Positions 1 to 64,000 of a DNA stretch of 64,000 nucleotides are shown one piece after another. Both the position numbers and the translations under genes were made by a program. The stretch comes from Mycobacterium saskatchewanense (lineage in GTDB: Bacteria; Actinomycetota; Actinomycetes; Mycobacteriales; Mycobacteriaceae). Where the stretch lies: assembly GCF_010729105.1 (NCBI RefSeq), contig NZ_AP022573.1, positions 4,030,001 through 4,094,000 on the forward strand, given 5' to 3'. Every line of letters starts with the position of its first letter. The first letter of the stretch is position 1. The notes under the pieces are model-generated. The model saw nothing but the letters and a program-made list of their open reading frames with translations, did not search any database and was not told the DNA's origin.

Positions 1-2
1 CC

Positions 3-812
3 GACTGGGAACTGCTCTCCGGCGACGAACGCGACTACGCCATCCGGCTGTGCGCCGAGTTCATTGCTGGCGAGGAGGCGGTGACCGAGGACATCCAGCC
101 GTTCATGGCCGCGATGCGCGCCGAGGGGCGGCTGGGCGACGAGATGTACCTGACCCAATTCGCGTTCGAGGAAGCCAAGCACGTGCAGGTGTTCCGCATG
201 TGGCTCGACGCCGTGGGCGTCACCGAGGACCTGCACCGCTACCTCGACGACATACCCACCTACCGGACGATCTTCTACGAGGAATTGCCCGAGTGTCTCA
301 ACGCCTTGTCGGTGGACCCGTCACCGGCCGCCCAGGTGCGGGCGTCGGTCACCTACAACCACATGGTCGAGGGCATGCTGGCGCTCACCGGCTACTTCGG
401 CTGGCACAAGATCTGCGTGGAGCGCGGCATCCTGCCCGGCATGCAGGAACTGGTGCGGCGCATCGGTGACGACGAGCGGCGCCACATGGCGTGGGGCACC
501 TTCACCTGCCGGCGCCACGTCGCCGCCGACGACCGCAACTGGGAGGTCTTCGAGGCGCGCATGAACGAGCTCATGCCGCTCGGCCTGCGCCTCATCGAAG
601 AGGGTTTCGCCCTGTACGACCCGATGCCCTTCGGGCTTTCGGTGGACGAGTTCATGCAGTACGCCGCCGACAAGGGCATGCGGCGCTTCGGCACGATCAG
701 CAGCGCCCGTGGGCGCCCGGTCGCCGAGATCGACCTCGACTATTCGCCGGTGCAGCTCGAGGACACCTTCGCCGACGAGGACGAGAAGGCCCTGGCGGGC
801 GCGTCGGCCTGA
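3..812 (+). CDS. nrdB: R2-like ligand-binding oxidase (R2lox), 5' end outside window
   Basis: Ferritin-like di-metal protein of the R2lox family (M. tuberculosis Rv0233 type), a cytosolic Mn/Fe protein thought to oxidise a bound fatty acid-like ligand; it is not a true ribonucleotide reductase subunit although often named nrdB. The reading frame is open from base 3, so about 269 C-terminal residues are visible and the start lies upstream. Two metal-ligand helices are clear: an EEAKH segment near base 170 and a DDERRH segment near base 470, with the HM-G-F Tyr-containing helix (GYFGWHK) between them. It ends at a TGA and converges on the hydrolase gene 21 bp away. Identity rests on family pattern and neighbourhood (gabD1 nearby, as in M. 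tuberculosis). Confidence 0.88.
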
Positions 813-833
813 TCGATTGCCGGGCGAGGCCGG

Positions 834-1988
834 TCATGACGCCAGGGTTTCGTCGAGCCAGTCGAACATCCGCTGGTGAAACAGCGTCAGGGCGCCCTCG
901 TGGCAATGCTGTTCGGCGCCCTCGGCGGCGGTGAATTTCACCAGCGTCTTCGGGCAGCGCAGCGCGTCGTACAGCAGTTGTGGCTGGCCCTTGAAGAATT
1001 GGTCCTCCTCGGCCTCGCACACCAGCGTGGGGCAGGTGATCCCGTCGACCACGGGGCTGAGGTCGTACTTCGCAAACGCGTCGGCCAGTTCCCGGCCCGT
1101 CGCGGCCCCGAGCGCCCACAGCCCGTTGAGGACCGCCCACCGCAGTTGCGTCGGCGCCTTCTCGGGAGAGGCGATCACCTCATCGATCGCGCTGACCGGC
1201 GGCAGGGCGGCGGCGAAATTGAACACGCCGTCGTAGGCGATGCACGCCGCGATCCTCGTGTCGAAGGCCGCCGCCCGGGGCGCGAGGTAGCCACCCATGC
1301 TCATGCCCAGCAGCGCAATCCGTTCGGTGTCGACCCCGGGCAGGGTCACGGCGACGTCGAGCACCGGGGAGACGACGGCCTCCCAGTCGTGGCGGAACGG
1401 GAGTTTGTCGATCCGCAACGCCGCGCCCTGGCCCGGACCCTCGAAGATCAGGCAGTTCCAGCCATGCCGGTGGGCCGCCTCGCCGACGCCGAAGAACATT
1501 TCCTCGACCGTCGAGTCGTAACCGCCGTGCGCGACCAACGTCGGCCCGCGGTTCTTCCCGCGGACGTTGAGGTAATAGCCCTTGAGTTCGATTCCCTGGT
1601 AAGGGATTTGCACTGGGATCCAGTGTTCTTGGATCTCCGGAGCGGCGGTGAAGGTCTGCACGGCCCGAGCCGACGTCTCGGCCACCCGCGGGTCACTGGC
1701 CGGGTCCTCGCGCAGAAAGAATTCGGCGGTCCGGTAATAGTTCGAGGCCCGAAGGTAGGCGCTGTTGGCGCTGACGGTGTGTCCCTTGGCCGCGCACGCA
1801 TCGGCGATGCCGGCGATCCGGTCGGCCAGGGCCCGCCATTCCCGGTGCCATGACTCCCAATCGCCGGGGGTGATCCGGGCCGCCGTCGCCATCACCTCGC
1901 CGATATCCGCTCCGCCGTAAACGGTGTATCCGACCGCCCGCAATGTCTCGAACGAGAAGGACTCGTCCGTTTGAAACATGAACCGCAT
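834..1988 (-). CDS. alpha/beta hydrolase (FrsA/DUF1100-like esterase)
   Basis: A 384-residue alpha/beta hydrolase. The nucleophile elbow GMSMGG puts the catalytic serine near residue 230; a late acidic residue lies in CEAEEDQF and the likely catalytic histidine in AEQHCH close to the C-terminus. The roughly 120-residue N-terminal helical part before the hydrolase core resembles 2,6-dihydroxypseudooxynicotine hydrolase and FrsA-type enzymes, which cleave C-C or ester bonds of small substrates; the substrate here is unknown. No signal peptide is seen, so it should be cytosolic. The start is supported by a strong GGAGGAGG ribosome site just upstream. It is divergent from a TetR gene across about 86 bp containing a palindrome, so that regulator probably controls it. 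Confidence 0.85.
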   Translation of the reverse strand: MRFMFQTDESFSFETLRAVGYTVYGGADIGEVMATAARITPGDWESWHREWRALADRIAGIADACAAKGHTVSANSAYLRASNYYRTAEFFLREDPASDPRVAETSARAVQTFTAAPEIQEHWIPVQIPYQGIELKGYYLNVRGKNRGPTLVAHGGYDSTVEEMFFGVGEAAHRHGWNCLIFEGPGQGAALRIDKLPFRHDWEAVVSPVLDVAVTLPGVDTERIALLGMSMGGYLAPRAAAFDTRIAACIAYDGVFNFAAALPPVSAIDEVIASPEKAPTQLRWAVLNGLWALGAATGRELADAFAKYDLSPVVDGITCPTLVCEAEEDQFFKGQPQLLYDALRCPKTLVKFTAAEGAEQHCHEGALTLFHQRMFDWLDETLAS

Positions 1989-2042
1989 GCCGCCTCCTCC
2001 GGTAATGCAACTGGTCGATGCATTAGCGCGAGTATGGCATGC

Positions 2043-2055
2043 TTAGTGGCACTAA
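2043..2055. promoter_or_regulatory. perfect 6-1-6 palindrome, candidate TetR operator
   Basis: TTAGTG-G-CACTAA lies between the divergent hydrolase and TetR genes, 20 bp before the TetR start and about 55 bp before the hydrolase start. The position suits an operator for autoregulation and for repression of the hydrolase. Seen directly; the function is inferred. Confidence 0.5.
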
Positions 2056-2074
2056 CACAACAGGAGGTTGCGTT

Positions 2075-2716
2075 ATGGGCGGCGTAGTCGACGGAGCCAC
2101 ACCGCCGGGGCCGGGCACCACGCGGCCCGGCGGCCGGACGTCGCGGGTGCGCGCCGCGGTGCTGGACGCCGCGCTGCTGGTGCTGGCCGAAGCCGGCTAC
2201 ACGGGACTGACCATCGAGCGCATCGCCGAGCGGTCGGGGGTGAACAAGACAACCATCTATCGGCGCTGGCAGACGAAGGAGGCCGTCCTGGCCGCCGCCA
2301 TCGACGAGGTGGCCTCGGACGAATTCCCGATCCCCGCCACCGGTTCCATCGACGGGGATCTGCGCGCGTTCGGCCGTGGCCTCGTCGACTTCCTGACCAG
2401 CGATTCGCCGGCGCTTGCCGGCATCGTGCGCGCGATGTTCTCCGACGCCGCCCAGGAACCGCTGATCGCCGGCCTCAAGCGCGACTTCTTCGCCAGCCGC
2501 TACGAGGGCGCGGCGGGCATGGTCGAGGCGGCGATCGCGCGGGGCGAGCTGCCCGCCGATGTCGACGTCCGCGAATTCGTGGGCCTCGTTGCCGCGCCCA
2601 TCTACTACCGGAAGTTGGTCACCGAGGAACCGCTCGACCATGCGGTTGCCGACCGCGCGGCCGCCACCGCGCTGGCCGCGGTCCGGACCGGGCTGTGTCG
2701 CCGCCAGCCTCGTTGA
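2075..2716 (+). CDS. TetR-family transcriptional regulator
   Basis: A 213-residue TetR/AcrR regulator. The N-terminal helix-turn-helix spans about residues 25-65 with the typical TIERIAERSGVNKTTIYRRW pattern; the rest is a helical ligand-binding domain. An in-frame ATG exists 36 bp upstream, but the start at 2075 is preferred because an AGGAGG site ends 7 bp before it and the upstream ATG would run through the operator-like palindrome. The divergent alpha/beta hydrolase is the likely target. Effector unknown. Confidence 0.88.
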   Translation: MGGVVDGATPPGPGTTRPGGRTSRVRAAVLDAALLVLAEAGYTGLTIERIAERSGVNKTTIYRRWQTKEAVLAAAIDEVASDEFPIPATGSIDGDLRAFGRGLVDFLTSDSPALAGIVRAMFSDAAQEPLIAGLKRDFFASRYEGAAGMVEAAIARGELPADVDVREFVGLVAAPIYYRKLVTEEPLDHAVADRAAATALAAVRTGLCRRQPR

Positions 2717-2728
2717 CGGCGGCGAAGG

Positions 2729-4147
2729 TCACTCGACCTTGCTGCCACCCGCCGCCGAGCCGCTCTCCGACTCGCCGACCCACACGGTCTTGGCGTTGAC
2801 GAACGCCCTGATGCCCAGACCCGCGAGTTCGCGCCCATACCCGGATCGCTTGACGCCACCGAAGCCCAATTCGGGATAGGACACGGTCATTCCGTTGATG
2901 AAGACCTGGCCGGCCTCGATGTCGTCGATGAACCGCTGCTGTTCGGCCTCGTCGTTGGTCCAGGCGTTGGAGCCCAGCCCGAAGGTGGTGGCATTGGCGA
3001 TCTCGATGGCCTCGTCGATGCTCTCGGCCCGGTACATCGAGGCGACCGGGCCGAACACCTCTTCGGTGTAGAGCGCCATGTCCTTGGTGATGTCGGTGAC
3101 TACCGTCGGCGGGTAGTACCACCCCGGCCCCCCGATGGGCTTGCCGCCGAGCCGGATGGTGGCGCCCGCCGCGGCGGCGTCGTCGACCTGCTTGGCGATC
3201 TCGTCGCGCCCGGACTCGGTGGCCAGCGGGCCCACGTCGGTGTCCGGGTCGGTCGGGTCGCCCACCTTGAGCGCGGCCATCCGCTCGGTGAACTTGTCCA
3301 CGAATGCGTCGTAGATGTCGGTGTGGATGATGAACCGTTTGGCGGCGATGCACGACTGGCCGTTGTTCTGGGTGCGGGCGGTGACCGCGGTCTTGGCGGC
3401 CTCGTCGAGGTCCGCGGACGGCATCACGATGAACGGGTCGCTGCCGCCGAGCTCGAGCACGGTGGGCTTGATCTCGTCGCCGGCGATGGCGGCCACCGAC
3501 TGCCCGGCCGGTTCACTTCCGGTAAGGGTGGCGGCCGCGACGCGCGGGTCGCGCAGGATGCGCTCGACGGCGCTCGAGGAGACCAGCAGCGTCTGGAAGC
3601 AGCCGTCCGGGAAGCCGCCCCGGGAGATGACGTCGGCGAGATACAGCGCGGACTGCGGGACATTGGAGGCGTGCTTGAGGAGGCCCACGTTGCCGGCCAT
3701 CAGCGCCGGCGCGGCGAACCGGACGGCCTGCCACAGCGGGAAGTTCCACGGCATCACGGCCAGCACCACGCCGAGCGGCTGGTAGCGGGTGTAGGCCTGC
3801 TTCGCGCCGACCGCCGCGGCGTCGGCGGGCTCGTCGGCGAGCAGCTTCTCAGCGTTCTCCGCGTAGTAGCGAAACCCCTTGGCGCACTTGATGACCTCGG
3901 CCTTGGCCGATTTGAGGGTCTTGCCCATTTCCAGGGTCATCATCGCGCCGACCTCGTCGGCCTCGGCTTCCAGCAGGTCGGCGGTGGCGTTCGCCCACTG
4001 CGCACGCTGGGCGAAGGTGGTGTTGTGGCGGTAGTCGAGGAATCGCTCGTAGGCGCGCTCGATCGCCGCGTCGACTTCGGCGTCGGTCGCCGGGGTGAAG
4101 GTTTTGACTGTCTCGCCGGTGGCCGGGTTGATGGTGGCTATAGGCAC
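2729..4147 (-). CDS. gabD1: NADP-dependent succinate-semialdehyde dehydrogenase
   Basis: A 472-residue aldehyde dehydrogenase that oxidises succinic semialdehyde to succinate, the last step of the GABA shunt and of the variant TCA route in mycobacteria. Conserved elements are visible: the oxyanion Asn in PWNFP (near residue 135), general base Glu232 in LELGGSDPF, and catalytic Cys266 in NNGQSC. The sequence closely resembles Rv0234c as recalled. The start is GTG with a GAAGGA site; the stop lies 12 bp from the convergent TetR stop. It is divergent from a ThDP enzyme gene across 190 bp. Confidence 0.95.
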   Translation of the reverse strand: MPIATINPATGETVKTFTPATDAEVDAAIERAYERFLDYRHNTTFAQRAQWANATADLLEAEADEVGAMMTLEMGKTLKSAKAEVIKCAKGFRYYAENAEKLLADEPADAAAVGAKQAYTRYQPLGVVLAVMPWNFPLWQAVRFAAPALMAGNVGLLKHASNVPQSALYLADVISRGGFPDGCFQTLLVSSSAVERILRDPRVAAATLTGSEPAGQSVAAIAGDEIKPTVLELGGSDPFIVMPSADLDEAAKTAVTARTQNNGQSCIAAKRFIIHTDIYDAFVDKFTERMAALKVGDPTDPDTDVGPLATESGRDEIAKQVDDAAAAGATIRLGGKPIGGPGWYYPPTVVTDITKDMALYTEEVFGPVASMYRAESIDEAIEIANATTFGLGSNAWTNDEAEQQRFIDDIEAGQVFINGMTVSYPELGFGGVKRSGYGRELAGLGIRAFVNAKTVWVGESESGSAAGGSKVE

Positions 4148-4295
4148 GCTGACATCCTTCGTTGAGTTGGGTAGCTGCGTATGTAAACGTCCATACCCAG
4201 CCTGCCATTTCCGAACCCGCGCAGGAACCGCGGTCCGAGAGATACCCCCGTGCCGCGCGACGCCGCCGGACTACCGCGCTACCTTCGGGACTATC

Positions 4296-4324
4296 GTCGC
4301 GAAGTGTCGCGAAGGGTCGCGAAG
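4296..4324 (+). repeat. three 10-bp-phased direct repeats (GTCGCGAAG)
   Basis: GTCGCGAAG starts at 4296, 4306 and 4316, one helical turn apart, and a related inverted element CTTCGGGAC lies at about 4283-4291. The array ends 13 bp before the start of the ThDP enzyme gene. Helically phased repeats at this position look like a regulator-binding site; the protein is unknown. Confidence 0.55.
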
Positions 4325-4337
4325 TGGAGGTGCCGGG

Positions 4338-5984
4338 ATGAGCAAAGCCGCGGAGCTGATGGTCAAGTGCCTGGAGAACGAGGGGGTGTCCGTCGTCTTC
4401 GGGTTGCCGGGGGAGGAGAACATTCGCTTCGTGCAGGCACTGGCGTCCTCGGACATCCGCTACGTGCTGACGCGGCACGAGCAGGGCGCGGCGTTCATGG
4501 CGGAGATGTACGGCCGCGTCACCGGGCGGGCGGCGGTGGTGTCCGCCACCCTGGGCCCGGGCGCGATCAACATGCAACTCGGCGTCGCCGACGCCACCAC
4601 CAACAGCACCCCGCTGGTCGCGATCTCCGCGCAGGTCGGCCAGGACCGGGAGTTCAAGGAGTCGCACCAGTACGTCGACCTGGTGCGAATGTTCGCCCCC
4701 ATCACCCGGTGGTCCGCCGGTGTGCCGACCGCGCGCGCCATACCGGAGATGTTCCGCAAGGCGTTCAAGGTCGCCGAGACGGAGCGGCCCGCCGCGGTGT
4801 ACCTGGCGGTGCCCGAACACATCGATGCCGACGAGGCCGACTACGACCTGGCGCCGTTGCCGCGCAATGTGGTTCGCGCCGACGCGCCGGCGCCCGGCCA
4901 GGTCGCCCGCGCGGTGGACATCCTGCGGCAGGCCAAGCGGCCGGTGGTGCTGGCGGGTCACGGCGCCGCCCGCGGCGGCGCGACGGCGGCCCTGGTGCGA
5001 TTCTCCGAGCAACTCGGCATCCCGGTCGCCAACACGTTCCACGGCAAGGGCGTGATGCCCGACGACCATCCCAACAGCATCGGGACGCTCGGGTTCATGC
5101 GGCACGACTACGTCAACTTCGGGTTCGACAACGCCGACGTGGTGATCGCGGTCGGCTACGAGCTGCAGGAGTTCGACCCGGTCCGGATCAATCCGCAGGC
5201 CGACAAGAAGATCATCCACATTCACCGGTTCCCGGCCGAGGTCGACGCGCACTACTCAGTGGACGTCGGGATCATCGGCGACATCAGCGCCTCGCTCGAC
5301 GCGCTGACGGAAGGGCTCGCCGGCCACGCCTACGAGGCGGATCCCGAGGTGCCCGGCTCCGGGCTGCTCGCCGAGGAATTCGCTCAGGCGCAGGAGGATT
5401 CGCGTTACCCGCTGGCGCCCGCGCGGCTGGTCGCCGACACTCGTGCGGCGCTGGGCCGCAGCGACGTCGTCCTGGTCGACACCGGTGCCACCAAGATGTG
5501 GATGGCCCGGCTCTACCCGACCTACGAATGCAACACCTGCTTGGTATCAAACGGCTTGTCCACCATGGGTTTTGCGCTGCCCGGCGCGCTCGGCGTCAAG
5601 CTGGCCCGGCCGGACTCGAAGGTGCTCGCGGTCGTCGGCGACGGCGCGTTCCTGATGAACTCGCAGGAGATCGAGACCGCCGTCCGCGAGAAGATCCCGC
5701 TGGTGGTGTTGATCTGGGAGGACGGGGCTTACGGCCTCATCGAGTGGAAAATGGACCTGGAGCTCGGCGAGCATTACTACGTCAACTTCGGCAACCCCGA
5801 CATCGTGAAATACGCGGAAAGCTTTGGCGCCAAGGGTTATCGGATCAACAGCGCCGACGAGCTGCTGCCGACGTTGCGGGCGGCGCTCAACGATGACGGG
5901 GTTTCGCTGATCTGCTGCCCGGTCGACTATTCCGACAACCTCCGGCTGACCGACCGGCTGGGCGAACTGGACGAGACGCTGTAG
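4338..5984 (+). CDS. thiamine-diphosphate enzyme, acetolactate synthase-like
   Basis: A 548-residue ThDP-dependent enzyme with N-terminal PYR domain, central domain and C-terminal PP domain, the layout of acetolactate synthase/AlsS and related decarboxylases. The cofactor-activating glutamate is Glu48 in RHEQ; the PP-domain metal motif starts at VVGDGAFLMN (about residue 433) and runs to the WEDGAYG segment, where the usual Asn-Asn end is replaced by Glu-Asp. It would condense pyruvate to acetolactate if it is AlsS-like, but other carboligases share this fold. The start at 4338 is supported by GTGGAGGT upstream; an in-frame longer start would run back through gabD1 promoter DNA. I do not recall an orthologue at this position in M. 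tuberculosis. It is monocistronic, with phased repeats directly before it. Confidence 0.75.
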   Translation: MSKAAELMVKCLENEGVSVVFGLPGEENIRFVQALASSDIRYVLTRHEQGAAFMAEMYGRVTGRAAVVSATLGPGAINMQLGVADATTNSTPLVAISAQVGQDREFKESHQYVDLVRMFAPITRWSAGVPTARAIPEMFRKAFKVAETERPAAVYLAVPEHIDADEADYDLAPLPRNVVRADAPAPGQVARAVDILRQAKRPVVLAGHGAARGGATAALVRFSEQLGIPVANTFHGKGVMPDDHPNSIGTLGFMRHDYVNFGFDNADVVIAVGYELQEFDPVRINPQADKKIIHIHRFPAEVDAHYSVDVGIIGDISASLDALTEGLAGHAYEADPEVPGSGLLAEEFAQAQEDSRYPLAPARLVADTRAALGRSDVVLVDTGATKMWMARLYPTYECNTCLVSNGLSTMGFALPGALGVKLARPDSKVLAVVGDGAFLMNSQEIETAVREKIPLVVLIWEDGAYGLIEWKMDLELGEHYYVNFGNPDIVKYAESFGAKGYRINSADELLPTLRAALNDDGVSLICCPVDYSDNLRLTDRLGELDETL

Positions 5985-6146
5985 CGGCTCGGCGCCCCGG
6001 CTCGGGGCCGGTGATTGCGCCTCGAATCGTCGGCGTTGCGGCCTCGGTGTGATCCGAAATGGGTTGGCTGAAAGTAATTTTTCGAGTGTGTATCTGGGGC
6101 GATTTGACCGGCGGGTTTTGTCGGGGGTGGGGGTTAGTTTGGCGGT

Positions 6147-7340
6147 GTGAGTGCGGGTGGTTGTGCAGAGATCGATGCGGTGTTCGACGCGCTCGATGCC
6201 GACTTGGACCGTGCTTTGGGGTTGTCGTTTGATGTGTTGGACACCGGTGCGCGGTTGCGGGTGTTGCGCCGGTGTGAGCGGGTGCGTCGGCGGATCCCGG
6301 CGATCGAGCATCCGCTGATCAATGACCTGGCCCGGCAGGCCACCGCTGAAGAGTTGGGCGGCAAGCTGTCTCATGCGATCGCCGAGACGGTGTTGATCAG
6401 CCGCGCCGAAGCCGGCCGGCGCATCAAGGGCGCCGCCGAGTTGGGTGCGCGGTACGGCCTTACCGGGGAGCCGATCGCGCCGGCGCTGTCGGCGACCGCC
6501 GCCGCCCAGCGCGCCGGCACGTTGGGGGTCGAGCAGGTCGCGGTGGTCCGCCGGTTGTTTCACACCCTGCCCGCCTCGGTGGGCGTCGAGACCCGCGAAC
6601 TGGTGGAAACCCAGCTGGCCGCCCTGGGCGCGCAGTGCGGCCCTGGACACCTGGCGCAGTTCGCCGCCGCGGTGGCCGACCGGCTCAACCCCGACGGCAG
6701 CTACACCGACACCGACCGCGCCCGGCGGCGCGGGCTGACCCTGGGCCCCCAGGGCGCCGACGGCATGTCGCAGCTGCGCGGGCACCTGACCCCCCAAGCC
6801 CGCGCCACCGTGGAGGCGGTGCTGGCCAAACTGGCCGCCCCCGGCATGTGCAACCCCCTCGAGCAGACCCCGTGTGTGGACGGCGCCCCCACCCGGGAGG
6901 CGATCGACCGCGACGCCCGCACCGCCGCCCAACGCCACCACGACGGACTGCTCGCGGGCCTGCGTGCGCTGCTGGCCTCAGGCAACCTCGGCCAACACAA
7001 CGGGCTGCCCGCGGCCATCATCGTCACCACCACCCTGCGGGAGCTCGAAGCCGCCGCCGGCACCGGCCGCACCGGCGGCGGCACCCGGCTACCGATCAGC
7101 GACGTGATCCGGCTGGCCCGCCACGCCCACCACTACCTGGCCGTCTTCGACCACGCCAAAGCCCTGGCGCTCTACCACACCAAACGGCTGGCCTCACCCG
7201 GCCAACGAATCGTGCTCTACGCCCCAATGGATCCCCCACCCCACCAAGAACGCGGCCAACCCCGCACCAACCCCTGCTGGCACCCCGAAAAACTCCTCCA
7301 CAACGAGAACGAAGACGAAGGCGACGACGGCGCGGCCTAG
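6147..7340 (+). pseudogene. DUF222/13E12-repeat protein with HNH motif deleted in frame
   Basis: A 397-residue protein of the mycobacterial 13E12 (DUF222) family. Such proteins normally end in an HNH endonuclease module that begins right after the RIVLYA segment. Here RIVLYA (ending at residue 359, base 7223) passes directly into [15 protein letters not shown] and HPEKLL, the part that normally follows the HNH motif. The CxxPGC and HH residues expected between them are absent, so roughly 60 residues appear to be missing without loss of frame. The remaining DUF222 region (about residues 5-350) looks intact and the gene starts with GTG, so a protein may be made, but it cannot be a nuclease of this type. 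Whether it is a pseudogene or a reused protein is open. Confidence 0.75.
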
Positions 7341-7370
7341 CTGAGCCGGCCCTTCGATAAGGTTTCCCCT

Positions 7371-7931
7371 GTGTCGCTGTGGCTGTCGTTGAGACCGTGG
7401 TGGCTGCAATGGCCGCTGTACGCGCTGGTGGTCGTGCTGGGCCTGACCCCTCTGGTGATGATCGGCGACTATCCGACCGGGCCGGCCCCATCGCACTGGA
7501 CCAGCGCACCGTGGTGGATCACCGTCGCGGTCGTCGCGCTGGTGATCGGCCTGGCCACGGCGCTCGGCTCGTCCCGCCGCATGACGGGGCTGCGCCCCTC
7601 GTTGGAAGCGCTCTCATTCGCAGACTGTCGTCAAGTTTCGAAGGCGATGCGTTCGGGACCCGTTCCCGACGATCCGGCAAGACGTCAGGCGGCGCGGCAA
7701 CTGATCAAGCGCGCCCGCGACTCCATCGCGGGTTCGGCCAAGCTGATGATCGCCGCCTGTTGGATCCTCGTGGCGGTGCAAGTTGTCGGCTTCATCAGTG
7801 ACGCACAGCATTTCACGCTGCGGAGCCTGGTGCTAACAGTGGCCTTCGCATATCTCGGCGGCTACTACTGGTACTACCCGCGGCTGCTCGACGCGCGTCT
7901 CCAGCTGCTGGACCGGCCGGCGGCGGGTTAG
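7371..7931 (+). CDS. hypothetical membrane protein, four predicted TM segments
   Basis: A 186-residue protein of unknown function. Hydrophobic stretches near residues 12-32, 47-65, 122-142 and 150-168 suggest four membrane helices; a basic, Arg/Lys-rich cytoplasmic loop (about 70-115) lies in the middle. GTG start; it follows the DUF222 gene by 30 bp and its stop overlaps the stop of the convergent membrane gene by 4 bp. No known motif was recognised. Confidence 0.6.
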   Translation: MSLWLSLRPWWLQWPLYALVVVLGLTPLVMIGDYPTGPAPSHWTSAPWWITVAVVALVIGLATALGSSRRMTGLRPSLEALSFADCRQVSKAMRSGPVPDDPARRQAARQLIKRARDSIAGSAKLMIAACWILVAVQVVGFISDAQHFTLRSLVLTVAFAYLGGYYWYYPRLLDARLQLLDRPAAG

Positions 7932-9367
7932 CGCCGCCCGGAATCCGCTTCCAGCGCCATCGGCGGAACGTACGCGCCGATCAACGTGCGATGCCACCAG
8001 GCTCGCTCGGCGCGCAACTCCCGCCACGTCGTGAACCGGTACTCATAGAGTCGCGCGCGCACGTGGCGCGGCGGCGACTCGGGAAACGGGTTGTGCCGCA
8101 GGAGCCGCAGCGTGGCCGGATCGTTGCGCAGCAGCCGCTCCAGGAACGGCCTCAGCCACGGCCGGGCGTAGCCGGGCGAGATGGCGGCGAACCACATCAG
8201 CCAGTCCAGGCGCAGGTGGTAAGGCGCCCATTGGCGCGGGAGCCGGCGCACGCCGCCGGGCTTGCCCTTGAATTCGTACTCCTTCCATACCGTCTGGCCG
8301 GTGATCACCGGCTCGTCGGTGCCCTCGACCACCACCTCGCGGCGGACGCGGCCGATACTCCCGAACGCCCCGTACGTGTTGACCAGGTGAAAGGGGTTGA
8401 AGGACATGTTCATTCGCTGCCGGGTGGACAACATGTTGCGCACGGGCCAGTAGCTCAGAAACAGCACCGCGCCGGTGAACACGACGACCACGCCGGCGAA
8501 CCAGTGAGGTGGCGCCGACCAATGATGCCCCGGCACCGGGAGCACCGCCCGCACCGACGCGTCATCGATGGCGCTGCAGGCCAGCAGGATCGTCACCCAG
8601 TTGAGCCAGGCGAAGTTGCCCGACGCAACCAGCCACATCTGGGTGACCACGACGACCGCCGCGGCCACACTGGCCACCGGCTGCGGTGCGAATAGCCCGA
8701 ACGGCACGATCAGCTGCGAGAAGTGGTTGCCCGCCACCTCGATTCGATGCAGCGGCTTGGGCAGATGATGGAAGAACCAGCTCAGCGGCCCGGGCATGGG
8801 CTGCGTCTCGTGGTGGTAGTACAGGCAGGTCAAGTCGCGCCAGCATTCGTCGCCGCGCATCTTGATCAGCCCCGCGCCGAACTCGACCCGAAACAACAAC
8901 AGCCGCGCCATCCACAGGGTCAGCAGTGGGGGCGCCACCCGGTCGTTGCCGAGGAAGATCATCAAGAAGCCGGCCTCCAGCAGCAGCGACTCCCAGCCGA
9001 ACGAGTACCACGCTTGCCCCACGTTGACGATCGACAGGTAGAGGACCCACAGCGTCAGCCACATCACCATCGCGGCCCATAGCGGCACCAGGTCGGCCGC
9101 CCCGGCGACGACGCCCGCCGCCAGCGCCGCGCCGAACCACGAGGCGCCGGCGAACAGCCCATCGGAATATCGCAGGTGGAAGATGCTCGGCGAGCGCCAA
9201 AACGACTGCTCCGCCAGGAAACGCGGCACCGGCAGCATGCCCCGTTCGCCGATGAGCGCCCGGAATTGGGCAGCGGCGCCGACGAACGCGATCAGGTAGA
9301 TCGCCGCGACGCCGCGCTCGAGGACCAGCCTGCCCAGCCAGTAACCGGGCGCCGAGAACCATCCCAT
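7928..9367 (-). CDS. lipase maturation factor-like membrane protein (Rv0235c type)
   Basis: A 479-residue integral membrane protein resembling the lipase maturation factor family and, by position, Rv0235c. About 8 hydrophobic helices occupy residues 10-360, followed by a soluble C-terminal part rich in Trp/Arg (YEFKGKPGG, WAPYHLRLDWLMW), which is typical of the family. Its role in mycobacteria is not established; the eukaryotic relatives assist folding of secreted lipases. The start at 9367 is chosen because AAGGAG lies 7 bp upstream; a TTG 45 bp further upstream is unlikely. It is directly downstream of aftD on the same strand, with a 69-bp gap, so it is probably co-transcribed. Confidence 0.8.
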   Translation of the reverse strand: MGWFSAPGYWLGRLVLERGVAAIYLIAFVGAAAQFRALIGERGMLPVPRFLAEQSFWRSPSIFHLRYSDGLFAGASWFGAALAAGVVAGAADLVPLWAAMVMWLTLWVLYLSIVNVGQAWYSFGWESLLLEAGFLMIFLGNDRVAPPLLTLWMARLLLFRVEFGAGLIKMRGDECWRDLTCLYYHHETQPMPGPLSWFFHHLPKPLHRIEVAGNHFSQLIVPFGLFAPQPVASVAAAVVVVTQMWLVASGNFAWLNWVTILLACSAIDDASVRAVLPVPGHHWSAPPHWFAGVVVVFTGAVLFLSYWPVRNMLSTRQRMNMSFNPFHLVNTYGAFGSIGRVRREVVVEGTDEPVITGQTVWKEYEFKGKPGGVRRLPRQWAPYHLRLDWLMWFAAISPGYARPWLRPFLERLLRNDPATLRLLRHNPFPESPPRHVRARLYEYRFTTWRELRAERAWWHRTLIGAYVPPMALEADSGRR

Positions 9368-9436
9368 GGCGTAACTCCTTGGACCGGTTGCCCAACCCGC
9401 ATGCCCAGTCAAGCAGGCGATAAACGCCGAGCCAAG

Positions 9437-12400
9437 CTATTGCCCGCCGAGGCGGGGCTTCCGCGCCGGCAGGGCGACCACCGAGGCGGCGAGCGCCGCA
9501 AGCGAGACCAGCGCCAGCAGTTGGACATTCGCCGAATGTCCGGCATAACCGTCGACCGATCGCCAGGGATGGCGGGACAGCACCGCCCCGGCCAGGATCA
9601 GCCCGCCCGCGCCCAACGCGACGGTCACGCGGGACAGCAGCCGCTCGTTGCCGCGCAGCGCGTACGACAGGCCGAGCGCGGCGCCCATCACGGCCACGCC
9701 TGCCGCGCCGGCGACGACGGCACCGGCCGCCAGCGCCGCGACCGCCGCCCACGCCCCTGGCGTCCATGGCACGGCAGGTGGGTCGTCATCGTCTCGGTGT
9801 CGGCGGGTGCGCCAGAACGCCAGCACCGCGAGCAGCGGCAGCAGCGCCAGTCCGACCGCCAGGCCGGCACGATAGAGCGTGTCGGACGCGAACGTCAGCG
9901 TGATGGTGCCGGGATCCCCCGCGGGCACCACCCAGCCCTGCTGCCAACCGTTCACAGCGACCGGCGTCAACCGCGCCCCGGTGTGAGTGCGCGCGACCCA
10001 ACCGGGGTTGACGCTCTCGGGGATGACCAGCAGCCGGGACCTGTCCGACGCGGGTGTCCGTATCTCGCGCCGAGTCTCGCCCCACGCCCCGACGGGCGCG
10101 GAATGGGTTACGGCACTGAGCGATTGCGCGGCGGTAGTCGACAGCTCGGCGCCGTCGACGACGAACGCGGCGCCGGGGCTGATGAGCAGTTCCTGCCCGC
10201 CGGCCGGGAGCGCGATGGGGTCGGGCTGGCACGGTTGCGCCTGGACGGGCGCGCCGTCGAGCAGCGCGCCCACCGTGGTGTGGATAGCGGTATGCACGAA
10301 CCGGCCCGCCACCGCGATGACCGGCCCCTGGTCGCAGTCGACGGTGACCGCCCGGCCGCGGTTGCGTCCGGCGTCGGCGGGTGCGATGGGGTTGCCGTCG
10401 GCTCCGAGCACCGCGACCTCGGCCAGCCCCGGTGGCTTGAGCTGGTCGAAACCCAGCGCGTTGCGGTCGATGATGTCTTCCCAGTCCAGCAGGCTGACGC
10501 TGACCGTGTCGGTGACGCGGGGGCGCAACGTAAGCGTCTGTGGCTGGTCGGGCTCGAGCTGCCGCACCTGGGGGCCGTCGCCGAGGTTGACGGCCACCGT
10601 GGTCGGGTGGGCCGGCAGCGTCGACCGGCTGGGCACCAGGCGCAGGCCGGTGACCTCGGTGGGCTGCGGCAGCGTCAGGGTCAGCGTCGGCGGGGTCTTG
10701 TGCTGCACCACCCGCTGCGGCGCCGTCCACGCCGTGGCCGGGTCGCCGTCGGTGGCCGCATAGGCGGAGCCCAGGACGTCCACCAGGTCGGATTCGCCCC
10801 CGGCGCGGGTGGTGTTCGGCTCGGCGATCAGGTCGGCCAGCTTCGGGCCCTGCCGCGGTCGCACCCAAACGGTGGGCGTCACGGAGACCGGCGCGGGAAC
10901 GGTCAGCGTCCGGCTGAAGTTGACCGGCTCTTCCGGTGCCAGGGCCATCGACGACGCGCAGCGCACGCTGTCGGGCCCCTGGGCGCAGCCGGGCCGGCCG
11001 AGCAGGTCCGAGCCCAGGTCCCAGCCGGCGACCGCGGAGCCCGGCGGCGGGCCGGGTACCCGCACGGTGTGGCGCAGGTCCACGGGATGGGCGAAGCCGG
11101 ACGCGTCGTACTGCGTGATGGACAGGTCGGTGATGCCGAACTGCACCCCGGGTGAGCCGTCGTCGGTGCCGGCGGCGGTGATCCGCACCCACGGCGTCTC
11201 GCCGTAGGGCAGCGCGGCGGCGAGCGGCTTGCCGGGCTCGTCGAACCGCAGCGTGGTGCTGCCGTTGGCGGTCTCGATCAGGATGCGGCGGACCTGGGCG
11301 CCGACGGCGGTGGCGCTGGGCGTCAGCGTGATCGCGGCGTTGGTCAGCGGGTGGTCGAAATCGACCTGCAGCCACTGCCCGACGGCGGACTGCAGCGAGT
11401 TGGACACCCACGCGGTGGCCGGGTCGCCGTCGGTCGCGGCGACGGCCGAGGTCGCCGGAGCGACATCGGGCATCGCGGTGGAGTCGGCCGACGAGCTCGA
11501 TACCGTGATCCGGCCACCCGACCACGCACCGAACACGGGCTCGGCGCCGGGGACCGGATAGTCGGGAACCCGGTTGTAGGTGTGCCGCGCGTCGCCGGGC
11601 GCGCGAATCGCCGAGGAATGCTGGTCGACGCGGCCGTAGTCGGTCTCGCGGACCAGCGGGGTGTCCGTCACGGTCACGGCGGGCGCCGTCAGGCCCGCGG
11701 CGCGGGCGTCGGTCGTCATGAGGACGGGACCCAGCGGCGGCCGGCCCAGCAGGCGCCGCCGCTCGTCCAAGCGCAGCAGCACCTCGGGCCCGCCGTCAAC
11801 GCGGGGGAGGTGGTCGGTGTCGGCGAAATATGGTGCGCCGGGGTCACTTTCGGTGGCGACCCGGTAGATCTCCACCGCCGGGTAACGCGGCCGCAGGCCG
11901 CTGTCGGCGACGAACCCCGCCAGCGTGCCGGGCCCCACCGGCTCGCCGAACTGTGCCACCTTTCGCAGCCCCGGCGACCCCTCGACGGCGCGGTGCACCA
12001 AGATCGGTCGCGCCGAGCGCGATGCCTCCGGGTCCAGGTCGTTGCGCAGCACCACATACGAAATGCCTTGCCGGGCAAGGGTGTCCGCGAGCCCCGCCGA
12101 GGCGCGCCCGGCGGCGAACAGGCGTTGCACGGAATCAAGCGCGCGGATGGTCTGCGGCGGCGTGAGCGGGATCGAGTCACGCACGCCCCAGGGGCTGCTG
12201 CCCAGCACCTGCAGCGGCTCGTCGTGGCTGGTGCCCCACACCTGGGTGGCGAACGGCGCGCCGGGGACCACCAGCACCCGGCCCGGGGCCGGGGTCCCGG
12301 CGTCATGGGCGCTGAGCCAGTCGGCGGCGTCGTGCCAGTACCGGGGGATCGCGGCAAACGTGCCCGGCGGGGCGAGCCGACCCGTCCACGCCAGCGAGGT

Positions 12401-13615
12401 GCCCACCGCGAGCGCGGTCAGCACCACGACGGTCACCGCCACGCGCTTGTCGCGTTCCGGGTGGGCGAAGGCGCGCAGCCATTCCGAGCGCGGCACCGAT
12501 CCCGGGAGGACCACGCGGCCGAGAAGCTGGGCGATACCCAGCGCCACGGGGATCCGGATGACGGATCCCAGCTTGTGCACGTTGCGCAGGGGCGCCCCGG
12601 CGGCGTCGAGGAACGCCTGCACCTGGTGGGCCAGGGGCGAACCCAGCCCGCCGCTGTAGCCGGCCGCCATCAGCGCCACCCCGACCAGCAGCATCGCCAC
12701 CAGCCGACCCCGGGCGGGCATTCCGGGCGTGGCCAGCCCGGCCAGTCCGGCCGCCGCGACCAGGCAGGTGGCCAGGACGGCAGCCGAGCCGGTCACCAGG
12801 GGCGCGCCCGCCGTCGCCGTCGGCGCCACGAACGGCGTCCAGCTGTCGGTACCGCGCAGGATCTCGGTGAGCGACGACCACTGCGTCGTCACGCCGGAGG
12901 ATTCGATGAAGTCCAAGAAGGGCGGGCTGATCGCCCGCAGCAGCGCCAGCGCCACCACCCACCAGAGCGTCGCCAGGCACAGCGCGACGAGCCACCAACC
13001 CGTGTAGCGCCACCACCGCCGGTTGGGCCGGTGGCAAGCCCACCAGATCACCGCGGGCAGGCACCCGGCCAAGGTCGCGATGGCGTTGACCGCGCCCATC
13101 AGCGCGACGGCCACGCCCGCCCGCGCGGCCAGCGCCCGCACCGACCGGTCGGAACCCGCGCCACGCAACGCCAGGATCGTCGGCAGCAACACCCAGGGCG
13201 CCAACATCATCGGCAGGGTTTCCGACGAGATCGACCCCAGGGTGGTGAGCACCCGCGGCGACAGCGCGAACGCCACGGCCCCGACCACGCGGGAGGATGC
13301 GCTCCCGATACCCAGCGCCTCGGCGACGCGCAGCAGCCCCCAGAAGCCGACGGTCAGCAGCAGCGCCCACCACAGCCGCTGCGTCACCCAACCGGGCAGA
13401 CCCAGCGCGTGGCCGACGAGGAAGAAGGTGCCGTGCGGGAACAGGTAGCCGTAGGCCTGGTTCTGGGCCTGGCCGAAGGGGAGCTCGCTGTTCCACAGGC
13501 TGGTGGCGCGCGCCAGGAACCGCAGCGGGTTGGCGGTGAGGTCGAGCTTGGTGTCGGGGGAGATTTGCCCCGGAGCCTGCGCGAACGTGCACACCAGCGC
13601 GATCGCGCCGACCAC
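9437..13615 (-). CDS. aftD: arabinofuranosyltransferase AftD
   Basis: A membrane arabinofuranosyltransferase of about 1392 residues that adds arabinose to arabinogalactan and lipoarabinomannan from decaprenylphosphoryl-arabinose. The N-terminal GT-C membrane domain (about residues 1-420) holds many helices and an early DTKLDL loop with the acidic residues typical of GT-C catalytic loops; a long periplasmic part with F5/8-like carbohydrate-binding modules follows, then C-terminal membrane helices (about 1260-1385). The start is uncertain: GTG at 13615 is the first usable codon, but translation upstream reads APLSRRWLVV, which matches the N-terminus I recall for Rv0236c, and no ATG, GTG or TTG precedes it in frame before the neighbouring gene. 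Essential in M. tuberculosis as recalled. Confidence 0.9.
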   Translation of the reverse strand: MVGAIALVCTFAQAPGQISPDTKLDLTANPLRFLARATSLWNSELPFGQAQNQAYGYLFPHGTFFLVGHALGLPGWVTQRLWWALLLTVGFWGLLRVAEALGIGSASSRVVGAVAFALSPRVLTTLGSISSETLPMMLAPWVLLPTILALRGAGSDRSVRALAARAGVAVALMGAVNAIATLAGCLPAVIWWACHRPNRRWWRYTGWWLVALCLATLWWVVALALLRAISPPFLDFIESSGVTTQWSSLTEILRGTDSWTPFVAPTATAGAPLVTGSAAVLATCLVAAAGLAGLATPGMPARGRLVAMLLVGVALMAAGYSGGLGSPLAHQVQAFLDAAGAPLRNVHKLGSVIRIPVALGIAQLLGRVVLPGSVPRSEWLRAFAHPERDKRVAVTVVVLTALAVGTSLAWTGRLAPPGTFAAIPRYWHDAADWLSAHDAGTPAPGRVLVVPGAPFATQVWGTSHDEPLQVLGSSPWGVRDSIPLTPPQTIRALDSVQRLFAAGRASAGLADTLARQGISYVVLRNDLDPEASRSARPILVHRAVEGSPGLRKVAQFGEPVGPGTLAGFVADSGLRPRYPAVEIYRVATESDPGAPYFADTDHLPRVDGGPEVLLRLDERRRLLGRPPLGPVLMTTDARAAGLTAPAVTVTDTPLVRETDYGRVDQHSSAIRAPGDARHTYNRVPDYPVPGAEPVFGAWSGGRITVSSSSADSTAMPDVAPATSAVAATDGDPATAWVSNSLQSAVGQWLQVDFDHPLTNAAITLTPSATAVGAQVRRILIETANGSTTLRFDEPGKPLAAALPYGETPWVRITAAGTDDGSPGVQFGITDLSITQYDASGFAHPVDLRHTVRVPGPPPGSAVAGWDLGSDLLGRPGCAQGPDSVRCASSMALAPEEPVNFSRTLTVPAPVSVTPTVWVRPRQGPKLADLIAEPNTTRAGGESDLVDVLGSAYAATDGDPATAWTAPQRVVQHKTPPTLTLTLPQPTEVTGLRLVPSRSTLPAHPTTVAVNLGDGPQVRQLEPDQPQTLTLRPRVTDTVSVSLLDWEDIIDRNALGFDQLKPPGLAEVAVLGADGNPIAPADAGRNRGRAVTVDCDQGPVIAVAGRFVHTAIHTTVGALLDGAPVQAQPCQPDPIALPAGGQELLISPGAAFVVDGAELSTTAAQSLSAVTHSAPVGAWGETRREIRTPASDRSRLLVIPESVNPGWVARTHTGARLTPVAVNGWQQGWVVPAGDPGTITLTFASDTLYRAGLAVGLALLPLLAVLAFWRTRRHRDDDDPPAVPWTPGAWAAVAALAAGAVVAGAAGVAVMGAALGLSYALRGNERLLSRVTVALGAGGLILAGAVLSRHPWRSVDGYAGHSANVQLLALVSLAALAASVVALPARKPRLGGQ

Positions 13616-13733
13616 GACCAGCCACCGACGTGATAGGGGCGCGACCGACGGGTCGGGGACCGACGCCGAGTTTTCGGTTGCCCCGGTCCTCGCCGGGGAG
13701 TCCGTCGGCGGCGCCCGGTGCCCGGCCTCGCCG

Positions 13734-13907
13734 CTAGCTACGGTTGCCGTACTCGACCCGGTTGAGCACTGAGGACTGCGGATCGCCCCCGGGGAGTGGC
13801 GGCTTCGTGTCTTGCTGGACCATCAGGGTGACCCCGAAGATCGCGGCCGCGCCGAGCAACAGGCCGACCACCACGCTCGCGGCGGCGGGCGCAACGATCC
13901 GGTTCAT
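13734..13907 (-). CDS. small DUF2613 membrane-anchored protein (Rv0236A type)
   Basis: A 57-residue protein: one N-terminal hydrophobic helix (about residues 5-30, VGLLLGAAAIFGVTLMV) and a short polar tail ending in VEYGNRS. Length and pattern match Rv0236A, a DUF2613 protein always found beside aftD in mycobacteria. The start at 13907 is fixed by AAGGAG six bases upstream; longer starts lack a ribosome site. It lies upstream of aftD on the same strand and is probably its operon leader. Function unknown. Confidence 0.82.
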   Translation of the reverse strand: MNRIVAPAAASVVVGLLLGAAAIFGVTLMVQQDTKPPLPGGDPQSSVLNRVEYGNRS

Positions 13908-13924
13908 CGATGGCTCCTTGGGGT

Positions 13925-13959
13925 TTTCGCGACCTTGAAGGTCATTTCGCGACCTTGAA
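13925..13959. repeat. 15-bp direct repeat with 20-bp period
   Basis: TTTCGCGACCTTGAA occurs at 13925-13939 and again at 13945-13959, two helical turns apart, in the 5' region of the 57-aa DUF2613 gene (18 bp before its start). Each copy contains the half-palindrome CCTTGAA. Likely a regulator site or a short tandem duplication. Confidence 0.5.
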
Positions 13960-14015
13960 AGGCCCAAGCGCCAACCTAGCAGAAGAGCGGCGCGCGACCG
14001 CGTCGCAGGTCAGCG

Positions 14016-14267
14016 CTAGGGGCGCAGTTCCGGGGGGAGCTTGCTCAGGCAACTTTCCTTGCTGTCACAGGGCAGGCAGTGCCCGTGGAAGCAGCGGTCG
14101 CCGTAGTCCACCATGTTCGGCCCGGCGGGGGCGGGCGGCTGCCGCGCCGGCGCCGGGCCGTGGTCCTCGCGCGAATCGGAGGCGAGCGTCACCCCGACGG
14201 TCGCCGCGGCCCCGAGCGACAGCCCCACCGCAATGCTCGCCGCAGCGGCCAGCGTCACCCCGCTCAT
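14016..14267 (-). CDS. second DUF2613-like small protein with Cys-rich tail
   Basis: An 83-residue protein similar to its downstream neighbour: N-terminal helix (about residues 4-26, AVGLSLGAAATVGVTLA), a Pro/Ala-rich linker, then DYGDR in the same place as EYGNR of the first copy. It adds a tail containing four cysteines (CFHGHC and CDSKESC), absent in the other copy. The start at 14267 has a GGAGGAG site. It precedes the 57-aa gene and aftD on the same strand with a 108-bp gap. The two look like a tandem duplication; the Cys/His tail could bind metal or form disulfides outside the membrane. Function unknown. Confidence 0.68.
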   Translation of the reverse strand: MSGVTLAAAASIAVGLSLGAAATVGVTLASDSREDHGPAPARQPPAPAGPNMVDYGDRCFHGHCLPCDSKESCLSKLPPELRP

Positions 14268-14398
14268 CCTGGCTCCTCCCTGCCAGTCAAAGGGTTCGCT
14301 GGCCAACGTAACAGGGGGGTTGGGGGGATTCGCGCAGGAAGCGGCGGTCGGCGCGCCCCCGGTTGGGCGCCCGCGATGCCGCCTGAAAGCATGGCCCG

Positions 14399-15550
14399 AT
14401 GCCCTTCCCGCGCACCCTCGCCGTGCTCGCCGTGCTCGCTGCCGCGGCGGCGCTGGTGTCGGGCTGCGGCCACGCCGCCCGGCCGCCGGCCGCGTCGTCG
14501 ACCAAAGCCGCCACGCCGACGGCCGCTCCGCCGCCGCCGATCTGCGGTGACGTCACCGCGCTGCCGCCGCGCGACAAGCTCGCCCAGCTGTTGATGGTCG
14601 GGGTGAAGAACGCCGACGACGCCCGCGCCGTCGTCGCCAACTACCACGTCGGCGGCATCTTCATCGGCAGCTGGACCGACCTCTCGATCTTCGACGGCCC
14701 GCTGGCCGGCATCACGGCCAATCCCGGGCCGCTCCCGCTCGCGGTGAGCGTCGATGAGGAGGGCGGCCGGGTGTCGCGGCTGAAGAAGCTGATCGGGCCC
14801 TCCCCGTCGGCGCGGGAACTGGGGCAGACCCGGACGCCTGAGCAGGTTCACGACCTGGCGCTGACCCGGGGCCAGGCGATGAAGAAATTGGGCATCACGG
14901 TCGACTTCGCGCCGGTGGCCGACGTCTCGGACGCCCCCGACGACTCCGTGATCGGCGACCGGTCGTTCAGCTCCGACCCGGCGACGGTGACGGCCTACGC
15001 CGGGGCGTACGCCGACGGCCTGCGCGAGGCGGGCCTGCTGCCCGTGCTCAAGCACTTCCCGGGCCACGGGCACGGCTCAGGGGATTCCCACACCGGCGGC
15101 GTGAGCACGCCGCCGCTGGCCGACCTGCAGGGCAATGACCTGGTGCCGTACCGCACCCTGACCAAGGCCAAGCCGGTCGCCGTGATGGTGGGTCACCTCG
15201 AGGTCCCCGACCTGACCGGCAGCGACCCGGCCAGCCTGAACCGGGCGGCGGTGCAGCTGCTGCGCACCGGCACCGGATACGGCGCCGATCCCTTCGACGG
15301 CCCGATCTTCAGCGACGACCTGTCCAGCATGGCCGCCATCTCGGACCGGTTCGGCGTGTCGGAGGCGGTCCTGCGCACCTTGCAGGCCGGAACCGACATC
15401 GCGCTGTGGGTGACCACCGACGAGGTACCGGCGGTGCTGGACCGGCTGGACAAGGCGCTGGCCGGTGGCGAGCTGAAGATGACCGACGTCGACGCCTCGC
15501 TGGCACGCGTCGCCGCGGTCAAGGGGCACAGCCCCAAGTGCGGGCCCTGA
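14399..15550 (+). CDS. lpqI: lipoprotein LpqI, beta-N-acetylglucosaminidase (NagZ family)
   Basis: A 383-residue GH3 beta-N-acetylglucosaminidase that trims GlcNAc from muropeptides in cell-wall recycling. The signal peptide ends in lipobox LVSGC with Cys23 as lipidation site, so it is anchored on the outer face of the membrane. The GH3 NagZ signature KHFPGHGHGSGDSH supplies the catalytic Asp-His pair of this family, near residues 219-232. Matches Rv0237 in size and position. It is divergent from the DUF2613 genes; 10-bp repeats overlap its stop. Confidence 0.93.
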   Translation: MPFPRTLAVLAVLAAAAALVSGCGHAARPPAASSTKAATPTAAPPPPICGDVTALPPRDKLAQLLMVGVKNADDARAVVANYHVGGIFIGSWTDLSIFDGPLAGITANPGPLPLAVSVDEEGGRVSRLKKLIGPSPSARELGQTRTPEQVHDLALTRGQAMKKLGITVDFAPVADVSDAPDDSVIGDRSFSSDPATVTAYAGAYADGLREAGLLPVLKHFPGHGHGSGDSHTGGVSTPPLADLQGNDLVPYRTLTKAKPVAVMVGHLEVPDLTGSDPASLNRAAVQLLRTGTGYGADPFDGPIFSDDLSSMAAISDRFGVSEAVLRTLQAGTDIALWVTTDEVPAVLDRLDKALAGGELKMTDVDASLARVAAVKGHSPKCGP

Positions 15551-15584
15551 CAAGCCCTGACAAGCCCTGACAACGCCTGACAGC
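15545..15584. repeat. four 10-bp tandem repeats across the lpqI stop codon
   Basis: CCCTGACAAG, CCCTGACAAG, CCCTGACAAC, GCCTGACAGC follow one another from 15545. The first unit contains the lpqI TGA, and every unit carries another TGA. Probably slippage-prone sequence; no hairpin is formed. Confidence 0.7.
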
Positions 15585-15647
15585 GGGTGCCGCGGCGCGG
15601 CATTGCTTACCCTTGAGTCAGATGTCCGGGGTGAGAAAGGCGCGTGA

Positions 15648-16298
15648 ATGGCGGGTGGTACCAAGCGGCTACCGCGTGCCGTCCGCGAGCAGCAGATGCT
15701 CGACGCCGCCGTGCAGATGTTCTCGGTCAACGGCTATCACGAGACCTCGATGGACGCCATCGCCGCCGAGGCGCAGATCTCCAAGCCGATGCTGTACCTG
15801 TATTACGGCTCCAAGGAAGACCTGTTCGGCGCCTGCCTGAACCGCGAGATGAGCCGGTTCATCGATGTTGTGCGCGCCGACATCGACTTCACCCAGGGCC
15901 CGAAGGACTTGCTGCGCAACGCGATCAGGTCCTTCCTGCGTTACATCGACACCCACCGGGCGTCGTGGATCGTGATGTACACCCAGGCGATCAGCTCGCA
16001 GGCGTTCGCCCACATGGTGCGCGAGGGCCGCGAGCAGATCATCGAGCTGGTCGCCGGGCTGATGCGGGCGGGCAGCCGCACCCGGCGGCCGGAGCGCGAG
16101 TACGAGCTGATGGCGGTCGCGCTGGTCGGCGCGGGCGAGGCGATGGCCAGCCGGCTCAGCGCCGGCGACATCGACGTCGACGAGGCGGCCGAGCTGATGA
16201 TCAACCTGTTCTGGCACGGCCTGCGGGGCGGCCCCGAGGACCTGGAGGCCGCCGGGACGCAGCCCGAGCCGGGTGGCTCCGGTGCCGGCGCGCGCTAG
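15648..16298 (+). CDS. TetR-family transcriptional regulator (Rv0238 type)
   Basis: A 216-residue TetR regulator. Helix-turn-helix at about residues 28-52 (TSMDAIAAEAQISKPMLYLY) and an alpha-helical ligand domain. Matches Rv0238 by position and character. The ClC gene begins 16 bp after its stop, or overlaps it by 26 bp if the longer start is used, suggesting co-expression. Ligand and targets are unknown. Confidence 0.88.
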   Translation: MAGGTKRLPRAVREQQMLDAAVQMFSVNGYHETSMDAIAAEAQISKPMLYLYYGSKEDLFGACLNREMSRFIDVVRADIDFTQGPKDLLRNAIRSFLRYIDTHRASWIVMYTQAISSQAFAHMVREGREQIIELVAGLMRAGSRTRRPEREYELMAVALVGAGEAMASRLSAGDIDVDEAAELMINLFWHGLRGGPEDLEAAGTQPEPGGSGAGAR

Positions 16299-16314
16299 AC
16301 CCTACATTCGAGGG

Positions 16315-17568
16315 GTGGCCGCTTCGGCTCGATTGCCCGCCCGCCGCTGCAACATCGAATTCTTCTGCGCCGTGATCATCGTCGGATTGCTCGCCGGGGT
16401 CGCCGGGTTGGCGGCGACGGCGGTACTGCGCTTCGTCGAGCACGCCGCCTACAACTACAGCTTCGGCACGTTGCTGAGCGGCATCGCCGGCAGCAGCCCG
16501 GTCCGCCGCGTTGCGGGGCCGGTGGTCGGCGGCGCGCTCGCCGGACTCGGGTGGTGGGCGCTGCGGCGCCGGAGCGACGTGCCGCCACTCGCGGAGACGA
16601 TCGCCCGCCGCGCCCGGGTCCCGCGGCTGGCGTGGAGCGTCGACGCGCTGTTGCAGGTGCTGTTGGTCGGCTCCGGCGCGTCCCTGGGGCGGGAGGGTGC
16701 CCCGCGCCAATTTGCGGCCGCCCTCGGCGATTTCGGCACCGGATGGCTCAAGCGGCTGTCCGTCCACGACCGGCAGGTCCTGCTCGCGTGCGCGGCCGGA
16801 GCCGGACTGGGCGCGGTGTACGCGGTTCCGCTGGCCGGCGCGCTGTTCGCCGTGCGGATCATGCTCAACACCTGGCACCCGCGGGCGGTGGGGGCCGCGC
16901 TGCTCACCTCCAGCCTGGCCGTCGCCATCTGCTCGGCCGCCACGCACGACCAGCCCACCCTGAGCTGGCCAAGCGCGGAATCGTCGTACGTTCTGACGGC
17001 CCACGCGCTGATTCTGGCGCCGGTGACCCTCGTCGTGGGGTTGGCGTTCAATCGGCTCATGGCGGCGGCGCGACCGGCCGCCCTGATGCGGTCCTGGGTG
17101 CTCGTCCCCGCGCTCGCCGCGGCGGGCCTGGTGATGGGCGCCTGTTCGCACTGGTGGCCGGAACTGCCCGGTAACGGCCGCAGCATCCTGACCGTCAGCC
17201 TCGCCAGCGGCATGACGCTGTCCGCGGCCGCCTCCATCCTGGTGCTGAAGCCGCTGCTGACGGCGCTGTTCCTGCGGGCCGGCGGTGCGGGCGGAATGCT
17301 GACGCCGTCGCTGGCCACCGGCGCCGCGGCGGGATCGGCGCTGGTGCTGGCGATCAATGCGGCGGCGGGCACGCACCTGCACACGCCGGCGGTGTCGCTG
17401 GCCGGAGCCGCCGGCGTGCTCGCGGTCACCCAGGGCTCACCGATTTGGGCCGCCATCTTCGTGTGGGAGCTGGCCCATCCGCCGTTGTGGCTGTTCCTGG
17501 TGTTCCTGCTGACCGCTTGCGGCGCCTACGGATTGAAGGTCCAGCTCTTGGGCCGCAGGCCCGCGTAG
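16315..17568 (+). CDS. ClC-family chloride channel or H+/Cl- antiporter
   Basis: A 417-residue ClC-type membrane protein with about 10-12 hydrophobic helices. The gating-glutamate motif is present as GREGAP within SLGREGAPRQ (about residue 125), and GGMLTPS near residue 330 corresponds to the family's GxFxP anion-site motif. The first family signature GSGIP is not recognisable; the equivalent stretch reads RRSDVPPLAE, so selectivity could differ. It would move chloride or a related anion across the inner membrane. The GTG at 16315 is preferred; an ATG at 16273 would overlap the TetR gene. Confidence 0.78.
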   Translation: MAASARLPARRCNIEFFCAVIIVGLLAGVAGLAATAVLRFVEHAAYNYSFGTLLSGIAGSSPVRRVAGPVVGGALAGLGWWALRRRSDVPPLAETIARRARVPRLAWSVDALLQVLLVGSGASLGREGAPRQFAAALGDFGTGWLKRLSVHDRQVLLACAAGAGLGAVYAVPLAGALFAVRIMLNTWHPRAVGAALLTSSLAVAICSAATHDQPTLSWPSAESSYVLTAHALILAPVTLVVGLAFNRLMAAARPAALMRSWVLVPALAAAGLVMGACSHWWPELPGNGRSILTVSLASGMTLSAAASILVLKPLLTALFLRAGGAGGMLTPSLATGAAAGSALVLAINAAAGTHLHTPAVSLAGAAGVLAVTQGSPIWAAIFVWELAHPPLWLFLVFLLTACGAYGLKVQLLGRRPA

Positions 17569-17574
17569 CAACGC

Positions 17575-18420
17575 CTAAAGGGCTCGCACGGCACCCGTCA
17601 GGTACGGGTAGTTCTTGGCGACGTTGCGCAAGGAAATGTCCCAGCCACCATCATCGCTCTGATCGACATACAGCCCCGCGGTCGCGGGCAGCACCAGCGG
17701 CTTGCCGAACCGCACCGAGTACCGCACCGCGTCCGGGAACCGGGCCTCGATGTTCGGCAACACCGCCGCCGCGCTGAACATCCCGTGCGCGATGACCGTC
17801 GGGAACCCGAACAGCTTGGCGGCGATCGGGTTGGTGTGGATCGGGTTGTGGTCGCCGCCGACGGCGGCGTAGCGCCGGATCTGTCCGGGGGTGACGCGCA
17901 GGACGGCGCCGGGCGGTGGCAGCTTCGGCTGCTTCTCCGGAGGCGGCTTCGGCTCGTCGGACAGGCTGGTGCGCTGCTGGTGCAGGAACGTCGTCACCTG
18001 GTGCCACGCCGTCTCGTTGCCGACGCCGACGTCCGTCACCAGGTCGACCAGCAGCCCCTTGCGGTGCTCGCGCAGGTTTTCGGCGTGCACGCGCACGCTG
18101 ACCGTGTCGGTGACCGCGATGGGGCGGTACTGGGTGATGTGATTTTCGGTATGCACCGAACCCATTGCGGCGAAAGGGAAGTCGAACCCGGTGACCAGCG
18201 ACATCAGCGCGGGGAACGTCAACGCGAAGGGGTAGGTCAGGGGCACGCGGTTGCCGTAGCGCAGGCCGGTGACCGCCGCGTACTCGGCCACGTGGGCCTG
18301 GTCGATCGGCAATTCCTCGATTGTGACCGTACGGCTGGGCACGTTGCCCGCACGCGAGACGACCGGCAGCGCGCCGGCGACCGCGCGCAGCATGTTCTTC
18401 AGGCCGCTTGGCTGGTTCAT
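17575..18420 (-). CDS. htdX: (3R)-hydroxyacyl thioester dehydratase HtdX
   Basis: A 281-residue double hot-dog MaoC-type dehydratase that dehydrates 3-hydroxyacyl thioesters in fatty-acid elongation. The C-terminal hot dog holds the hydratase 2 signature: Asp190 and His195 in GDHNPIH, and HGM at 212-214; the N-terminal hot dog is degenerate, as usual. Matches Rv0241c. It lies 16 bp downstream of fabG4 on the same strand, so the two form a reductase-dehydratase operon. Confidence 0.92.
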   Translation of the reverse strand: MNQPSGLKNMLRAVAGALPVVSRAGNVPSRTVTIEELPIDQAHVAEYAAVTGLRYGNRVPLTYPFALTFPALMSLVTGFDFPFAAMGSVHTENHITQYRPIAVTDTVSVRVHAENLREHRKGLLVDLVTDVGVGNETAWHQVTTFLHQQRTSLSDEPKPPPEKQPKLPPPGAVLRVTPGQIRRYAAVGGDHNPIHTNPIAAKLFGFPTVIAHGMFSAAAVLPNIEARFPDAVRYSVRFGKPLVLPATAGLYVDQSDDGGWDISLRNVAKNYPYLTGAVRAL

Positions 18421-18436
18421 CGCATCCCCCCGCAGC

Positions 18437-19813
18437 TCACGCGCCCAGCATGGCCTGGCCGCAGACCCGGATCACGTTGCCGGTCACGGCATTCGAGGCG
18501 GGGCTGGCGAAGTAGGCGATGGTCTCCGCGACATCGACCGGCTGGCCGCCCTGGAATAGCGAGTTCAGCCGGCGACCGACCTCGCGGGTGGCCAGCGGAA
18601 TCGCGGCCGTCATCTGGGTCTCGATGAAGCCCGGAGCGACGGCGTTGATCGTGATGCCCTTGTCGAACAAAGCGGGCGCCAACGCCTGGGTGATCCCGAT
18701 CATCCCGGCCTTGGTGGTGGCGTAGTTGGTCTGGCCGCGGTTGCCCGCGATGCCGGCCATCGACGACAGCCCGACCACCCGGCCGCCCTCCCCGATGCTG
18801 CCGTTGCCGACCAGCCCTTCGGTGAGGCGAAGTGGCGCAAGGAGATTGACGGCCAGGACGGCGTCCCAGCGGGCATCGTCCATGTTCGCCAGCAGCTTGT
18901 CGCGGGTGATGCCGGCGTTGTTGACCAGGATGTCGGCGTGCCCCGCATAGTGGTCACGCAGGTGCTCGGTGATCTTGTCGACCGCGTCGTCGGCGGTGAC
19001 GTCGAGCCACAGCGCCGTGCCACCCACCCGGCTCGCGGTCTCGGCGAGTGTCTCAGCGGCGGACTCCACGTCGATCGCGACGACGCGGGCGCCGTCGCGG
19101 GCGAACACCTCGGCGATGCAGGCGCCGATGCCCCGCGCGGCGCCCGTCACGATGGCGACCTTGCCGTCCAGCGGCCGGTCCCAGTCGGCCGGCGGGGTGG
19201 AATCGGCCTCCCCGACGTAGAAGACCTGGCCGTCGACGTACGCCGACTTGCCGGACAGGATGAACCGCATGGTGGACTCGAGGCCCGTCGCGGCGGGCTT
19301 GGCGTGCGGCGACAGGTACACCAGCTGCACCGTCGACCCGTTGCGCAGCTCCTTGCCCAGCGAGCGGGTGAAGCCCTCCAGCGCCCGCTGCGCGATCCGC
19401 TCGTCGGTGTCGGCGGCGGCGTCGGGGGTGGTTCCCACTACGGCGACGCGCGCGGAGTGCCCCAGGTTGCGCAGCACGGGCGTGAAGAACTCGTACAGCC
19501 CCTTGAGTCCCGCGGGCGTCGTGATGCCGGTGGCGTCGAAGACGAGGCCGCCGAACTTGTCGGCCCAGCGGCCGCCCAGGTTGTTGCCCACCAGGTCGTA
19601 GTCCGCGGCCAGCGCGGCGCGCAGGGGCTCGACGACCCGGCCCGGCTGATCTCGGGGGGCGCCGATCAGCAACGGCCCGGACAGTGGCGGCTCGCCGGGC
19701 TTGTACCGGCGCAGCGTCTCCGGCTGGGGTATGCCGAGTTGCTTGGCCAGAAATGATCCGGGGCCGGAGTTGACCACTTGCGAGAACAGATCGGAGGAGA
19801 CCTTGGGAGCCAC
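18437..19813 (-). CDS. fabG4: 3-oxoacyl thioester reductase FabG4
   Basis: A 458-residue high-molecular-weight FabG that reduces 3-oxoacyl-CoA using NADH. It has two Rossmann domains; only the C-terminal one has the full SDR set: TGAARGIG at 223-230, Ser350/Ser351, and Tyr364-x3-Lys368. The N-terminal flavodoxin-like part (about 1-205) is the family's extra domain. The GTG start at 19813 gives the [11 protein letters not shown]-terminus matching Rv0242c. Operon with htdX; divergent from fadA2 across a palindrome-bearing 162-bp promoter region. Confidence 0.94.
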
Positions 19814-19889
19814 TGAGCTGCCTTCCCTTTCTTTCCAGGTCGTTCTGGGCGTGGGCGTGCCGTTACATGGCAACCGTATCGGGGACGAA

Positions 19890-19905
19890 CTTACTGCAGA
19901 GTAAG
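19890..19905. promoter_or_regulatory. palindrome CTTAC-N6-GTAAG between fabG4 and fadA2
   Basis: CTTACTGCAGAGTAAG is a 6-4-6 perfect inverted repeat 76 bp upstream of fabG4 and 70 bp upstream of fadA2. The same TTAC-N6-GTAA pattern occurs upstream of fadE5 (23534-23547), so one regulator may control all three fatty-acid genes. Seen in sequence; the regulator is not identified. Confidence 0.6.
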
Positions 19906-19975
19906 AACAGTAGGTATTATGGCCCCCGACGGCCGGTTCAAAACTGAGGTACCCAGAGAATCACGGAGAAATACA

Positions 19976-21295
19976 GTGGCCCCTGCCAGTACTGAGACCA
20001 CCGCATCCCGACGGAGAGTCGCCGTGCTCGGCGGCAACCGCATCCCGTTCGCGCGATCGGACGGCGCCTACGCCGAGGCGTCCAACCAGGACATGTTCAC
20101 CGCGGCCCTGGGGGGCCTGGTGGACCGGTTCGGGTTGGCCGGCCAGCGACTGGGCGTCGTGGTCGGCGGCGCGGTGCTCAAGCACAGCCGCGATTTCAAC
20201 CTGATCAGGGAATGCGTGCTGGGATCCGAGCTGTCGTCGTACACCCCGGCGTTCGACATCCAGCAGGCCTGCGGGACCGGCCTGCAGGCCGCCATCGCCG
20301 CCGCGGACGGCATCGCCGCCGGCCGCTACGAGGTGGCCGCCGCGGGTGGCGTGGACACCACCTCCGACCCGCCGATCGGCCTGGGTGACAACCTGCGCCG
20401 CACGCTGCTGAAGCTGCGCCGGTCCAAATCCAACCTGCAGCGGCTGAGGTTGGTGGGCACGCTGCCCGCCACGCTGGGCATCGAGATCCCGGCCAACAGC
20501 GAGCCGCGCACCGGCCTGTCGATGGGGGAGCACGCCGCCCTCACAGCCAAGGAGATGGGGATCAAACGCGTCGACCAGGACGAGCTGGCCGTCGCGAGCC
20601 ACCGCAACATGGCGGCCGCCTACGACCGCGGCTTCTTCGACGACCTCGTCACGCCGTTCCTCGGCGTGTATCGGGACGACAACCTGCGGCCGAACGCGAG
20701 CGTGGAGAAGCTGGCCACGCTGCGCCCGGTGTTCGGCGTGAAGGCCGGAGACGCGACCATGACGGCCGGTAACTCCACCCCGCTGACCGACGGCGCCTCG
20801 GTGGCGCTGCTGGCCGGCGAGGACTGGGCGGCTAGCCACTCGCTGACCCCGCTGGCCTACCTGGTGGACGCGGAGACCGCGGCCGTCGACTACGTGAACG
20901 GCCGCGACGGCCTGCTGATGGCGCCCACGTACGCGGTGCCGCGCCTGCTGGCCCGCAACGGGCTCAGCCTGCAGGACTTCGACTTCTACGAGATCCACGA
21001 GGCCTTCGCGTCGGTGGTGCTGGCGCACCTACAGGCGTGGGAATCCGAGGACTACTGCAAGGAGCGGCTCGGCCTGGATGCCGCGCTCGGGTCGATCGAC
21101 CGGTCCAAGCTCAACGTCAACGGCTCGTCGTTGGCCGCCGGGCACCCGTTCGCCGCCACGGGCGGGCGCATCCTCGCCCAACTGGCCAAGCAGCTCGCGG
21201 AGAAGAAGGCCGCCAACGGCGGCGCGCCGGTTCGCGGCCTGATCTCGATCTGCGCCGCCGGCGGCCAAGGCGTCGCCGCCATCCTGGAGGCCTGA
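19976..21295 (+). CDS. fadA2: acetyl-CoA acyltransferase (thiolase) FadA2
   Basis: A 439-residue thiolase that cleaves or condenses 3-ketoacyl-CoA in beta-oxidation. Catalytic residues are visible: nucleophile Cys99 in QQACGTG, His in AGHPFAATGGR, and Cys in ISICAAGGQG. Length and N-terminus match Rv0243. The GTG start at 19976 has a GGAGA site; the longer ATG at 19919 lies in the promoter region. It is divergent from fabG4. Confidence 0.94.
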   Translation: MAPASTETTASRRRVAVLGGNRIPFARSDGAYAEASNQDMFTAALGGLVDRFGLAGQRLGVVVGGAVLKHSRDFNLIRECVLGSELSSYTPAFDIQQACGTGLQAAIAAADGIAAGRYEVAAAGGVDTTSDPPIGLGDNLRRTLLKLRRSKSNLQRLRLVGTLPATLGIEIPANSEPRTGLSMGEHAALTAKEMGIKRVDQDELAVASHRNMAAAYDRGFFDDLVTPFLGVYRDDNLRPNASVEKLATLRPVFGVKAGDATMTAGNSTPLTDGASVALLAGEDWAASHSLTPLAYLVDAETAAVDYVNGRDGLLMAPTYAVPRLLARNGLSLQDFDFYEIHEAFASVVLAHLQAWESEDYCKERLGLDAALGSIDRSKLNVNGSSLAAGHPFAATGGRILAQLAKQLAEKKAANGGAPVRGLISICAAGGQGVAAILEA

Positions 21296-21464
21296 CCCGC
21301 CGCGCGGATGTTTTTCGTCACAGCGGGTTACTGGCGCGGGGAGGGCGGGTATCCGCCTGACTGGATGGCTCCGTGTTGTGGTCCGACCCCCCGACCCCGA
21401 CGGCAATACGGGGCCTCCCTTAATACGACCGCTCGTCGGCATGCGTGCTCGGACGGGCGTGCGA

Positions 21465-21509
21465 AAAGGGCCGCCGCTGGAGTGAGGGGATCCAGCGGCG
21501 GCCCCTTTC
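21465..21509. terminator. strong bidirectional hairpin between fadA2 and fadE5
   Basis: A perfect 13-bp stem (GGGCCGCCGCTGG at 21469-21481 pairing with 21493-21505) with an 11-nt loop, flanked by AAAA on the left and CTTTC on the right. It lies between convergent genes and can serve both strands. Confidence 0.8.
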
Positions 21510-21592
21510 GTATGCCGGTGTCTTTGGCGGACACATATAAGCCACGCGTGTCGCGTACGCAGGTTATGTGTCGCGGCGCTCGGCCAAACGCA

Positions 21593-21620
21593 AAATCCCC
21601 CGCCCGAAGGCGGGGGATTT
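21593..21620. terminator. 12-bp hairpin with UUCG loop, fadE5 terminator
   Basis: AAATCCCCCGCC at 21593-21604 pairs perfectly with 21609-21620. On the minus strand the loop is UUCG, a very stable tetraloop, and the stem ends in ATTTTG, so it suits termination of fadE5, whose stop is 27 bp away. The whole 21296-21646 gap holds only these two hairpins and no credible gene. Confidence 0.8.
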
Positions 21621-21646
21621 CACGTTTCGTGGATGCGGGATGCGGC

Positions 21647-23482
21647 CTAGAAGGCGGCCTCGTCGAGCTCCATGATGTCGTTGTCCAGCGTCTCGATCAC
21701 CTCGCGGGTGCTGGCAAGCAGCGGCAGGAAGTTCTTCGCGAAGAACGACGCCACCGCGACCTTGCCCTCGTAGAACGAGCGCTCGGCACCGCTGGCGCCC
21801 GCGTCGAGCGCCTGCACGGCGACCGCGGCGTGACGCTGCAGCAACCAACCGATGACCAGGTCACCGACGCTAATCAGGAAGCGCACCGAGCCGAGGCCCA
21901 CCTTGTACAGGCTGGTCACGTCCTCCTGCGCCGCCATCAGGTAGCCGGTCAGCGTCGCCGCCATCGACTGGACGTCGGCCAGTGCCTTGCCGAGCAGCTC
22001 GCGCTCCGTCTTCAGCCGGCCGTTGCCGGTTTCGCTGTCCACGAACGCCTGGATCTGCTCCGACACGTGGGCCAGCGCCACACCCTTGTCGCGGACGATC
22101 TTGCGGAAGAAGAAGTCCTGCGCCTGGATGGCCGTGGTGCCCTCGTACAGGGAGTCGATCTTGGCGTCCCGGATGTACTGCTCGACCGGGTAGTCCTGCA
22201 GGAAGCCGGACCCACCGAACGTCTGCAGGCTCTCGGTGAGCTTGGCGTACGCCTGCTCCGAGCCGACGCCCTTGACGACCGGCAGCAACAGGTCGTTGAC
22301 CTTGACCGCCAGCTCGGCGTCCACCCCGTGCAGGGCCTCGGCCACCGCCGCGTCCTGGTAGGTCGACGTGAACAGGTACAGCGCGCGCAGACCCTCGGCG
22401 TAGGCCTTCTGGGTCATCAGCGACCGGCGCACGTCCGGGTGGTGCGTGATGGTCACCCGCGGCGCGGTTTTGTCGGTCATCTGGGTCATGTCGGCACCCT
22501 GCACGCGCGACTTCGCGTACTCCAGCGCGTTCAGGTAGCCGGTCGACAGCGTCGCGATGGCCTTGGTGCCGACCATCATGCGGGCCTGCTCGATGACCTC
22601 GAACATCTGCGCGATGCCGTTGTGGACCTCGCCGACCAGCCAGCCCTTGGCGGGCACGCCGTGCTGGCCGAAGGACAGCTCACAGGTCGCCGAGACCTTG
22701 AGGCCCATCTTGTGCTCGACGTTGGTGACGAAGACGCCGTTACGCTCGCCCAGCTCGCCGGTGGAGAAGTCGAACAGGAACTTCGGTACGAAGAACAGCG
22801 ACAGACCCTTGGTGCCCGGCCCCGCGCCCTCGGGACGGGCCAGCACCAGGTGGAAGATGTTCTCGAACAGGTCTCCGGAGTCAGCGGAGGTGATGAACCG
22901 CTTGACGCCGTCGATGTGCCATGAGCCGTCCTCCTGCTGAACGGCCTTGGTGCGCCCCGCGCCGACGTCCGAGCCGGCGTCCGGCTCGGTCAGCACCATG
23001 GTGGAGCCCCAGCCGCGCTCGGCGGCGATGACGGCCCACTTCTTCTGCTCCTCGGTGCCGAGGTGGTAGAGGATGTTGGCGAATCCCGCGCCGCCGCCGT
23101 ACATCCACACGGCGGGGTTGGCGCCGAGGATGTGCTCGTGCAGAGCCCACACCAGCGCCTTCGGCATCGCCACGCCGCCCAGTGCCTCGTCGATGCCGAC
23201 CTTGTCCCAGCCGGCGTCCGTGACGGCCCGGACCGACTTCTTGAAAGCCTCGGGCAGGGTGACGGAGTGGGTCTCCGGGTCGAAGACCGGCGGGTTGCGG
23301 TCGCCCTCGACGAACGATTCCGCGACGGGCCCCTCGGCGAGACGGCTGATCTCGGTCAGCATCTCCTTGGCGGTGTCGGCGTCCATCTCGGTGTACTCAC
23401 CGGCGCCCAAAGCCTTTTCAACGCCCAGCACCTCAAACAGGTTGAATACCTGGTCACGGACGTTGCTCTTGTAGTGGCTCAC
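21647..23482 (-). CDS. fadE5: acyl-CoA dehydrogenase FadE5
   Basis: A 611-residue acyl-CoA dehydrogenase, FAD-dependent, first step of beta-oxidation for a broad chain range. Family features: [16 protein letters not shown] substrate/FAD segment, the YEGTTAIQ motif that normally carries the base glutamate, and a C-terminal extension typical of the roughly 600-residue class. Length equals Rv0244c. The GTG start is fixed by AGGAGG nine bases upstream. Its promoter bears a TTAC-N6-GTAA palindrome shared with fabG4/fadA2. It ends before two hairpin terminators. Confidence 0.95.
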
Positions 23483-23532
23483 TACGTTCCTCCTCGTTGA
23501 GAATGCCACTTGTGGTTGGGTACTAGGTCTAA

Positions 23533-23548
23533 GTTACCCACCAGTAAC
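23533..23548. promoter_or_regulatory. palindrome GTTAC-N6-GTAAC upstream of fadE5
   Basis: GTTACCCACCAGTAAC lies 51 bp before the fadE5 start. It matches the palindrome between fabG4 and fadA2 in arms (TTAC/GTAA) and in spacer length, which argues for one regulator. Confidence 0.6.
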
Positions 23549-23617
23549 TCAGCTAAAATATCGCTGTCGGACAGTCCAACGCAAGTCGAAGTGACCCAAA
23601 TTTCATCGTCTAATTAA

Positions 23618-23629
23618 CCAACCGGTTGG
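23618..23629. promoter_or_regulatory. 12-bp perfect palindrome CCAACCGGTTGG
   Basis: Located 44 bp before the 2-oxoglutarate oxygenase start at 23673 and well upstream of fadE5. A related CAACCG-N2-CGGTTG element lies upstream of fadE6 at 49936. Possible operator; regulator unknown. Confidence 0.45.
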
Positions 23630-23672
23630 GCAGGCCGAGAATCCCGTCCTGACCAGCAGAGATGAAGAGCAT

Positions 23673-24704
23673 ATGACGAACGTGAGCAGCATCACTGCCC
23701 TCCCGCTGGTGGACCTGCGAGCCGATCCTGGCCGCTTACGGTCGGGCCTGCGCCAAGCCGCACACGATGTCGGTTTCTTCTACCTGACCGGTCACGGAGT
23801 GCCCGACGACCTTCGGGACCGGCTGCTGCGGGCGGCTCGCCGGCTGTTCGCCCTGCCGGACGCCGACAAGGACGCCGTGGCGATGGTGCGCAGCCCCCAC
23901 TTCCGCGGCTACACCCGGCTGGGCGGTGAACTGACCCGGGGCGAGGTCGACTGGCGCGAGCAGATCGACATCGGTCCGGAGCGTCCCTCGATCGGCGGGC
24001 CGGGCAGGCCCGACTACCTGTGGCTGCAGGGCCCCAACCAGTGGCCGGCCGCGCTGCCCGAGCTGCCCGGCATCGTCGCCGAGTGGGATGCCGCGCTCGC
24101 CCGGGTGGCGTGCGGCCTGTTACGGCACTGGGCTGCCGCGCTGGGCAGCCCGGCCGACGTCTTCGACGAGGCCTTCGCCGAAACGCCCGCCACGTTGATC
24201 AAGGTCATCCGGTATCCCGCGGGCGCGGCGAGTTCGCAGGGCGTGGGCGCCCACCGAGACGCCGGCGTCCTCACCCTGCTGCTGGCCGAGCCGGGCAGCC
24301 GTGGGTTGCAGGTGCGCCCGCCCGGCGGCGACTGGGTCGAGGTGCCGCCGGTTGAGGGCGCGTTCATCGTCAACATCGGCGAATTGCTCGAGGTGGCGAC
24401 GGGCGGCTACCTGCGGGCGACCGAACACCGGGTGGTCCTCGGCGAGTCGGCCGCCGAGCGCATCTCGGTCGCGTACTTCTTCAACCCGCGGCTGGACGCG
24501 CAGATACCGGTGCTTTCGTTGCCCGCGCAGCTCGCGGCACGCACCGCCACCGTCGACGATCCGTCCGATCCGATATTCTCGGTCTACGGTCGCAACGCCT
24601 GGAAGAGCAGGCTGCGCGCCCACCCGGACGTGGCCGCCGCGCACGGGTATTCGGCGGGTAAGGTCGGGCACGAGAATCCGTCCTCGGTTGCAAGGGGCGA
24701 GTGA
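23673..24704 (+). CDS. isopenicillin N synthase-like 2-oxoglutarate/Fe(II) oxygenase
   Basis: A 343-residue non-haem Fe(II) oxygenase. The facial triad is complete: His194 and Asp196 (HRD) with His252 (TEHRV); Arg263 and Ser265 (ERISVAYFF) form the co-substrate clamp of 2-oxoglutarate enzymes. The N-terminal DIOX_N domain (about 10-110) has the VGFFYLTGHGV segment typical of the plant-like/IPNS superfamily. The substrate is unknown. The gene is divergent from fadE5 and only 6 bp ahead of a flavin-reductase-like gene. I do not recall an orthologue at this point in M. tuberculosis. Confidence 0.85.
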   Translation: MTNVSSITALPLVDLRADPGRLRSGLRQAAHDVGFFYLTGHGVPDDLRDRLLRAARRLFALPDADKDAVAMVRSPHFRGYTRLGGELTRGEVDWREQIDIGPERPSIGGPGRPDYLWLQGPNQWPAALPELPGIVAEWDAALARVACGLLRHWAAALGSPADVFDEAFAETPATLIKVIRYPAGAASSQGVGAHRDAGVLTLLLAEPGSRGLQVRPPGGDWVEVPPVEGAFIVNIGELLEVATGGYLRATEHRVVLGESAAERISVAYFFNPRLDAQIPVLSLPAQLAARTATVDDPSDPIFSVYGRNAWKSRLRAHPDVAAAHGYSAGKVGHENPSSVARGE

Positions 24705-25199
<495 letters not shown>

Positions 25200-25215
25200 G
25201 ATCAGCGGCGCAGGC

Positions 25216-25371
25216 TCAAGGCCGGTGGCTGAGTTCTTCCCGGTAGCCCCCGATGCGGCGCTCGATCTCGGCGGCGTCGTCGGGCCGCCCTTCCTTTCGG
25301 GCGAGCTCGGCCCGTAGGGACAACTCGCGGATCGCGGTCCGGATTTCGTTGATGCTGGTGGTTTCTCGCAT
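25216..25371 (-). CDS. small highly charged 51-aa protein
   Basis: A short open frame read from the minus strand: it begins MRETTSINEIRTAIRE and continues as an amphipathic Glu/Arg-rich helix (LARKEGRPDDAAEIERRIGG) ending HRP. A GAGGA site lies about ten bases before the ATG. Codon positions are strongly GC3-biased as in the neighbouring genes. It lies between the convergent flavin reductase gene and the sdh operon stop. No homologue is recognised; it may be a regulatory or partner peptide. Confidence 0.55.
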   Translation of the reverse strand: MRETTSINEIRTAIRELSLRAELARKEGRPDDAAEIERRIGGYREELSHRP

Positions 25372-25440
25372 TGGCCCATTCCTCACTGACCCCCATCGGT
25401 TACCCGATGGCAGCTCGGACCTAACGCACGGGAGCCGAGC

Positions 25441-26187
25441 TCAGCGGCGGAACAGCTTGTTCCCGAGCCACACCACCGGGTCGTACTTGCGGTCGACAAC
25501 CCGCTCTTTCATCGGGATCAGCGCGTTGTCCGTGATCTTGATGTTTTCCGGGCACACCTCGGTGCAGCACTTGGTGATGTTGCAGAAGCCCAGGCCGTGG
25601 GATTCCTGCGCCTGCTTGCGCCGGTCCATGGTGTCCAGGGGGTGCATCTCCAGCTCGGCGATGCGCATGAGGTAGCGGGGGCCGGCGAACGCCTGCTTGT
25701 TCTCCTCGTGGTCGCGGATCACGTGGCAGACGTTCTGGCACATGAAGCACTCGATGCACTTGCGGAACTCCTGCGAGCGCTGGACGTCTTCCTGCGCCAT
25801 CCGGTACTCGCCGGGCTGCAAATCCTTGGGCGGTGCGAACGACGGGATCTCCCGTGCCTTCTCGTAATTGAAGGAGACGTCGGTGACCAGGTCGCGGATG
25901 ACCGGGAACGTCCGCAGCGGGGTCACCGTCACGACTTCGTCCTCGGCGAACGTGGACATCCGGGTCATACACATCAGCCGGGGATAGCCGTTGATCTCGG
26001 CCGAGCAGGAACCGCACTTGCCGGCCTTGCAGTTCCACCGCACCGCGAGGTCCGGCGTCTGCGTCTGCTGCAGGCGGTGGATGATGTCGAGTACCACCTC
26101 GCCCTCGTTGACCTCGACCGTCAAGTCCTGCAGGGCGCCGGTGTTGTCGTCGCCGCGCCAAACCCGCAGGTTCGCGTTGTAGGTCAT
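25441..26187 (-). CDS. sdhB1: succinate dehydrogenase 1 iron-sulfur subunit
   Basis: A 248-residue SdhB/FrdB subunit passing electrons from FAD to quinone. All three cluster motifs are visible: [2Fe-2S] Cys53, Cys58, Cys61, Cys73; then CIECFMCQNVC at 144-154; then CNITKCCTEVC at 202-212. Same length as Rv0247c. Its ATG overlaps the sdhA stop as TGATG, so the two are translationally coupled. Last gene of the sdhC-sdhA-sdhB operon. Confidence 0.95.
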   Translation of the reverse strand: MTYNANLRVWRGDDNTGALQDLTVEVNEGEVVLDIIHRLQQTQTPDLAVRWNCKAGKCGSCSAEINGYPRLMCMTRMSTFAEDEVVTVTPLRTFPVIRDLVTDVSFNYEKAREIPSFAPPKDLQPGEYRMAQEDVQRSQEFRKCIECFMCQNVCHVIRDHEENKQAFAGPRYLMRIAELEMHPLDTMDRRKQAQESHGLGFCNITKCCTEVCPENIKITDNALIPMKERVVDRKYDPVVWLGNKLFRR

Positions 26188-28103
26188 CAGCCTCTCCGTC
26201 CTGGGTGGTCGGCCAGCTCGCCGTCGGTGTAGTACTTCTCCAGTTCGGCGATCTCGAAGAGCTCGAGCAGGTCCGGCCGCATCGGGACCTGGTCCTCGCG
26301 GGTGATGGAGATGTTGGGAATCACCTCGTCGCCGCCGGCCGCGCGGCAGACCAACAGCACCTTGCGCCACGACGAATCCATCGCCGGGTGGTCGTCGCGG
26401 GTGTGCCCACCGCGGCTTTCGGTGCGCTCGAGCGCGGCCTTGGCGACACACTCGCTGACCAGCAGCATGTTGCGCAGGTCGATGGCCAGGTTCCAGGCCG
26501 GGTTGTACTCGCGATGCCCGTCGACGTGCAGGTGCTTGAAGCGCTCTCGCAGCTTGTCGAGCCGGGTGAGCGCCTCGGTGATCTCCTCCGACTTGCGGAT
26601 GATGCCCACCAGGTCGTTCATCGACTGCTGCAGCTCCAGCTGCAGGGTGTACGGGTTCTCGGCCTGGGCCCCGTTGGTCGGCGCCTCGAAGGGGGCCAGG
26701 GCCCGCTTCGCCGCCGCGTCGACGGACTCCTGGGCAACGCCCGGGCGGCTGCTCAGCGCGCGCACGTAGTCCGCGGCACCCAGGCCGGCGCGTCGACCGA
26801 ACACCAACAGGTCCGACAGGGAGTTGCCGCCCAGCCGGTTGGACCCGTGCATGCCGCCCGAGCACTCGCCGGCGGCGAAAAGGCCGGGCACCTTCGCGGC
26901 GCCGGTGTCGGCGTCGACCTCGACACCGCCCATCACGTAGTGACAGGTCGGCCCGACCTCCATCGGCTCCTTGGTGATGTCGACGCCCGCCAGCTCCTTG
27001 AACTGGTGGTACATCGACGGCAGGCGCCGGTTGATCTCCGCCGGCGTCAGCCGGGACGCGATGTCGAGGAAGACGCCACCGTGCGGGCTGCCGCGCCCGG
27101 CCTTGACCTCCGAGTTGATGGCACGCGCGACCTCATCGCGCGGCAACAGGTCCGGGGTGCGGCGGGCCGAGTCGTTGTCCTTCAGCCACTGGTCCGCCTC
27201 CTGCTCGGTCTCGGCGTACTGACCCTTGAACACCGGCGGGATGTAGTCGAACATGAACCGCTTGTTGTCGGAGTTCTTCAGCACCCCGCCGTCGCCGCGC
27301 ACGCCCTCGGTGACCAGGATGCCCTTCACGCTGGGGGGCCACACCATGCCGGTGGGGTGGAACTGGACGAACTCCATGTTGATCAGGGTCGCGCCGGCAC
27401 GCAGTGCCAGGGCGTGCCCGTCGCCGGTGTACTCCCAGGAGTTCGACGTCACCTTGAACGACTTGCCGATCCCGCCGGTCGCCAGCACCACAGCCGGAGC
27501 GTCGAACACGATGAACTTGCCACTCACCCGCCAGTAGCCGAACGCCCCGGCGATCGCGTCACCGTCCTTGAGTAGTTCGGTGATCGTGCACTCGGCGAAG
27601 ACCTTGATCCGCGCCTCGTAGTCGCCCAGCTCGGCGTAGTCCTCCTGCTGGAGCGAAACGATCTTCTGTTGCATCGTGCGGATCAGTTCCAGGCCAGTGC
27701 GGTCTCCGACGTGCGCCAGCCGCGGATAGGTGTGGCCACCGAAGTTGCGCTGGCTGATCTTGCCGTCCTTGAGGCGGTCGAACAGCGCGCCGTAGGTCTC
27801 CAGCTCCCAGACCCGGTCGGGGGCCTCCTTGGCGTGCAGCTCGGCCATCCGCCAGTTGTTGAGGAATTTCCCGCCGCGCATGGTGTCGCCGAAGTGGGTC
27901 TTCCAGTTGTCCTTCGGGTTGGTGTTGCCCATCGACGCCGCGCAACCGCCCTCGGCCATGACCGTGTGGGCCTTGCCGAAGAGCGACTTGCACACCACCG
28001 CGACCCTGAGGCCGCGTTCCCGCGCCTCGATGACCGCTCGGAGGCCCGCGCCGCCGGCACCGATGACGACGACGTCGTAGGAGTGCCGTTCGACCTCAAC
28101 CAT
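26187..28103 (-). CDS. sdhA1: succinate dehydrogenase 1 flavoprotein subunit
   Basis: A 638-residue flavoprotein oxidising succinate to fumarate at the inner face of the membrane. The dinucleotide motif VIGAGGAG is at residues 14-21, and His46 in GKAHTVMAEGG is in the place of the FAD-linking histidine. The catalytic region HPTG and GLFAAGECSGGMHGSNRLGGNS are present. Matches Rv0248c (Sdh1). Middle gene of the operon. Confidence 0.95.
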   Translation of the reverse strand: MVEVERHSYDVVVIGAGGAGLRAVIEARERGLRVAVVCKSLFGKAHTVMAEGGCAASMGNTNPKDNWKTHFGDTMRGGKFLNNWRMAELHAKEAPDRVWELETYGALFDRLKDGKISQRNFGGHTYPRLAHVGDRTGLELIRTMQQKIVSLQQEDYAELGDYEARIKVFAECTITELLKDGDAIAGAFGYWRVSGKFIVFDAPAVVLATGGIGKSFKVTSNSWEYTGDGHALALRAGATLINMEFVQFHPTGMVWPPSVKGILVTEGVRGDGGVLKNSDNKRFMFDYIPPVFKGQYAETEQEADQWLKDNDSARRTPDLLPRDEVARAINSEVKAGRGSPHGGVFLDIASRLTPAEINRRLPSMYHQFKELAGVDITKEPMEVGPTCHYVMGGVEVDADTGAAKVPGLFAAGECSGGMHGSNRLGGNSLSDLLVFGRRAGLGAADYVRALSSRPGVAQESVDAAAKRALAPFEAPTNGAQAENPYTLQLELQQSMNDLVGIIRKSEEITEALTRLDKLRERFKHLHVDGHREYNPAWNLAIDLRNMLLVSECVAKAALERTESRGGHTRDDHPAMDSSWRKVLLVCRAAGGDEVIPNISITREDQVPMRPDLLELFEIAELEKYYTDGELADHPGRRG

Positions 28104-28148
28104 GAAATCCTCGCTAGCTAAGTTCTGGGGTGATTTTCAAATGGCTTT

Positions 28149-28976
28149 TCAGCCAACAAATCTCAGGTCACCGATGGTGCCGCTGGCGACCAGCGCGATG
28201 TAGAAATCGGTGAGCATCAGCGTGCCCAGCGTGATCCAGGCGTACATCTTGTGACGGGTGTTGATGCGGCTGACCTGGGTCCAGATCCAGTACCGCACAG
28301 GGTGCTTGGAGAAGTGCTTGAGCCGCCCGCCGGTCACGTGCCGGCACGAGTGGCAGGACAGCGTGTAGATCCACAGCATGATGACGTTGCCGACCAGGAT
28401 CAGGTTGCCGAGCCCGAAACCGAAGCCGCCCGGGCCGGAGTCGGAGTGGAACGCGACGATCGCGTCGTAGGTGTTGATCACCGAGATGATGCCGGCGACG
28501 TAGAAGAAGTACCGGTGGCTGTTCTGGATGATCAGCGGCAACCTGGTCTCGCCGGTGTAGTGGACGCGGGGCTCGGCCACCGCGCAGGCGCTGGGGGACT
28601 GCCACACCGTGCGGTAGTAGGCGCCGCGGTAGTAGTAGCAGGTCAGCCGGAACAGCAGCAGGAACGGCAGCGACAGCGCCGCGTACGGCAGCCACCACAC
28701 GTTCGGCAGGAACTGCGGCCAGATGTCACCGGCCTCACCGCAGCCCTTGCTGAGGCACGGCGAATAGAACGGTGTCAGGTAGTGGTACTTGGGGACGAAG
28801 AAGTAATTCTGCTGGAACGCGCGCACCGTCGCGTAGATAATGAACGCCGCGAAACCCAGGTCGATCCGCAACGGCGACATCCACCACCGGTCGGTGCGCA
28901 GGGTTCGCTGCGGGATGTGGGCGCGCGTGGGTGAAAAGACACCGGACGCAGGACGGTTCGCCGTGGGTGCGCTCAT
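28149..28976 (-). CDS. sdhC1: succinate dehydrogenase 1 membrane anchor subunit
   Basis: A 275-residue membrane subunit with about five transmembrane helices (around 37-53, 95-112, 152-170, 188-208 and 245-265), anchoring the SdhAB dimer and carrying the quinone site. Histidines in LSCHSCRHVT and in the HSD region are candidates for haem ligation. Matches Rv0249c. First gene of the operon; 45-bp gap to sdhA. An inverted repeat CTTCGA-N12-TCGAAG (28988-29011) lies directly before its start. Confidence 0.9.
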   Translation of the reverse strand: MSAPTANRPASGVFSPTRAHIPQRTLRTDRWWMSPLRIDLGFAAFIIYATVRAFQQNYFFVPKYHYLTPFYSPCLSKGCGEAGDIWPQFLPNVWWLPYAALSLPFLLLFRLTCYYYRGAYYRTVWQSPSACAVAEPRVHYTGETRLPLIIQNSHRYFFYVAGIISVINTYDAIVAFHSDSGPGGFGFGLGNLILVGNVIMLWIYTLSCHSCRHVTGGRLKHFSKHPVRYWIWTQVSRINTRHKMYAWITLGTLMLTDFYIALVASGTIGDLRFVG

Positions 28977-28987
28977 CTAGTGTTCCT

Positions 28988-29011
28988 CTTCGAACGGGCT
29001 GTTGGTCGAAG
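28988..29011. promoter_or_regulatory. inverted repeat CTTCGA-N12-TCGAAG upstream of sdh operon
   Basis: Perfect 6-bp arms 12-35 bp before the sdhC1 start. Could be an operator or 5'-UTR hairpin; the arms are short, so confidence is low. Confidence 0.35.
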
Positions 29012-29064
29012 GGTACACAGACAGCGCACCCCCGCTTTCGGGGGGTTTGGTTGTCAGGACCTTG

Positions 29065-29361
29065 TCAGGACCTGCTGTGACCCCCGACACCCTCGTCGTC
29101 GACATCGCGCCAGAATGCGCTGTCGTACTGGGTGTCGGGAATGACGATCTTGTCGCCGGACTGCTGCACGGTGGCGCGGGAAAGGTCCAACTCGGACACG
29201 TCGGTGTCGAGCAGGTCGACGTCGGAGAGGATCCGGTCCGCGTCGATCACGATGCGCCGCATCGCCGGGCTGTCGCCGTAGCGCGCCCGCAAGGAGCCGA
29301 CGCACCGCCGCAGGCCGCCGATCAGGTGGTGCAGCTCGGCGAGTTCAGTCGTGGTGGACAA
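29065..29361 (-). CDS. conserved hypothetical protein (Rv0250c type)
   Basis: A 98-residue acidic, mostly helical soluble protein (LHHLIGGLRRCVGSLRARYG, then an Asp-rich segment around DADRILSDVDLLDTDVSEL). Size and place match Rv0250c. It lies 88 bp upstream of the sdh operon on the same strand, so could be co-transcribed. No domain is recognised. Confidence 0.75.
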   Translation of the reverse strand: MSTTTELAELHHLIGGLRRCVGSLRARYGDSPAMRRIVIDADRILSDVDLLDTDVSELDLSRATVQQSGDKIVIPDTQYDSAFWRDVDDEGVGGHSRS

Positions 29362-29472
29362 GGGATCTCCTCATGCAGATGGTGTCTCGGATCACAGTAC
29401 GCCCCCGATACTATCCGCGGCACAGCCCCGACGCAGGCGAGTCCGCACGCGCGACGCCTGGAGCAAACACCG

Positions 29473-29816
29473 ATGACAGGTCACGCCGCACCGGCCCAGC
29501 GCGCTACGGCGCTGTTGAACCCGCACCGACCCGGCGACCCGGTAGTGCTGCCCACCGTGTGGGACGCCCGGTCGGCGCGCCTTGCCACCGGCGCCGGCTT
29601 CGCCGCGCTCACCGTCGGCAGCCACCCGATGGCCGATTCCGTCGGCAAACCGGACGGCGAGGGCATGGCGTTCGACGATGTCCTGGCGCGGGTCGGCAGA
29701 TCACCGCTGCGGTCGACGTGCCGTTGCGGCGCTTGGCCGCCGAGCTGCCGCTACCGATCAACGCGATCGCCCTGCCCGACCGGGACGCCCGGGCGTCGCT
29801 GGCCCGCTGGAGCTGA
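29473..29816 (+). pseudogene. decayed isocitrate lyase/PEP mutase-family gene
   Basis: The first 75 codons read as a normal PEP mutase/2-methylisocitrate lyase N-terminus (VVLPTVWDARSARLATGAGF, then SDDVLARV-type spacing). At about base 29695 the frame is lost: one missing base turns the expected RQITAAVDVP into an unrelated frame. In the shifted frame the protein resumes with RQITAAVDVP but jumps at once to RRLAAELPLPINAIALPD and the C-terminal end, skipping the middle of a protein normally near 250 residues. So there is a frameshift plus a large deletion, and the gene cannot make an active lyase. Confidence 0.75.
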
Positions 29817-29849
29817 CGCGGCCGGGCGCAAACGCCTGCGCCGTAAACG

Positions 29850-29880
29850 AATCCGGCGGGGCTCGCCGCCCCGCCGGATT
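29850..29880. terminator. 13-bp hairpin, hsp20 terminator
   Basis: AATCCGGCGGGGC pairs perfectly with 29868-29880 around a 5-nt loop, 12 bp after the hsp20 stop on the minus strand, followed there by CGTTT. It also lies after the decayed lyase gene. Confidence 0.75.
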
Positions 29881-29891
29881 GTGTCCACTTG

Positions 29892-30353
29892 CTACTTGGT
29901 GATGGCGATGCGTTGCGCCTGGTGGCCCGCCGGCTCCTGGTACGCGCCGGCGACCCGGACGGTCAGCACGCCCGCGTCGTACGAGGCCGTGACAGCCTCG
30001 CCGGTGACGTGCGCCGGCAACTTGAACGACCGGCGGAACGTGCCGTAGCGGATCTCGCGCAGCGTGCGGCCGTCCTGCTCGTCGGCGCGCTCGTCGCGGT
30101 GCTCGCCGTGGATAACCAGGCGACTCACCCCGTCTTTCCGGTCCACCTCCACGTTGACGTCCTTCTCGACGTCGACGCCCGGCAGCTCCAGGCGTACCAC
30201 CGCGTCGTCGCCGTCCTTGACGATTTCCGCGGCGGGGGTGAAGCCACCGGTGGCCGGCTTGAACCAGTCCGCCGATGCGGCGGGGCCGAAGAAGTCGCGC
30301 AGCCACCGGTCGGTGTCCCATGCCGGCCGCGACCACAATGCGAGGTTGCTCAT
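29892..30353 (-). CDS. hsp20: Hsp20 alpha-crystallin family chaperone (Acr2)
   Basis: A 153-residue small heat-shock protein that holds unfolding proteins. The alpha-crystallin domain covers about residues 40-135 (AEIVKDGDDAVVRLELPGVD, RSFKLPAHV, GVLTVRV), with a short variable N-terminus. Matches Rv0251c/acr2. Upstream lies a SigE/SigH-type GGAAC-N19-GTT element, fitting its known stress induction. A hairpin terminator follows. Confidence 0.92.
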   Translation of the reverse strand: MSNLALWSRPAWDTDRWLRDFFGPAASADWFKPATGGFTPAAEIVKDGDDAVVRLELPGVDVEKDVNVEVDRKDGVSRLVIHGEHRDERADEQDGRTLREIRYGTFRRSFKLPAHVTGEAVTASYDAGVLTVRVAGAYQEPAGHQAQRIAITK

Positions 30354-30420
30354 GGATGTCTCCTTATGCTTCCTTGTGAGTTGGCTGTGACCGGCGCCTT
30401 ACCGGTCGGCTATTTCTTCA

Positions 30421-30447
30421 AACATGAGTCGACCGCGCTTAAGTTCC
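30421..30447 (-). promoter_or_regulatory. SigH/SigE-type promoter of hsp20
   Basis: On the minus strand GGAAC (30447-30443) is followed after 19 bases by GTT (30423-30421), about 68 bp before the hsp20 start. This matches the ECF sigma pattern reported for mycobacterial SigH/SigE promoters. Inferred from motif. Confidence 0.5.
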
Positions 30448-30455
30448 ACTCGGGC

Positions 30456-30494
30456 GTTCGCCCGCGGCGAACAACTTCACACGGGTGCGTGTGA
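30456..30494. promoter_or_regulatory. two adjacent inverted repeats in the hsp20/nirB intergenic region
   Basis: GTTCGC-N5-GCGAAC (30456-30472) and TCACAC-N6-GTGTGA (30477-30494) lie side by side between the divergent hsp20 and nirB genes. The second runs into a GTGTGAG tandem pair. Either could be an operator for nirB or hsp20. Confidence 0.45.
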
Positions 30495-30568
30495 GGTGTG
30501 AGCCGCCCGTCATGCGAGCGTCACATTGGGCGAAACCGCGTTAATTTCTGGCGCCTACCCTCAATTCC

Positions 30569-33151
30569 ATGGCGACAGACGGGATTTCGCGCGCCCACTG
30601 TGCGGTCCGTCACATCATCGTAGTCGGCCACGGCATGGTGGGTCACCGGTTGGTCGAGGCGCTGCGCGCCCGCGACAACGGGGGGTCATGGCGCATCACG
30701 GTTTTTGCCGAGGAGGCCGACGCGGCCTACGACCGCGTGGGGCTGACCTCCTACACCGAGAGCTGGGATCGCAGCCTGCTGGCGCTGCCGGGCAACGACT
30801 ACGAGGGTGACGAACGCGTCCGGTTGGTCTTGAACATGCGCGTCACGGAAATAGATCGCGAGGCGAAGTCGGTGGTCACCGCCGACGGCCAGCGGCACGA
30901 ATACGACGCCCTGGTGCTGGCCACCGGGTCCTACGCGTTCGTGCCGCCGGTGCCCGGCCACGACCTGCCGGCGTGCCACGTCTACCGCACGCTGGACGAC
31001 CTCGACGCCATCCGCGCCGACGCCCTGCGCACGGTGCAGGCCGGTCGGACCCCCGCCGGTGTCGTCATCGGCGGCGGGCTGCTCGGGCTGGAGGCCGCTA
31101 ACGCCTTGCGCCAGTTCGGCTTACAGACGCACGTGGTCGAGATGATGCCCCGATTGATGGCCCAGCAGATCGACGAGGCCGGCGGCGCGCTGTTGGCTCG
31201 GATGGTGTCCGAGCTGGGGATCGCGGTGCACGTGGGGGCGGGCACCGAATCGATCGAAACAGTCGGGGACTCCGACGACACGACGTCGGTGCAGGTCCGC
31301 CTGACCGGCGGCGAGGTCATCGATGCTGGCCTGGTGATCTTCGCGGCCGGCATCCGGCCGCGCGACGAGCTGGCGAAGGCCGCGGGACTGGAGCTCGCCC
31401 CGAGGGGTGGCGTGCTCACCGACCTGACCTGCCGCACAAGCGATCCCGACATCTACGCGGTCGGTGAGGTGGCCGCGATCGGGGGTCGCTGCTACGGCCT
31501 GGTCGGCCCCGGTTACACCTCGGCCGAGGTGGTGGCCGACCGCCTGCTGGGCGGCGCCGCCGAATTCGGCGAGGCCGACATGTCGACGAAGCTCAAGCTG
31601 CTGGGCGTCGACGTGGCGAGCTTCGGCGACGCGATGGGGACGACGGACAACTGCCTCGAGGTCGCCATCAATGACGCGGTGAAGCGGACCTACGCCAAGT
31701 TGGTGCTCTCCGACGACGCCAAGACGCTGCTGGGCGGCGTCCTGGTGGGCGACGCCTCGTCGTACGGGGTGCTGCGGCCCATGGTCGGCAGCGAGCTGCC
31801 GGGGGATCCGCTCGCGCTGATCGCTCCGATCTCCGGCGAGGCTCCGGCACTGGGCGTCGGCGCGCTGCCGGATTCGGCGCAGATCTGCTCGTGCAACAAC
31901 GTCACCAAGGGCGACCTGAAGTGTGCGATCGCCGACGGCTGCGCCGACGTGCCCTCGCTCAAGTCGTGCACGGCGGCCGGCACGTCCTGCGGATCGTGTG
32001 TGCCGCTGCTCAAGCAGCTGCTGGAAGCCGAAGGCGTCGAGCAGTCGAAGGCGCTGTGCGAGCACTTCGCTCAGTCGCGTGCGGAGCTCTTCGAGATCAT
32101 CTCAGCCACCGAGATCCGCACCTTCTCCGGCCTGCTGGAGCGCTTCGGCCGCGGAAAGGGTTGCGACATCTGCAAACCCGTCGTCGCGTCCATCCTGGCC
32201 TCCACCGGTTCGGACCACATTCTCGAGGGCGAGCAGGCCTCGCTGCAGGATTCCAACGACCACTTCCTGGCGAACATCCAGAAGAACGGCAGCTATTCGG
32301 TGGTGCCGCGGGTGCCCGGCGGTGACATCAAACCCGAGCACCTGATCCTGATCGGCCAGATCGCCCAGGACTTCGGCTTGTACACCAAGATCACCGGCGG
32401 CCAGCGGATCGACATGTTCGGCGCACGGGTGGACCAGCTGCCGGAGATCTGGCGGCGGCTGGTCGACGGCGGCATGGAATCCGGCCACGCCTACGGCAAG
32501 GCGCTGCGCACCGTGAAGAGCTGCGTCGGCACCGACTGGTGCCGCTACGGCCAGCAGGATTCGGTGCAGCTCGCCATCGACCTGGAGCTGCGGTACCGCG
32601 GCCTGCGGGCGCCGCACAAGATCAAGATGGGCGTCTCGGGCTGCGCGCGCGAGTGCGCCGAGGCGCGCGGCAAGGACGTCGGCGTCATCGCGACCGAAAA
32701 GGGGTGGAACCTCTACGTCGGCGGCAACGGCGGCATGACGCCCAAGCATGCGCAGCTGCTGGCCAGCGACTTGGACACCGAAACGCTGGTGCGCTATGTC
32801 GACCGGTTCGTCATGTACTACATCCGGACCGCGGACCGGCTGCAGCGCACGGCGCCCTGGGTCGATTCGCTCGAGGGCGGGCTGGATCACGTGCGCGAGG
32901 TGGTGTGCGAGGACTCGCTGGGCCTGGCCGAGGAATTCGAGGCCGCCATGGAGCGGCACGTGCGGAACTACAAGTGCGAGTGGAAGGGCGTGCTCGACGA
33001 CCCGGACAAGTTGTCGCGGTTCGTGTCCTTCGTCAACGCCCCGGGCGAGGTCGATTCGACGGTGGCGTTCACCGAGCACGCCGGTCGCAAGATCCCGGTG
33101 TCCATTGGCATGCCGCGCATGCGGGCGGCCCGAATTGGGGAGGAATCATGA
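30569..33151 (+). CDS. nirB: assimilatory nitrite reductase large subunit NirB
   Basis: An 860-residue NADH-nitrite reductase reducing nitrite to ammonium. Order: N-terminal FAD/NADH domain (VVGHGMVGHR near residue 18; VIGGGLLGLEAA near 165), a BFD-type [2Fe-2S] domain with CSCNNVTKGDLKC and TSCGSC (about 440-490), then sulfite/nitrite reductase domains with the sirohaem/[4Fe-4S] ligands in CVGTDWC and SGCARECAEA (about 652-700). Matches Rv0252. Stop overlaps the nirD start (ATGA). Divergent from hsp20. Confidence 0.95.
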   Translation: MATDGISRAHCAVRHIIVVGHGMVGHRLVEALRARDNGGSWRITVFAEEADAAYDRVGLTSYTESWDRSLLALPGNDYEGDERVRLVLNMRVTEIDREAKSVVTADGQRHEYDALVLATGSYAFVPPVPGHDLPACHVYRTLDDLDAIRADALRTVQAGRTPAGVVIGGGLLGLEAANALRQFGLQTHVVEMMPRLMAQQIDEAGGALLARMVSELGIAVHVGAGTESIETVGDSDDTTSVQVRLTGGEVIDAGLVIFAAGIRPRDELAKAAGLELAPRGGVLTDLTCRTSDPDIYAVGEVAAIGGRCYGLVGPGYTSAEVVADRLLGGAAEFGEADMSTKLKLLGVDVASFGDAMGTTDNCLEVAINDAVKRTYAKLVLSDDAKTLLGGVLVGDASSYGVLRPMVGSELPGDPLALIAPISGEAPALGVGALPDSAQICSCNNVTKGDLKCAIADGCADVPSLKSCTAAGTSCGSCVPLLKQLLEAEGVEQSKALCEHFAQSRAELFEIISATEIRTFSGLLERFGRGKGCDICKPVVASILASTGSDHILEGEQASLQDSNDHFLANIQKNGSYSVVPRVPGGDIKPEHLILIGQIAQDFGLYTKITGGQRIDMFGARVDQLPEIWRRLVDGGMESGHAYGKALRTVKSCVGTDWCRYGQQDSVQLAIDLELRYRGLRAPHKIKMGVSGCARECAEARGKDVGVIATEKGWNLYVGGNGGMTPKHAQLLASDLDTETLVRYVDRFVMYYIRTADRLQRTAPWVDSLEGGLDHVREVVCEDSLGLAEEFEAAMERHVRNYKCEWKGVLDDPDKLSRFVSFVNAPGEVDSTVAFTEHAGRKIPVSIGMPRMRAARIGEES

Positions 33152-33504
33152 CGCTTCTCAACGACATTCAGGTGTGGACGACGGCCTGCGAGTACGACCG
33201 CCTGATCCCGGGCCGGGGGGTCGGCGTGCTCCTCGACGACGGTTCTCAGGCGGCCTTGTTCCGGCTGGACGACGGCTCGGTGCACGCGGTCGGCAACATC
33301 GACCCGTTCTCCGGCGCGGCGGTGCTCTCGCGCGGGATCGTGGGTGACCGCGGTGGCCGGATGACGGTGCAATCGCCGATCCTCAAGCAGGCGTTCTCGC
33401 TCGAAGACGGTGAGTGCCTCGACGATCCGAGCTTCTCGGTACCGGTGTACCCGGCGCGCGTCACCGCCGACGGGTTGGTCCAGGTCGGCCGGATCGCCGG
33501 CTAG
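33148..33504 (+). CDS. nirD: nitrite reductase small subunit NirD
   Basis: A 118-residue Rieske-fold subunit of NirBD. It keeps the fold pattern (FRLDDGSVHAVGNIDPFSGAAVLSRG) but has no CxH and CxxH cluster ligands, which is usual for NirD. Matches Rv0253. Overlaps nirB by 4 bp, indicating coupled translation. Its stop overlaps the convergent neighbour's stop by 4 bp. Confidence 0.92.
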   Translation: MTLLNDIQVWTTACEYDRLIPGRGVGVLLDDGSQAALFRLDDGSVHAVGNIDPFSGAAVLSRGIVGDRGGRMTVQSPILKQAFSLEDGECLDDPSFSVPVYPARVTADGLVQVGRIAG

Positions 33505-33950
33505 CCGATATCGCCCACGAGGTAGCGCTGCATCGTCGGACCGATGGCATCGACGAGCGCGTCCACCGACATCGAATGCAGGGGTTCGGAGCGAACGCCG
33601 TAGCGCATGATGCCCAGACCCACGAGCTGGGAAGCGCATAGCGACGCCCGCACGGCAACCTTGTCGGCGCCCAGCATCTTGAGCAGCGGCCCGAAAACCG
33701 GTCCGATGAACATGCTTTGCACCACTTCGGCGGTCTTGGCCATTCCCGTGGACGCGACGGCGCTGGCGGCGAAAGGTCCGCCTCCGGCGGCGTCCCACGT
33801 GGTGATCAGCATGTGCAGGGTACGGCGTCCCGCCTGGTTGACCCCTCCGGTGACGATGCGGTCGATGAACTCCGGTGTGCCGAACGGCAACCGCAGCATC
33901 TTCGCGACCGGATCAAAGATGCCGTGCGACGGCTCTTCGCGGCGGGCCAT
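33501..33950 (-). CDS. TetR C-terminal ligand-binding domain without HTH (Rv0258c type)
   Basis: A 149-residue helical protein whose whole length resembles the C-terminal half of actinobacterial TetR regulators (…VGLGIMRYGVRSEP… VGPTMQRYL). No helix-turn-helix is present, and the DNA just upstream (33951-33981) is too short to hold one before the next gene. From memory Rv0258c has about the same size, so the short form may be old and conserved rather than a recent break. It cannot bind DNA as a TetR; it could act by pairing with another regulator. Confidence 0.6.
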   Translation of the reverse strand: MARREEPSHGIFDPVAKMLRLPFGTPEFIDRIVTGGVNQAGRRTLHMLITTWDAAGGGPFAASAVASTGMAKTAEVVQSMFIGPVFGPLLKMLGADKVAVRASLCASQLVGLGIMRYGVRSEPLHSMSVDALVDAIGPTMQRYLVGDIG

Positions 33951-33981
33951 GGTGCCAGGATTGCCCGGATGGGATCAAAGA

Positions 33982-34782
33982 TCAAGCGTCACGGACGTCG
34001 GCGCGCCCCGACACGGCGACCGCATGCGACGCGGAACTCGGTAGCGCGTGTGGGCCCTGAGCGCGCCGCCGGCTGGGCCGGCGGGTCGCATGCCGCGCCG
34101 CCACCGGCCCGGGCGCGGCCCGCCGGAACCGATTGGCGAGCAGCCGCGGCAGGCCGGGGTGGATGCCCAGTGGCTCGCTGACCAGGTCGGCGCCGCAGGC
34201 GCGCAATCGTTCCTGAAACAGCCCGTCCGCCAGCAGGTATGAGGCCACGACGACGCGCCGCGCGCCCTCGCGCCGCGCGGCGGCGACCGCCTCGCCGATG
34301 TGCGGATCGCCCGTCGCCGCGAACCCCAGCCGCACCCGCGATCCCACCAGCGCGGACAGCGTCGTGGCGGTGACGTGCAGGTCCGCGCGCGCAAGCGGGT
34401 CCGTCGTGCCGGCCGCCCCGAGGATCACGGAATCGCCCGGGCGCCAACCGCATTGGATCAGTTGGTCGCCGACGATCCGGGCGATCTGCCCGTCGGGGCC
34501 CAGCGCGGGGGTCATCACGACGTTCGGGTGTCCGCTCGCCGCGACGTGCGCGGGCAAGTCGGCCCGCACGTGGTAGCCGCGGGACAGGAACGCCGGCACC
34601 AGGATCGCCGGCTGGCCGGGATCGGCCTGAGCCAGGACGTCGCTGGGCGTGGGCCCGAGCACGTCGACGAACGCTACGTGGACGGAGCGGCCGAGCGTGG
34701 CGCCGACGCGCGCCGCGAGGTCTCCGATCATCGCGACGCCGCCCGGCCTGCGGGTGCCGTGCGCGGCCAGGATCAGTGCCAT
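33982..34782 (-). CDS. sirohydrochlorin ferrochelatase-like protein (CbiX/SirB family, Rv0259c type)
   Basis: A 266-residue protein with two CbiX/SirB-type domains. Each begins with the metal-chelatase pattern: LILAAHGTRRPGG at the N-terminus (His8 as candidate ligand), and a second VILGAAGTTDP, where the His is replaced. The YHVRADLP segment holds another conserved His. Expected role: insertion of Fe(II) into sirohydrochlorin to make sirohaem, the NirB cofactor; cobalt insertion is the alternative. It overlaps the upstream regulator gene by 10 bp. The basic C-terminal tail (about 225-266) seems extra compared with Rv0259c (247 residues as recalled). Confidence 0.78.
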   Translation of the reverse strand: MALILAAHGTRRPGGVAMIGDLAARVGATLGRSVHVAFVDVLGPTPSDVLAQADPGQPAILVPAFLSRGYHVRADLPAHVAASGHPNVVMTPALGPDGQIARIVGDQLIQCGWRPGDSVILGAAGTTDPLARADLHVTATTLSALVGSRVRLGFAATGDPHIGEAVAAARREGARRVVVASYLLADGLFQERLRACGADLVSEPLGIHPGLPRLLANRFRRAAPGPVAARHATRRPSRRRAQGPHALPSSASHAVAVSGRADVRDA

Positions 34783-35930
34783 GGGTAACCAGTCGGGTCG
34801 TCGATCGCGAGCCGGTAGCCGCGCTTGACCACCGTCGCGACAATGTTCTTGTCGCCCAACGCTGTTCGCAGCCGGAGCACGGCCGTGTCGACCGCGTGTG
34901 GGTCGTTGCTGTTGCCGGGCAGCACCCGTAACAGGTCGTTGCGGGCGACGACGGATCCGGGCCGCTGCGCCAGCGCGCGCAACACCGCCATGCCGGACGG
35001 GGACAGCAGCTTGATCGACCCGTCGACCAGCACGCACGTCCCGCGGATGTCGACGGTGTGGCCGGCAGCCTCGACCGTGCACGATCCCAGCAGCGGCAGC
35101 TCCTCGGCGATGTGCCGGGCCAGCGCCCCCAGCCGCATGCGCTCGGGCGACGAGGTGGGAACGCCTTTGCGGATCAGCGGTTTGGAGGTCACCGGGCCGA
35201 CGCACATCGCGTGTACGTCGGTGCGCAGCGCCTGCAGGAGCGGGTTCTCGATGTCGAGCTGCCGGCTGCGTTCGAGCACGGCCGCCGCGGCGGGCGCCGA
35301 CGTGAAGGTGACGGCGTCGAATTGCCGCCGTGCGATCCCCGAGACCAGCTGGTCAAAGTCGCCACCCAAAGGCGTTGGCTTCCAACGGTAGACCCGGAGG
35401 GGTACCACTTTTGCCCCGGCGGCGCGCAGCCCCCCGAGGAACTCCGGGAAGGGGTCCCATGCGTCCGCGGCCCCGTGCAGCTGGATGGCGATCCGCATTC
35501 CCGACACACCAGAGTCCAGCAGGTATTCCAGCACTTCGTGAGAGGATTCGGAGTCGGGGGACCACTCCTCGTGCAGGCCGGCGGCGCGCAGCGCGCCGGT
35601 CGCCTTCGGCCCGCGCGACACGATCCGGGCCGACGACAGCGATGCGAGGAGGGGATTCGCCAGCCCCCACCCCTCGGCGGCGGCCAGCCAGCCGCGGAAG
35701 CCGATCCCCGTGTGGGCTACCAGGATGTCGGGCGGCTCGGCGATCAAAGCCTCGGTGTGGCTGTGCAATTCGTCGTCGTCGGGTAGCGCGATCATGTTGA
35801 TCGCGGGTGCGCTGCAGACCTCGGCCCCGTGGCGGCTCAGGAGCGCGCACAACTCCTCAGCCCGCCGAGCCGAGGTCACCGCGATGCGGTAACCGGTCAA
35901 CGGCGCCGGTTTCGGCTGCTCGGCCCCCAT
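34773..35930 (-). CDS. HemD-winged-helix regulator, NnaR-like (Rv0260c type)
   Basis: A 385-residue fusion: residues about 12-265 form a uroporphyrinogen-III synthase (HemD)-like domain (GYRIAVTSARRAEEL start, DAVTFTSAPAAAAVLE), and about 285-380 an OmpR/PhoB-type winged helix (LLSPSGMAVLRALAQRPGSVV, VDTAVLRLRTALG, VVKRGYRL). This is the layout of NnaR, the nitrate/nitrite assimilation co-regulator described in Streptomyces and M. smegmatis. The context (SirB-like chelatase in operon, nirBD, narK3 and narU nearby) supports this. The ATG at 35930 was chosen; an in-frame ORF extends further but into non-coding-looking DNA. Confidence 0.8.
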   Translation of the reverse strand: MGAEQPKPAPLTGYRIAVTSARRAEELCALLSRHGAEVCSAPAINMIALPDDDELHSHTEALIAEPPDILVAHTGIGFRGWLAAAEGWGLANPLLASLSSARIVSRGPKATGALRAAGLHEEWSPDSESSHEVLEYLLDSGVSGMRIAIQLHGAADAWDPFPEFLGGLRAAGAKVVPLRVYRWKPTPLGGDFDQLVSGIARRQFDAVTFTSAPAAAAVLERSRQLDIENPLLQALRTDVHAMCVGPVTSKPLIRKGVPTSSPERMRLGALARHIAEELPLLGSCTVEAAGHTVDIRGTCVLVDGSIKLLSPSGMAVLRALAQRPGSVVARNDLLRVLPGNSNDPHAVDTAVLRLRTALGDKNIVATVVKRGYRLAIDDPTGYPWH

Positions 35931-36007
35931 ATGACCTGTGTATGCCTGGCACGTTTCGGATGCGTTACCCGGCAATTGCCGCCGTATTGCCCCTGTTTCC
36001 AACACCA

Positions 36008-37405
36008 TCACACCCGCACGGGCTCGGTGTCGATAATGCGTCCCGACAGGCCCGGCGCGGGGGTGGGGCGCCGCGCGTAGAGCGTCCAGGTCAAGGCGGC
36101 GGCGACTACGTACGACGCCAAGAACATCCAATACGCCGACGTCTCGGTGCCGGTGCTGAGGTAGGACTGGCGCAGTGCCAGGTTGATTCCCACGCCGCCG
36201 AGCGCGCCGACGGCGGAGCAGATGCCGATGAGCGATCCCGACTTCGCGCGGGACCACTGGCGGCGTTCGGACTCGCTGCCGTCCAGCGCGCGGCTGCGCG
36301 CCTGATACACCGACGGGATCATCTTGAACACCGATCCGTTGCCCATGCCGGACAGCACGAAAAGCACCATGAAGCCGGTGACGTAGCCGATCATGCTGGT
36401 CGAGCGGGCACCGGCGTCATGTCCGTCGAAGGTGCTGATGGTGACCAGGAGCCCGGCGGCCAGGATCATGCCGGCCAGCACCCCCAGCGTCACGCGGCTG
36501 CCGCCCTTGCGGTCGGCCAGCCTGCCGCCGTAGATCCGGGCGAGTGAACCCAGCAGCGGCCCGATGAAGGCGATCTGCGCGGCGTGCAGCGCCGCGTGCT
36601 TGGCGCTTTCGCCGTTGGCCAGGAAGTTGACCTGCATCACCTGCCCGAAGGCGAACGAGAAGCCGATCCACGAGCCGAAGGTGCAGATGTACAGCAGCGA
36701 GATGACGTAGGTGTCGCGCTCGAACAGGATGGACCGCATGGTGGTGAGCTCGGTGCCGTGATGGACGTCGTCCATGAACAGGGCCGCCGCGACACCGACG
36801 ACGGCCAGCAGGACCAGGTAGACCGCGCACACCCAGTACGGCGCCTCGTGGCCGGCGGTGGCGAGCACCAGCAGTCCGACCAGCTGGATCACCGCGACGC
36901 CGAGGTTGCCGACGCCGGCGTTGACCGCCAGCGCCGCCCCCTTGAGTCGCTCGGGGTAGAACGCGTTGACGTTGGCCAGCGAGGCGGCGTAATTCCCGCC
37001 GCCCAGCCCGGTGAGCGCCGCACACAGCAGGTAAAGCCACAGGGGCAGCCCGGGATTGGCCAGCAGGACGATGGTGCCGGCGGTGGGGATCAACAGCACG
37101 AAGGCCGAGACAGTGGTCCAGTTGCGGCCGCCGAACGCGGCGATGCCCAGCGTGTAAGGAATGCGCGCGCAGCCGCCGACCAGGGTGGCCACCGCGCCCA
37201 GCAGCAGCTTGTCGCCGGCCGAGAAGCCGTAGACGTTCTCCGGCATGAACAGCGCCATCACGGGCCACAGCGTCCAGATCGAGAAGGCGACGTGGTCGGC
37301 GGCCACCGTGCAGAGCAGGTTGCGACGGGCGATGTCCTTGTTGCCGGCCTCCCAGGCCGCCGCGTCGTCCGGATTCCAGTCCGTGATGCGGTGGTTGCGG
37401 CCCAT
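36008..37405 (-). CDS. narK3: nitrate/nitrite transporter NarK3
   Basis: A 465-residue MFS transporter of the nitrate/nitrite porter family, about 12 membrane helices. The family's conserved Gly-rich segments occur as GLGGGNYAASLANVNAFYPE and, in the second half, VLSGMGNGSVFKMIP. Moves nitrate in or nitrite out. Matches Rv0261c. The ATG at 37405 has a GGTGAGGA site. It is followed by the NnaR-like gene 77 bp downstream on the same strand, so may be cotranscribed with nnaR-sirB. Confidence 0.92.
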   Translation of the reverse strand: MGRNHRITDWNPDDAAAWEAGNKDIARRNLLCTVAADHVAFSIWTLWPVMALFMPENVYGFSAGDKLLLGAVATLVGGCARIPYTLGIAAFGGRNWTTVSAFVLLIPTAGTIVLLANPGLPLWLYLLCAALTGLGGGNYAASLANVNAFYPERLKGAALAVNAGVGNLGVAVIQLVGLLVLATAGHEAPYWVCAVYLVLLAVVGVAAALFMDDVHHGTELTTMRSILFERDTYVISLLYICTFGSWIGFSFAFGQVMQVNFLANGESAKHAALHAAQIAFIGPLLGSLARIYGGRLADRKGGSRVTLGVLAGMILAAGLLVTISTFDGHDAGARSTSMIGYVTGFMVLFVLSGMGNGSVFKMIPSVYQARSRALDGSESERRQWSRAKSGSLIGICSAVGALGGVGINLALRQSYLSTGTETSAYWMFLASYVVAAALTWTLYARRPTPAPGLSGRIIDTEPVRV

Positions 37406-37725
37406 GGGATCCTCACCTTTCGTCGACGGGTTGACCATGTCACCGGGGCTTCGCGGATGCTCCCCGCCGCCATCCGCAACGAAACCAGCGAAAGTGGTTG
37501 AGAGCGTGGGCGCGATGCGGTGCCCCGCAGCAAGAGGCGTGCCCCGCCGTACATTTCGATGCTCACATTTGAAATGGAACCCCGTCAACTGGATTCGGCC
37601 CGGATCGCCTGTCAGTTGAATCTGAGTTATCTGGCAAATCCCTGAAGGGCAATCGGTTTGGCCGATACGGCCGGCCGGGATCGGTTCTCCGAGAAGAAAA
37701 CGCGCTGGGCGCAGATGATTTCGGG

Positions 37726-37741
37726 CCGAACCATTATTCGG
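37726..37741. promoter_or_regulatory. CCGAA-N6-TTCGG palindrome, copy 1, upstream of narK3
   Basis: CCGAACCATTATTCGG. Its centre is 55 bp from an equal-length second copy at 37781. Candidate operator of a nitrate/nitrite regulator. Confidence 0.55.
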
Positions 37742-37780
37742 TGTGACCTGCACAACATCGTGTTTGGCAAAATGGCGCCA

Positions 37781-37796
37781 CCGAATTGTGATTCGG
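37781..37796. promoter_or_regulatory. CCGAA-N6-TTCGG palindrome, copy 2
   Basis: CCGAATTGTGATTCGG, a perfect 6-4-6 inverted repeat of the same 16-bp class as copy 1, about 380 bp upstream of narK3 and 25 bp beyond the aac stop. Confidence 0.55.
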
Positions 37797-37820
37797 CATC
37801 AATGCGATTGCGCTCCCGAC

Positions 37821-39309
<1,489 letters not shown>

Positions 39310-39323
39310 GGCGATCTCCTCTC

Positions 39324-39986
39324 TCAGACGGCCCGGAACCGTACCCACATGCCCTGCGTCAGCAGCGCGGGATCCGATCGGCCCAGGTCCCACAGTGCCG
39401 CGTCGGTGCGGCCGATCAGCTGCCAGCCGCCGGGCGACCGGCGTGGGTAGACGGCGCTGAATTCACCGGCGAGGCCCACCGATCCGGCCGGTACGGAGGT
39501 GCGCGGCTCGGCGCGGCGCGGCACCCGCAGCCGCGCGTCGCCGTCGACCAGGTACGCGAAGCCCGGTGCAAAACCGCTGAACCCGACGCGCCACAGTGTC
39601 GCGGTGTGGGCGTCGATCACCTGGTCGGTCGTCAGGCCGGTGTGGTCCGCGACCTCGACGAGGTCCGGGCCGTCGTAGACCACGCCGATCACCACGTCGG
39701 CGCCCCGTCCGGCGGGGGCGGTCTCGTCGGCGCCCACCCGCATGGTGCGGAGCCTCCGACGGATGACGCCCTGAGAACGGGGGGTGTCGAGCTTGACCAG
39801 CACCGTGCGGGCGGCCGGGACGATGTCGACGACCCCCGGCAGGGCGGCGTCCCGCAGCGCCGCCACCCAGCCCAGCACCTCGGCGGTGCTGCCGCACTGC
39901 AGCATCAGTGCTCGGTCGCCGTAATCCAGGACGGTGTTTCCGACCAGGTCGGTCGGCAGTTCGACGGGAGCACCGGTCACGCTCAT
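39324..39986 (-). CDS. pxpB: 5-oxoprolinase subunit B (PxpB)
   Basis: A 220-residue KipI-type protein, cyclophilin-like fold. Family features: [16 protein letters not shown] near the N-terminus, [12 protein letters not shown] in the middle and [11 protein letters not shown] near the end. Forms the PxpBC complex with its downstream neighbour. Matches Rv0264c. ATG at 39986. Confidence 0.86.
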
Positions 39987-40087
39987 TACTCGACGGTAAC
40001 CTCGGGGTCGGGGCAGGCGGGAGGGATTCCCGACAGATTTTCGAGCACTGCCAGAGGTGCCTTACCGAACGCTCAAACCAGCCCGGC

Positions 40088-41092
40088 CTACCCCAGGATC
40101 TTGCCGATCAGCGGGGGCAGTTGATCGGCGACCACGGGGTAGCTCAGCGGGGACGCGAATGCGATCGCGCCGGCCTGGTCCTTGCTGGTGAAGATGTGGC
40201 GGTTCTGGGCGGTGGCCTGCGACGCCGCCACGTCGGGGTCGGCCAGCAACGCCTTCTGGTCGTCGGGGTTCTCGGTGGTCCAGATGAGCACGTCGGCCGA
40301 ATCGAGCACCGTCTTCACCTGGTCCCGCGGGATGACGGCGCGGTGATCGGTGCCGAACTGCTTGATGCTGTCGGCGATCACCAGGCCCATCTGGTTGAGG
40401 AAGTCCGTCCGCCAGCCCGCCAGCGTCGCCACCACGGTGCCCTGAAACAGCGTGCCCTGCATCAGCAGCGCCTTCTTGCCCTTCCACTGCGGATTCTTCG
40501 CCGAGACATCGGCGAACCTCTGGTCGACGGCCGCGATCAGCGACTTCATCTGGTCGGCCTGGAACACGGCCTGGCCGACGGCGGTGGCCTGCTCCTTCCA
40601 CGGCTCGAAGAACGCGTCGCCGTCTGACTGCGCGATGGTCGGGGCGATCGCGGACAGCTTCTGGTAGGTGTCGGCATCCAGGCCGGCGTTCACCGCCACG
40701 ATCAAATCGGGCTTGAGCCCGGCGATCTGGTCGACGGGAATCCCGTTGTCGAGGCTCAGCACCACCGGCTGTGCCCCGCCGAGCTTGGGCTGGGCCCACG
40801 GCCACACCGCGAACGGCTGGTCGCCGAACCAGTTGGTGACGGCGATCGGCACCACGCCCACCGCGAGCAGGTCGTCCTGCTCGGTGTAGCCGGCGCTGAC
40901 CACGCGTTTGGGCGCCTGTTTGACGACGGTTTCGCCGAAGAGGTGCGTGATCGTCACGGACCCTGAGCCCGCGGCGCTCGCGTCGGGCTTGCGCGACGAA
41001 CACGCTGCGGCCGAACCGGACAACCCGGTGATGCCCGCGACCCCGGCGGCCCCTGCCAGCTGCAAGAATCTCCGTCGATTCCATCCCTGCAT
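40088..41092 (-). CDS. periplasmic siderophore-binding-type lipoprotein (FecB2-like, Rv0265c)
   Basis: A 334-residue substrate-binding lipoprotein of the iron-siderophore/cobalamin ABC class. The twin-arginine signal NRRRFLQLAG is followed by a lipobox SAAAC (Cys31), so it is exported folded and lipid-anchored. The two-lobed binding fold is recognisable (RVVSAGYTEQDDLLAVGVVPIAV, DLIVAVNAGLD). Ligand probably ferric siderophore or haem-like compound. No ABC permease gene lies beside it. Monocistronic. Confidence 0.86.
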   Translation of the reverse strand: MQGWNRRRFLQLAGAAGVAGITGLSGSAAACSSRKPDASAAGSGSVTITHLFGETVVKQAPKRVVSAGYTEQDDLLAVGVVPIAVTNWFGDQPFAVWPWAQPKLGGAQPVVLSLDNGIPVDQIAGLKPDLIVAVNAGLDADTYQKLSAIAPTIAQSDGDAFFEPWKEQATAVGQAVFQADQMKSLIAAVDQRFADVSAKNPQWKGKKALLMQGTLFQGTVVATLAGWRTDFLNQMGLVIADSIKQFGTDHRAVIPRDQVKTVLDSADVLIWTTENPDDQKALLADPDVAASQATAQNRHIFTSKDQAGAIAFASPLSYPVVADQLPPLIGKILG

Positions 41093-41148
41093 CGCGTGAG
41101 ATTATCGCGTCCCGGGACCCGACCTGCGCCGCCGCGCGGTTTTCCCGC

Positions 41149-41733
41149 TCATCCCAGCGGCATGCCGGCGTCGAGGAAGTCCAGGGCGCGGAAAATGGTG
41201 CCGGCCGTCTTTGGCGCGCTGTCGTAGGCCGCCATCATGGCGCCGACCATCGCCCCGACAAACACCCGGACCTCGAAATCGTCTGCGGCTCGGCCGATTC
41301 GGGCCCCGATCGCCTCAGCCATGACGGTGACGGTGCGGTAGTACTCGTCGTAGAGGGCGGCCTTGAGTTCCGGGATGGAGAAGATCAGCCGCTGCCGGGT
41401 GTTCTCGAACTCTTGCTGCTCCGGCGACAAGCCGGCCATCGTCGTCTCGTAGGCGCGGCGGATGGCCTGGCTCGGGGTCAGGTGGGCGGGCTGCGACCGG
41501 AACGCTTCCAGGATCAGCGGGTCCAGGTCGTCGGCCAGCAGCAGCGACTCCTTGGTGGGGAAGTACCGGAAGAATGTGCTGGGCGACACCTCGGCGGCGT
41601 CGGCGATCTGTTCGACGGTGGTCGCCGCGTAGCCGTTGGCATCGAAGAGGCGGAACGCCTCGCGCCGGATCGCCTGGCGGGTTCGGATCTTCTTGCGCTC
41701 CCGCAGACCCAGGGGCGCCTCGGTCGCCTGCAT
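41149..41733 (-). CDS. TetR-family transcriptional regulator
   Basis: A 194-residue TetR regulator: HTH at about residues 28-50 (ATTVEQIADAAEVSPSTFFR), preceded by a basic arm RERKKIRTRQAIRREA. The C-terminal half fits the actinobacterial TetR_C_17-like pattern. The ATG at 41733 has a GGGAG site; a longer start exists but lacks support. Divergent from narU across 165 bp. At this place M. tuberculosis, as recalled, has oplA instead. Confidence 0.85.
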   Translation of the reverse strand: MQATEAPLGLRERKKIRTRQAIRREAFRLFDANGYAATTVEQIADAAEVSPSTFFRYFPTKESLLLADDLDPLILEAFRSQPAHLTPSQAIRRAYETTMAGLSPEQQEFENTRQRLIFSIPELKAALYDEYYRTVTVMAEAIGARIGRAADDFEVRVFVGAMVGAMMAAYDSAPKTAGTIFRALDFLDAGMPLG

Positions 41734-41898
41734 GCGGCCATTCTCCCAGCCCCCGTCCCACACGGAAATCTTTCTGACAGTGGTCCGCGGACGGTTGCGA
41801 TCTCTTGGTATTCGCGGTGTAACTGCGCACACCCAGCCCGGTAACAGGGTGTCCTTAGTGTCGAGTGGTCAGCGCACGCACCATAGGGGGCAGCCAGA

Positions 41899-43290
41899 AT
41901 GACGACCACGACCAGCCCGGTTACCCAGCCGGCGCCGCCGCGCGAGCGGCCCAGGGGAGGGCACTGGATCGACGACTGGCGCCCCGAGGATCCCGCGTTC
42001 TGGGAGACGACCGGCAAGCCGATCGCGCGGCGCAACCTGATCTTCTCCATCTTCGCCGAGCACGTCGGGTTCAGCGTGTGGATGTTGTGGAGCATCGTGG
42101 TGGTCCACATGACGGCCGTCGTTGCCCCGGGGCATCCCGCTCACCCGTCGGCGTCCGGGTGGGCGCTGTCGGCCAGCCAGGCCCTGTGCCTGGTCGCCGT
42201 CCCCAGCGGTGTCGGGGCCCTCCTGCGGCTGCCGTACACCTTCGCGGTCCCCGTGTTCGGCGGCCGCAACTGGACCACGATCTCGGCGGTGTTGCTGCTC
42301 GTCCCGTGCCTGCTGCTGGCCTGGGCGGTGAGCCATCCCGGCATCCCGTTCGGGGTGCTGCTGGTGATCGCGGCGACCGCCGGCTTCGGAGGTGGCAACT
42401 TCGCCTCGTCGATGGCCAACATCTCGTTCTTCTACCCGGAGAAGGACAAGGGCTGGGCGCTCGGACTCAATGCGGCCGGCGGCAACATCGGCGTGGCGGT
42501 CGTGCAGAAGGTCATCCCGACGATCGTGGTCGCCGGGGGAGGGATCGCGCTGTCACGCGCCGGGCTCTTCTACGTGCCGCTGGCAGTCGTCGCCGCGGTG
42601 TGCGCCTTCCTGTTCATGAACAACCTCACCGAGGCGAAGGCGGACGTGAAGCCGGTGTGGCAGTCGCTGCGGCATGCCGACACCTGGATCATGTCGCTGC
42701 TGTACATCGGCACCTTCGGGTCGTTCATCGGGTACTCGGCCGCCTTCCCGACGCTGCTCAAGACCGTCTTCGGCCGCGGTGATATCGCCCTGACCTGGGC
42801 GTTCCTGGGTGCCGGCATCGGTTCGGTCATCCGGCCCGTGGGCGGCAAGCTCGCCGACCGGATCGGCGGCGCGCGCATCACCGCCGTCAGTTTCGTCATG
42901 CTCGCCATGGGCGCGGCGGCCGCGCTGTGGTCGGTCAACGCCAAGAACCTGCCGGTCTTCTTCGCCAGCTTCATGTTCTTGTTCGTCGCCACCGGCATCG
43001 GCAACGGGTCGACGTACCGGATGATCTCGCGGATCTTCGCGATCAAGGGCGAGCTCGCCGGCGGCGACCCGGACACGATGGTGCACATGCGCCGCCAGGC
43101 CGCCGGCGCGCTGGGCGTCATCTCGTCGGTCGGCGCCTTCGGCGGCTTCATCGTGCCCCTGGCCTATGCCTGGTCGAAGTCGCAGTTCGGCAGCATCGAG
43201 CCCGCGCTGCGGTTCTATGTCGGGTTCTTCGTCGCCCTGCTCGTCGTGACCTGGGCGTGCTACCTGCGCAAAGGCAGGATCACCGTCTAG
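41899..43290 (+). CDS. narU: nitrate/nitrite transporter NarU
   Basis: A 463-residue MFS nitrate/nitrite porter with about 12 helices. Conserved segments GFGGGNFASSMANISFFYPE and ATGIGNGSTYRMIS correspond to the family signatures also present in NarK3. Matches Rv0267. The RBS GGGGGCAG precedes the ATG. Divergent from the TetR gene; ends 110 bp from the convergent polymerase gene, an interval with GTGGTGGTC/GACCACCAC arms that may act as a weak terminator. Confidence 0.9.
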   Translation: MTTTTSPVTQPAPPRERPRGGHWIDDWRPEDPAFWETTGKPIARRNLIFSIFAEHVGFSVWMLWSIVVVHMTAVVAPGHPAHPSASGWALSASQALCLVAVPSGVGALLRLPYTFAVPVFGGRNWTTISAVLLLVPCLLLAWAVSHPGIPFGVLLVIAATAGFGGGNFASSMANISFFYPEKDKGWALGLNAAGGNIGVAVVQKVIPTIVVAGGGIALSRAGLFYVPLAVVAAVCAFLFMNNLTEAKADVKPVWQSLRHADTWIMSLLYIGTFGSFIGYSAAFPTLLKTVFGRGDIALTWAFLGAGIGSVIRPVGGKLADRIGGARITAVSFVMLAMGAAAALWSVNAKNLPVFFASFMFLFVATGIGNGSTYRMISRIFAIKGELAGGDPDTMVHMRRQAAGALGVISSVGAFGGFIVPLAYAWSKSQFGSIEPALRFYVGFFVALLVVTWACYLRKGRITV

Positions 43291-43400
43291 TGCGGTGGTG
43301 GTCCTCCGCCGAGATCGAGCTGAGGGTCGTGGTTTGACGCAGATCGCGACCACCACGGCAATACGGACGCGAAAGAGGCAGGTCACGCCAAAGAAGCAGG

Positions 43401-44639
43401 TTAGCGCCGGTACCCCTCCCACGGGCTGTAGTCGGCGATCAGCTCTTCCTGCGGCGGTCGCTCGTCGGCCGGCACGTGCTGCAGGTTGATCCGGATCCGG
43501 TACCAGATCGAGCTGGGCCCGCGCATGCCGTCGACCAGGACGTCGGCCGGGTGCAGCCGGTCGGCGGCCGCGGGGTAGCGGCCGCGCCAAGTGTCGAGCG
43601 CCGCCATCGCCTCGCCCCGGGTCTTGGTGCGGGCAATCTCGATCAGCGGCATCACAGACTGGCGCCGGCCGTCGGTGCGTTCGCCGGATCCCCTCGGCGC
43701 CCGTTCCGGGGGCCCCATTTCCTCGGCCAGCACCAGCAACCGGTCGAGGTCGCCGACCGCGGCGTCCATCCCCGCCCACGGGTCGCCGATCTGGGCGAAG
43801 CGGCCCGGCACCGTGTCCATGGTGAACTCCTCGGGCCGGCGGTCGGTCACCTCCTCCCAGCGCAGCGGGGTCGAGACCCGGGCGTCCGGGGTGGCGCGTA
43901 CCGAGTACGCCGACGCGACGGTGCGGTCCTTGGCGTTCTGGTTGAAGTCGACGAACACGCCTTCGCGCTCCTCCTTCCACCAGCGGCTGGTGGCCGCGTC
44001 GGGCGCGCGGCGCTCGACCTCCCGCGCGACGGTCTGGGCGGCCAACCGCACCTGCCGGAACGTCCAGCGCGGGGCGATGCGTGCATAGATGTGAAAGCCG
44101 CGCGAGCCGGACGTCTTCGGCCACGCGACCAGGCCGTAGTCCTCCAGCACCTCGCGAGCGACCAGCGCCACGTCCACGATGTCGCGCCAGGTGACGCCCG
44201 GCATGGGGTCGAGGTCGACGCGAAGCTCGTCGGGGTGGTCGAGGTCGGTGGCCAGCACCGGATGGGGGTTGAGGTCGACACAGCCCAGGTTGATCGCCCA
44301 CACCAGCCCCGCGGCGTCGTGGACGACGGCCTCGGCGGCGGAAGTCCCTCGCGCGTAATGTAATTCGGCAACGCCGACGTAGTCCGGCCGGTTCGCGGGC
44401 GCCCGCTTCTGGAAGACGGCCTCTTCGGCGATCCCTTTGACGTAGCGCTTGAGGATCATCGGCCGGCCGACCACGCCGCGCAGCGCCCCGTCGGCGACGG
44501 CGAGGTAGTAGCGAACCAAGTCGAGCTTGGTGCGTGGGGGCGCGCCGCCGTGGGCCTCGAACACCACTCTGTCCGGATGGGTGACGGTGACCCGGTGTCC
44601 GGCCACCTCCAGCGAATCCGCGCCGGCCATGTTCACCAT
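43401..44639 (-). CDS. LigD-type polymerase/primase domain protein (Rv0269c, PolD2-like)
   Basis: A 412-residue stand-alone polymerase domain related to LigD PolDom, an archaeo-eukaryotic primase family DNA/RNA polymerase used in repair. Metal-binding catalytic acidic residues are in LRVDLDPMPG (about residue 145), and the active-site His/Ser region is KTSGSRGFHIYARI. The LigD-like N-terminal pattern (PDRVVFEAHG, KLDLVRYYL) is clear. ATG at 44639 or 44630 are both possible; neither has a good ribosome site. Divergent from fadD2 with about 60 bp between. Confidence 0.86.
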   Translation of the reverse strand: MVNMAGADSLEVAGHRVTVTHPDRVVFEAHGGAPPRTKLDLVRYYLAVADGALRGVVGRPMILKRYVKGIAEEAVFQKRAPANRPDYVGVAELHYARGTSAAEAVVHDAAGLVWAINLGCVDLNPHPVLATDLDHPDELRVDLDPMPGVTWRDIVDVALVAREVLEDYGLVAWPKTSGSRGFHIYARIAPRWTFRQVRLAAQTVAREVERRAPDAATSRWWKEEREGVFVDFNQNAKDRTVASAYSVRATPDARVSTPLRWEEVTDRRPEEFTMDTVPGRFAQIGDPWAGMDAAVGDLDRLLVLAEEMGPPERAPRGSGERTDGRRQSVMPLIEIARTKTRGEAMAALDTWRGRYPAAADRLHPADVLVDGMRGPSSIWYRIRINLQHVPADERPPQEELIADYSPWEGYRR

Positions 44640-44640
44640 C

Positions 44641-44669
44641 GTAAGTCGGGGGGTACTTACCAGTTGTAA
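44641..44669. promoter_or_regulatory. overlapping TTAC/GTAA palindromes before fadD2
   Basis: GTAAGT-N8-ACTTAC (44641-44660) overlaps TTAC-N5-GTAA (44657-44669), 30-58 bp before fadD2. The arms match the TTAC-N6-GTAA elements at fabG4/fadA2 and fadE5, but the spacing differs by one base. Confidence 0.5.
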
Positions 44670-44698
44670 TGCGACCGACGTCACATATGGTGGGACCC

Positions 44699-46378
44699 AT
44701 GCCAAACCTGATCGGCCTGCCGGGGCAGGCTGTCGCGAAAGTTCAGCAGTACCTCGAGCGCGGCTCAGCCGAATTGCACTACGTGCGCAAGATCTTCGAG
44801 GCGGGCGCCTTCCGGCTGGAGCCGCCGCAGAACTACGCCGCGATGGCCAACGACATCTACAAGTGGGGCGAGTTCGGCATGCTGCCGTCGCTCAACGCAA
44901 GGCGTCACCCCGACCGCGCCGCATGCATCGACGAAGAGGGCGAGTTCACCTATCGGGAGCTCGACGAGGCCGCCCACGCGGTGGCCAACGGCCTGATCGA
45001 GATGGGCGTCAAGGGCGGCGACGGGATCGCGATCCTGGCGCGCAACACCCGCTGGTTCCTCATCGCCAACTATGGCGCCGCGCGGGTGGGCGCCCGCATC
45101 ATCCTGCTCAACAGCGAATTCTCGGGACCGCAGATCAAGGAGGTCTCGGAGCGCGAGGGCGCCAGGCTGATCATCTACGACGACGAGTACACCAAGGCCG
45201 TCAGCAAAGCCGAGCCGGAGCTGGGTTTCCTGCGCGCCCTGGGCACCAACCCGGACTCGGACGAGCCCTCGGGGAGCAAGGACGACACGCTGGCGGACCT
45301 GATCGAGCGCAGTAGCAAGGAGCCGGCCCCGAAAGCTTCCAAGCACGCGTCGATCATCATCTTGACCAGCGGTACCACCGGGACGCCGAAGGGGGCGAAC
45401 CGCAGCACGCCGCCCACCCTGGCGCCCGTCGGCGGCATCCTCTCGCACGTGCCGTTCAAGGCCAACGAGGTGACCTCGTTGCCGGCGCCCATGTTCCACG
45501 CGCTGGGCTACCTGCACGGCACCATCGCGATGTTCCTGGGCTCCACCCTGGTGCTGCGCCGGAAATTCAAGCCGCCGCACGTGCTCGAAGACATCGAGAA
45601 GTACAAGGTGACCGCCATGGTGGTGGTGCCGGTCATGCTGTCGCGGATCCTGGACGCGGTCGAGAAGATGGACAAGCGGCCCGACCTGTCCAGCCTGAAG
45701 ATCGTGTTCGTCTCGGGGTCGCAACTGGGCGCCGAGCTGGCCAGCCGTGCCCTGAAGGACCTGGGCCCGGTCATCTACAACATGTACGGCTCCACCGAGA
45801 TCGCGTTCGCCACCATCGCCGGGCCGCAGGACCTGGAGCGCAACGCGGCGACCGTCGGACCGGTCGTCAAGGGCGTCAAAGTCAAGATCCTCGACGACAA
45901 CGGCAAGGAGAAGCCGCAGGGCGAGGTCGGCCGGATCTTCGTCGGCAACGCGTTCCCGTTCGAGGGCTACACCGGCGGCGGCCACAAGCAGATCATCGAC
46001 GGCCTGATGTCGTCGGGGGATGTCGGCTACTTCGACGAGCACGGCCTGCTCTACGTCAGCGGCCGCGACGACGAAATGATCGTGTCGGGCGGCGAGAACG
46101 TCTTCCCGGCCGAGGTCGAGGACCTCATCAGCGGGCATCCCGAGGTGGTCGAGGCGACGGCCATCGGCGTCGAGGACAAGGAGTGGGGTCACCGGCTGCG
46201 GGCGTTCGTGGTCAAGAAGGACGGCTCCGACGTCGACGAGGACACCATCAAGCACTACGTGCGCGACCACTTGGCCCGGTACAAGGTGCCGCGGGAAGTG
46301 GTCTTCCTTGACGAACTGCCGCGCAACCCGACCGGCAAGATCCTCAAGCGCGAGCTGCGCGAGATGGAGGTCGACTAG
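44699..46378 (+). CDS. fadD2: fatty-acid-CoA ligase FadD2
   Basis: A 559-residue acyl-CoA synthetase of the ANL superfamily that activates fatty acids via acyl-AMP. Motifs: P-loop ILTSGTTGTPKG at 221-232, YGSTE in the middle, GRDDEMIVSGGENVFP, and the lysine-bearing PTGKILKREL near the C-terminus. Matches Rv0270. The ATG at 44699 gives the M. tuberculosis-like N-terminus MPNLIGLP. Confidence 0.94.
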   Translation: MPNLIGLPGQAVAKVQQYLERGSAELHYVRKIFEAGAFRLEPPQNYAAMANDIYKWGEFGMLPSLNARRHPDRAACIDEEGEFTYRELDEAAHAVANGLIEMGVKGGDGIAILARNTRWFLIANYGAARVGARIILLNSEFSGPQIKEVSEREGARLIIYDDEYTKAVSKAEPELGFLRALGTNPDSDEPSGSKDDTLADLIERSSKEPAPKASKHASIIILTSGTTGTPKGANRSTPPTLAPVGGILSHVPFKANEVTSLPAPMFHALGYLHGTIAMFLGSTLVLRRKFKPPHVLEDIEKYKVTAMVVVPVMLSRILDAVEKMDKRPDLSSLKIVFVSGSQLGAELASRALKDLGPVIYNMYGSTEIAFATIAGPQDLERNAATVGPVVKGVKVKILDDNGKEKPQGEVGRIFVGNAFPFEGYTGGGHKQIIDGLMSSGDVGYFDEHGLLYVSGRDDEMIVSGGENVFPAEVEDLISGHPEVVEATAIGVEDKEWGHRLRAFVVKKDGSDVDEDTIKHYVRDHLARYKVPREVVFLDELPRNPTGKILKRELREMEVD

Positions 46379-46391
46379 CTCCGGCGCCGGA

Positions 46392-46754
46392 TCACCGGCG
46401 TTCCTGGATGGCCCGGGTGATCTGGGCCGCCAGCTTGGGGTCGGTCAACAGCTGGTCCACCAGCGCGGAGAGGACCTCCTGCCCGGTCACCCTCGCGACT
46501 CCCAGGCGGTCGGCCGCTTCGCGCTGCCAGATGTCGAGAGCCCGGTGCGTGGCCGCCGGCAGGTCGACGGTGCGGCGCGTCCGCCGGCCCCGTGATTGCT
46601 GGTCGCCGGCGGGCGGGGCGACCAGCCCGCGGGCGCGTTGCTGGATGCCCGTGAGGCGTTCGGTCGGCGTGGCGTCGGCGGACGAACCGGGACCCGACGG
46701 GTGCGCGCGGAACGTTCCGGCGCTTGGCCCGATGTGGCTGGGATTGAGGTTCAT
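46392..46754 (-). CDS. RHH-type protein resembling mycobacterial plasmid partition ParB
   Basis: A 120-residue protein. The N-terminal half is disordered (Pro/Ser/Gly-rich), with IQQRARGLV before a basic GRRTRRTVDLP strand. The C-terminal RTVDLPAATHRALDIWQREA plus VTGQEVLSALVDQLL has the ribbon-helix-helix layout seen in small centromere-binding ParB proteins of mycobacterial plasmids. No parA is adjacent. The ATG at 46754 has GGAGGA upstream. It converges on fadD2, 13 bp from its stop. It could be a chromosomal relic of a plasmid integration or a free-standing DNA-binding regulator. Confidence 0.6.
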   Translation of the reverse strand: MNLNPSHIGPSAGTFRAHPSGPGSSADATPTERLTGIQQRARGLVAPPAGDQQSRGRRTRRTVDLPAATHRALDIWQREAADRLGVARVTGQEVLSALVDQLLTDPKLAAQITRAIQERR

Positions 46755-47254
46755 CGCCGCGATCGTCCTCCGTTGCGTGGCCAACCAGTGAATCAGCGTT
46801 ATCAGCGTCGACACCGATTCTCTCACCGATGCGGGCCCGAGTCGCGTCTCCGGCCCGCGGTTCGTCCGTCGCGGGCACGGACCGGTTCGGCTCGGCCGGG
46901 CGGGTCGACGAATTCCGGTCGGCCGTGTTGGATTGTCGTCGTGCGGGGTCCGAAATGCGCCGCGCGGCTGAATTCGACTGAATTACTCGAATGCTGGAAT
47001 GCGCAATTGCGGACTTACTGAGAAGCGCTCAGCATCTCAGTAGATGGCATCTGAGCTGCGGCTATATCTGCGCGAATCAGTACCTGCTGAGAAATACAAT
47101 GCGCAATGTGGAGAATGTGCAGATTAGGTCTGAGCGCGCCGGAGAAAAATATGTGACTCGCCCGACAGAAATGTTGCCGACAAATCTATTGTTAGGCTAG
47201 GAATGTATTTAGAAACTTTGAAGTGAGCGGTAAAAGGTAGGGAAGGAGCCCAAG
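46755..47254. other. 500-bp A+T-richer intergenic region with CTGAG/CTCAG cluster
   Basis: No credible gene. From about 46960 the base composition drops well below the neighbourhood. Six CTGAG or CTCAG pentamers lie between 47018 and 47134, including a perfect TACTGAGA/TCTCAGTA inverted repeat. It is the promoter region of the His/Trp-repeat protein gene. Confidence 0.6.
47016..47042. promoter_or_regulatory. TACTGAGA-N11-TCTCAGTA inverted repeat
   Basis: Perfect 8-bp arms, about 213 bp upstream of the secreted His/Trp-repeat gene, in a field of further CTGAG copies (47051, 47087, 47130). Candidate operator. Confidence 0.5.
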
Positions 47255-47596
47255 ATGGTTTCACTGCGATCGTTACGTGGCGCGACGGCAGGCGCGGTAG
47301 GTGCCGGAGCGGTGGCCGGTGCCCTGCTGTTCGGCGGTGCCCCCGTCGCACAGGCGGCCCCCGCGCCCGGACCGGGTACGAGCTTCGCGGTCTCCGGGCC
47401 CCACGGTGGCCCCGGCATCATTCCTGACCGCCCCGGCGGCCACGGCTGGGGCGGCGGCCACGGCTGGGGTGGTGGCCACGGCTGGGGTGGTGGCCACGGC
47501 TGGGGCCGCGGGATCGGCCACGGTTGGGGTGGTCCCGGCTGGGGGCACCGCGGAATCTGGGGCCCGGCGGGGCACTGGTGGAACTGGTGGTGGTGA
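47255..47596 (+). CDS. secreted Gly/His/Trp-repeat protein
   Basis: A 113-residue protein with a Sec-type signal peptide (helix about 8-30, cleavage likely after AQA at 34). The mature part has no Cys. Residues 61-84 are four exact copies of GGHGWG, followed by degenerate GHGWGG, GWGH, and a Trp-rich end (GHWWNWWW); twelve Trp in total. The repeat unit is 18 bp at DNA level (47435-47506). His/Trp/Gly repeats could bind metal or haem, or form an aggregating envelope peptide. Function unknown. RBS GGAAGGAG supports the start. A canonical U-tract terminator follows. Confidence 0.8.
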   Translation: MVSLRSLRGATAGAVGAGAVAGALLFGGAPVAQAAPAPGPGTSFAVSGPHGGPGIIPDRPGGHGWGGGHGWGGGHGWGGGHGWGRGIGHGWGGPGWGHRGIWGPAGHWWNWWW

Positions 47597-47630
47597 GCCG
47601 CCCGGTCGCATAGCTTGGCCGGCCCACGCG

Positions 47631-47672
47631 CCCGTGCCGACCTGATTCCGGTCAGGCCGGCACGGGTTTTTT
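47631..47672 (+). terminator. Rho-independent terminator with T6 tract
   Basis: CCCGTGCCGACCTGA (47631-47645) pairs with 47652-47666 around a 6-nt loop with one mismatch-type position, followed by six T (47667-47672). It follows the His/Trp-repeat gene by 34 bp and its T-run touches the fadE6 stop codon. Classic U-tract terminators are uncommon in mycobacteria. Confidence 0.85.
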
Positions 47673-49881
47673 ACGGGTCCCGCGGCAGGCCGAGCAGCCG
47701 CTCGGCGATGATGTTGAGCTGCACCTCGGACGTGCCGCCGTAGATGGTGGTGGCGCGGCTGGCCAGCAGGTACTCGCCCCACTTACCCGATAGCTGATCG
47801 CTGTCGCCGATCGCGGCGTCGGTGCCGAAGGAGGACACCGCGAACTCGGCGTACCCCTGCCCGGTGCGCATGGACAGCAGCTTGGAGATCGCCGCCGACG
47901 GCATGGCGTCACCGCCGGCCAGCGTCAGCAGCGTGGAGCGCAGATTCAGCACCTTGGCGGCGTGGCCTTCGGCGATCAAATGCCCGGCCCTGTGCCGAGC
48001 GACCTGGTCGAGCTGGCCGTCGCGGACGAAATCGACGAACTGCGCCAGGGTCGCAAGGAAGTTCGCCTCGCTGCTGCCGATCGACACCCGCTCGGCGGTC
48101 AGGGTGTTGCGGCTGACCTCCCAGCCCCGGTTGACCTCGCCCAGCACGCACTCGTCGGGCACGAAGACGTCGTCGATGTAGACGGTGTTGAACATCGCGT
48201 TGCCGGTTAGCTCTCGCAGCGGAGTGACTTGCACGCCTTCGCTTTTCATGTCCAGCAGGAAGTACGTGATGCCATTGTGCTTTGGCGCCGACGGGTCGGT
48301 CCTCGCCAGCAGCGCACCCCACTGCGAGAACTGCGCCCCGGTGGTCCAGATCTTCTGGCCAGTGATGCGCCAGCCGCCGTCGGTCCGCGTCGCCTTGGTG
48401 CTCAGCCCCGCCAGGTCGGACCCGGCGCCCGGTTCGGAGAACAGCTGGCACCAGATCATGTCCCCGCGGAGGGTCGGCGGCAGGAAACGTTGCTTCTGCT
48501 CCTCGGTGCCGAACGCCACGATCGACGGGACGACCCACGTCGCGATGCCCATCTGGGGCCGCTTCACCCGCCCGGCGGTGAACTCCTGGGCGATGATGAC
48601 CTGCTCGACGGGGCTGGACGCCCTGCCCCACGGCTTCGGCAGATGCGGCAGCACCCAACCGCCCTCGGCGAGCGCCACCTTGCGTTCCTCGCGATCCATC
48701 GCCTTGAACGCCGCGACCTCGCTTCGGATCTCGTCGCGCAGCTTCTCCGTGTCGGGGTCGAGGTCGATGTCGACCGGGCGCATGCCCGTGGTGGTCGCGG
48801 TGTGCACGACCTTCTGCGGGTACTCGGAGCCGCGTCCGACGCTGGCTGCCAGCATCAGCGCGCGGCGGTAGTAAATGTTGGTGTCGTGCTCCCAGGTGAA
48901 GCCGATTCCGCCGTGTACCTGGATGCAGTCCTGGGTGCACCGCTGCGCGGCTGCCGGGGCCAGCGTGGCGGCGACGGCCGCGGCGAACTCGACCTTGGCC
49001 GCGGCGGTGTCCCAGTCGTGTCGGCTGGCCTCGTCGATCGCGCGGGCGGCGTCCCACACCGCCGCGGTCGCCCGCTCGGTGTCGGCGATCATCTCGGCGC
49101 ACTTGTGCTTGATCGCCTGGAACTGGCCGATCGGCCGACCGAATTGCTCGCGGATCTTGGCGTAGTGCGACGCGGTGTCGGTCGCCCAGCGCGCCACGCC
49201 GACGGCTTCGGCGGAGAGCAACGTCGTCATCAGCGCGTGCGCGGTCGACATGCTGAGGTTGCTCAACACGGCGTCGTCGCCGACCTCGACGGCGTTGGCG
49301 CGCACGTGCGCCACGGGGCGTAGCGGGTCAAGGCTCTTCACCGGCTCGATCTCGAGCTCCTCGGCGCGCAGCACCACCCACTCCTCGCCGCTGTCGATGG
49401 CGACGGGCAGCACCAGCAATGACGCCTGCGCGGCGGCGGGAACCGACCGCACTTCGCCGCGGATCACCAGCGTCCCCTCGTCGGGGCCGTGCCGGGTGGC
49501 GGTCAGCGCGCAACAGTCCAGCGCGTATGCGGCGATGGCCGCGCCGGATGCCAACTCCGAGAGCACCTTCGACTCGGGGTCGTGCGCCGCGATCAGCGCG
49601 CTGGCGATCGCCGACGGCACGAAGGGCCCGGGCACCGCGCCGTAACCGAATTCGGCCAGCACGATGGCCAGCTCGAGGATGCCGAACCCTTGTCCGCCCA
49701 CGGACTCGGCCAGATGCACGCCCTGCAGGCCCTGGTCGGCGGCCGCGCGCCAGTACGGCGGGGGATTGTCGATCGGGGTTTCCATCGCCGCGTGCAACGC
49801 CTCGGACGGTGCCACCCGCGCGACGAAAGACCGCACCGAGTCGGCCAGGTCTTGATGCTCAGGAGTGATAGCGATCGGCAT
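47671..49881 (-). CDS. fadE6: acyl-CoA dehydrogenase FadE6, two-domain
   Basis: A 736-residue protein made of two acyl-CoA dehydrogenase domains: about 1-380 (WRAAADQGLQGVHLAES, IREQFGRPIGQFQAIKHKCAE, HGGIGFTWEHD) and about 395-736 (SEPGAGSDLAGLSTKA, IYGGTSEVQLNIIAERLLG). The second keeps the usual FAD/substrate motifs. FAD-linked oxidation of an acyl-CoA; substrate unknown. Matches Rv0271c. GAAGG precedes the ATG at 49881. Confidence 0.92.
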   Translation of the reverse strand: MPIAITPEHQDLADSVRSFVARVAPSEALHAAMETPIDNPPPYWRAAADQGLQGVHLAESVGGQGFGILELAIVLAEFGYGAVPGPFVPSAIASALIAAHDPESKVLSELASGAAIAAYALDCCALTATRHGPDEGTLVIRGEVRSVPAAAQASLLVLPVAIDSGEEWVVLRAEELEIEPVKSLDPLRPVAHVRANAVEVGDDAVLSNLSMSTAHALMTTLLSAEAVGVARWATDTASHYAKIREQFGRPIGQFQAIKHKCAEMIADTERATAAVWDAARAIDEASRHDWDTAAAKVEFAAAVAATLAPAAAQRCTQDCIQVHGGIGFTWEHDTNIYYRRALMLAASVGRGSEYPQKVVHTATTTGMRPVDIDLDPDTEKLRDEIRSEVAAFKAMDREERKVALAEGGWVLPHLPKPWGRASSPVEQVIIAQEFTAGRVKRPQMGIATWVVPSIVAFGTEEQKQRFLPPTLRGDMIWCQLFSEPGAGSDLAGLSTKATRTDGGWRITGQKIWTTGAQFSQWGALLARTDPSAPKHNGITYFLLDMKSEGVQVTPLRELTGNAMFNTVYIDDVFVPDECVLGEVNRGWEVSRNTLTAERVSIGSSEANFLATLAQFVDFVRDGQLDQVARHRAGHLIAEGHAAKVLNLRSTLLTLAGGDAMPSAAISKLLSMRTGQGYAEFAVSSFGTDAAIGDSDQLSGKWGEYLLASRATTIYGGTSEVQLNIIAERLLGLPRDP

Positions 49882-49931
49882 TGGTCGCCTTCCCATGCTT
49901 TCGGGTTTGGTCTCAGCCAGGCGTCTCCAAA

Positions 49932-50915
49932 CTAACAACCGGTCGGTTGGTTGACCACAGGGGTCACCAGGTGTGCCAGCGGCTCGCCGTCCCGGAGCCG
50001 GCGGCAGTTGGCGACGGCCTCGGTCAGGTAGCGCCGCATGGTGTCGACGGTGCACCAGGTGACGTGCGGCGTCAGCACGACGTTCTCCAACCCCAGCAGC
50101 GGGTTGTCGGCCGCGACCGGCTCGGCGTCGAAGACGTCGAGCCCCGCCGCGGCCAACCGGCCACCGCGCAACGCGTCGACGAGCGCGGATTCGTCGACAA
50201 CCGCGCCTCGTGACGTATTGACCAGGACGGCGGACGGTTTCATCCGGCCCAGCGCCTCGCGGCCGAGCAGGTGGTGTGTCTGCGCCGTCAACGGCAGGTG
50301 CAGCGACACGATGTCGCTCTCGGAGAGCAGCTCCGGCAGTGACCGCCAGTCCGGCCGGCCGTCGTCGCGGGTGCTGGTGTGCAGGACGGTGGCGCCCATC
50401 GCCGCGACGATCCGGCCCACCCGCTGGGCGATGTTGCCGTATCCGATGAGCCCGACCGTGCAGGAACCGATGTCGCGCACCGTCTCGCTCAGTTCGGGGT
50501 CCGTCGGCCAGCCGGCCCCCTGCCGGATGGCGCGGTCCTGCGCCGGCAGCCGGCGCATCGCGGCGAGCATCAGCAGCACCGTGCCCTCGGCGACCGACGG
50601 GGCGTTGGCGCCGGGCATGTTGGCGACCGCGATGCCCCGTTCGATCGCGGTCTGGACGTCGATGGTGTTCACCCCGGCCCCGAGCTTGTGCACGAGCCGC
50701 AGCCGCTTGCCGAGCCGCAAGTCGTCGCCCGACAGCGGCCGCAGCACGTGCCATATCACGTCCGCTTCGGGCAGCTCGCGGTAGAACGCGGCCTGCGCCT
50801 CGGGGGAATCGTCCTCCGCGCACCATCGGATGTCCAACCAATCCGATTCGGGCGCAACGAAGTCGAGGACTTTGTCACCGGGAACGAAGTGCGCCAGAAC
50901 TTTTAACGCGACCAC
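49932..50915 (-). CDS. D-2-hydroxyacid dehydrogenase
   Basis: A 327-residue NAD-dependent D-isomer 2-hydroxyacid dehydrogenase, 3-phosphoglycerate-dehydrogenase-like. Rossmann motif GLIGYGNIAQRVG (about 154-166), catalytic Arg in NTSRGAVVDE, Glu in FDAEP and His in LTPHVTW are all present. Substrate is not predictable. The GTG start lacks a clear ribosome site and lies inside DNA that looks like the tail of a former hydrolase copy (50903-50981). Spaced 50 bp before fadE6 on the same strand. Confidence 0.82.
   Translation of the reverse strand: MVALKVLAHFVPGDKVLDFVAPESDWLDIRWCAEDDSPEAQAAFYRELPEADVIWHVLRPLSGDDLRLGKRLRLVHKLGAGVNTIDVQTAIERGIAVANMPGANAPSVAEGTVLLMLAAMRRLPAQDRAIRQGAGWPTDPELSETVRDIGSCTVGLIGYGNIAQRVGRIVAAMGATVLHTSTRDDGRPDWRSLPELLSESDIVSLHLPLTAQTHHLLGREALGRMKPSAVLVNTSRGAVVDESALVDALRGGRLAAAGLDVFDAEPVAADNPLLGLENVVLTPHVTWCTVDTMRRYLTEAVANCRRLRDGEPLAHLVTPVVNQPTGC
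49936..49949. promoter_or_regulatory. CAACCG-GT-CGGTTG palindrome upstream of fadE6
   Basis: Perfect 6-2-6 palindrome that overlaps the last codons of the dehydrogenase gene and lies 55 bp before fadE6. Candidate operator; similar in flavour to CCAACCGGTTGG at 23618. Confidence 0.45.
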
Positions 50916-50981
50916 CTGGCGATGATATCGGCTTGCTCGCGGTGCCCGCCGCCGGCTTCAGTCCGTGCGACCGCTCAGCGC
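50903..50981 (-). pseudogene. remnant of a second hydrolase 3' end
   Basis: On the minus strand this reads GHREQADIIARWSR-stop, closely matching the C-terminal GEQADLIAKW segment of the hydrolase gene next door. In addition, GCGCTGAGCGGTCGC occurs both at that gene's stop (51010-51024) and at 50967-50981. So the gap holds the tail of a duplicated or older hydrolase copy; the rest is gone. Confidence 0.6.
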
Positions 50982-51017
50982 GCGCTACCTGGTTGCTGAG
51001 TGGCCTCTGGCGACCGC

Positions 51018-52151
51018 TCAGCGCCACCGCTTGGCGATCCACTTGGCGATGAGGTCGGCCTGCTCGCCGCGGGCTCCGGGGGTGGTGAAGTAGTGGTCGG
51101 AGTCGATCGAAGCCTGTGCCTTGTCCGTGGCGGCGAGCGCGTCGAAGATGCGCTGGGCGTCAGACGGAAAGACCCCGGTGTCGGCCTCGGCGTTGAGCAC
51201 CAGCGCGGGGCAGGTGATGCGGGCCAGGTGCGGCTCGGCCCGGGTTTGGGCCACCCGCAGGCTCCACATGCCCAGCCAGTTGCGGAGCGTCGAGGCGGCG
51301 GCGATGCCGCGCGCGGACCGGTTGGCCTTCACCGGGACGCCCGCGTAACACATGTTGGGCTGTCGCCCGGTCGGCTCGATCGCCGGATCGACCATCCGGG
51401 GGTCGGCCCAGGTGCGCATCACGGTGAACGGCCGATCGGAAAAGCCCGCCGTGCGAACGCGTTTGAGTTCATTTTCCGCCCAGTCGGTGACGGCGTCGTT
51501 GCGCGCGACCTGCGCGCGCCGGTAGCGGGCGACGAACTCCGCTGAATACGGCGGGCCATTGCGCTCGTCGAAGAGATCCAGGGCGGGGTCGGTGGCCACG
51601 GGGTCGTTCTCGTCGACGACGGCGGCGTCCATCCAGGCTGTGAGGACCTCGGGACGCCCCGGATGGGCGGCGGTGGCCACGTAGCCGTCGGCGGGCGGAA
51701 GCTCGGTCACGCCGGCCGCGGGGCGCATGCCTTCCAAGGGCGTGACGTTGGGCTCTACCGCCTGGGACTGGTAGGCAGCCATCAGGGATCCTCCCCCCGA
51801 ATTTCCAAGCAGAACAACGGTTTCCACTCCTTGTACCTCTCGAAGCCAGCGGACGCCGACCCCGATGTCGACGAGCGCGTGGTCGAGTAGGAAGCTGCTC
51901 TCGAAGCCGCGGAACCTGGTGTTCCAGCCCAAAAAGCCGATCCCGCGGGTCGCCATGTAGTCGGCGAGGTAATGCTCGGAGAAGTCGATCTGGTAATGCG
52001 CGGCGATCATCGCGACCTTCGGCTTGCGCCCCATGCCGCGGTGATACAGCCCCTGGCACGGGTGCCCGCCCGCGCCGGCCCGCCCGGCTGTGGGTGACTC
52101 GAGCCCGACGAACTCGCGGACGACCCCTGTAGCACCGGCATGCCGTGTCAC
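51018..52151 (-). CDS. alpha/beta hydrolase (Rv0272c type)
   Basis: A 377-residue alpha/beta hydrolase. Nucleophile Ser118 in LLGNSGGGSL; a candidate acid in LNAEADTGVFPSD and the His in SDHYF near the C-terminus. A large cap region lies between about 140 and 320. Same length as Rv0272c. The GTG at 52151 has AGGAGG ten bases upstream. It is followed at 50903-50981 by a remnant of a related tail, and lies downstream of a broken TetR gene on the same strand, which could have been its regulator. Confidence 0.85.
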   Translation of the reverse strand: MTRHAGATGVVREFVGLESPTAGRAGAGGHPCQGLYHRGMGRKPKVAMIAAHYQIDFSEHYLADYMATRGIGFLGWNTRFRGFESSFLLDHALVDIGVGVRWLREVQGVETVVLLGNSGGGSLMAAYQSQAVEPNVTPLEGMRPAAGVTELPPADGYVATAAHPGRPEVLTAWMDAAVVDENDPVATDPALDLFDERNGPPYSAEFVARYRRAQVARNDAVTDWAENELKRVRTAGFSDRPFTVMRTWADPRMVDPAIEPTGRQPNMCYAGVPVKANRSARGIAAASTLRNWLGMWSLRVAQTRAEPHLARITCPALVLNAEADTGVFPSDAQRIFDALAATDKAQASIDSDHYFTTPGARGEQADLIAKWIAKRWR

Positions 52152-52186
52152 GGTGAATGTGCCTCCTGCCAGTAGATGGCGCGATA

Positions 52187-52787
52187 TTAGATGTTGGCGA
52201 GCGTCCGGATGCACGCGCGGTCATCGGGCGCCTCAGCGTCTTGGGGCCCGCTCAGCTGCAGGTAGCAGAACTGGTTGAACATCGCCACGATCGCCTCGGC
52301 GATCAGCCGGGGGTCGTCGCCCGGGCAGTAACCCTCCGCCTGCGCGCGCCTGACCGTCTCGGCGATGAATGACGTTGGGATGGCGCATATCTCGGCCCAA
52401 TACCGCGCGAAGTCATCGTTGACCATCGCCAGCTGCGAGACGCTGATCACCTCGGCGAGCCGGTTGCGGTACGCATGCCAGTGCGCGGCTGCGGCCTGGT
52501 GCGCCCGATCGCGGTGGGAGAGGCCGTGTCCGGTCACCGACTGCGCGCGCTCGTCTGCCTCGTCGCGAAACCGGACCGCCCACTGGCGGACCATCGCCTC
52601 CTTCGAGTCGTAGTAGTTGTAGGTCGTAGTAGTTGTAGAGGGAGGCCGCCGAGCGGCCAGCCTCCGCGGCGATGTCGGCGATGGTCGTGGCCAGTATTCC
52701 CTTGCGTGCGACGACCGTTCGCGCGGCCGCATCGATAGCCGCCCGGGTCTTCCGACCCCGATGTGTGGGCAACTCGGGGGTCGACAC
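52187..52787 (-). pseudogene. TetR regulator (Rv0273c type) frameshifted by a 16-bp tandem duplication
   Basis: The frame from GTG 52787 gives a normal TetR N-terminus (KTRAAIDAAARTVVARKG, HTH about residues 35-55, ending SLYNYYD). There a 16-bp unit is present twice (52607-52622 and 52623-52638), repeating the codons for LYNYYD and moving the frame by +1. Downstream the proper C-terminal domain continues in the other frame (SKEAMVRQWAVRFRDEADER to the stop at 52187). Removing one unit restores a 194-residue protein. As it stands the repressor is truncated just after the HTH, unless the duplication is reversed by slippage or is a sequencing error. Confidence 0.85.
52607..52638. repeat. 16-bp perfect tandem duplication inside the TetR gene
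   Basis: GTCGTAGTAGTTGTAG occurs twice in direct succession. The internal GTAGTAGTTGTAG is itself repetitive, which favours slippage. Being not a multiple of three it causes the frameshift. Confidence 0.95.
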
Positions 52788-52813
52788 CTGGCGCGCACCT
52801 CCCTGGGCCAAAA

Positions 52814-52835
52814 CTGAATCTGATGTTAGATTCAG
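52814..52835. promoter_or_regulatory. CTGAATCT-N6-AGATTCAG operator between TetR and VOC genes
   Basis: Perfect 8-bp arms, with a third half-copy ATTCAG directly after (52836-52841). It lies 27 bp before the TetR start and 45 bp before the divergent VOC enzyme start, the typical site for a TetR autorepressor. Confidence 0.7.
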
Positions 52836-52879
52836 ATTCAGATCTTGGCCAGGACCTGCACTCACGGGAGAGCCGCGCA

Positions 52880-53464
52880 ATGATCAAGCCGCACAACACC
52901 AACACCGAATTCGAGCTCGGCGGGATCAATCACGTCGCGCTGGTGTGCTCGGACATGGCCCGCACGGTGGACTTCTACACGAACGTCCTCGGCATGCCGC
53001 TGGTGAAATCTCTCGATCTGCCCGGCGGTCGGGGGCAACACTTCTTCTTTGACGCCGGCAACGGCGACTGCGTCGCGTTCTTCTGGTTCGCCGGCGCCCC
53101 CGACCGGGTGCCGGGCGTCTCGTCGCCGGGCGCGATTCCCGGAATCGGGGATATCACGAGTGCGGTGAGCACCATGAACCACCTGGCCTTCCACGTGCCG
53201 GCGGAGAAATTCGACGCCTACCGGCAGCGACTCAAGGACAAGGGCGTGCGGGTGGGGCCGATCCTCAACCACGACGAGAGCCCCATGCAGGTGTCGGCGA
53301 CGGTGCACCCCGGGGTCTACGTGCGCTCGTTCTACTTCCAGGACCCCGACGGCGTAACCCTCGAATTCGCTTGTTGGGTAAAGGAATTCGACAGGACTGA
53401 CACCGGTACGGTGCCGAAGACCGCGGCCGACCGGCGGCCCGCCGTGCCGGTCAGCGGACCATGA
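52880..53464 (+). CDS. VOC-superfamily protein, glyoxalase/extradiol dioxygenase-like (Rv0274 type)
   Basis: A 194-residue vicinal-oxygen-chelate fold protein. Metal ligand candidates: His in INHVALVCSD, His in NHLAFHVP and Glu in LEFACW, the usual H...H...E pattern. It could be a glyoxalase I, a ring-cleavage dioxygenase or an isomerase. Matches Rv0274. ATG at 52880, GGGAG upstream. Divergent from the broken TetR, whose operator-like palindrome lies in its promoter, so it may now be derepressed. Next gene overlaps by 4 bp. Confidence 0.87.
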   Translation: MIKPHNTNTEFELGGINHVALVCSDMARTVDFYTNVLGMPLVKSLDLPGGRGQHFFFDAGNGDCVAFFWFAGAPDRVPGVSSPGAIPGIGDITSAVSTMNHLAFHVPAEKFDAYRQRLKDKGVRVGPILNHDESPMQVSATVHPGVYVRSFYFQDPDGVTLEFACWVKEFDRTDTGTVPKTAADRRPAVPVSGP

Positions 53465-54009
53465 CCGACGGCATTCTTTCCGACGCCCAGATCGCGGCGC
53501 TGACGCCCGGGGAGCGGCGCGATCTGATCGCGCGCCTGGAACAGCCCGTGCACGACGTCGTCGACCCGGTATTTCTGGCGCGGGTCCGGCGCGTCCGGTT
53601 GGGGCTGATGGGCGGCGGCTCGGCCGTGATGATCCCCTGGCTGGGCTACCTCTCCACGACGCTGCCGGAGAATTACGTCGCGCACAATTGGCCGCTGACC
53701 TGGATGGGTTACGACGTGCTGTTGGTGGTCTTCATGGTGGCGACGGCCCTTTTGGGCTACCTGCGCCGTCAGGTATTGATTCCGGCCGCGTTCACCACCG
53801 GGGTCCTACTGATCTGCGACGCGTGGTTCGACCTCATGACAGCCGGCCCCAGGGATGTCTGGTTGTCGGTGGCCACCGCTCTGCTGGTTGAGCTGCCCCT
53901 GGCGGCGTTCATGATCGTCAGCGCGCTGCGGCTCATGCGACTGACCATGGAACGGTTCTGGCTGTTGGATCCCGGAATGCGGCTGTGGGAGCTGCCGCTC
54001 TTGCCGTGA
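53461..54009 (+). CDS. membrane protein, first of a tandem pair
   Basis: A 182-residue protein with four hydrophobic helices (about 47-68, 75-98, 108-126, 135-155) after a soluble helical N-terminus (LTPGERRDLIARLEQPV). It overlaps the VOC enzyme stop as ATGA. No known family recognised. The following gene is a clear paralogue. Confidence 0.7.
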   Translation: MTDGILSDAQIAALTPGERRDLIARLEQPVHDVVDPVFLARVRRVRLGLMGGGSAVMIPWLGYLSTTLPENYVAHNWPLTWMGYDVLLVVFMVATALLGYLRRQVLIPAAFTTGVLLICDAWFDLMTAGPRDVWLSVATALLVELPLAAFMIVSALRLMRLTMERFWLLDPGMRLWELPLLP

Positions 54010-54044
54010 GCGTAGAAATCCGTCCGGTGGGCAAACTGGAATAC

Positions 54045-54590
54045 ATGACCCAAGGCATCCTGACCGACCTGCAGATCGCCGCCCTCACTGCGGAGGAGCG
54101 AAGGGACCTGATCATCCGCCTGGAGCTCCCCGTGAGCGAGGTGGAGGACCCGGAGGTCCTGGTCCGGATGCGGCGGATCAGGCTGGGCCTCATCGCCGGC
54201 GGTTGCGTGGTGATGATCCCGTGGATCGGGTACCTGGCGACGTCGCTGCCCCAGAAGTACGTCGCCCACAACTGGCCGGTGACGTGGATCGGCTTCGACA
54301 TCCTGCTGGTGTCGTTCATGGCGGCGACCGCCATCTTCGGTTATCTGCGCCGCTACCTGCTGCTCCTCACCGGGTTCACCACCGGGGTGCTGATGGTCTG
54401 CGATGTGTGGTTCGACCTCATGACCGCGAAGCCCGAGGACGCCTGGCTGTCGGTGATCACGGGCATGCTGGTCGAGGTCCCGATGGCATTCCTGCTGATC
54501 GGCGGCGCCCTGCGCCTCCTGCGGGTCAGCCTGACGCGCGTGTTGGTCGATCCGGGGCTCCGGCTGTGGCATTTTCCGCTGTTTCCGTAA
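54045..54590 (+). CDS. membrane protein, second of a tandem pair
   Basis: A 181-residue paralogue of the preceding protein, similar over the whole length (ILTDLQIAALTAEERRDLI; IPWIGYLATSLPQKYVAHNW; LICD/MVCDVWFDLMTA segment). The ATG at 54045 aligns with the first copy's start; a GTG at 54006 overlapping the previous stop is an alternative. Its 3' end overlaps the convergent TetR gene by 65 bp, an unusual arrangement. Confidence 0.7.
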   Translation: MTQGILTDLQIAALTAEERRDLIIRLELPVSEVEDPEVLVRMRRIRLGLIAGGCVVMIPWIGYLATSLPQKYVAHNWPVTWIGFDILLVSFMAATAIFGYLRRYLLLLTGFTTGVLMVCDVWFDLMTAKPEDAWLSVITGMLVEVPMAFLLIGGALRLLRVSLTRVLVDPGLRLWHFPLFP

Positions 54591-55227
54591 GGCGGTACAG
54601 GTGCGGCTCGGCGAGCTCGTCGAGCAGGGCCGCCAGCTGGTCGACGAGCTGCTCCGGCTCCAGCCGAACGTCGCCGGCCAGCCAGGCGCTGATGGTCTGG
54701 CCAACCCCGCCGACCACGAAGTGGGCCGCGGCCTTGATGCGGTCGTTGGCCGGTAGCCGCAGCGCGTCGCCGACGTGCCGGCCGGACAGCATCGCGAATA
54801 GCGCGCTCGATTCCGCGCGTTTTCGGACGACGACCGGGTCGGCCAGCTGCGTGCTGAACAGCAAGCGCCCGACGCGGCCGTCACCGGCGATGGTGCGGAC
54901 GATGTTGTCCATCCCCGCGCGGTTCTGCTCGTGCCGCCCGACCGCGGCAACGGCGGCCTGCGTGGTGGCGGCCAGGTCGGCGATCACCCAGTCGAAGACC
55001 GCGGCGACGAATTCGTCCTTGTCGGGGAAGCTTTCGTAGAAGTAGCGCGCGGCCAGCCCAGCGTGACGGCACACGCTGCGCACGGTGACCGCGGAGAAGT
55101 CTTGTCGCTCGGCGCCGAGCAGGTCCAGGCCGGCGGCCAACAACCGATTGCGGCGGGTGGCCAGCCGCTGCGCGGCCTCGATTCCGCGGTAGGGCCGATC
55201 GCGCGAGGTCGCGCTCATGCCAGCCAT
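54526..55227 (-). CDS. TetR-family transcriptional regulator (Rv0275c type)
   Basis: A 233-residue TetR regulator: HTH about residues 43-66 (FSAVTVRSVCRHAGLAARYFYESFPDKDEF). Matches Rv0275c. The start is ATG at 55227 or the ATG at 55218. Divergent from the DUF2236 gene by 11 bp, so it probably controls it. Its C-terminal codons overlap the neighbouring membrane gene on the other strand. Confidence 0.87.
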   Translation of the reverse strand: MAGMSATSRDRPYRGIEAAQRLATRRNRLLAAGLDLLGAERQDFSAVTVRSVCRHAGLAARYFYESFPDKDEFVAAVFDWVIADLAATTQAAVAAVGRHEQNRAGMDNIVRTIAGDGRVGRLLFSTQLADPVVVRKRAESSALFAMLSGRHVGDALRLPANDRIKAAAHFVVGGVGQTISAWLAGDVRLEPEQLVDQLAALLDELAEPHLYRLTETAENATAGAPDRPTRASG

Positions 55228-55238
55228 CTTGACACGTT

Positions 55239-56210
55239 ATGGCAAACCCCGACAGAATCTGGAAACAAGCGTTGCCACATTTCCCGGATGCGCGGGGGAG
55301 GTCATTGCCGGTGCTGCATCAGACGGTCGGCGAACCGATTCCGCACGTCGAGCGCGGCGTCTCCGACCCGCCGCGGCGGGGGCGGCGGCGGCGGGCGGTG
55401 CCTATCGACGAGGCCCTGATGGGCATCAGCCTGCTGGCCGGCCCGGCGAACGTGATCATGCAGTTGGCGCGGCCCGGGGTCGGATACGGCGTGATGGAGA
55501 GCCGGGTCGAGAGCGGCCGGGTGGACCTGCATCCCGTCAAGCGGGCGCGCACCACGTTCACTTATCTGGCGGTGGCCCTGCGCGGCAGCGATTCGCAGAA
55601 GGCCGCCTTCCGGCGCGCCGTGAACCGGGCGCACGCACAGGTGTATTCGCTGCCCGAAAGCCCGGTGCCCTACCACGCATTCGATGTCGACCTGCAGCTG
55701 TGGGTGGGGGCGTGCCTGTATAAGGGCGGCGTCGACATCTACCGCACGTTTCTCGGTGAACTCAGCGACGAGGACGCCGACCGCCATTACCGGGAGGGCA
55801 TGGCGCTGGCCACCACGCTGCAGGTGCCCCCGGAGCGGTGGCCGGCGGACCGCGCCGCCTTCGACCGCTACTGGCAGGAGTCGCTGGCCAAGGTGCGCAT
55901 CGACGACGCCGTTCGCGACTACCTCTATCCCATCGCCGCGTCCCGCATACCCGGGCTCGCCCTGCCGCCCCGGCTGCAGCGCGCCGCCGACAGCCTCCCG
56001 CTGCTGATCACCACAGGTTTCCTGCCGCAGAGGTTTCGCGACGAGATGCGGTTGCCGTGGGACGCCGCGAGGCAGCGTCGCTTTGACCGCCTGGTCACGC
56101 TGTTGCGGGCAGGCAACCGCATGATGCCACGGTCCGTCCGGCAATTCCCGTTCAACGTCCTGCTGGCCGACGTCGACCGCCGGATCAGGACCGGGCGTCC
56201 GCTGGTCTGA
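55239..56210 (+). CDS. DUF2236 oxygenase-like protein (Rv0276 type)
   Basis: A 323-residue all-helical DUF2236 protein, the family that includes the latex-clearing rubber oxygenase Lcp and many uncharacterised mycobacterial oxygenases. Typical family segments: LLAGPANVIMQLARPGVGYGV (about 65-85), RTTFTYLAVALRG, and FDVDLQLWVGACLY. Conserved His/Arg residues may bind haem or metal. Matches Rv0276. It starts 11 bp from the TetR start, sharing its promoter. Confidence 0.82.
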   Translation: MANPDRIWKQALPHFPDARGRSLPVLHQTVGEPIPHVERGVSDPPRRGRRRRAVPIDEALMGISLLAGPANVIMQLARPGVGYGVMESRVESGRVDLHPVKRARTTFTYLAVALRGSDSQKAAFRRAVNRAHAQVYSLPESPVPYHAFDVDLQLWVGACLYKGGVDIYRTFLGELSDEDADRHYREGMALATTLQVPPERWPADRAAFDRYWQESLAKVRIDDAVRDYLYPIAASRIPGLALPPRLQRAADSLPLLITTGFLPQRFRDEMRLPWDAARQRRFDRLVTLLRAGNRMMPRSVRQFPFNVLLADVDRRIRTGRPLV

Positions 56211-56219
56211 GCGGGATCG

Positions 56220-56873
56220 TCAGCAGCAGTGCCTGCCCCGCCACGCCTCGCGTCCTTCGCGCAACGCCACCGCGGCGATGATCAGGGCGACCGCGGGATC
56301 GGCCCACGACCAGCCGAGTAGCGAGTTCAGCAGCAGCCCGACCAGCAGCACCCCGGAAAGGTATGTGCACAAAAGGGTTTGCTTCGAGTCGGCGACCGCG
56401 CTCGCCGAGCCGAGTTCCCGACCGGCGCGCCGCTGTGCGCGCGACAGCACCGGCATGACCACCAACGACAGCGCGGCCAGCCAGATCCCGACCACCGAGT
56501 GTGCGGCCGCCTCAGCGCCCCAGAGCGATCGGACTGATTCCACCGTCACGTAGCCGGCGAGCGCGAAGAACGACACCGCGATCAGCTTGAGGGCGGTGCG
56601 TTCGCGCGCCTCGGGGTCGGCGCCGGAGAATTGCCACGCCACAGCGGTGGCCGACGACACCTCGATCACCGAGTCGAGGCCGAAGCCGATCAGCGCGGTC
56701 GACGACGCCGCCGACCCGGCTCCGATCGCCACCGCCGCCTCTACCACGTTGTAGGAGATCGTCGCCGCGACAAGCATGCGCACGCGCCGCGACAACGCTA
56801 TCCGACGCTGCGTTGCAACGGCTTTCGGGGCGAAATCCCCGCAGCACTCGTCCTTGCATTCCCCCTCAGACAT
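56220..56873 (-). CDS. CDF-type cation transporter
   Basis: A 217-residue membrane protein with about six helices and the GFGLDSVIEVSSA segment that places acidic metal ligands in a helix, as in CDF/TMEM163-like transporters. It has a Cys-rich N-terminus (CKDECC) and ends in RHCC, both good soft-metal ligands. It probably exports Zn, Cd or a similar ion. The ATG at 56873 overlaps the upstream ArsR-type gene by 8 bp, so the two form a sensor-exporter operon. Confidence 0.75.
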   Translation of the reverse strand: MSEGECKDECCGDFAPKAVATQRRIALSRRVRMLVAATISYNVVEAAVAIGAGSAASSTALIGFGLDSVIEVSSATAVAWQFSGADPEARERTALKLIAVSFFALAGYVTVESVRSLWGAEAAAHSVVGIWLAALSLVVMPVLSRAQRRAGRELGSASAVADSKQTLLCTYLSGVLLVGLLLNSLLGWSWADPAVALIIAAVALREGREAWRGRHCC

Positions 56874-57177
56874 TCGGGGCCTCGCAGTCGACGGCGAGCA
56901 CGACCTGAACCAACTCGCCGAGCGCGCGGGCCAGGTGCGGGTCGGCCAACTCGTAGCGCACCTGCCGTCCTTCATAGCGGGCCGCCACCAGTCCGCAGCC
57001 GCGCAGGCACGACAGGTGGTTGGACACGTTGGACCTGGTCAGCCCCAGCCGGGACGCGAGTTGGCCTGGATAGCCCGCGCCGCCGAGCAGCGCCACCAGG
57101 ATTCGGCATCGCGTCGGATCGGCCAGCGCCCGCCCTACCCGGGCCAGCGCCACTTCGTGATCCTCACACGTCAGCAT
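56866..57177 (-). CDS. ArsR-family metal repressor, CmtR-like
   Basis: A 103-residue ArsR/SmtB repressor very similar to CmtR of M. tuberculosis (Cd/Pb sensor, Rv1994c, as recalled). Cys57 and Cys61 in LSCLRGC fall exactly where CmtR binds metal, next to the recognition helix. The third ligand, Cys102 in CmtR, is replaced by Asn; instead there is Cys98 in AVDCEAP. It should repress the overlapping CDF gene and release DNA on metal binding. Divergent from the PPE gene; a Zur-like box lies between. Confidence 0.88.
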   Translation of the reverse strand: MLTCEDHEVALARVGRALADPTRCRILVALLGGAGYPGQLASRLGLTRSNVSNHLSCLRGCGLVAARYEGRQVRYELADPHLARALGELVQVVLAVDCEAPNV

Positions 57178-57225
57178 CCAATGAACAATACAGCTACGGA
57201 TGACCTTTGGACAGCGGGGGAGTTG

Positions 57226-57248
57226 TTAACGATAATCATTTTCAGTAA
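57226..57248. promoter_or_regulatory. Zur box 1, upstream of PPE gene
   Basis: A 23-bp imperfect palindrome with core GATAATCATTTTC centred at 57237, 42 bp before the PPE start. Arms follow the mycobacterial Zur consensus (TGAAAATNATTTTCA) with two mismatches on the left. Two further copies lie at 62313 and 62367. Confidence 0.75.
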
Positions 57249-57290
57249 GCTGATCGACAACACGCCCAGCCCGTCGAGGAGTGTTTGTCG

Positions 57291-59045
57291 ATGACGTCAC
57301 CGATCTGGATGGCCTCGCCGCCCGAGGTGCACTCAGCGCTGCTCAGCAGCGGTCCCGGGCCCGGCCCCCTACTCGCCGCCGCGGGGGCGTGGGATGCGTT
57401 GAGCGCCGAATACGACTCAGTCGCAGCGGAACTCAGCTCCACCCTGGCGGCCGCACAGGCCGGCGCATGGGAGGGGCCGAGCGCGGAGTCGTACGTGGCC
57501 GCGCACGGCCCGTTCCTGGCGTGGCTGACGCAGGCCGGCGCGGCCAGCGCGGAAATGGCGGCAGGTCACCAGACCATGGCCGTGGCTTATACGACGGCGC
57601 TGGCGGCCATGCCGACGTTGCCCGAACTGGCAACCAATCACGTCGTCCATTCAGTGTTGCTCGCCACCAACTTCTTTGGGATCAATACCGTTCCGATCGC
57701 GGTCAACGAGGCCGACTACGTGCGGATGTGGGTTCAGGCCGCCACGACAATGGCGGCCTACCAAGCGGCTTCCAGCGCGACGGCGGCGTCGGCGCCGCAG
57801 GCCGCTCCCGCGCCGCAGATCGTGAAGTCCGGCGCTCAGACCCCAGCTCAGCCGTCGGCGGCGGGCAACCCGCTGCAGGCGGTCGAGCAGTTCCTGCAAA
57901 ACTTCGTGCAGCAGATCCAAAACCTGGGCCAGCAGATCCAGAACTTCAACCCGTTCACGGAGTTCGAGAATGCGGTGAACAACCCGCAGCTCGACGCGTT
58001 CCTCCAGCAATTCGGGATCGGAAACGACGCGGTTGCCCACGACCCGGTGGTCGACAACGCCCTCGACGACTTCATCGCGAACATCCTGCGCAACTTCGGC
58101 TACAACTGGAACCCCGCCGAGGGCACCCTCAACGGGCTCGACTACGACGACTACACCGATCCGACCATGGCGGCCTTCTGGGTCGCGCGATCCCTCGAAC
58201 TCAGCGAGGACTTCCAGCAGTTCTTCGTGTTACTGCAGACGAACCCGGTGGCCGCGATCCAATACCTGGTCAGCCTCGAGCTGTTCGACTGGCCGACCCA
58301 CCTCGCGGAGATCTTCACCCTGACCAGTCAGCCGGCGGCACTGGCGGCGGCGCTCCCCGTGGCCGCCGCGCCGCTTGCGTCGGTCGGCGGCCTGGCGGGC
58401 CTGGCCGGGCTGGCCGCCATACCGCAACCGGTTGTGGCGTCGGCGGTTCCGCTCACCGTGCCCCCCGTGTTGCCCGCCGTCGCGTTAGCCCCGACGCTCA
58501 CGAGCGTGGCCGGGGTTGCCCCGTCGGCGCCGCCGCCCGCGCCCACGCCTTCGGGGCCGCCCGCCCCGGCGGGCCCCGCGCCGACACCGCCGCCCGCGGG
58601 CGCCGGGCCGGCGGCCTTTTTCCCGCCCTATGCGGTGGGGCCTCCGAGTATCGGGTTCGGTTCGGGCATGAGCACGGGTGCCAGCGCCAGCGCGAAAAAG
58701 AAAGCGCCCGAACCGGACATCGCCGCGGTGGCGGCCGCGGCGAGCGCGCGGGAGGCGGCGCGAGCGCGGCGGCGCCAGCGGCAGCGGCAACGCGACTATG
58801 GCAATGAATTCGCGGATATGAACGTCGAGGTCGATCCGGACTGGGCGGCGCCGGACGCTGGGACCCGGGCGTCGGATAGTGGTGCGGGGAACCTGGGCTT
58901 CGCCGGTACTGCGCGCGAGCACGGCGCGGCCGAAGCGGCCGGATTGACCACACTGGCCGCCGACGATCTCGGCGACGGACCGCGGATGCCGATGGTGCCG
59001 GGCACCTGGGATCCACACGCGGCCAAACCCGACAACGAAGCGTGA
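57291..59045 (+). CDS. PPE family protein, PPW subgroup (PPE3-like, Rv0280)
   Basis: A 584-residue PPE protein. N-terminal PPE domain (about 1-180): Pro10-Pro11-Glu12, Trp60-Glu-Gly62 (WxG). The variable middle has a low-complexity [15 protein letters not shown] region, then an Ala/Pro-rich linker and a basic tract ([12 protein letters not shown]). The C-terminus carries LGFAGT and PMVPGTW, the signature of the PPE-PPW subgroup. Exported by a type VII system (likely ESX-3 class). No pe partner lies beside it. GAGGAG precedes the ATG at 57291. A Zur-box upstream indicates zinc control. Confidence 0.9.
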
Positions 59046-59178
59046 CGGCCGCAGAAGTCAGGTCGGCAGCGCCCCGGCCGGTGCGGTTGGCCAGGCCGCC
59101 GGAAGCCGGACACCGACGGGCACACCTCGCGCCGCCGGCGGAGCGTCCAGGCGACGACGTTCGGCAACGGCCGCGCCC

Positions 59179-60162
59179 ATGAGGTCCCTGCCCCGACTGC
59201 GCGTCGGGTCGATGGGGTTGCTGGTAACTGCGCTGCTTGCATGCGCTTTCGCGGCGCCGATGCTGCGCGACGCGGTCTTCGGCAGTGCGGCGTTGTCCAC
59301 GGCGGGAACGGTGTTCTGTGGCGTGTTCGTCCAGGCGGTTCCGTTCCTGGTGCTCGGTGTCCTGGTCAGCGGCTTGATCGCGGTGTTCGTGTCACCGGTG
59401 CGGTTGGCGTGCCTACTGCCCCGTCGTCAGACGCTGGCGGTGATGGTCGCCGGTGTGGCCGGGGCGGCATTGCCCGGCTGTGAATGCGGTTCCGTCCCGG
59501 TGGCCCGGCGGTTGTTCGGCGAGGGCGGGGCCACGGGCGCGGCCGCGTTGACGTTTATGCTGGCCGCCCCGGCGATCAACCCGGTGGTTATGGTGGCCAC
59601 CGCCGTCGCGTTCCCGGACGCACCCGCGATGGTTCTTGCGCGAATGGGTGCCTCGTTGCTGACCGCGTCGATCATCGGCTGGGCGTGGTCACGGTGGGGC
59701 CGTCCGGAGTGGATCACCCGGCGGTTGCCCGCATCCGCGCATCGGCCCGAATCGCGCTGGGTGTTGTTCGCCGAGGCGGCGCGGCACGACTTTCTGCAGG
59801 CAGCTCCGTATTTGGTGGTGGGTGCCGCCGCGGCCGCAGCGCTGCATGTCCTGGTGCCGCAGCGGGTGTTCGCGTATCTGGCGGGGGACGTCGCCCTCGG
59901 TGTGCTGACAATGGCCGCGTTGGCGGTGGTACTGGCGTTGTGTTCGGAGGCCGATGCCTTCGTGGCGGCGAGCATGACGATGGTGCCGCTCCTACCGCGG
60001 CTCGTGTTTCTCGTCGTCGGTCCGGCGGTCGACGTGAAACTGTTCGCCATGCAAGCGGGGATGTTCGGGCGCGCCTTCGCAACCCGGTTCGCCCCCTGCA
60101 CCTTCGTCGTTGCGGTCGCGTGTGCGTGCGCGGTCGGATTTCTCGTTCTCGGCGGTGCGTGA
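59179..60162 (+). CDS. permease of the DUF318 (UPF0718/YcgR-like) family
   Basis: A 327-residue membrane protein with about eight helices. Two family motifs are visible: PGCECGSVPVARRL (about 98-111), with two cysteines in a membrane-flanking turn, and LCSEADAFVAASM (about 254-266). Such permeases pair with a TIGR03943 subunit; the B. subtilis pair is zinc-linked, so a metal substrate is plausible. Stop overlaps the next start as TGATG. Lies 133 bp after the PPE gene and may share its Zur-controlled promoter. Confidence 0.82.
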   Translation: MRSLPRLRVGSMGLLVTALLACAFAAPMLRDAVFGSAALSTAGTVFCGVFVQAVPFLVLGVLVSGLIAVFVSPVRLACLLPRRQTLAVMVAGVAGAALPGCECGSVPVARRLFGEGGATGAAALTFMLAAPAINPVVMVATAVAFPDAPAMVLARMGASLLTASIIGWAWSRWGRPEWITRRLPASAHRPESRWVLFAEAARHDFLQAAPYLVVGAAAAAALHVLVPQRVFAYLAGDVALGVLTMAALAVVLALCSEADAFVAASMTMVPLLPRLVFLVVGPAVDVKLFAMQAGMFGRAFATRFAPCTFVVAVACACAVGFLVLGGA

Positions 60163-60887
60163 TGAGCCGCGAAACCGAGAACACCGTCCTGCTGTTGGTC
60201 GGCGTCGGCCTCGTGATGATCGGGTGGTCGGGCGAGTTCACCCGGTACGTCAATCCCGGATTGCTGCCGTGGTTGATCGCGTCCGCGGTGCTGCTCATCG
60301 CCCTGGCGCTATGCGTGGTCGTCGACGACATCCGCAGAGGTGGGCCGAGGGCCAGTGCTGCGGCCGACCAGCACGGGCAAGCGCATTCACACACGGCCGG
60401 CATCGTGTGGCTGCTTGTCGTGCCGATCGTGCTCCTGTGTTTCGTGCCCCCTCCGGTGCTGCGGCCCTCCGCCGCCGCCCCGGTCGTGACATCAATACCG
60501 GCTAGGGGGCATGCATTCCCGCCGCTGCCCTCCGGAAGGGCCCCCGATGTATCTCTGCCGGAGGTGCTCATGCGCGAAGCGCAGGACACCACAGGTTCGC
60601 TCACGAATCGGCCGATCACCGTGACCGGGTTTGTCCTCAACGAGGCGCGAGGGGTAGACCTTGGCCGCATCGTCATCATTTGTTGCTCGGCGGACGCGCA
60701 GTTGGCGCGCATCCATCTGGGTGGGCCTGCCGCCGGCGAGGCGGCCGGACTCCCGGACGACACCTGGTTGCGCGTGGAAGGCAGAGTCCCACCGCGCCAA
60801 CCGAATTCCGCCCGAACGCCGACGCTGCAGGCGACCGCGGTCACCCGCATCGACACCCCCGCCAATCCCTACGCCTACCCACATTAG
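60162..60887 (+). CDS. TIGR03943 family permease subunit (YcgQ-like)
   Basis: A 241-residue protein: two N-terminal helices (about 8-24 and 33-52), a His-containing loop HGQAHSHTAG, another helix (about 81-96), and a C-terminal beta-rich extracytoplasmic domain with RIVIICCSADAQLARIHL. The layout is that of the TIGR03943 partner of DUF318 permeases. Translationally coupled to that gene. Confidence 0.82.
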   Translation: MSRETENTVLLLVGVGLVMIGWSGEFTRYVNPGLLPWLIASAVLLIALALCVVVDDIRRGGPRASAAADQHGQAHSHTAGIVWLLVVPIVLLCFVPPPVLRPSAAAPVVTSIPARGHAFPPLPSGRAPDVSLPEVLMREAQDTTGSLTNRPITVTGFVLNEARGVDLGRIVIICCSADAQLARIHLGGPAAGEAAGLPDDTWLRVEGRVPPRQPNSARTPTLQATAVTRIDTPANPYAYPH

Positions 60888-60895
60888 AGGGCCTG

Positions 60896-61285
60896 TCAGT
60901 TGCTTTGACGGTTCTCGTCAGTCCAAATCCGATGCCTGGTGAGACGCGTTGGGATGGGGGAGTTTTCCCATTGCCCGAGCTCCAGCCAATCGCGAAGGGC
61001 CGCTGCCTGGCCGTAGTCGGCGATGGGACCGATCCAGTGCGGTTGCCCGCGGGCGGCTCGGTCGCCCGTGCAGGGCTGAACCAGGGCCATCACGCCGCGC
61101 CCAGTGGGGCGAGACGCACAGGTGAGTGGTCCCAGAAGGCATGCGGCCGCCACGAGCATGCCGTGCGGGCAACGCCGGATGGTTGGGCGCAGTTCGTCGA
61201 TGATCGAGAGATCGCCTTCCGCACTGCACGCGGTACACACGATGACGGTGAACGGCCGGTCGGTGCCTCGGTGTCGGTCGGTCAT
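60896..61285 (-). CDS. Cys-rich 129-aa protein ending the alternative ribosomal-protein operon, Mrf candidate
   Basis: A 129-residue protein with six Cys: CTAC at 17-20, Cys39, Cys49, Cys56 and Cys72, a pattern close to thioredoxin-like [2Fe-2S] or zinc-binding proteins. It lies 40 bp after rpsR2, as the last gene of the operon. In M. smegmatis a protein called Mrf (mycobacterial protein Y recruitment factor) is, as I recall, encoded in this operon and links zinc depletion to ribosome hibernation; this is the best candidate for it here. AGGAAA lies upstream of the ATG. It converges on the TIGR03943 gene, 8 bp away. Confidence 0.65.
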   Translation of the reverse strand: MTDRHRGTDRPFTVIVCTACSAEGDLSIIDELRPTIRRCPHGMLVAAACLLGPLTCASRPTGRGVMALVQPCTGDRAARGQPHWIGPIADYGQAAALRDWLELGQWENSPIPTRLTRHRIWTDENRQSN

Positions 61286-61325
61286 CTCCGTTTCCTCGTA
61301 TCAGTATGCGACACGGATTTTTTCA

Positions 61326-61583
61326 TTAACCGGTGGCTCGTCCCGGATACGGCAGAAGTGCCATCTCGCGGGCATTCTTGATGGCCATTGCCACCTGTCG
61401 TTGCTGCTGGACACTCAGACCGGTGACGTGGCGGGAGCGGATCTTGCCGCGGTCGGAGAGGAACACGCGCAGCGTGGCGGTGTCCTTGTAGTCGACCGCG
61501 CTGAGCCCGAGGCCGGCGAGCAGGTTCTTCTTGGGGGACTTGGTGTTCGGCGTGCGTCGCGGGCGCGGAGGCTTCTTCGCCAT
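61326..61583 (-). CDS. rpsR2: alternative 30S ribosomal protein S18, cysteine-free
   Basis: An 85-residue S18 that replaces the zinc-binding copy on ribosomes made during zinc shortage. It has no Cys (the usual N-terminal CxxC is missing) and keeps the S18 core ([44 protein letters not shown]). ATG at 61583 overlaps the rpsN2 stop by 1 base (TGATG); the GTG three bases earlier is an alternative. Part of the Zur-type C-minus operon. Confidence 0.95.
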
Positions 61584-61888
61584 CACCAGCTGGCCTTCCG
61601 GACACCGGGGAGCTGGCCGGCATGGGCCATTTCGCGCACGCGGACCCTCGACAAGCCGAACTTGCGTAGGTGCCCGCGCGGACGTCCGTCGACGGCATCG
61701 CGGTTGCGCAGCCGGACCGCGCTGGCGTCGCGGGGTTGGCGCGACAACTCGCGTTGCGCCGCCTCCCGTTGCCCGGCAGTGCTGGACGGCGAGCGGATGA
61801 TCTCTTTGAGTTCGGCGCGGCGGGTGGCGTAGCGCGCCACGACCGCGCGACGCCGGTCGTTCTTGACGATCTTGGATTTCTTGGCCAC
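61583..61888 (-). CDS. rpsN2: alternative 30S ribosomal protein S14, cysteine-free
   Basis: A 101-residue S14 of the long, zinc-independent type ([14 protein letters not shown] start; [20 protein letters not shown] end), with no CxxC pairs. It replaces the Zn-ribbon S14 when zinc is low. Two bases after rpmG; coupled to rpsR2. Confidence 0.96.
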
Positions 61889-61890
61889 GT

Positions 61891-62055
61891 TCAGCGCTCC
61901 TCTCGGAAGTCGACGTGCCCGCGGATCACCGGGTCGTATTTGCGCAGCACCAGCCGGTCGGGGTCATTTCGCCGGTTCTTTCGGGTCACGTAGGTGTAGC
62001 CGGTGCCCGCCGTGGAGCGCAGTTTCACCAACGGGCGGATGTCGTTGCGCGCCAT
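61891..62055 (-). CDS. rpmG1: alternative 50S ribosomal protein L33, cysteine-free
   Basis: A 54-residue L33 ([30 protein letters not shown]) without the four cysteines of the zinc form. Start overlaps the rpmB2 stop as TGATG. Same size as the mycobacterial C-minus L33 (Rv2057c). Confidence 0.95.
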
Positions 62056-62291
62056 CAGATTCGCTGTCCTTGCTGGCGCAACCGGGCCACGACGGCCTCG
62101 ATGCCGTCGCGATCGATGACCTTGATCCCTTTGGTGCTGACCCGCAGCCGGATGCGTCGGTCTTCCGATGGCAGGTAATAGGTCTTCAGCTGAATGTTGG
62201 GTGACCAGCGCCGCCGGGAGCGGCGATGGGAATGCGACACGGTGTGACCGAATCCCGGAGTCCGGCCGGTCACCTGGCAGTGGGCGGACAT
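62055..62291 (-). CDS. rpmB2: alternative 50S ribosomal protein L28
   Basis: A 78-residue L28 ([20 protein letters not shown]), almost identical in pattern to Rv2058c. Only one Cys (Cys5) remains, so the four-Cys zinc site is absent. First gene of the C-minus ribosomal operon; its start is 21 bp after Zur box 2. A start 18 bp further upstream is possible but unsupported. Confidence 0.95.
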
Positions 62292-62312
62292 TACGCACCT
62301 CCATGACAAAGC

Positions 62313-62335
62313 TTATTGAAAATCATTTTCGACAA
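62313..62335. promoter_or_regulatory. Zur box 2, upstream of rpmB2 operon
   Basis: TTGAAAATCATTTTCGA core, centred at 62324, 21 bp before the rpmB2 start on the minus strand. A close match to the mycobacterial Zur consensus. With box 3 it forms a divergent control region. Confidence 0.85.
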
Positions 62336-62366
62336 GGCCTGAGGAAGACGGTACCGTACAAGGGTC

Positions 62367-62389
62367 GAGATGAAAATGATTTTCAGTAA
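62367..62389. promoter_or_regulatory. Zur box 3, upstream of the G3E-family gene
   Basis: TGAAAATGATTTTCA is a perfect palindrome around 62378, touching the AAGGAG ribosome site and ending 10 bp before the start codon at 62399. The operator therefore overlaps the very end of the leader. It is 54 bp centre to centre from box 2. Confidence 0.88.
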
Positions 62390-62398
62390 GGAGCGCTG

Positions 62399-63598
62399 AT
62401 GCGGACGCCTGTGATCCTGGTCGCCGGCCAACACGACACGGATGCCGTCGTGGGCGCGCTGCTGGGCGCACCGGGAACCTTGGTCGTCGAGCATCGTTTC
62501 GACGGTCACGTGGTGCGCCGCACCACGGCGATGCTGCAACACGGCGTCTTGACCACCGCCGAGGCCGGGCTCGAACTGGCACACGGCTGCGTGTCCTGCA
62601 CCATCCGCAACGACCTGCTCCTGCTGTTGCGCCAACTTCATCGCCGGCCCGATGTCGACCGGATCGTGGTGCACCTGGCGCCGTGGCTCGAACCCGAACC
62701 GCTCTGCGTGGCAATCGACCACGTCCGGTTGCGCGTGGCGCCGGAGTACGTCGACGGGCCGGCGGCCCTGGACGTCGCGGTCGCCGCGGTGGTCACCTGT
62801 GTCGATTCGTCGGTGTGGTTGACCCAGGCGCTCGGAGACGCCGAGCTCGACGACGGGCGCACCGTGGCGCAGGTGGTGGTCGGACAAGCCGAATTCGCCG
62901 ACGTGATCGTGCTCAACCAGGCCGAGCCCGTCACGGCCGCCGCATTGCGCCGCCTCTCGCCGCGCGCGCGGATTCAGGTGGGCGCCAACGGCATCGGGGC
63001 TGCGGTGAACAATCTGTACCGCGACGCGCGGCGAGGCCGTAGCGACGATCCGTTCGGTCCGCTGCTGGCCGGGCAGCCACCGCTCAACGCCCGCGGAGCG
63101 ATCAAGCTGGTCGAATTCAACGCCCGGCGCCCCTTTCATCCGCAGCGTCTGCACGAGTGCCTCGATGTGCTGCTCGACGGCGTACTGCGTACCCGTGGCC
63201 GGCTATGGCTGGCCGGCCGGCCCGACCACGCGATGTGGCTGGAGTCGGCCGGTGCTGGCCTGCGGGTCAGTTCGGCCGGCAGGTGGCTCGCCGCCCTCTC
63301 GCCGCCCGAGCTGGCCGGCGTCGACCCGGAGCGACGCGCGTTTGCCGAGCTGGAATGGGACGCCATCCACGGCGACCGGCACACGTCGATGACCATCCTG
63401 GTGTGCGGCGCCGACGTTACCGAGATCGTCGACGCCCTGCGCGGCGCACTTCTCACCGACGACGAGTTGGACGGCCCGGCCCGGACTCCCTACGACGATC
63501 CATTCGGCGACTGGCACGACGACCCCCGTGCCGAGCCGGCGCAGCCTGCCCAGGAAAATGCCGCCCCTGCTAACCACAGACCCGAAGGAGATCGCTGA
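62399..63598 (+). CDS. COG0523/G3E-family (CobW-like) protein lacking a P-loop (Rv0106 type)
   Basis: A 399-residue protein similar to Rv0106, a Zur-regulated member of the COG0523 metallochaperone family. The C-terminal CobW_C domain is clear ([39 protein letters not shown]) and the metal-motif remnant GCVSC is kept at about residue 63-67. However, where COG0523 GTPases have the Walker A loop (GxxGxGKT), this protein reads [15 protein letters not shown], with no Gly-Lys-Thr/Ser. GTP hydrolysis of the usual kind is therefore doubtful. The stop overlaps the L31 start (TGATG). Zur box 3 is directly upstream. Confidence 0.85.
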
Positions 63599-63852
63599 TG
63601 AAGCCCGGCATCCACCCCGACTACCACCCGATCGTCTTCCAGGACGCCACGACCGGAGCGACGTTCCTGACCCGTTCCACCCTCACCAGCTCGCGCACCA
63701 TCGACTGGGAGACGGCGGCCGGAGTGCGCACCTACCCCCTCGTCGTCGTCGAAGTCACGTCGGATTCACACCCCTTCTGGACCGGTAGCCGCCGGATCGT
63801 CGACAGCGCGGGCCAGGTGGAGAAGTTCCGCCGCCGCTACGGCGGTCGCTGA
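63598..63852 (+). CDS. rpmE2: 50S ribosomal protein L31 type B, cysteine-free
   Basis: An 84-residue L31 type B ([35 protein letters not shown]), lacking the CxxC pairs of the zinc form. It takes the place of L31 type A under zinc limitation. Coupled by a 1-base overlap to the G3E gene. Confidence 0.94.
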
Positions 63853-64000
63853 CAGACCGGGCGGGGCTCGGAAAAGCGAGTTGGCGGCTACTCGCCACGG
63901 AGCGGTCCTGTTCGCATACGCCCTCCCATGGGGCGGTCGCCCCGGCCGGGGTGGCGGTGACGTCGCCGGTGACCGCCCGAGAAGCGCGACGCCCCTCCGC
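63853..64000. other. right-end intergenic stretch, no gene recognised
   Basis: The last 148 bp after the L31 stop show no credible coding frame or hairpin with a U-tract. The following gene, if any, starts outside the window. Confidence 0.5.

Follow-up and report, generated by a model that had tools for sequence, protein, structure and literature searches.

Do the genes packed between positions 57226 and 63852 of a 64-kb stretch of Mycobacterium saskatchewanense DNA (herein the window) belong to one zinc-starvation island, and how far does it reach? Their order is PPE-PPW, permease pair, alternative ribosomal protein (altRP) genes, MRF, and L31B, with three Zur-type boxes (Table 1). By analogy with relatives, we judge it highly probable (roughly 0.9) that this segment belongs to a zinc-starvation island under Zur repression, like the one described in M. 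avium subsp. paratuberculosis (MAP). The island continues beyond the window with a Fur-like gene and an ABC zinc transporter (znuACB), followed downstream by a type VII system.

Genes and Zur-type boxes of the locus

A first-pass annotation had proposed that a PPE-PPW gene, a permease pair, four alternative ribosomal proteins, a COG0523-family protein, L31B, and a Cys-rich gene are clustered here, and every one of them was found where it had been placed. The two permease subunits are present as matches to ArsP_1 (PF03773) and TIGR03943/DUF1980. The COG0523-family/G3E protein could be defined more exactly as MRF, which scores above the NF047431 cut-off. In an alignment of seven, MRF has a conserved GC-x-x-C motif, an LVAGQ-like N terminus, and no GK[ST] Walker A motif; the account of Rv0106 in PMC2770081 likewise gives a CXXC motif without Walker A, and on these two grounds the idea of MRF as an active GTPase was dropped. 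According to a review covering M. smegmatis and M. tuberculosis (PMC13418864), MRF is the factor that brings Mpy to zinc-free ribosomes.

S14, S18, L28, and L33 are paralogs without the zinc-binding Cys set; the genome’s other copies, compared for S18, S14, and L28, have three, four, and four Cys, respectively. The claim that all four proteins are Cys-free holds for S18, S14, and L33 and fails for L28, which has one Cys.

The window was searched for the palindrome TGAAAATNATTTTCA with up to three mismatches allowed and 100 shuffles as a control. This gave five matches vs. a mean of 0.06 per shuffle, so a chance origin of the boxes was dropped. Matches with zero to two mismatches are the three island boxes; the remaining two (at 6069 and 33707) have three mismatches. 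A Zur matrix built from 19 published MAP boxes (reporting threshold, 8 bits) finds only the island boxes in the window, at 36.7 to 39.4 bits; five windows simulated with matching dinucleotide composition score 11.9 bits at best. Across the 6.0-Mb genome, six sites have up to two mismatches to the palindrome; three lie in the island and a fourth is 7.5 kb farther along, where it precedes an eccA gene. Boxes are found before PPE, at altRP/MRF, and ahead of the type VII system (ESX-3), as expected for a MAP-type island. Both searches bear out the three near-identical Zur-type palindromes of the first-pass annotation, and its view of the locus as a zinc-starvation gene cluster stands, the boxes being of the kind shown in relatives to answer zinc starvation.

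We infer Zur repression in M. saskatchewanense, the response to zinc, and all gene functions from relatives. When zinc is plentiful, Zn-loaded Zur would sit on the boxes and shut three putative transcription units: PPE with the permease pair, L28-L33-S14-S18 with a five-cysteine gene, and MRF with L31B. As zinc falls, Zur would be released and zinc-free ribosomal proteins would take the place of zinc-binding ones; MRF, once zinc-free, would recruit the hibernation factor Mpy.

Table 1. Features of the locus and its upstream neighbors (window coordinates)
Feature	Position	Strand	Basis and remarks
CDF-family cation exporter	56220..56873	-	PF01545, 44.7 bits; start chosen by eye; a neighbor, not conserved with the island
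CmtR-type ArsR repressor	56866..57177	-	PF01022; best PDB match Rv1994c (2jsc), 170.9 bits
Zur-type box 1	57227..57250 (also given as 57230)		38.6 bits; 2 mismatches to palindrome; in 113-bp cmtR-PPE space
PPE protein, PPW subfamily	57291..59045	+	PF00823, 207.6 bits; PF18878, 69.6 bits
ArsP_1/DUF318 membrane permease (YcgR-like)	59179..60162	+	PF03773, 146.8 bits
TIGR03943/DUF1980 permease subunit (YcgQ-like)	60162..60887	+	TIGR03943, 177.8 bits (cut-off 88.8)
Five-cysteine 129-aa protein (working label CysF)	60896..61285	-	Last gene of altRP operon; no Pfam/NCBIfam family
Alternative ribosomal protein S18	61326..61586	-	TIGR00165; no Cys
Alternative ribosomal protein S14	61583..61888	-	NF006477; no Cys
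Alternative ribosomal protein L33	61891..62055	-	TIGR01023; no Cys
Alternative ribosomal protein L28	62055..62291	-	TIGR00009; one Cys
Zur-type box 2	62314..62337 (also given as 62317)		39.4 bits; 1 mismatch; between divergent L28 and MRF genes
Zur-type box 3	62368..62391 (also given as 62371)		36.7 bits; exact palindrome; same 107-bp L28-MRF space
MRF, COG0523-like ribosome-hibernation recruitment factor	62399..63598	+	NF047431, 538.7 bits (cut-off 375)
Type B ribosomal protein L31 (L31B)	63598..63852	+	NF002462, 122 bits (cut-off 86); no Cys

Conservation of the core and its limits

The comparison of gene order in relatives that the first-pass annotation had suggested was run on 80 named MRF loci from other mycobacteria. 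In 13 of the 80 loci the full core order is kept (PPE, the permease pair, altRP genes, MRF, and L31B), and eight of these extend to eccA3. This compact zinc cluster core is common to several other mycobacteria and is not exclusive to MAP. The clustering in MAP has been called exclusive to that organism and tied to its gut tropism (PMC4298942); given its presence in these 13 loci, the core alone cannot explain the gut tropism of this cattle gut pathogen.

The genes might also have come together without joint function, as independent Zur targets gathered near ESX-3 by drift or transfer with no operational gain. This explanation, less probable but a serious competitor, fits the scattered parts of the system in M. 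tuberculosis (PMC4298942, PMC13418864) and the make-up of the neighborhood, which differs widely among the 80 loci. Zur boxes lie within 400 bp upstream of MRF at every locus (two boxes in 68, one in 12), L31B adjoins MRF in 53, and at least one altRP gene stands beside MRF on the opposite strand in 78, with all four present in 56. The retention of the divergent altRP-MRF pair with its shared boxes, together with the longer order in 13 loci, argues against a gathering without joint function.

Upstream of PPE, the next genes encode CmtR, CDF, and an oxygenase. It had been suggested that metal exit through CmtR and CDF is controlled jointly with metal entry and ribosomal zinc sparing; one metal-balance unit would then place the exporter under common control with uptake and ribosome remodeling, with Zur perhaps acting both ways from the 113-bp cmtR-PPE space. 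The layout is compatible with this, as a single Zur box separates CDF and CmtR from the divergent PPE gene both here and at loci L061 and L071. Among the 59 named loci whose upstream sequence spans 7.5 kb or more, however, only 2 have both genes upstream, and in the subset of 10 with PPE and the permease pair the count is 2. Moreover, M. tuberculosis CmtR (Rv1994c) is a Cd/Pb sensor acting at its own operator. With the pair in 2 of 59 loci and a CmtR as the best match, joint control is not supported; a metal-balance unit is very improbable, and CmtR/CDF were dropped from the island.

The permease pair and the five-cysteine protein

Within the zinc-starvation island, PPE and the permease probably carry metal or a metal ligand across the envelope; a role as importer, as the term “metal permease” would have it, is putative. 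The best NCBIfam matches of the ArsP_1 protein are efflux families, SO_0444 and SaoE, both far under their cut-offs (66 of 300 and 45 of 325 bits), and these would suit an exporter of metal or ligand. Export is nonetheless somewhat unlikely: a Zur-repressed zinc exporter would worsen starvation, and MAP3766, the MAP gene in the same place, is induced by zinc chelation according to PMC4298942. Among the 62 loci having 6 kb of upstream sequence, the permease pair is linked to MRF in 15 and PPE plus the pair in 10; among the matches listed, 34 of 70 genomes have TIGR03943 within 20 kb of an MRF/COG0523 match. The pair is therefore often located elsewhere. Zur regulation of Bacillus subtilis ycgRQ was not borne out: PMC5584981 places these genes under ECF sigma factors, and “ycg” is absent from the main text of PMC5007448. 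In the open-licence literature, a paper found for the permease family in a zinc context has DUF1980 as a protein of unknown function.

The Cys-rich last gene of the altRP operon was confirmed, and its product belongs to a conserved, unnamed family of its own, in which C17, C20, C49, C56, and C72 are invariant in 52 sequences. A Zur box lies within 1.5 kb of the gene in 28 of 30 loci of the genus, the present one included, vs. 7 of 96 control stretches; the loci without a box are L030 (full flanks) and L021 (short). The gene very likely belongs to the Zur regulon. It was found in 34 of 148 sampled genomes of the genus and MRF (above cut-off) in 86, so the remodeling response can dispense with it. 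Mycolicibacterium litorale and M. sphagni (loci L117 and L131) are examples of saprophytic laboratory species in which it adjoins S18.

Searches of Pfam, NCBIfam, and PDB sequences gave no match or family for the protein. DUF1636 genes also accompany COG0523 genes, and DUF1636 (PF07845) was tried as its home and rejected: the family model hit no member of the 22 searched, at E values up to 1. PF07845 had no match in 21 relatives, where the controls gave none either, and a scan of 296 genomes from the phylum gave seven weak matches, none above the cut-off. A thioredoxin-like 2Fe-2S ferredoxin was considered as well: one source names a single family member (P0074) “(2Fe-2S) ferredoxin domain-containing”. 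No description of the protein turned up among the open-licence papers listed. The product may be a small thiol protein that either bears an Fe-S cluster or takes care of zinc next to a COG0523 partner. A bolder proposal, which we hold to be rather unlikely, is that it is an undescribed component of the actinobacterial response to zinc starvation. It would be a thiol protein made together with Cys-poor ribosomal proteins, would either take up the zinc freed by ribosomal protein replacement or bear an Fe-S cluster, and would act in concert with MRF or a different COG0523 protein. The gene poses a paradox, since a Cys-rich protein would be made exactly during zinc shortage. The altRP operon, described as having four genes, has a conserved extra one in many species, and this gene would make it testable whether zinc from old ribosomes is handed on.

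Comparison with known zinc-responsive loci

The island is not new, because genes in the same order, induced by a zinc chelator, have already been published for MAP (PMC4298942). As described there, the MAP zinc-responsive genomic island (ZnGI) comprises MAP3725-MAP3788, with the LSP14 genes (MAP3725-3764c) upstream of PPE. The shared order is PPE (MAP3765), permease (3766), S18-S14-L33 (3767c-3769c), an MRF-like CobW (3770), and L31 (3771); a Fur-like gene and an ABC transporter (3773c-3776c) and ESX-3 (3778-3788) follow, and the present island matches these by gene content. The boxes agree in place too, lying ahead of PPE, in the space separating the ribosomal genes from MRF, and ahead of ESX-3. 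TPEN induction reported for MAP is 24-fold for MAP3765, 6.8-fold for MAP3766, and >180-fold for each of MAP3768c-3771; the S18 gene MAP3767c rose 22-fold but with a q-value of 1.0 (PMC4298942).

The M. saskatchewanense island differs in having L28, which is missing from the MAP list in PMC4298942, and a five-cysteine gene after S18; no CobW gene was seen between its L31B and the Fur-like gene, and CmtR/CDF lie upstream where MAP has pks2. A weak box (23.1 bits) was found at its znuA, whereas the account in PMC4298942 sees no Zur control of 3773c-3776c.

The M. smegmatis zinc cluster (MSMEG_6045-6071) resembles the present island in S18-S14-L33-L28, MRF, L31B, and zinc transporters nearby. It is TPEN-induced, with increases of 280- to 1233-fold listed for MSMEG_6065-6070, and Zur motifs are predicted for six of the named genes (PMC7174638). 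The main text of that report names no PPE; in its place it lists a porin (MspD) and further transporters. In M. tuberculosis, altRP, MRF, and ESX-3 genes are likewise reported as zinc-responsive, but they are spread over distinct loci, Rv2055c-2058c, Rv0106 (MRF), and ESX-3 (PMC4298942, PMC13418864), in agreement with the first-pass annotation, which had placed the M. tuberculosis counterparts elsewhere.

Gene order and predicted Zur-type boxes

The window spans positions 4030001-4094000 of a 6.0-Mb genome assembled as one contig. It carries a series of genes in alternating orientation near its right end, and the closest named relatives by MRF, the COG0523-like ribosome-hibernation recruitment factor, are Mycobacterium. 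The table lists the series and its continuation. The island probably comprises three transcription units, judging by gaps of -1, 2, -4 and 40 bases along the minus-strand genes from L28 to the Cys-rich gene and by the 1-base overlap of MRF with L31B.

Gene series of the island and its continuation past the window (L016, a fetched stretch of the same chromosome)
Features	Location	Strand	Remark
CDF exporter, then CmtR-type repressor	from 56.2 kb	-	left end of series
PPE-PPW, ArsP_1 permease, TIGR03943 permease subunit	rightward of cmtR	+	
L28, L33, S14, S18, 129-residue Cys-rich protein (order read from right)	rightward of permease pair	-	
MRF, L31B	right end of series	+	
znuA-znuC-znuB, Fur-family gene at series end	L016 609-3781 (chromosome 4094108-4097280)	-	just past window
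Methyltransferase, second PPE-PPW gene, exact box, eccA and eccB	L016, after the Fur-family/znu series		

The COG0523-family gene recognized in the first-pass annotation passes the curated MRF cut-off (538.7 versus 375 bits). That annotation's four cysteine-free ribosomal proteins hold for L33, S14 and S18, which, like L31B, have no cysteine, but not for L28, which has one; second copies elsewhere in the genome have three (S18), four (S14) and four (L28).

Allowing up to 3 mismatches, the palindrome TGAAAATNATTTTCA matches the window five times, against a mean of 0.06 per shuffle (n = 100); the two matches outside the island have 3 mismatches each. Scored with a matrix derived from the 19 boxes reported for M. 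avium subsp. paratuberculosis (MAP; PMC4298942), the only sites in the window to reach 8 bits are the three of the island (38.6, 39.4 and 36.7 bits); the best score in five simulated windows was 11.9 bits. The three palindromes are borne out, and the first-pass reading of a zinc-starvation island is right in outline; the island is real, well above chance and largely published already. Across the whole 6.0-Mb genome, six sites have at most 2 mismatches: the island's three, a fourth before eccA, 7.5 kb beyond them, one at 3098421 preceding what by eye is a znuA ORF, and another at 2486426 (position 3427 of the fetched stretch L017; 2 mismatches) preceding an ORF that starts PPE-like by eye.

A Cys-rich gene recurrent in zinc-starvation loci

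The last gene of the alternative ribosomal protein (altRP) operon matches no family in Pfam or NCBIfam and no PDB sequence. C17, C20, C49, C56 and C72, as well as Q70, G86 and W100, are invariant in 52 aligned members. We infer that the product may be a thiol protein that either carries an Fe-S cluster or handles zinc.

Within the genus, this five-cysteine gene occurs in 34 of 148 genomes (two matches weak), and in at least 27 of the 34 a listed MRF/COG0523 match lies no more than 20 kb away. Across the order it is found in at least 25 of 298 genomes, 13 in the genus and 12 outside (weakest E 2.4e-4), a lower count since 15 candidates per genome were scored. Boxes were sought at 30 of the 35 genus matches, the window's own included: a box of at least 20 bits lies within 1.5 kb of the gene in 28, compared with 7 of the 96 control stretches (3.3 kb each, from the outer parts of 48 long MRF-identified loci). 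These controls border zinc islands yet come from other genomes than the 30 loci. The gene follows an altRP gene on the same strand in 19 of these 30 loci, and in 11 of the 30 a box lies no more than 300 bp upstream of the match.

A scan with the MRF alignment, one genome per species, gave 115 relatives, from which the best 80 loci were taken; a single M. interjectum strain supplied two. The five-cysteine gene is present in 41 of these 80, and 34 of the 77 with enough sequence have it on the altRP strand no more than 3.5 kb from MRF. Outside the genus, the mycobacterial matrix places a box within 1.5 kb in 4 of 12 loci. Wider stretches for nine of the 12 have COG0523, L31B or altRP genes nearby in seven (L167, L169, L170, L171, L172, L178 and L179); L168 has a box and none of these genes, and L181 has neither. 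Among eight wider genus stretches, the scan of one with a weak match (L180) found nothing, the five-cysteine gene included. The box, altRP and MRF/COG0523 neighborhoods therefore identify the five-cysteine gene as a recurrent gene of zinc-starvation loci.

Flanks of the island

The proposal that CmtR and the CDF exporter form one unit with the island is weak, since both lie upstream in only 2 of the 59 loci with at least 7.5 kb of upstream sequence (from the best 80 of 115), and in 2 of the 10 among these that have PPE and permease genes. With a sole intervening space of 113 bp (57178-57290), one box inside, Zur might touch the cmtR-CDF promoter as well as that of the PPE gene. An MpaB/Lcp-type oxygenase gene (55239-56210) lies directly upstream of the CDF gene. 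Farther left, adjacent membrane-type proteins (53461-54009 and 53985-54590) are alike by eye, as if duplicated in tandem; no Pfam family matches the first.

Past the window, the start of znuA has a weaker predicted box (23.1 bits), and two other proteins of the genome are related to the Fur-family protein (38% and 25% identity). We take the eccA/eccB type VII system to be ESX-3, the system that MAP has at the same place.

Spread of the island core and comparison with MAP

At least 13 of the best 80 loci from the 115 relatives combine the PPE gene and permease pair with L31B and three or more altRP genes, and in at least 8 of the 80 this core reaches eccA3 inside the fetched stretch, among them M. 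interjectum, M. terramassiliense and M. colombiense; both are lower counts because many contigs end early. The core, without the LSP14 part known from MAP, is therefore common to several species, which we take to be slow growers. One M. attenuatum locus (L110) has two MRF-type genes and two alternative S18 genes within 21 kb, along with YcgRQ (the permease pair), ZnuAC and the five-cysteine gene, in rearranged order.

The MAP island has the same gene series. PMC4298942 lists MAP3765 (PPE), 3766 (permease), 3767c-3769c (S18-S14-L33), 3770 (CobW-like), 3771 (L31), 3772c (CobW-like), 3773c-3776c (Fur-like and ABC transporter) and 3778-3788 (ESX-3), the series being raised by the zinc chelator TPEN, with a q-value of 1.0 for S18; its boxes precede the PPE gene and ESX-3 and also lie between MRF and the ribosomal genes. 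Since that list holds the same series, the window's island is a further case of the published one. In MAP the znu/Fur position is occupied by LSP15, described there as MAP-specific (PMC4298942). That MRF lacks a Walker A motif is not new either; PMC2770081 already states it for Rv0106. The MAP study, which compared M. tuberculosis, M. smegmatis, MAA, BCG, M. marinum, M. leprae and M. vanbaalenii, calls the clustering exclusive to MAP (PMC4298942); to this published picture are added the occurrence of the island core in further species and an additional gene of the altRP operon.
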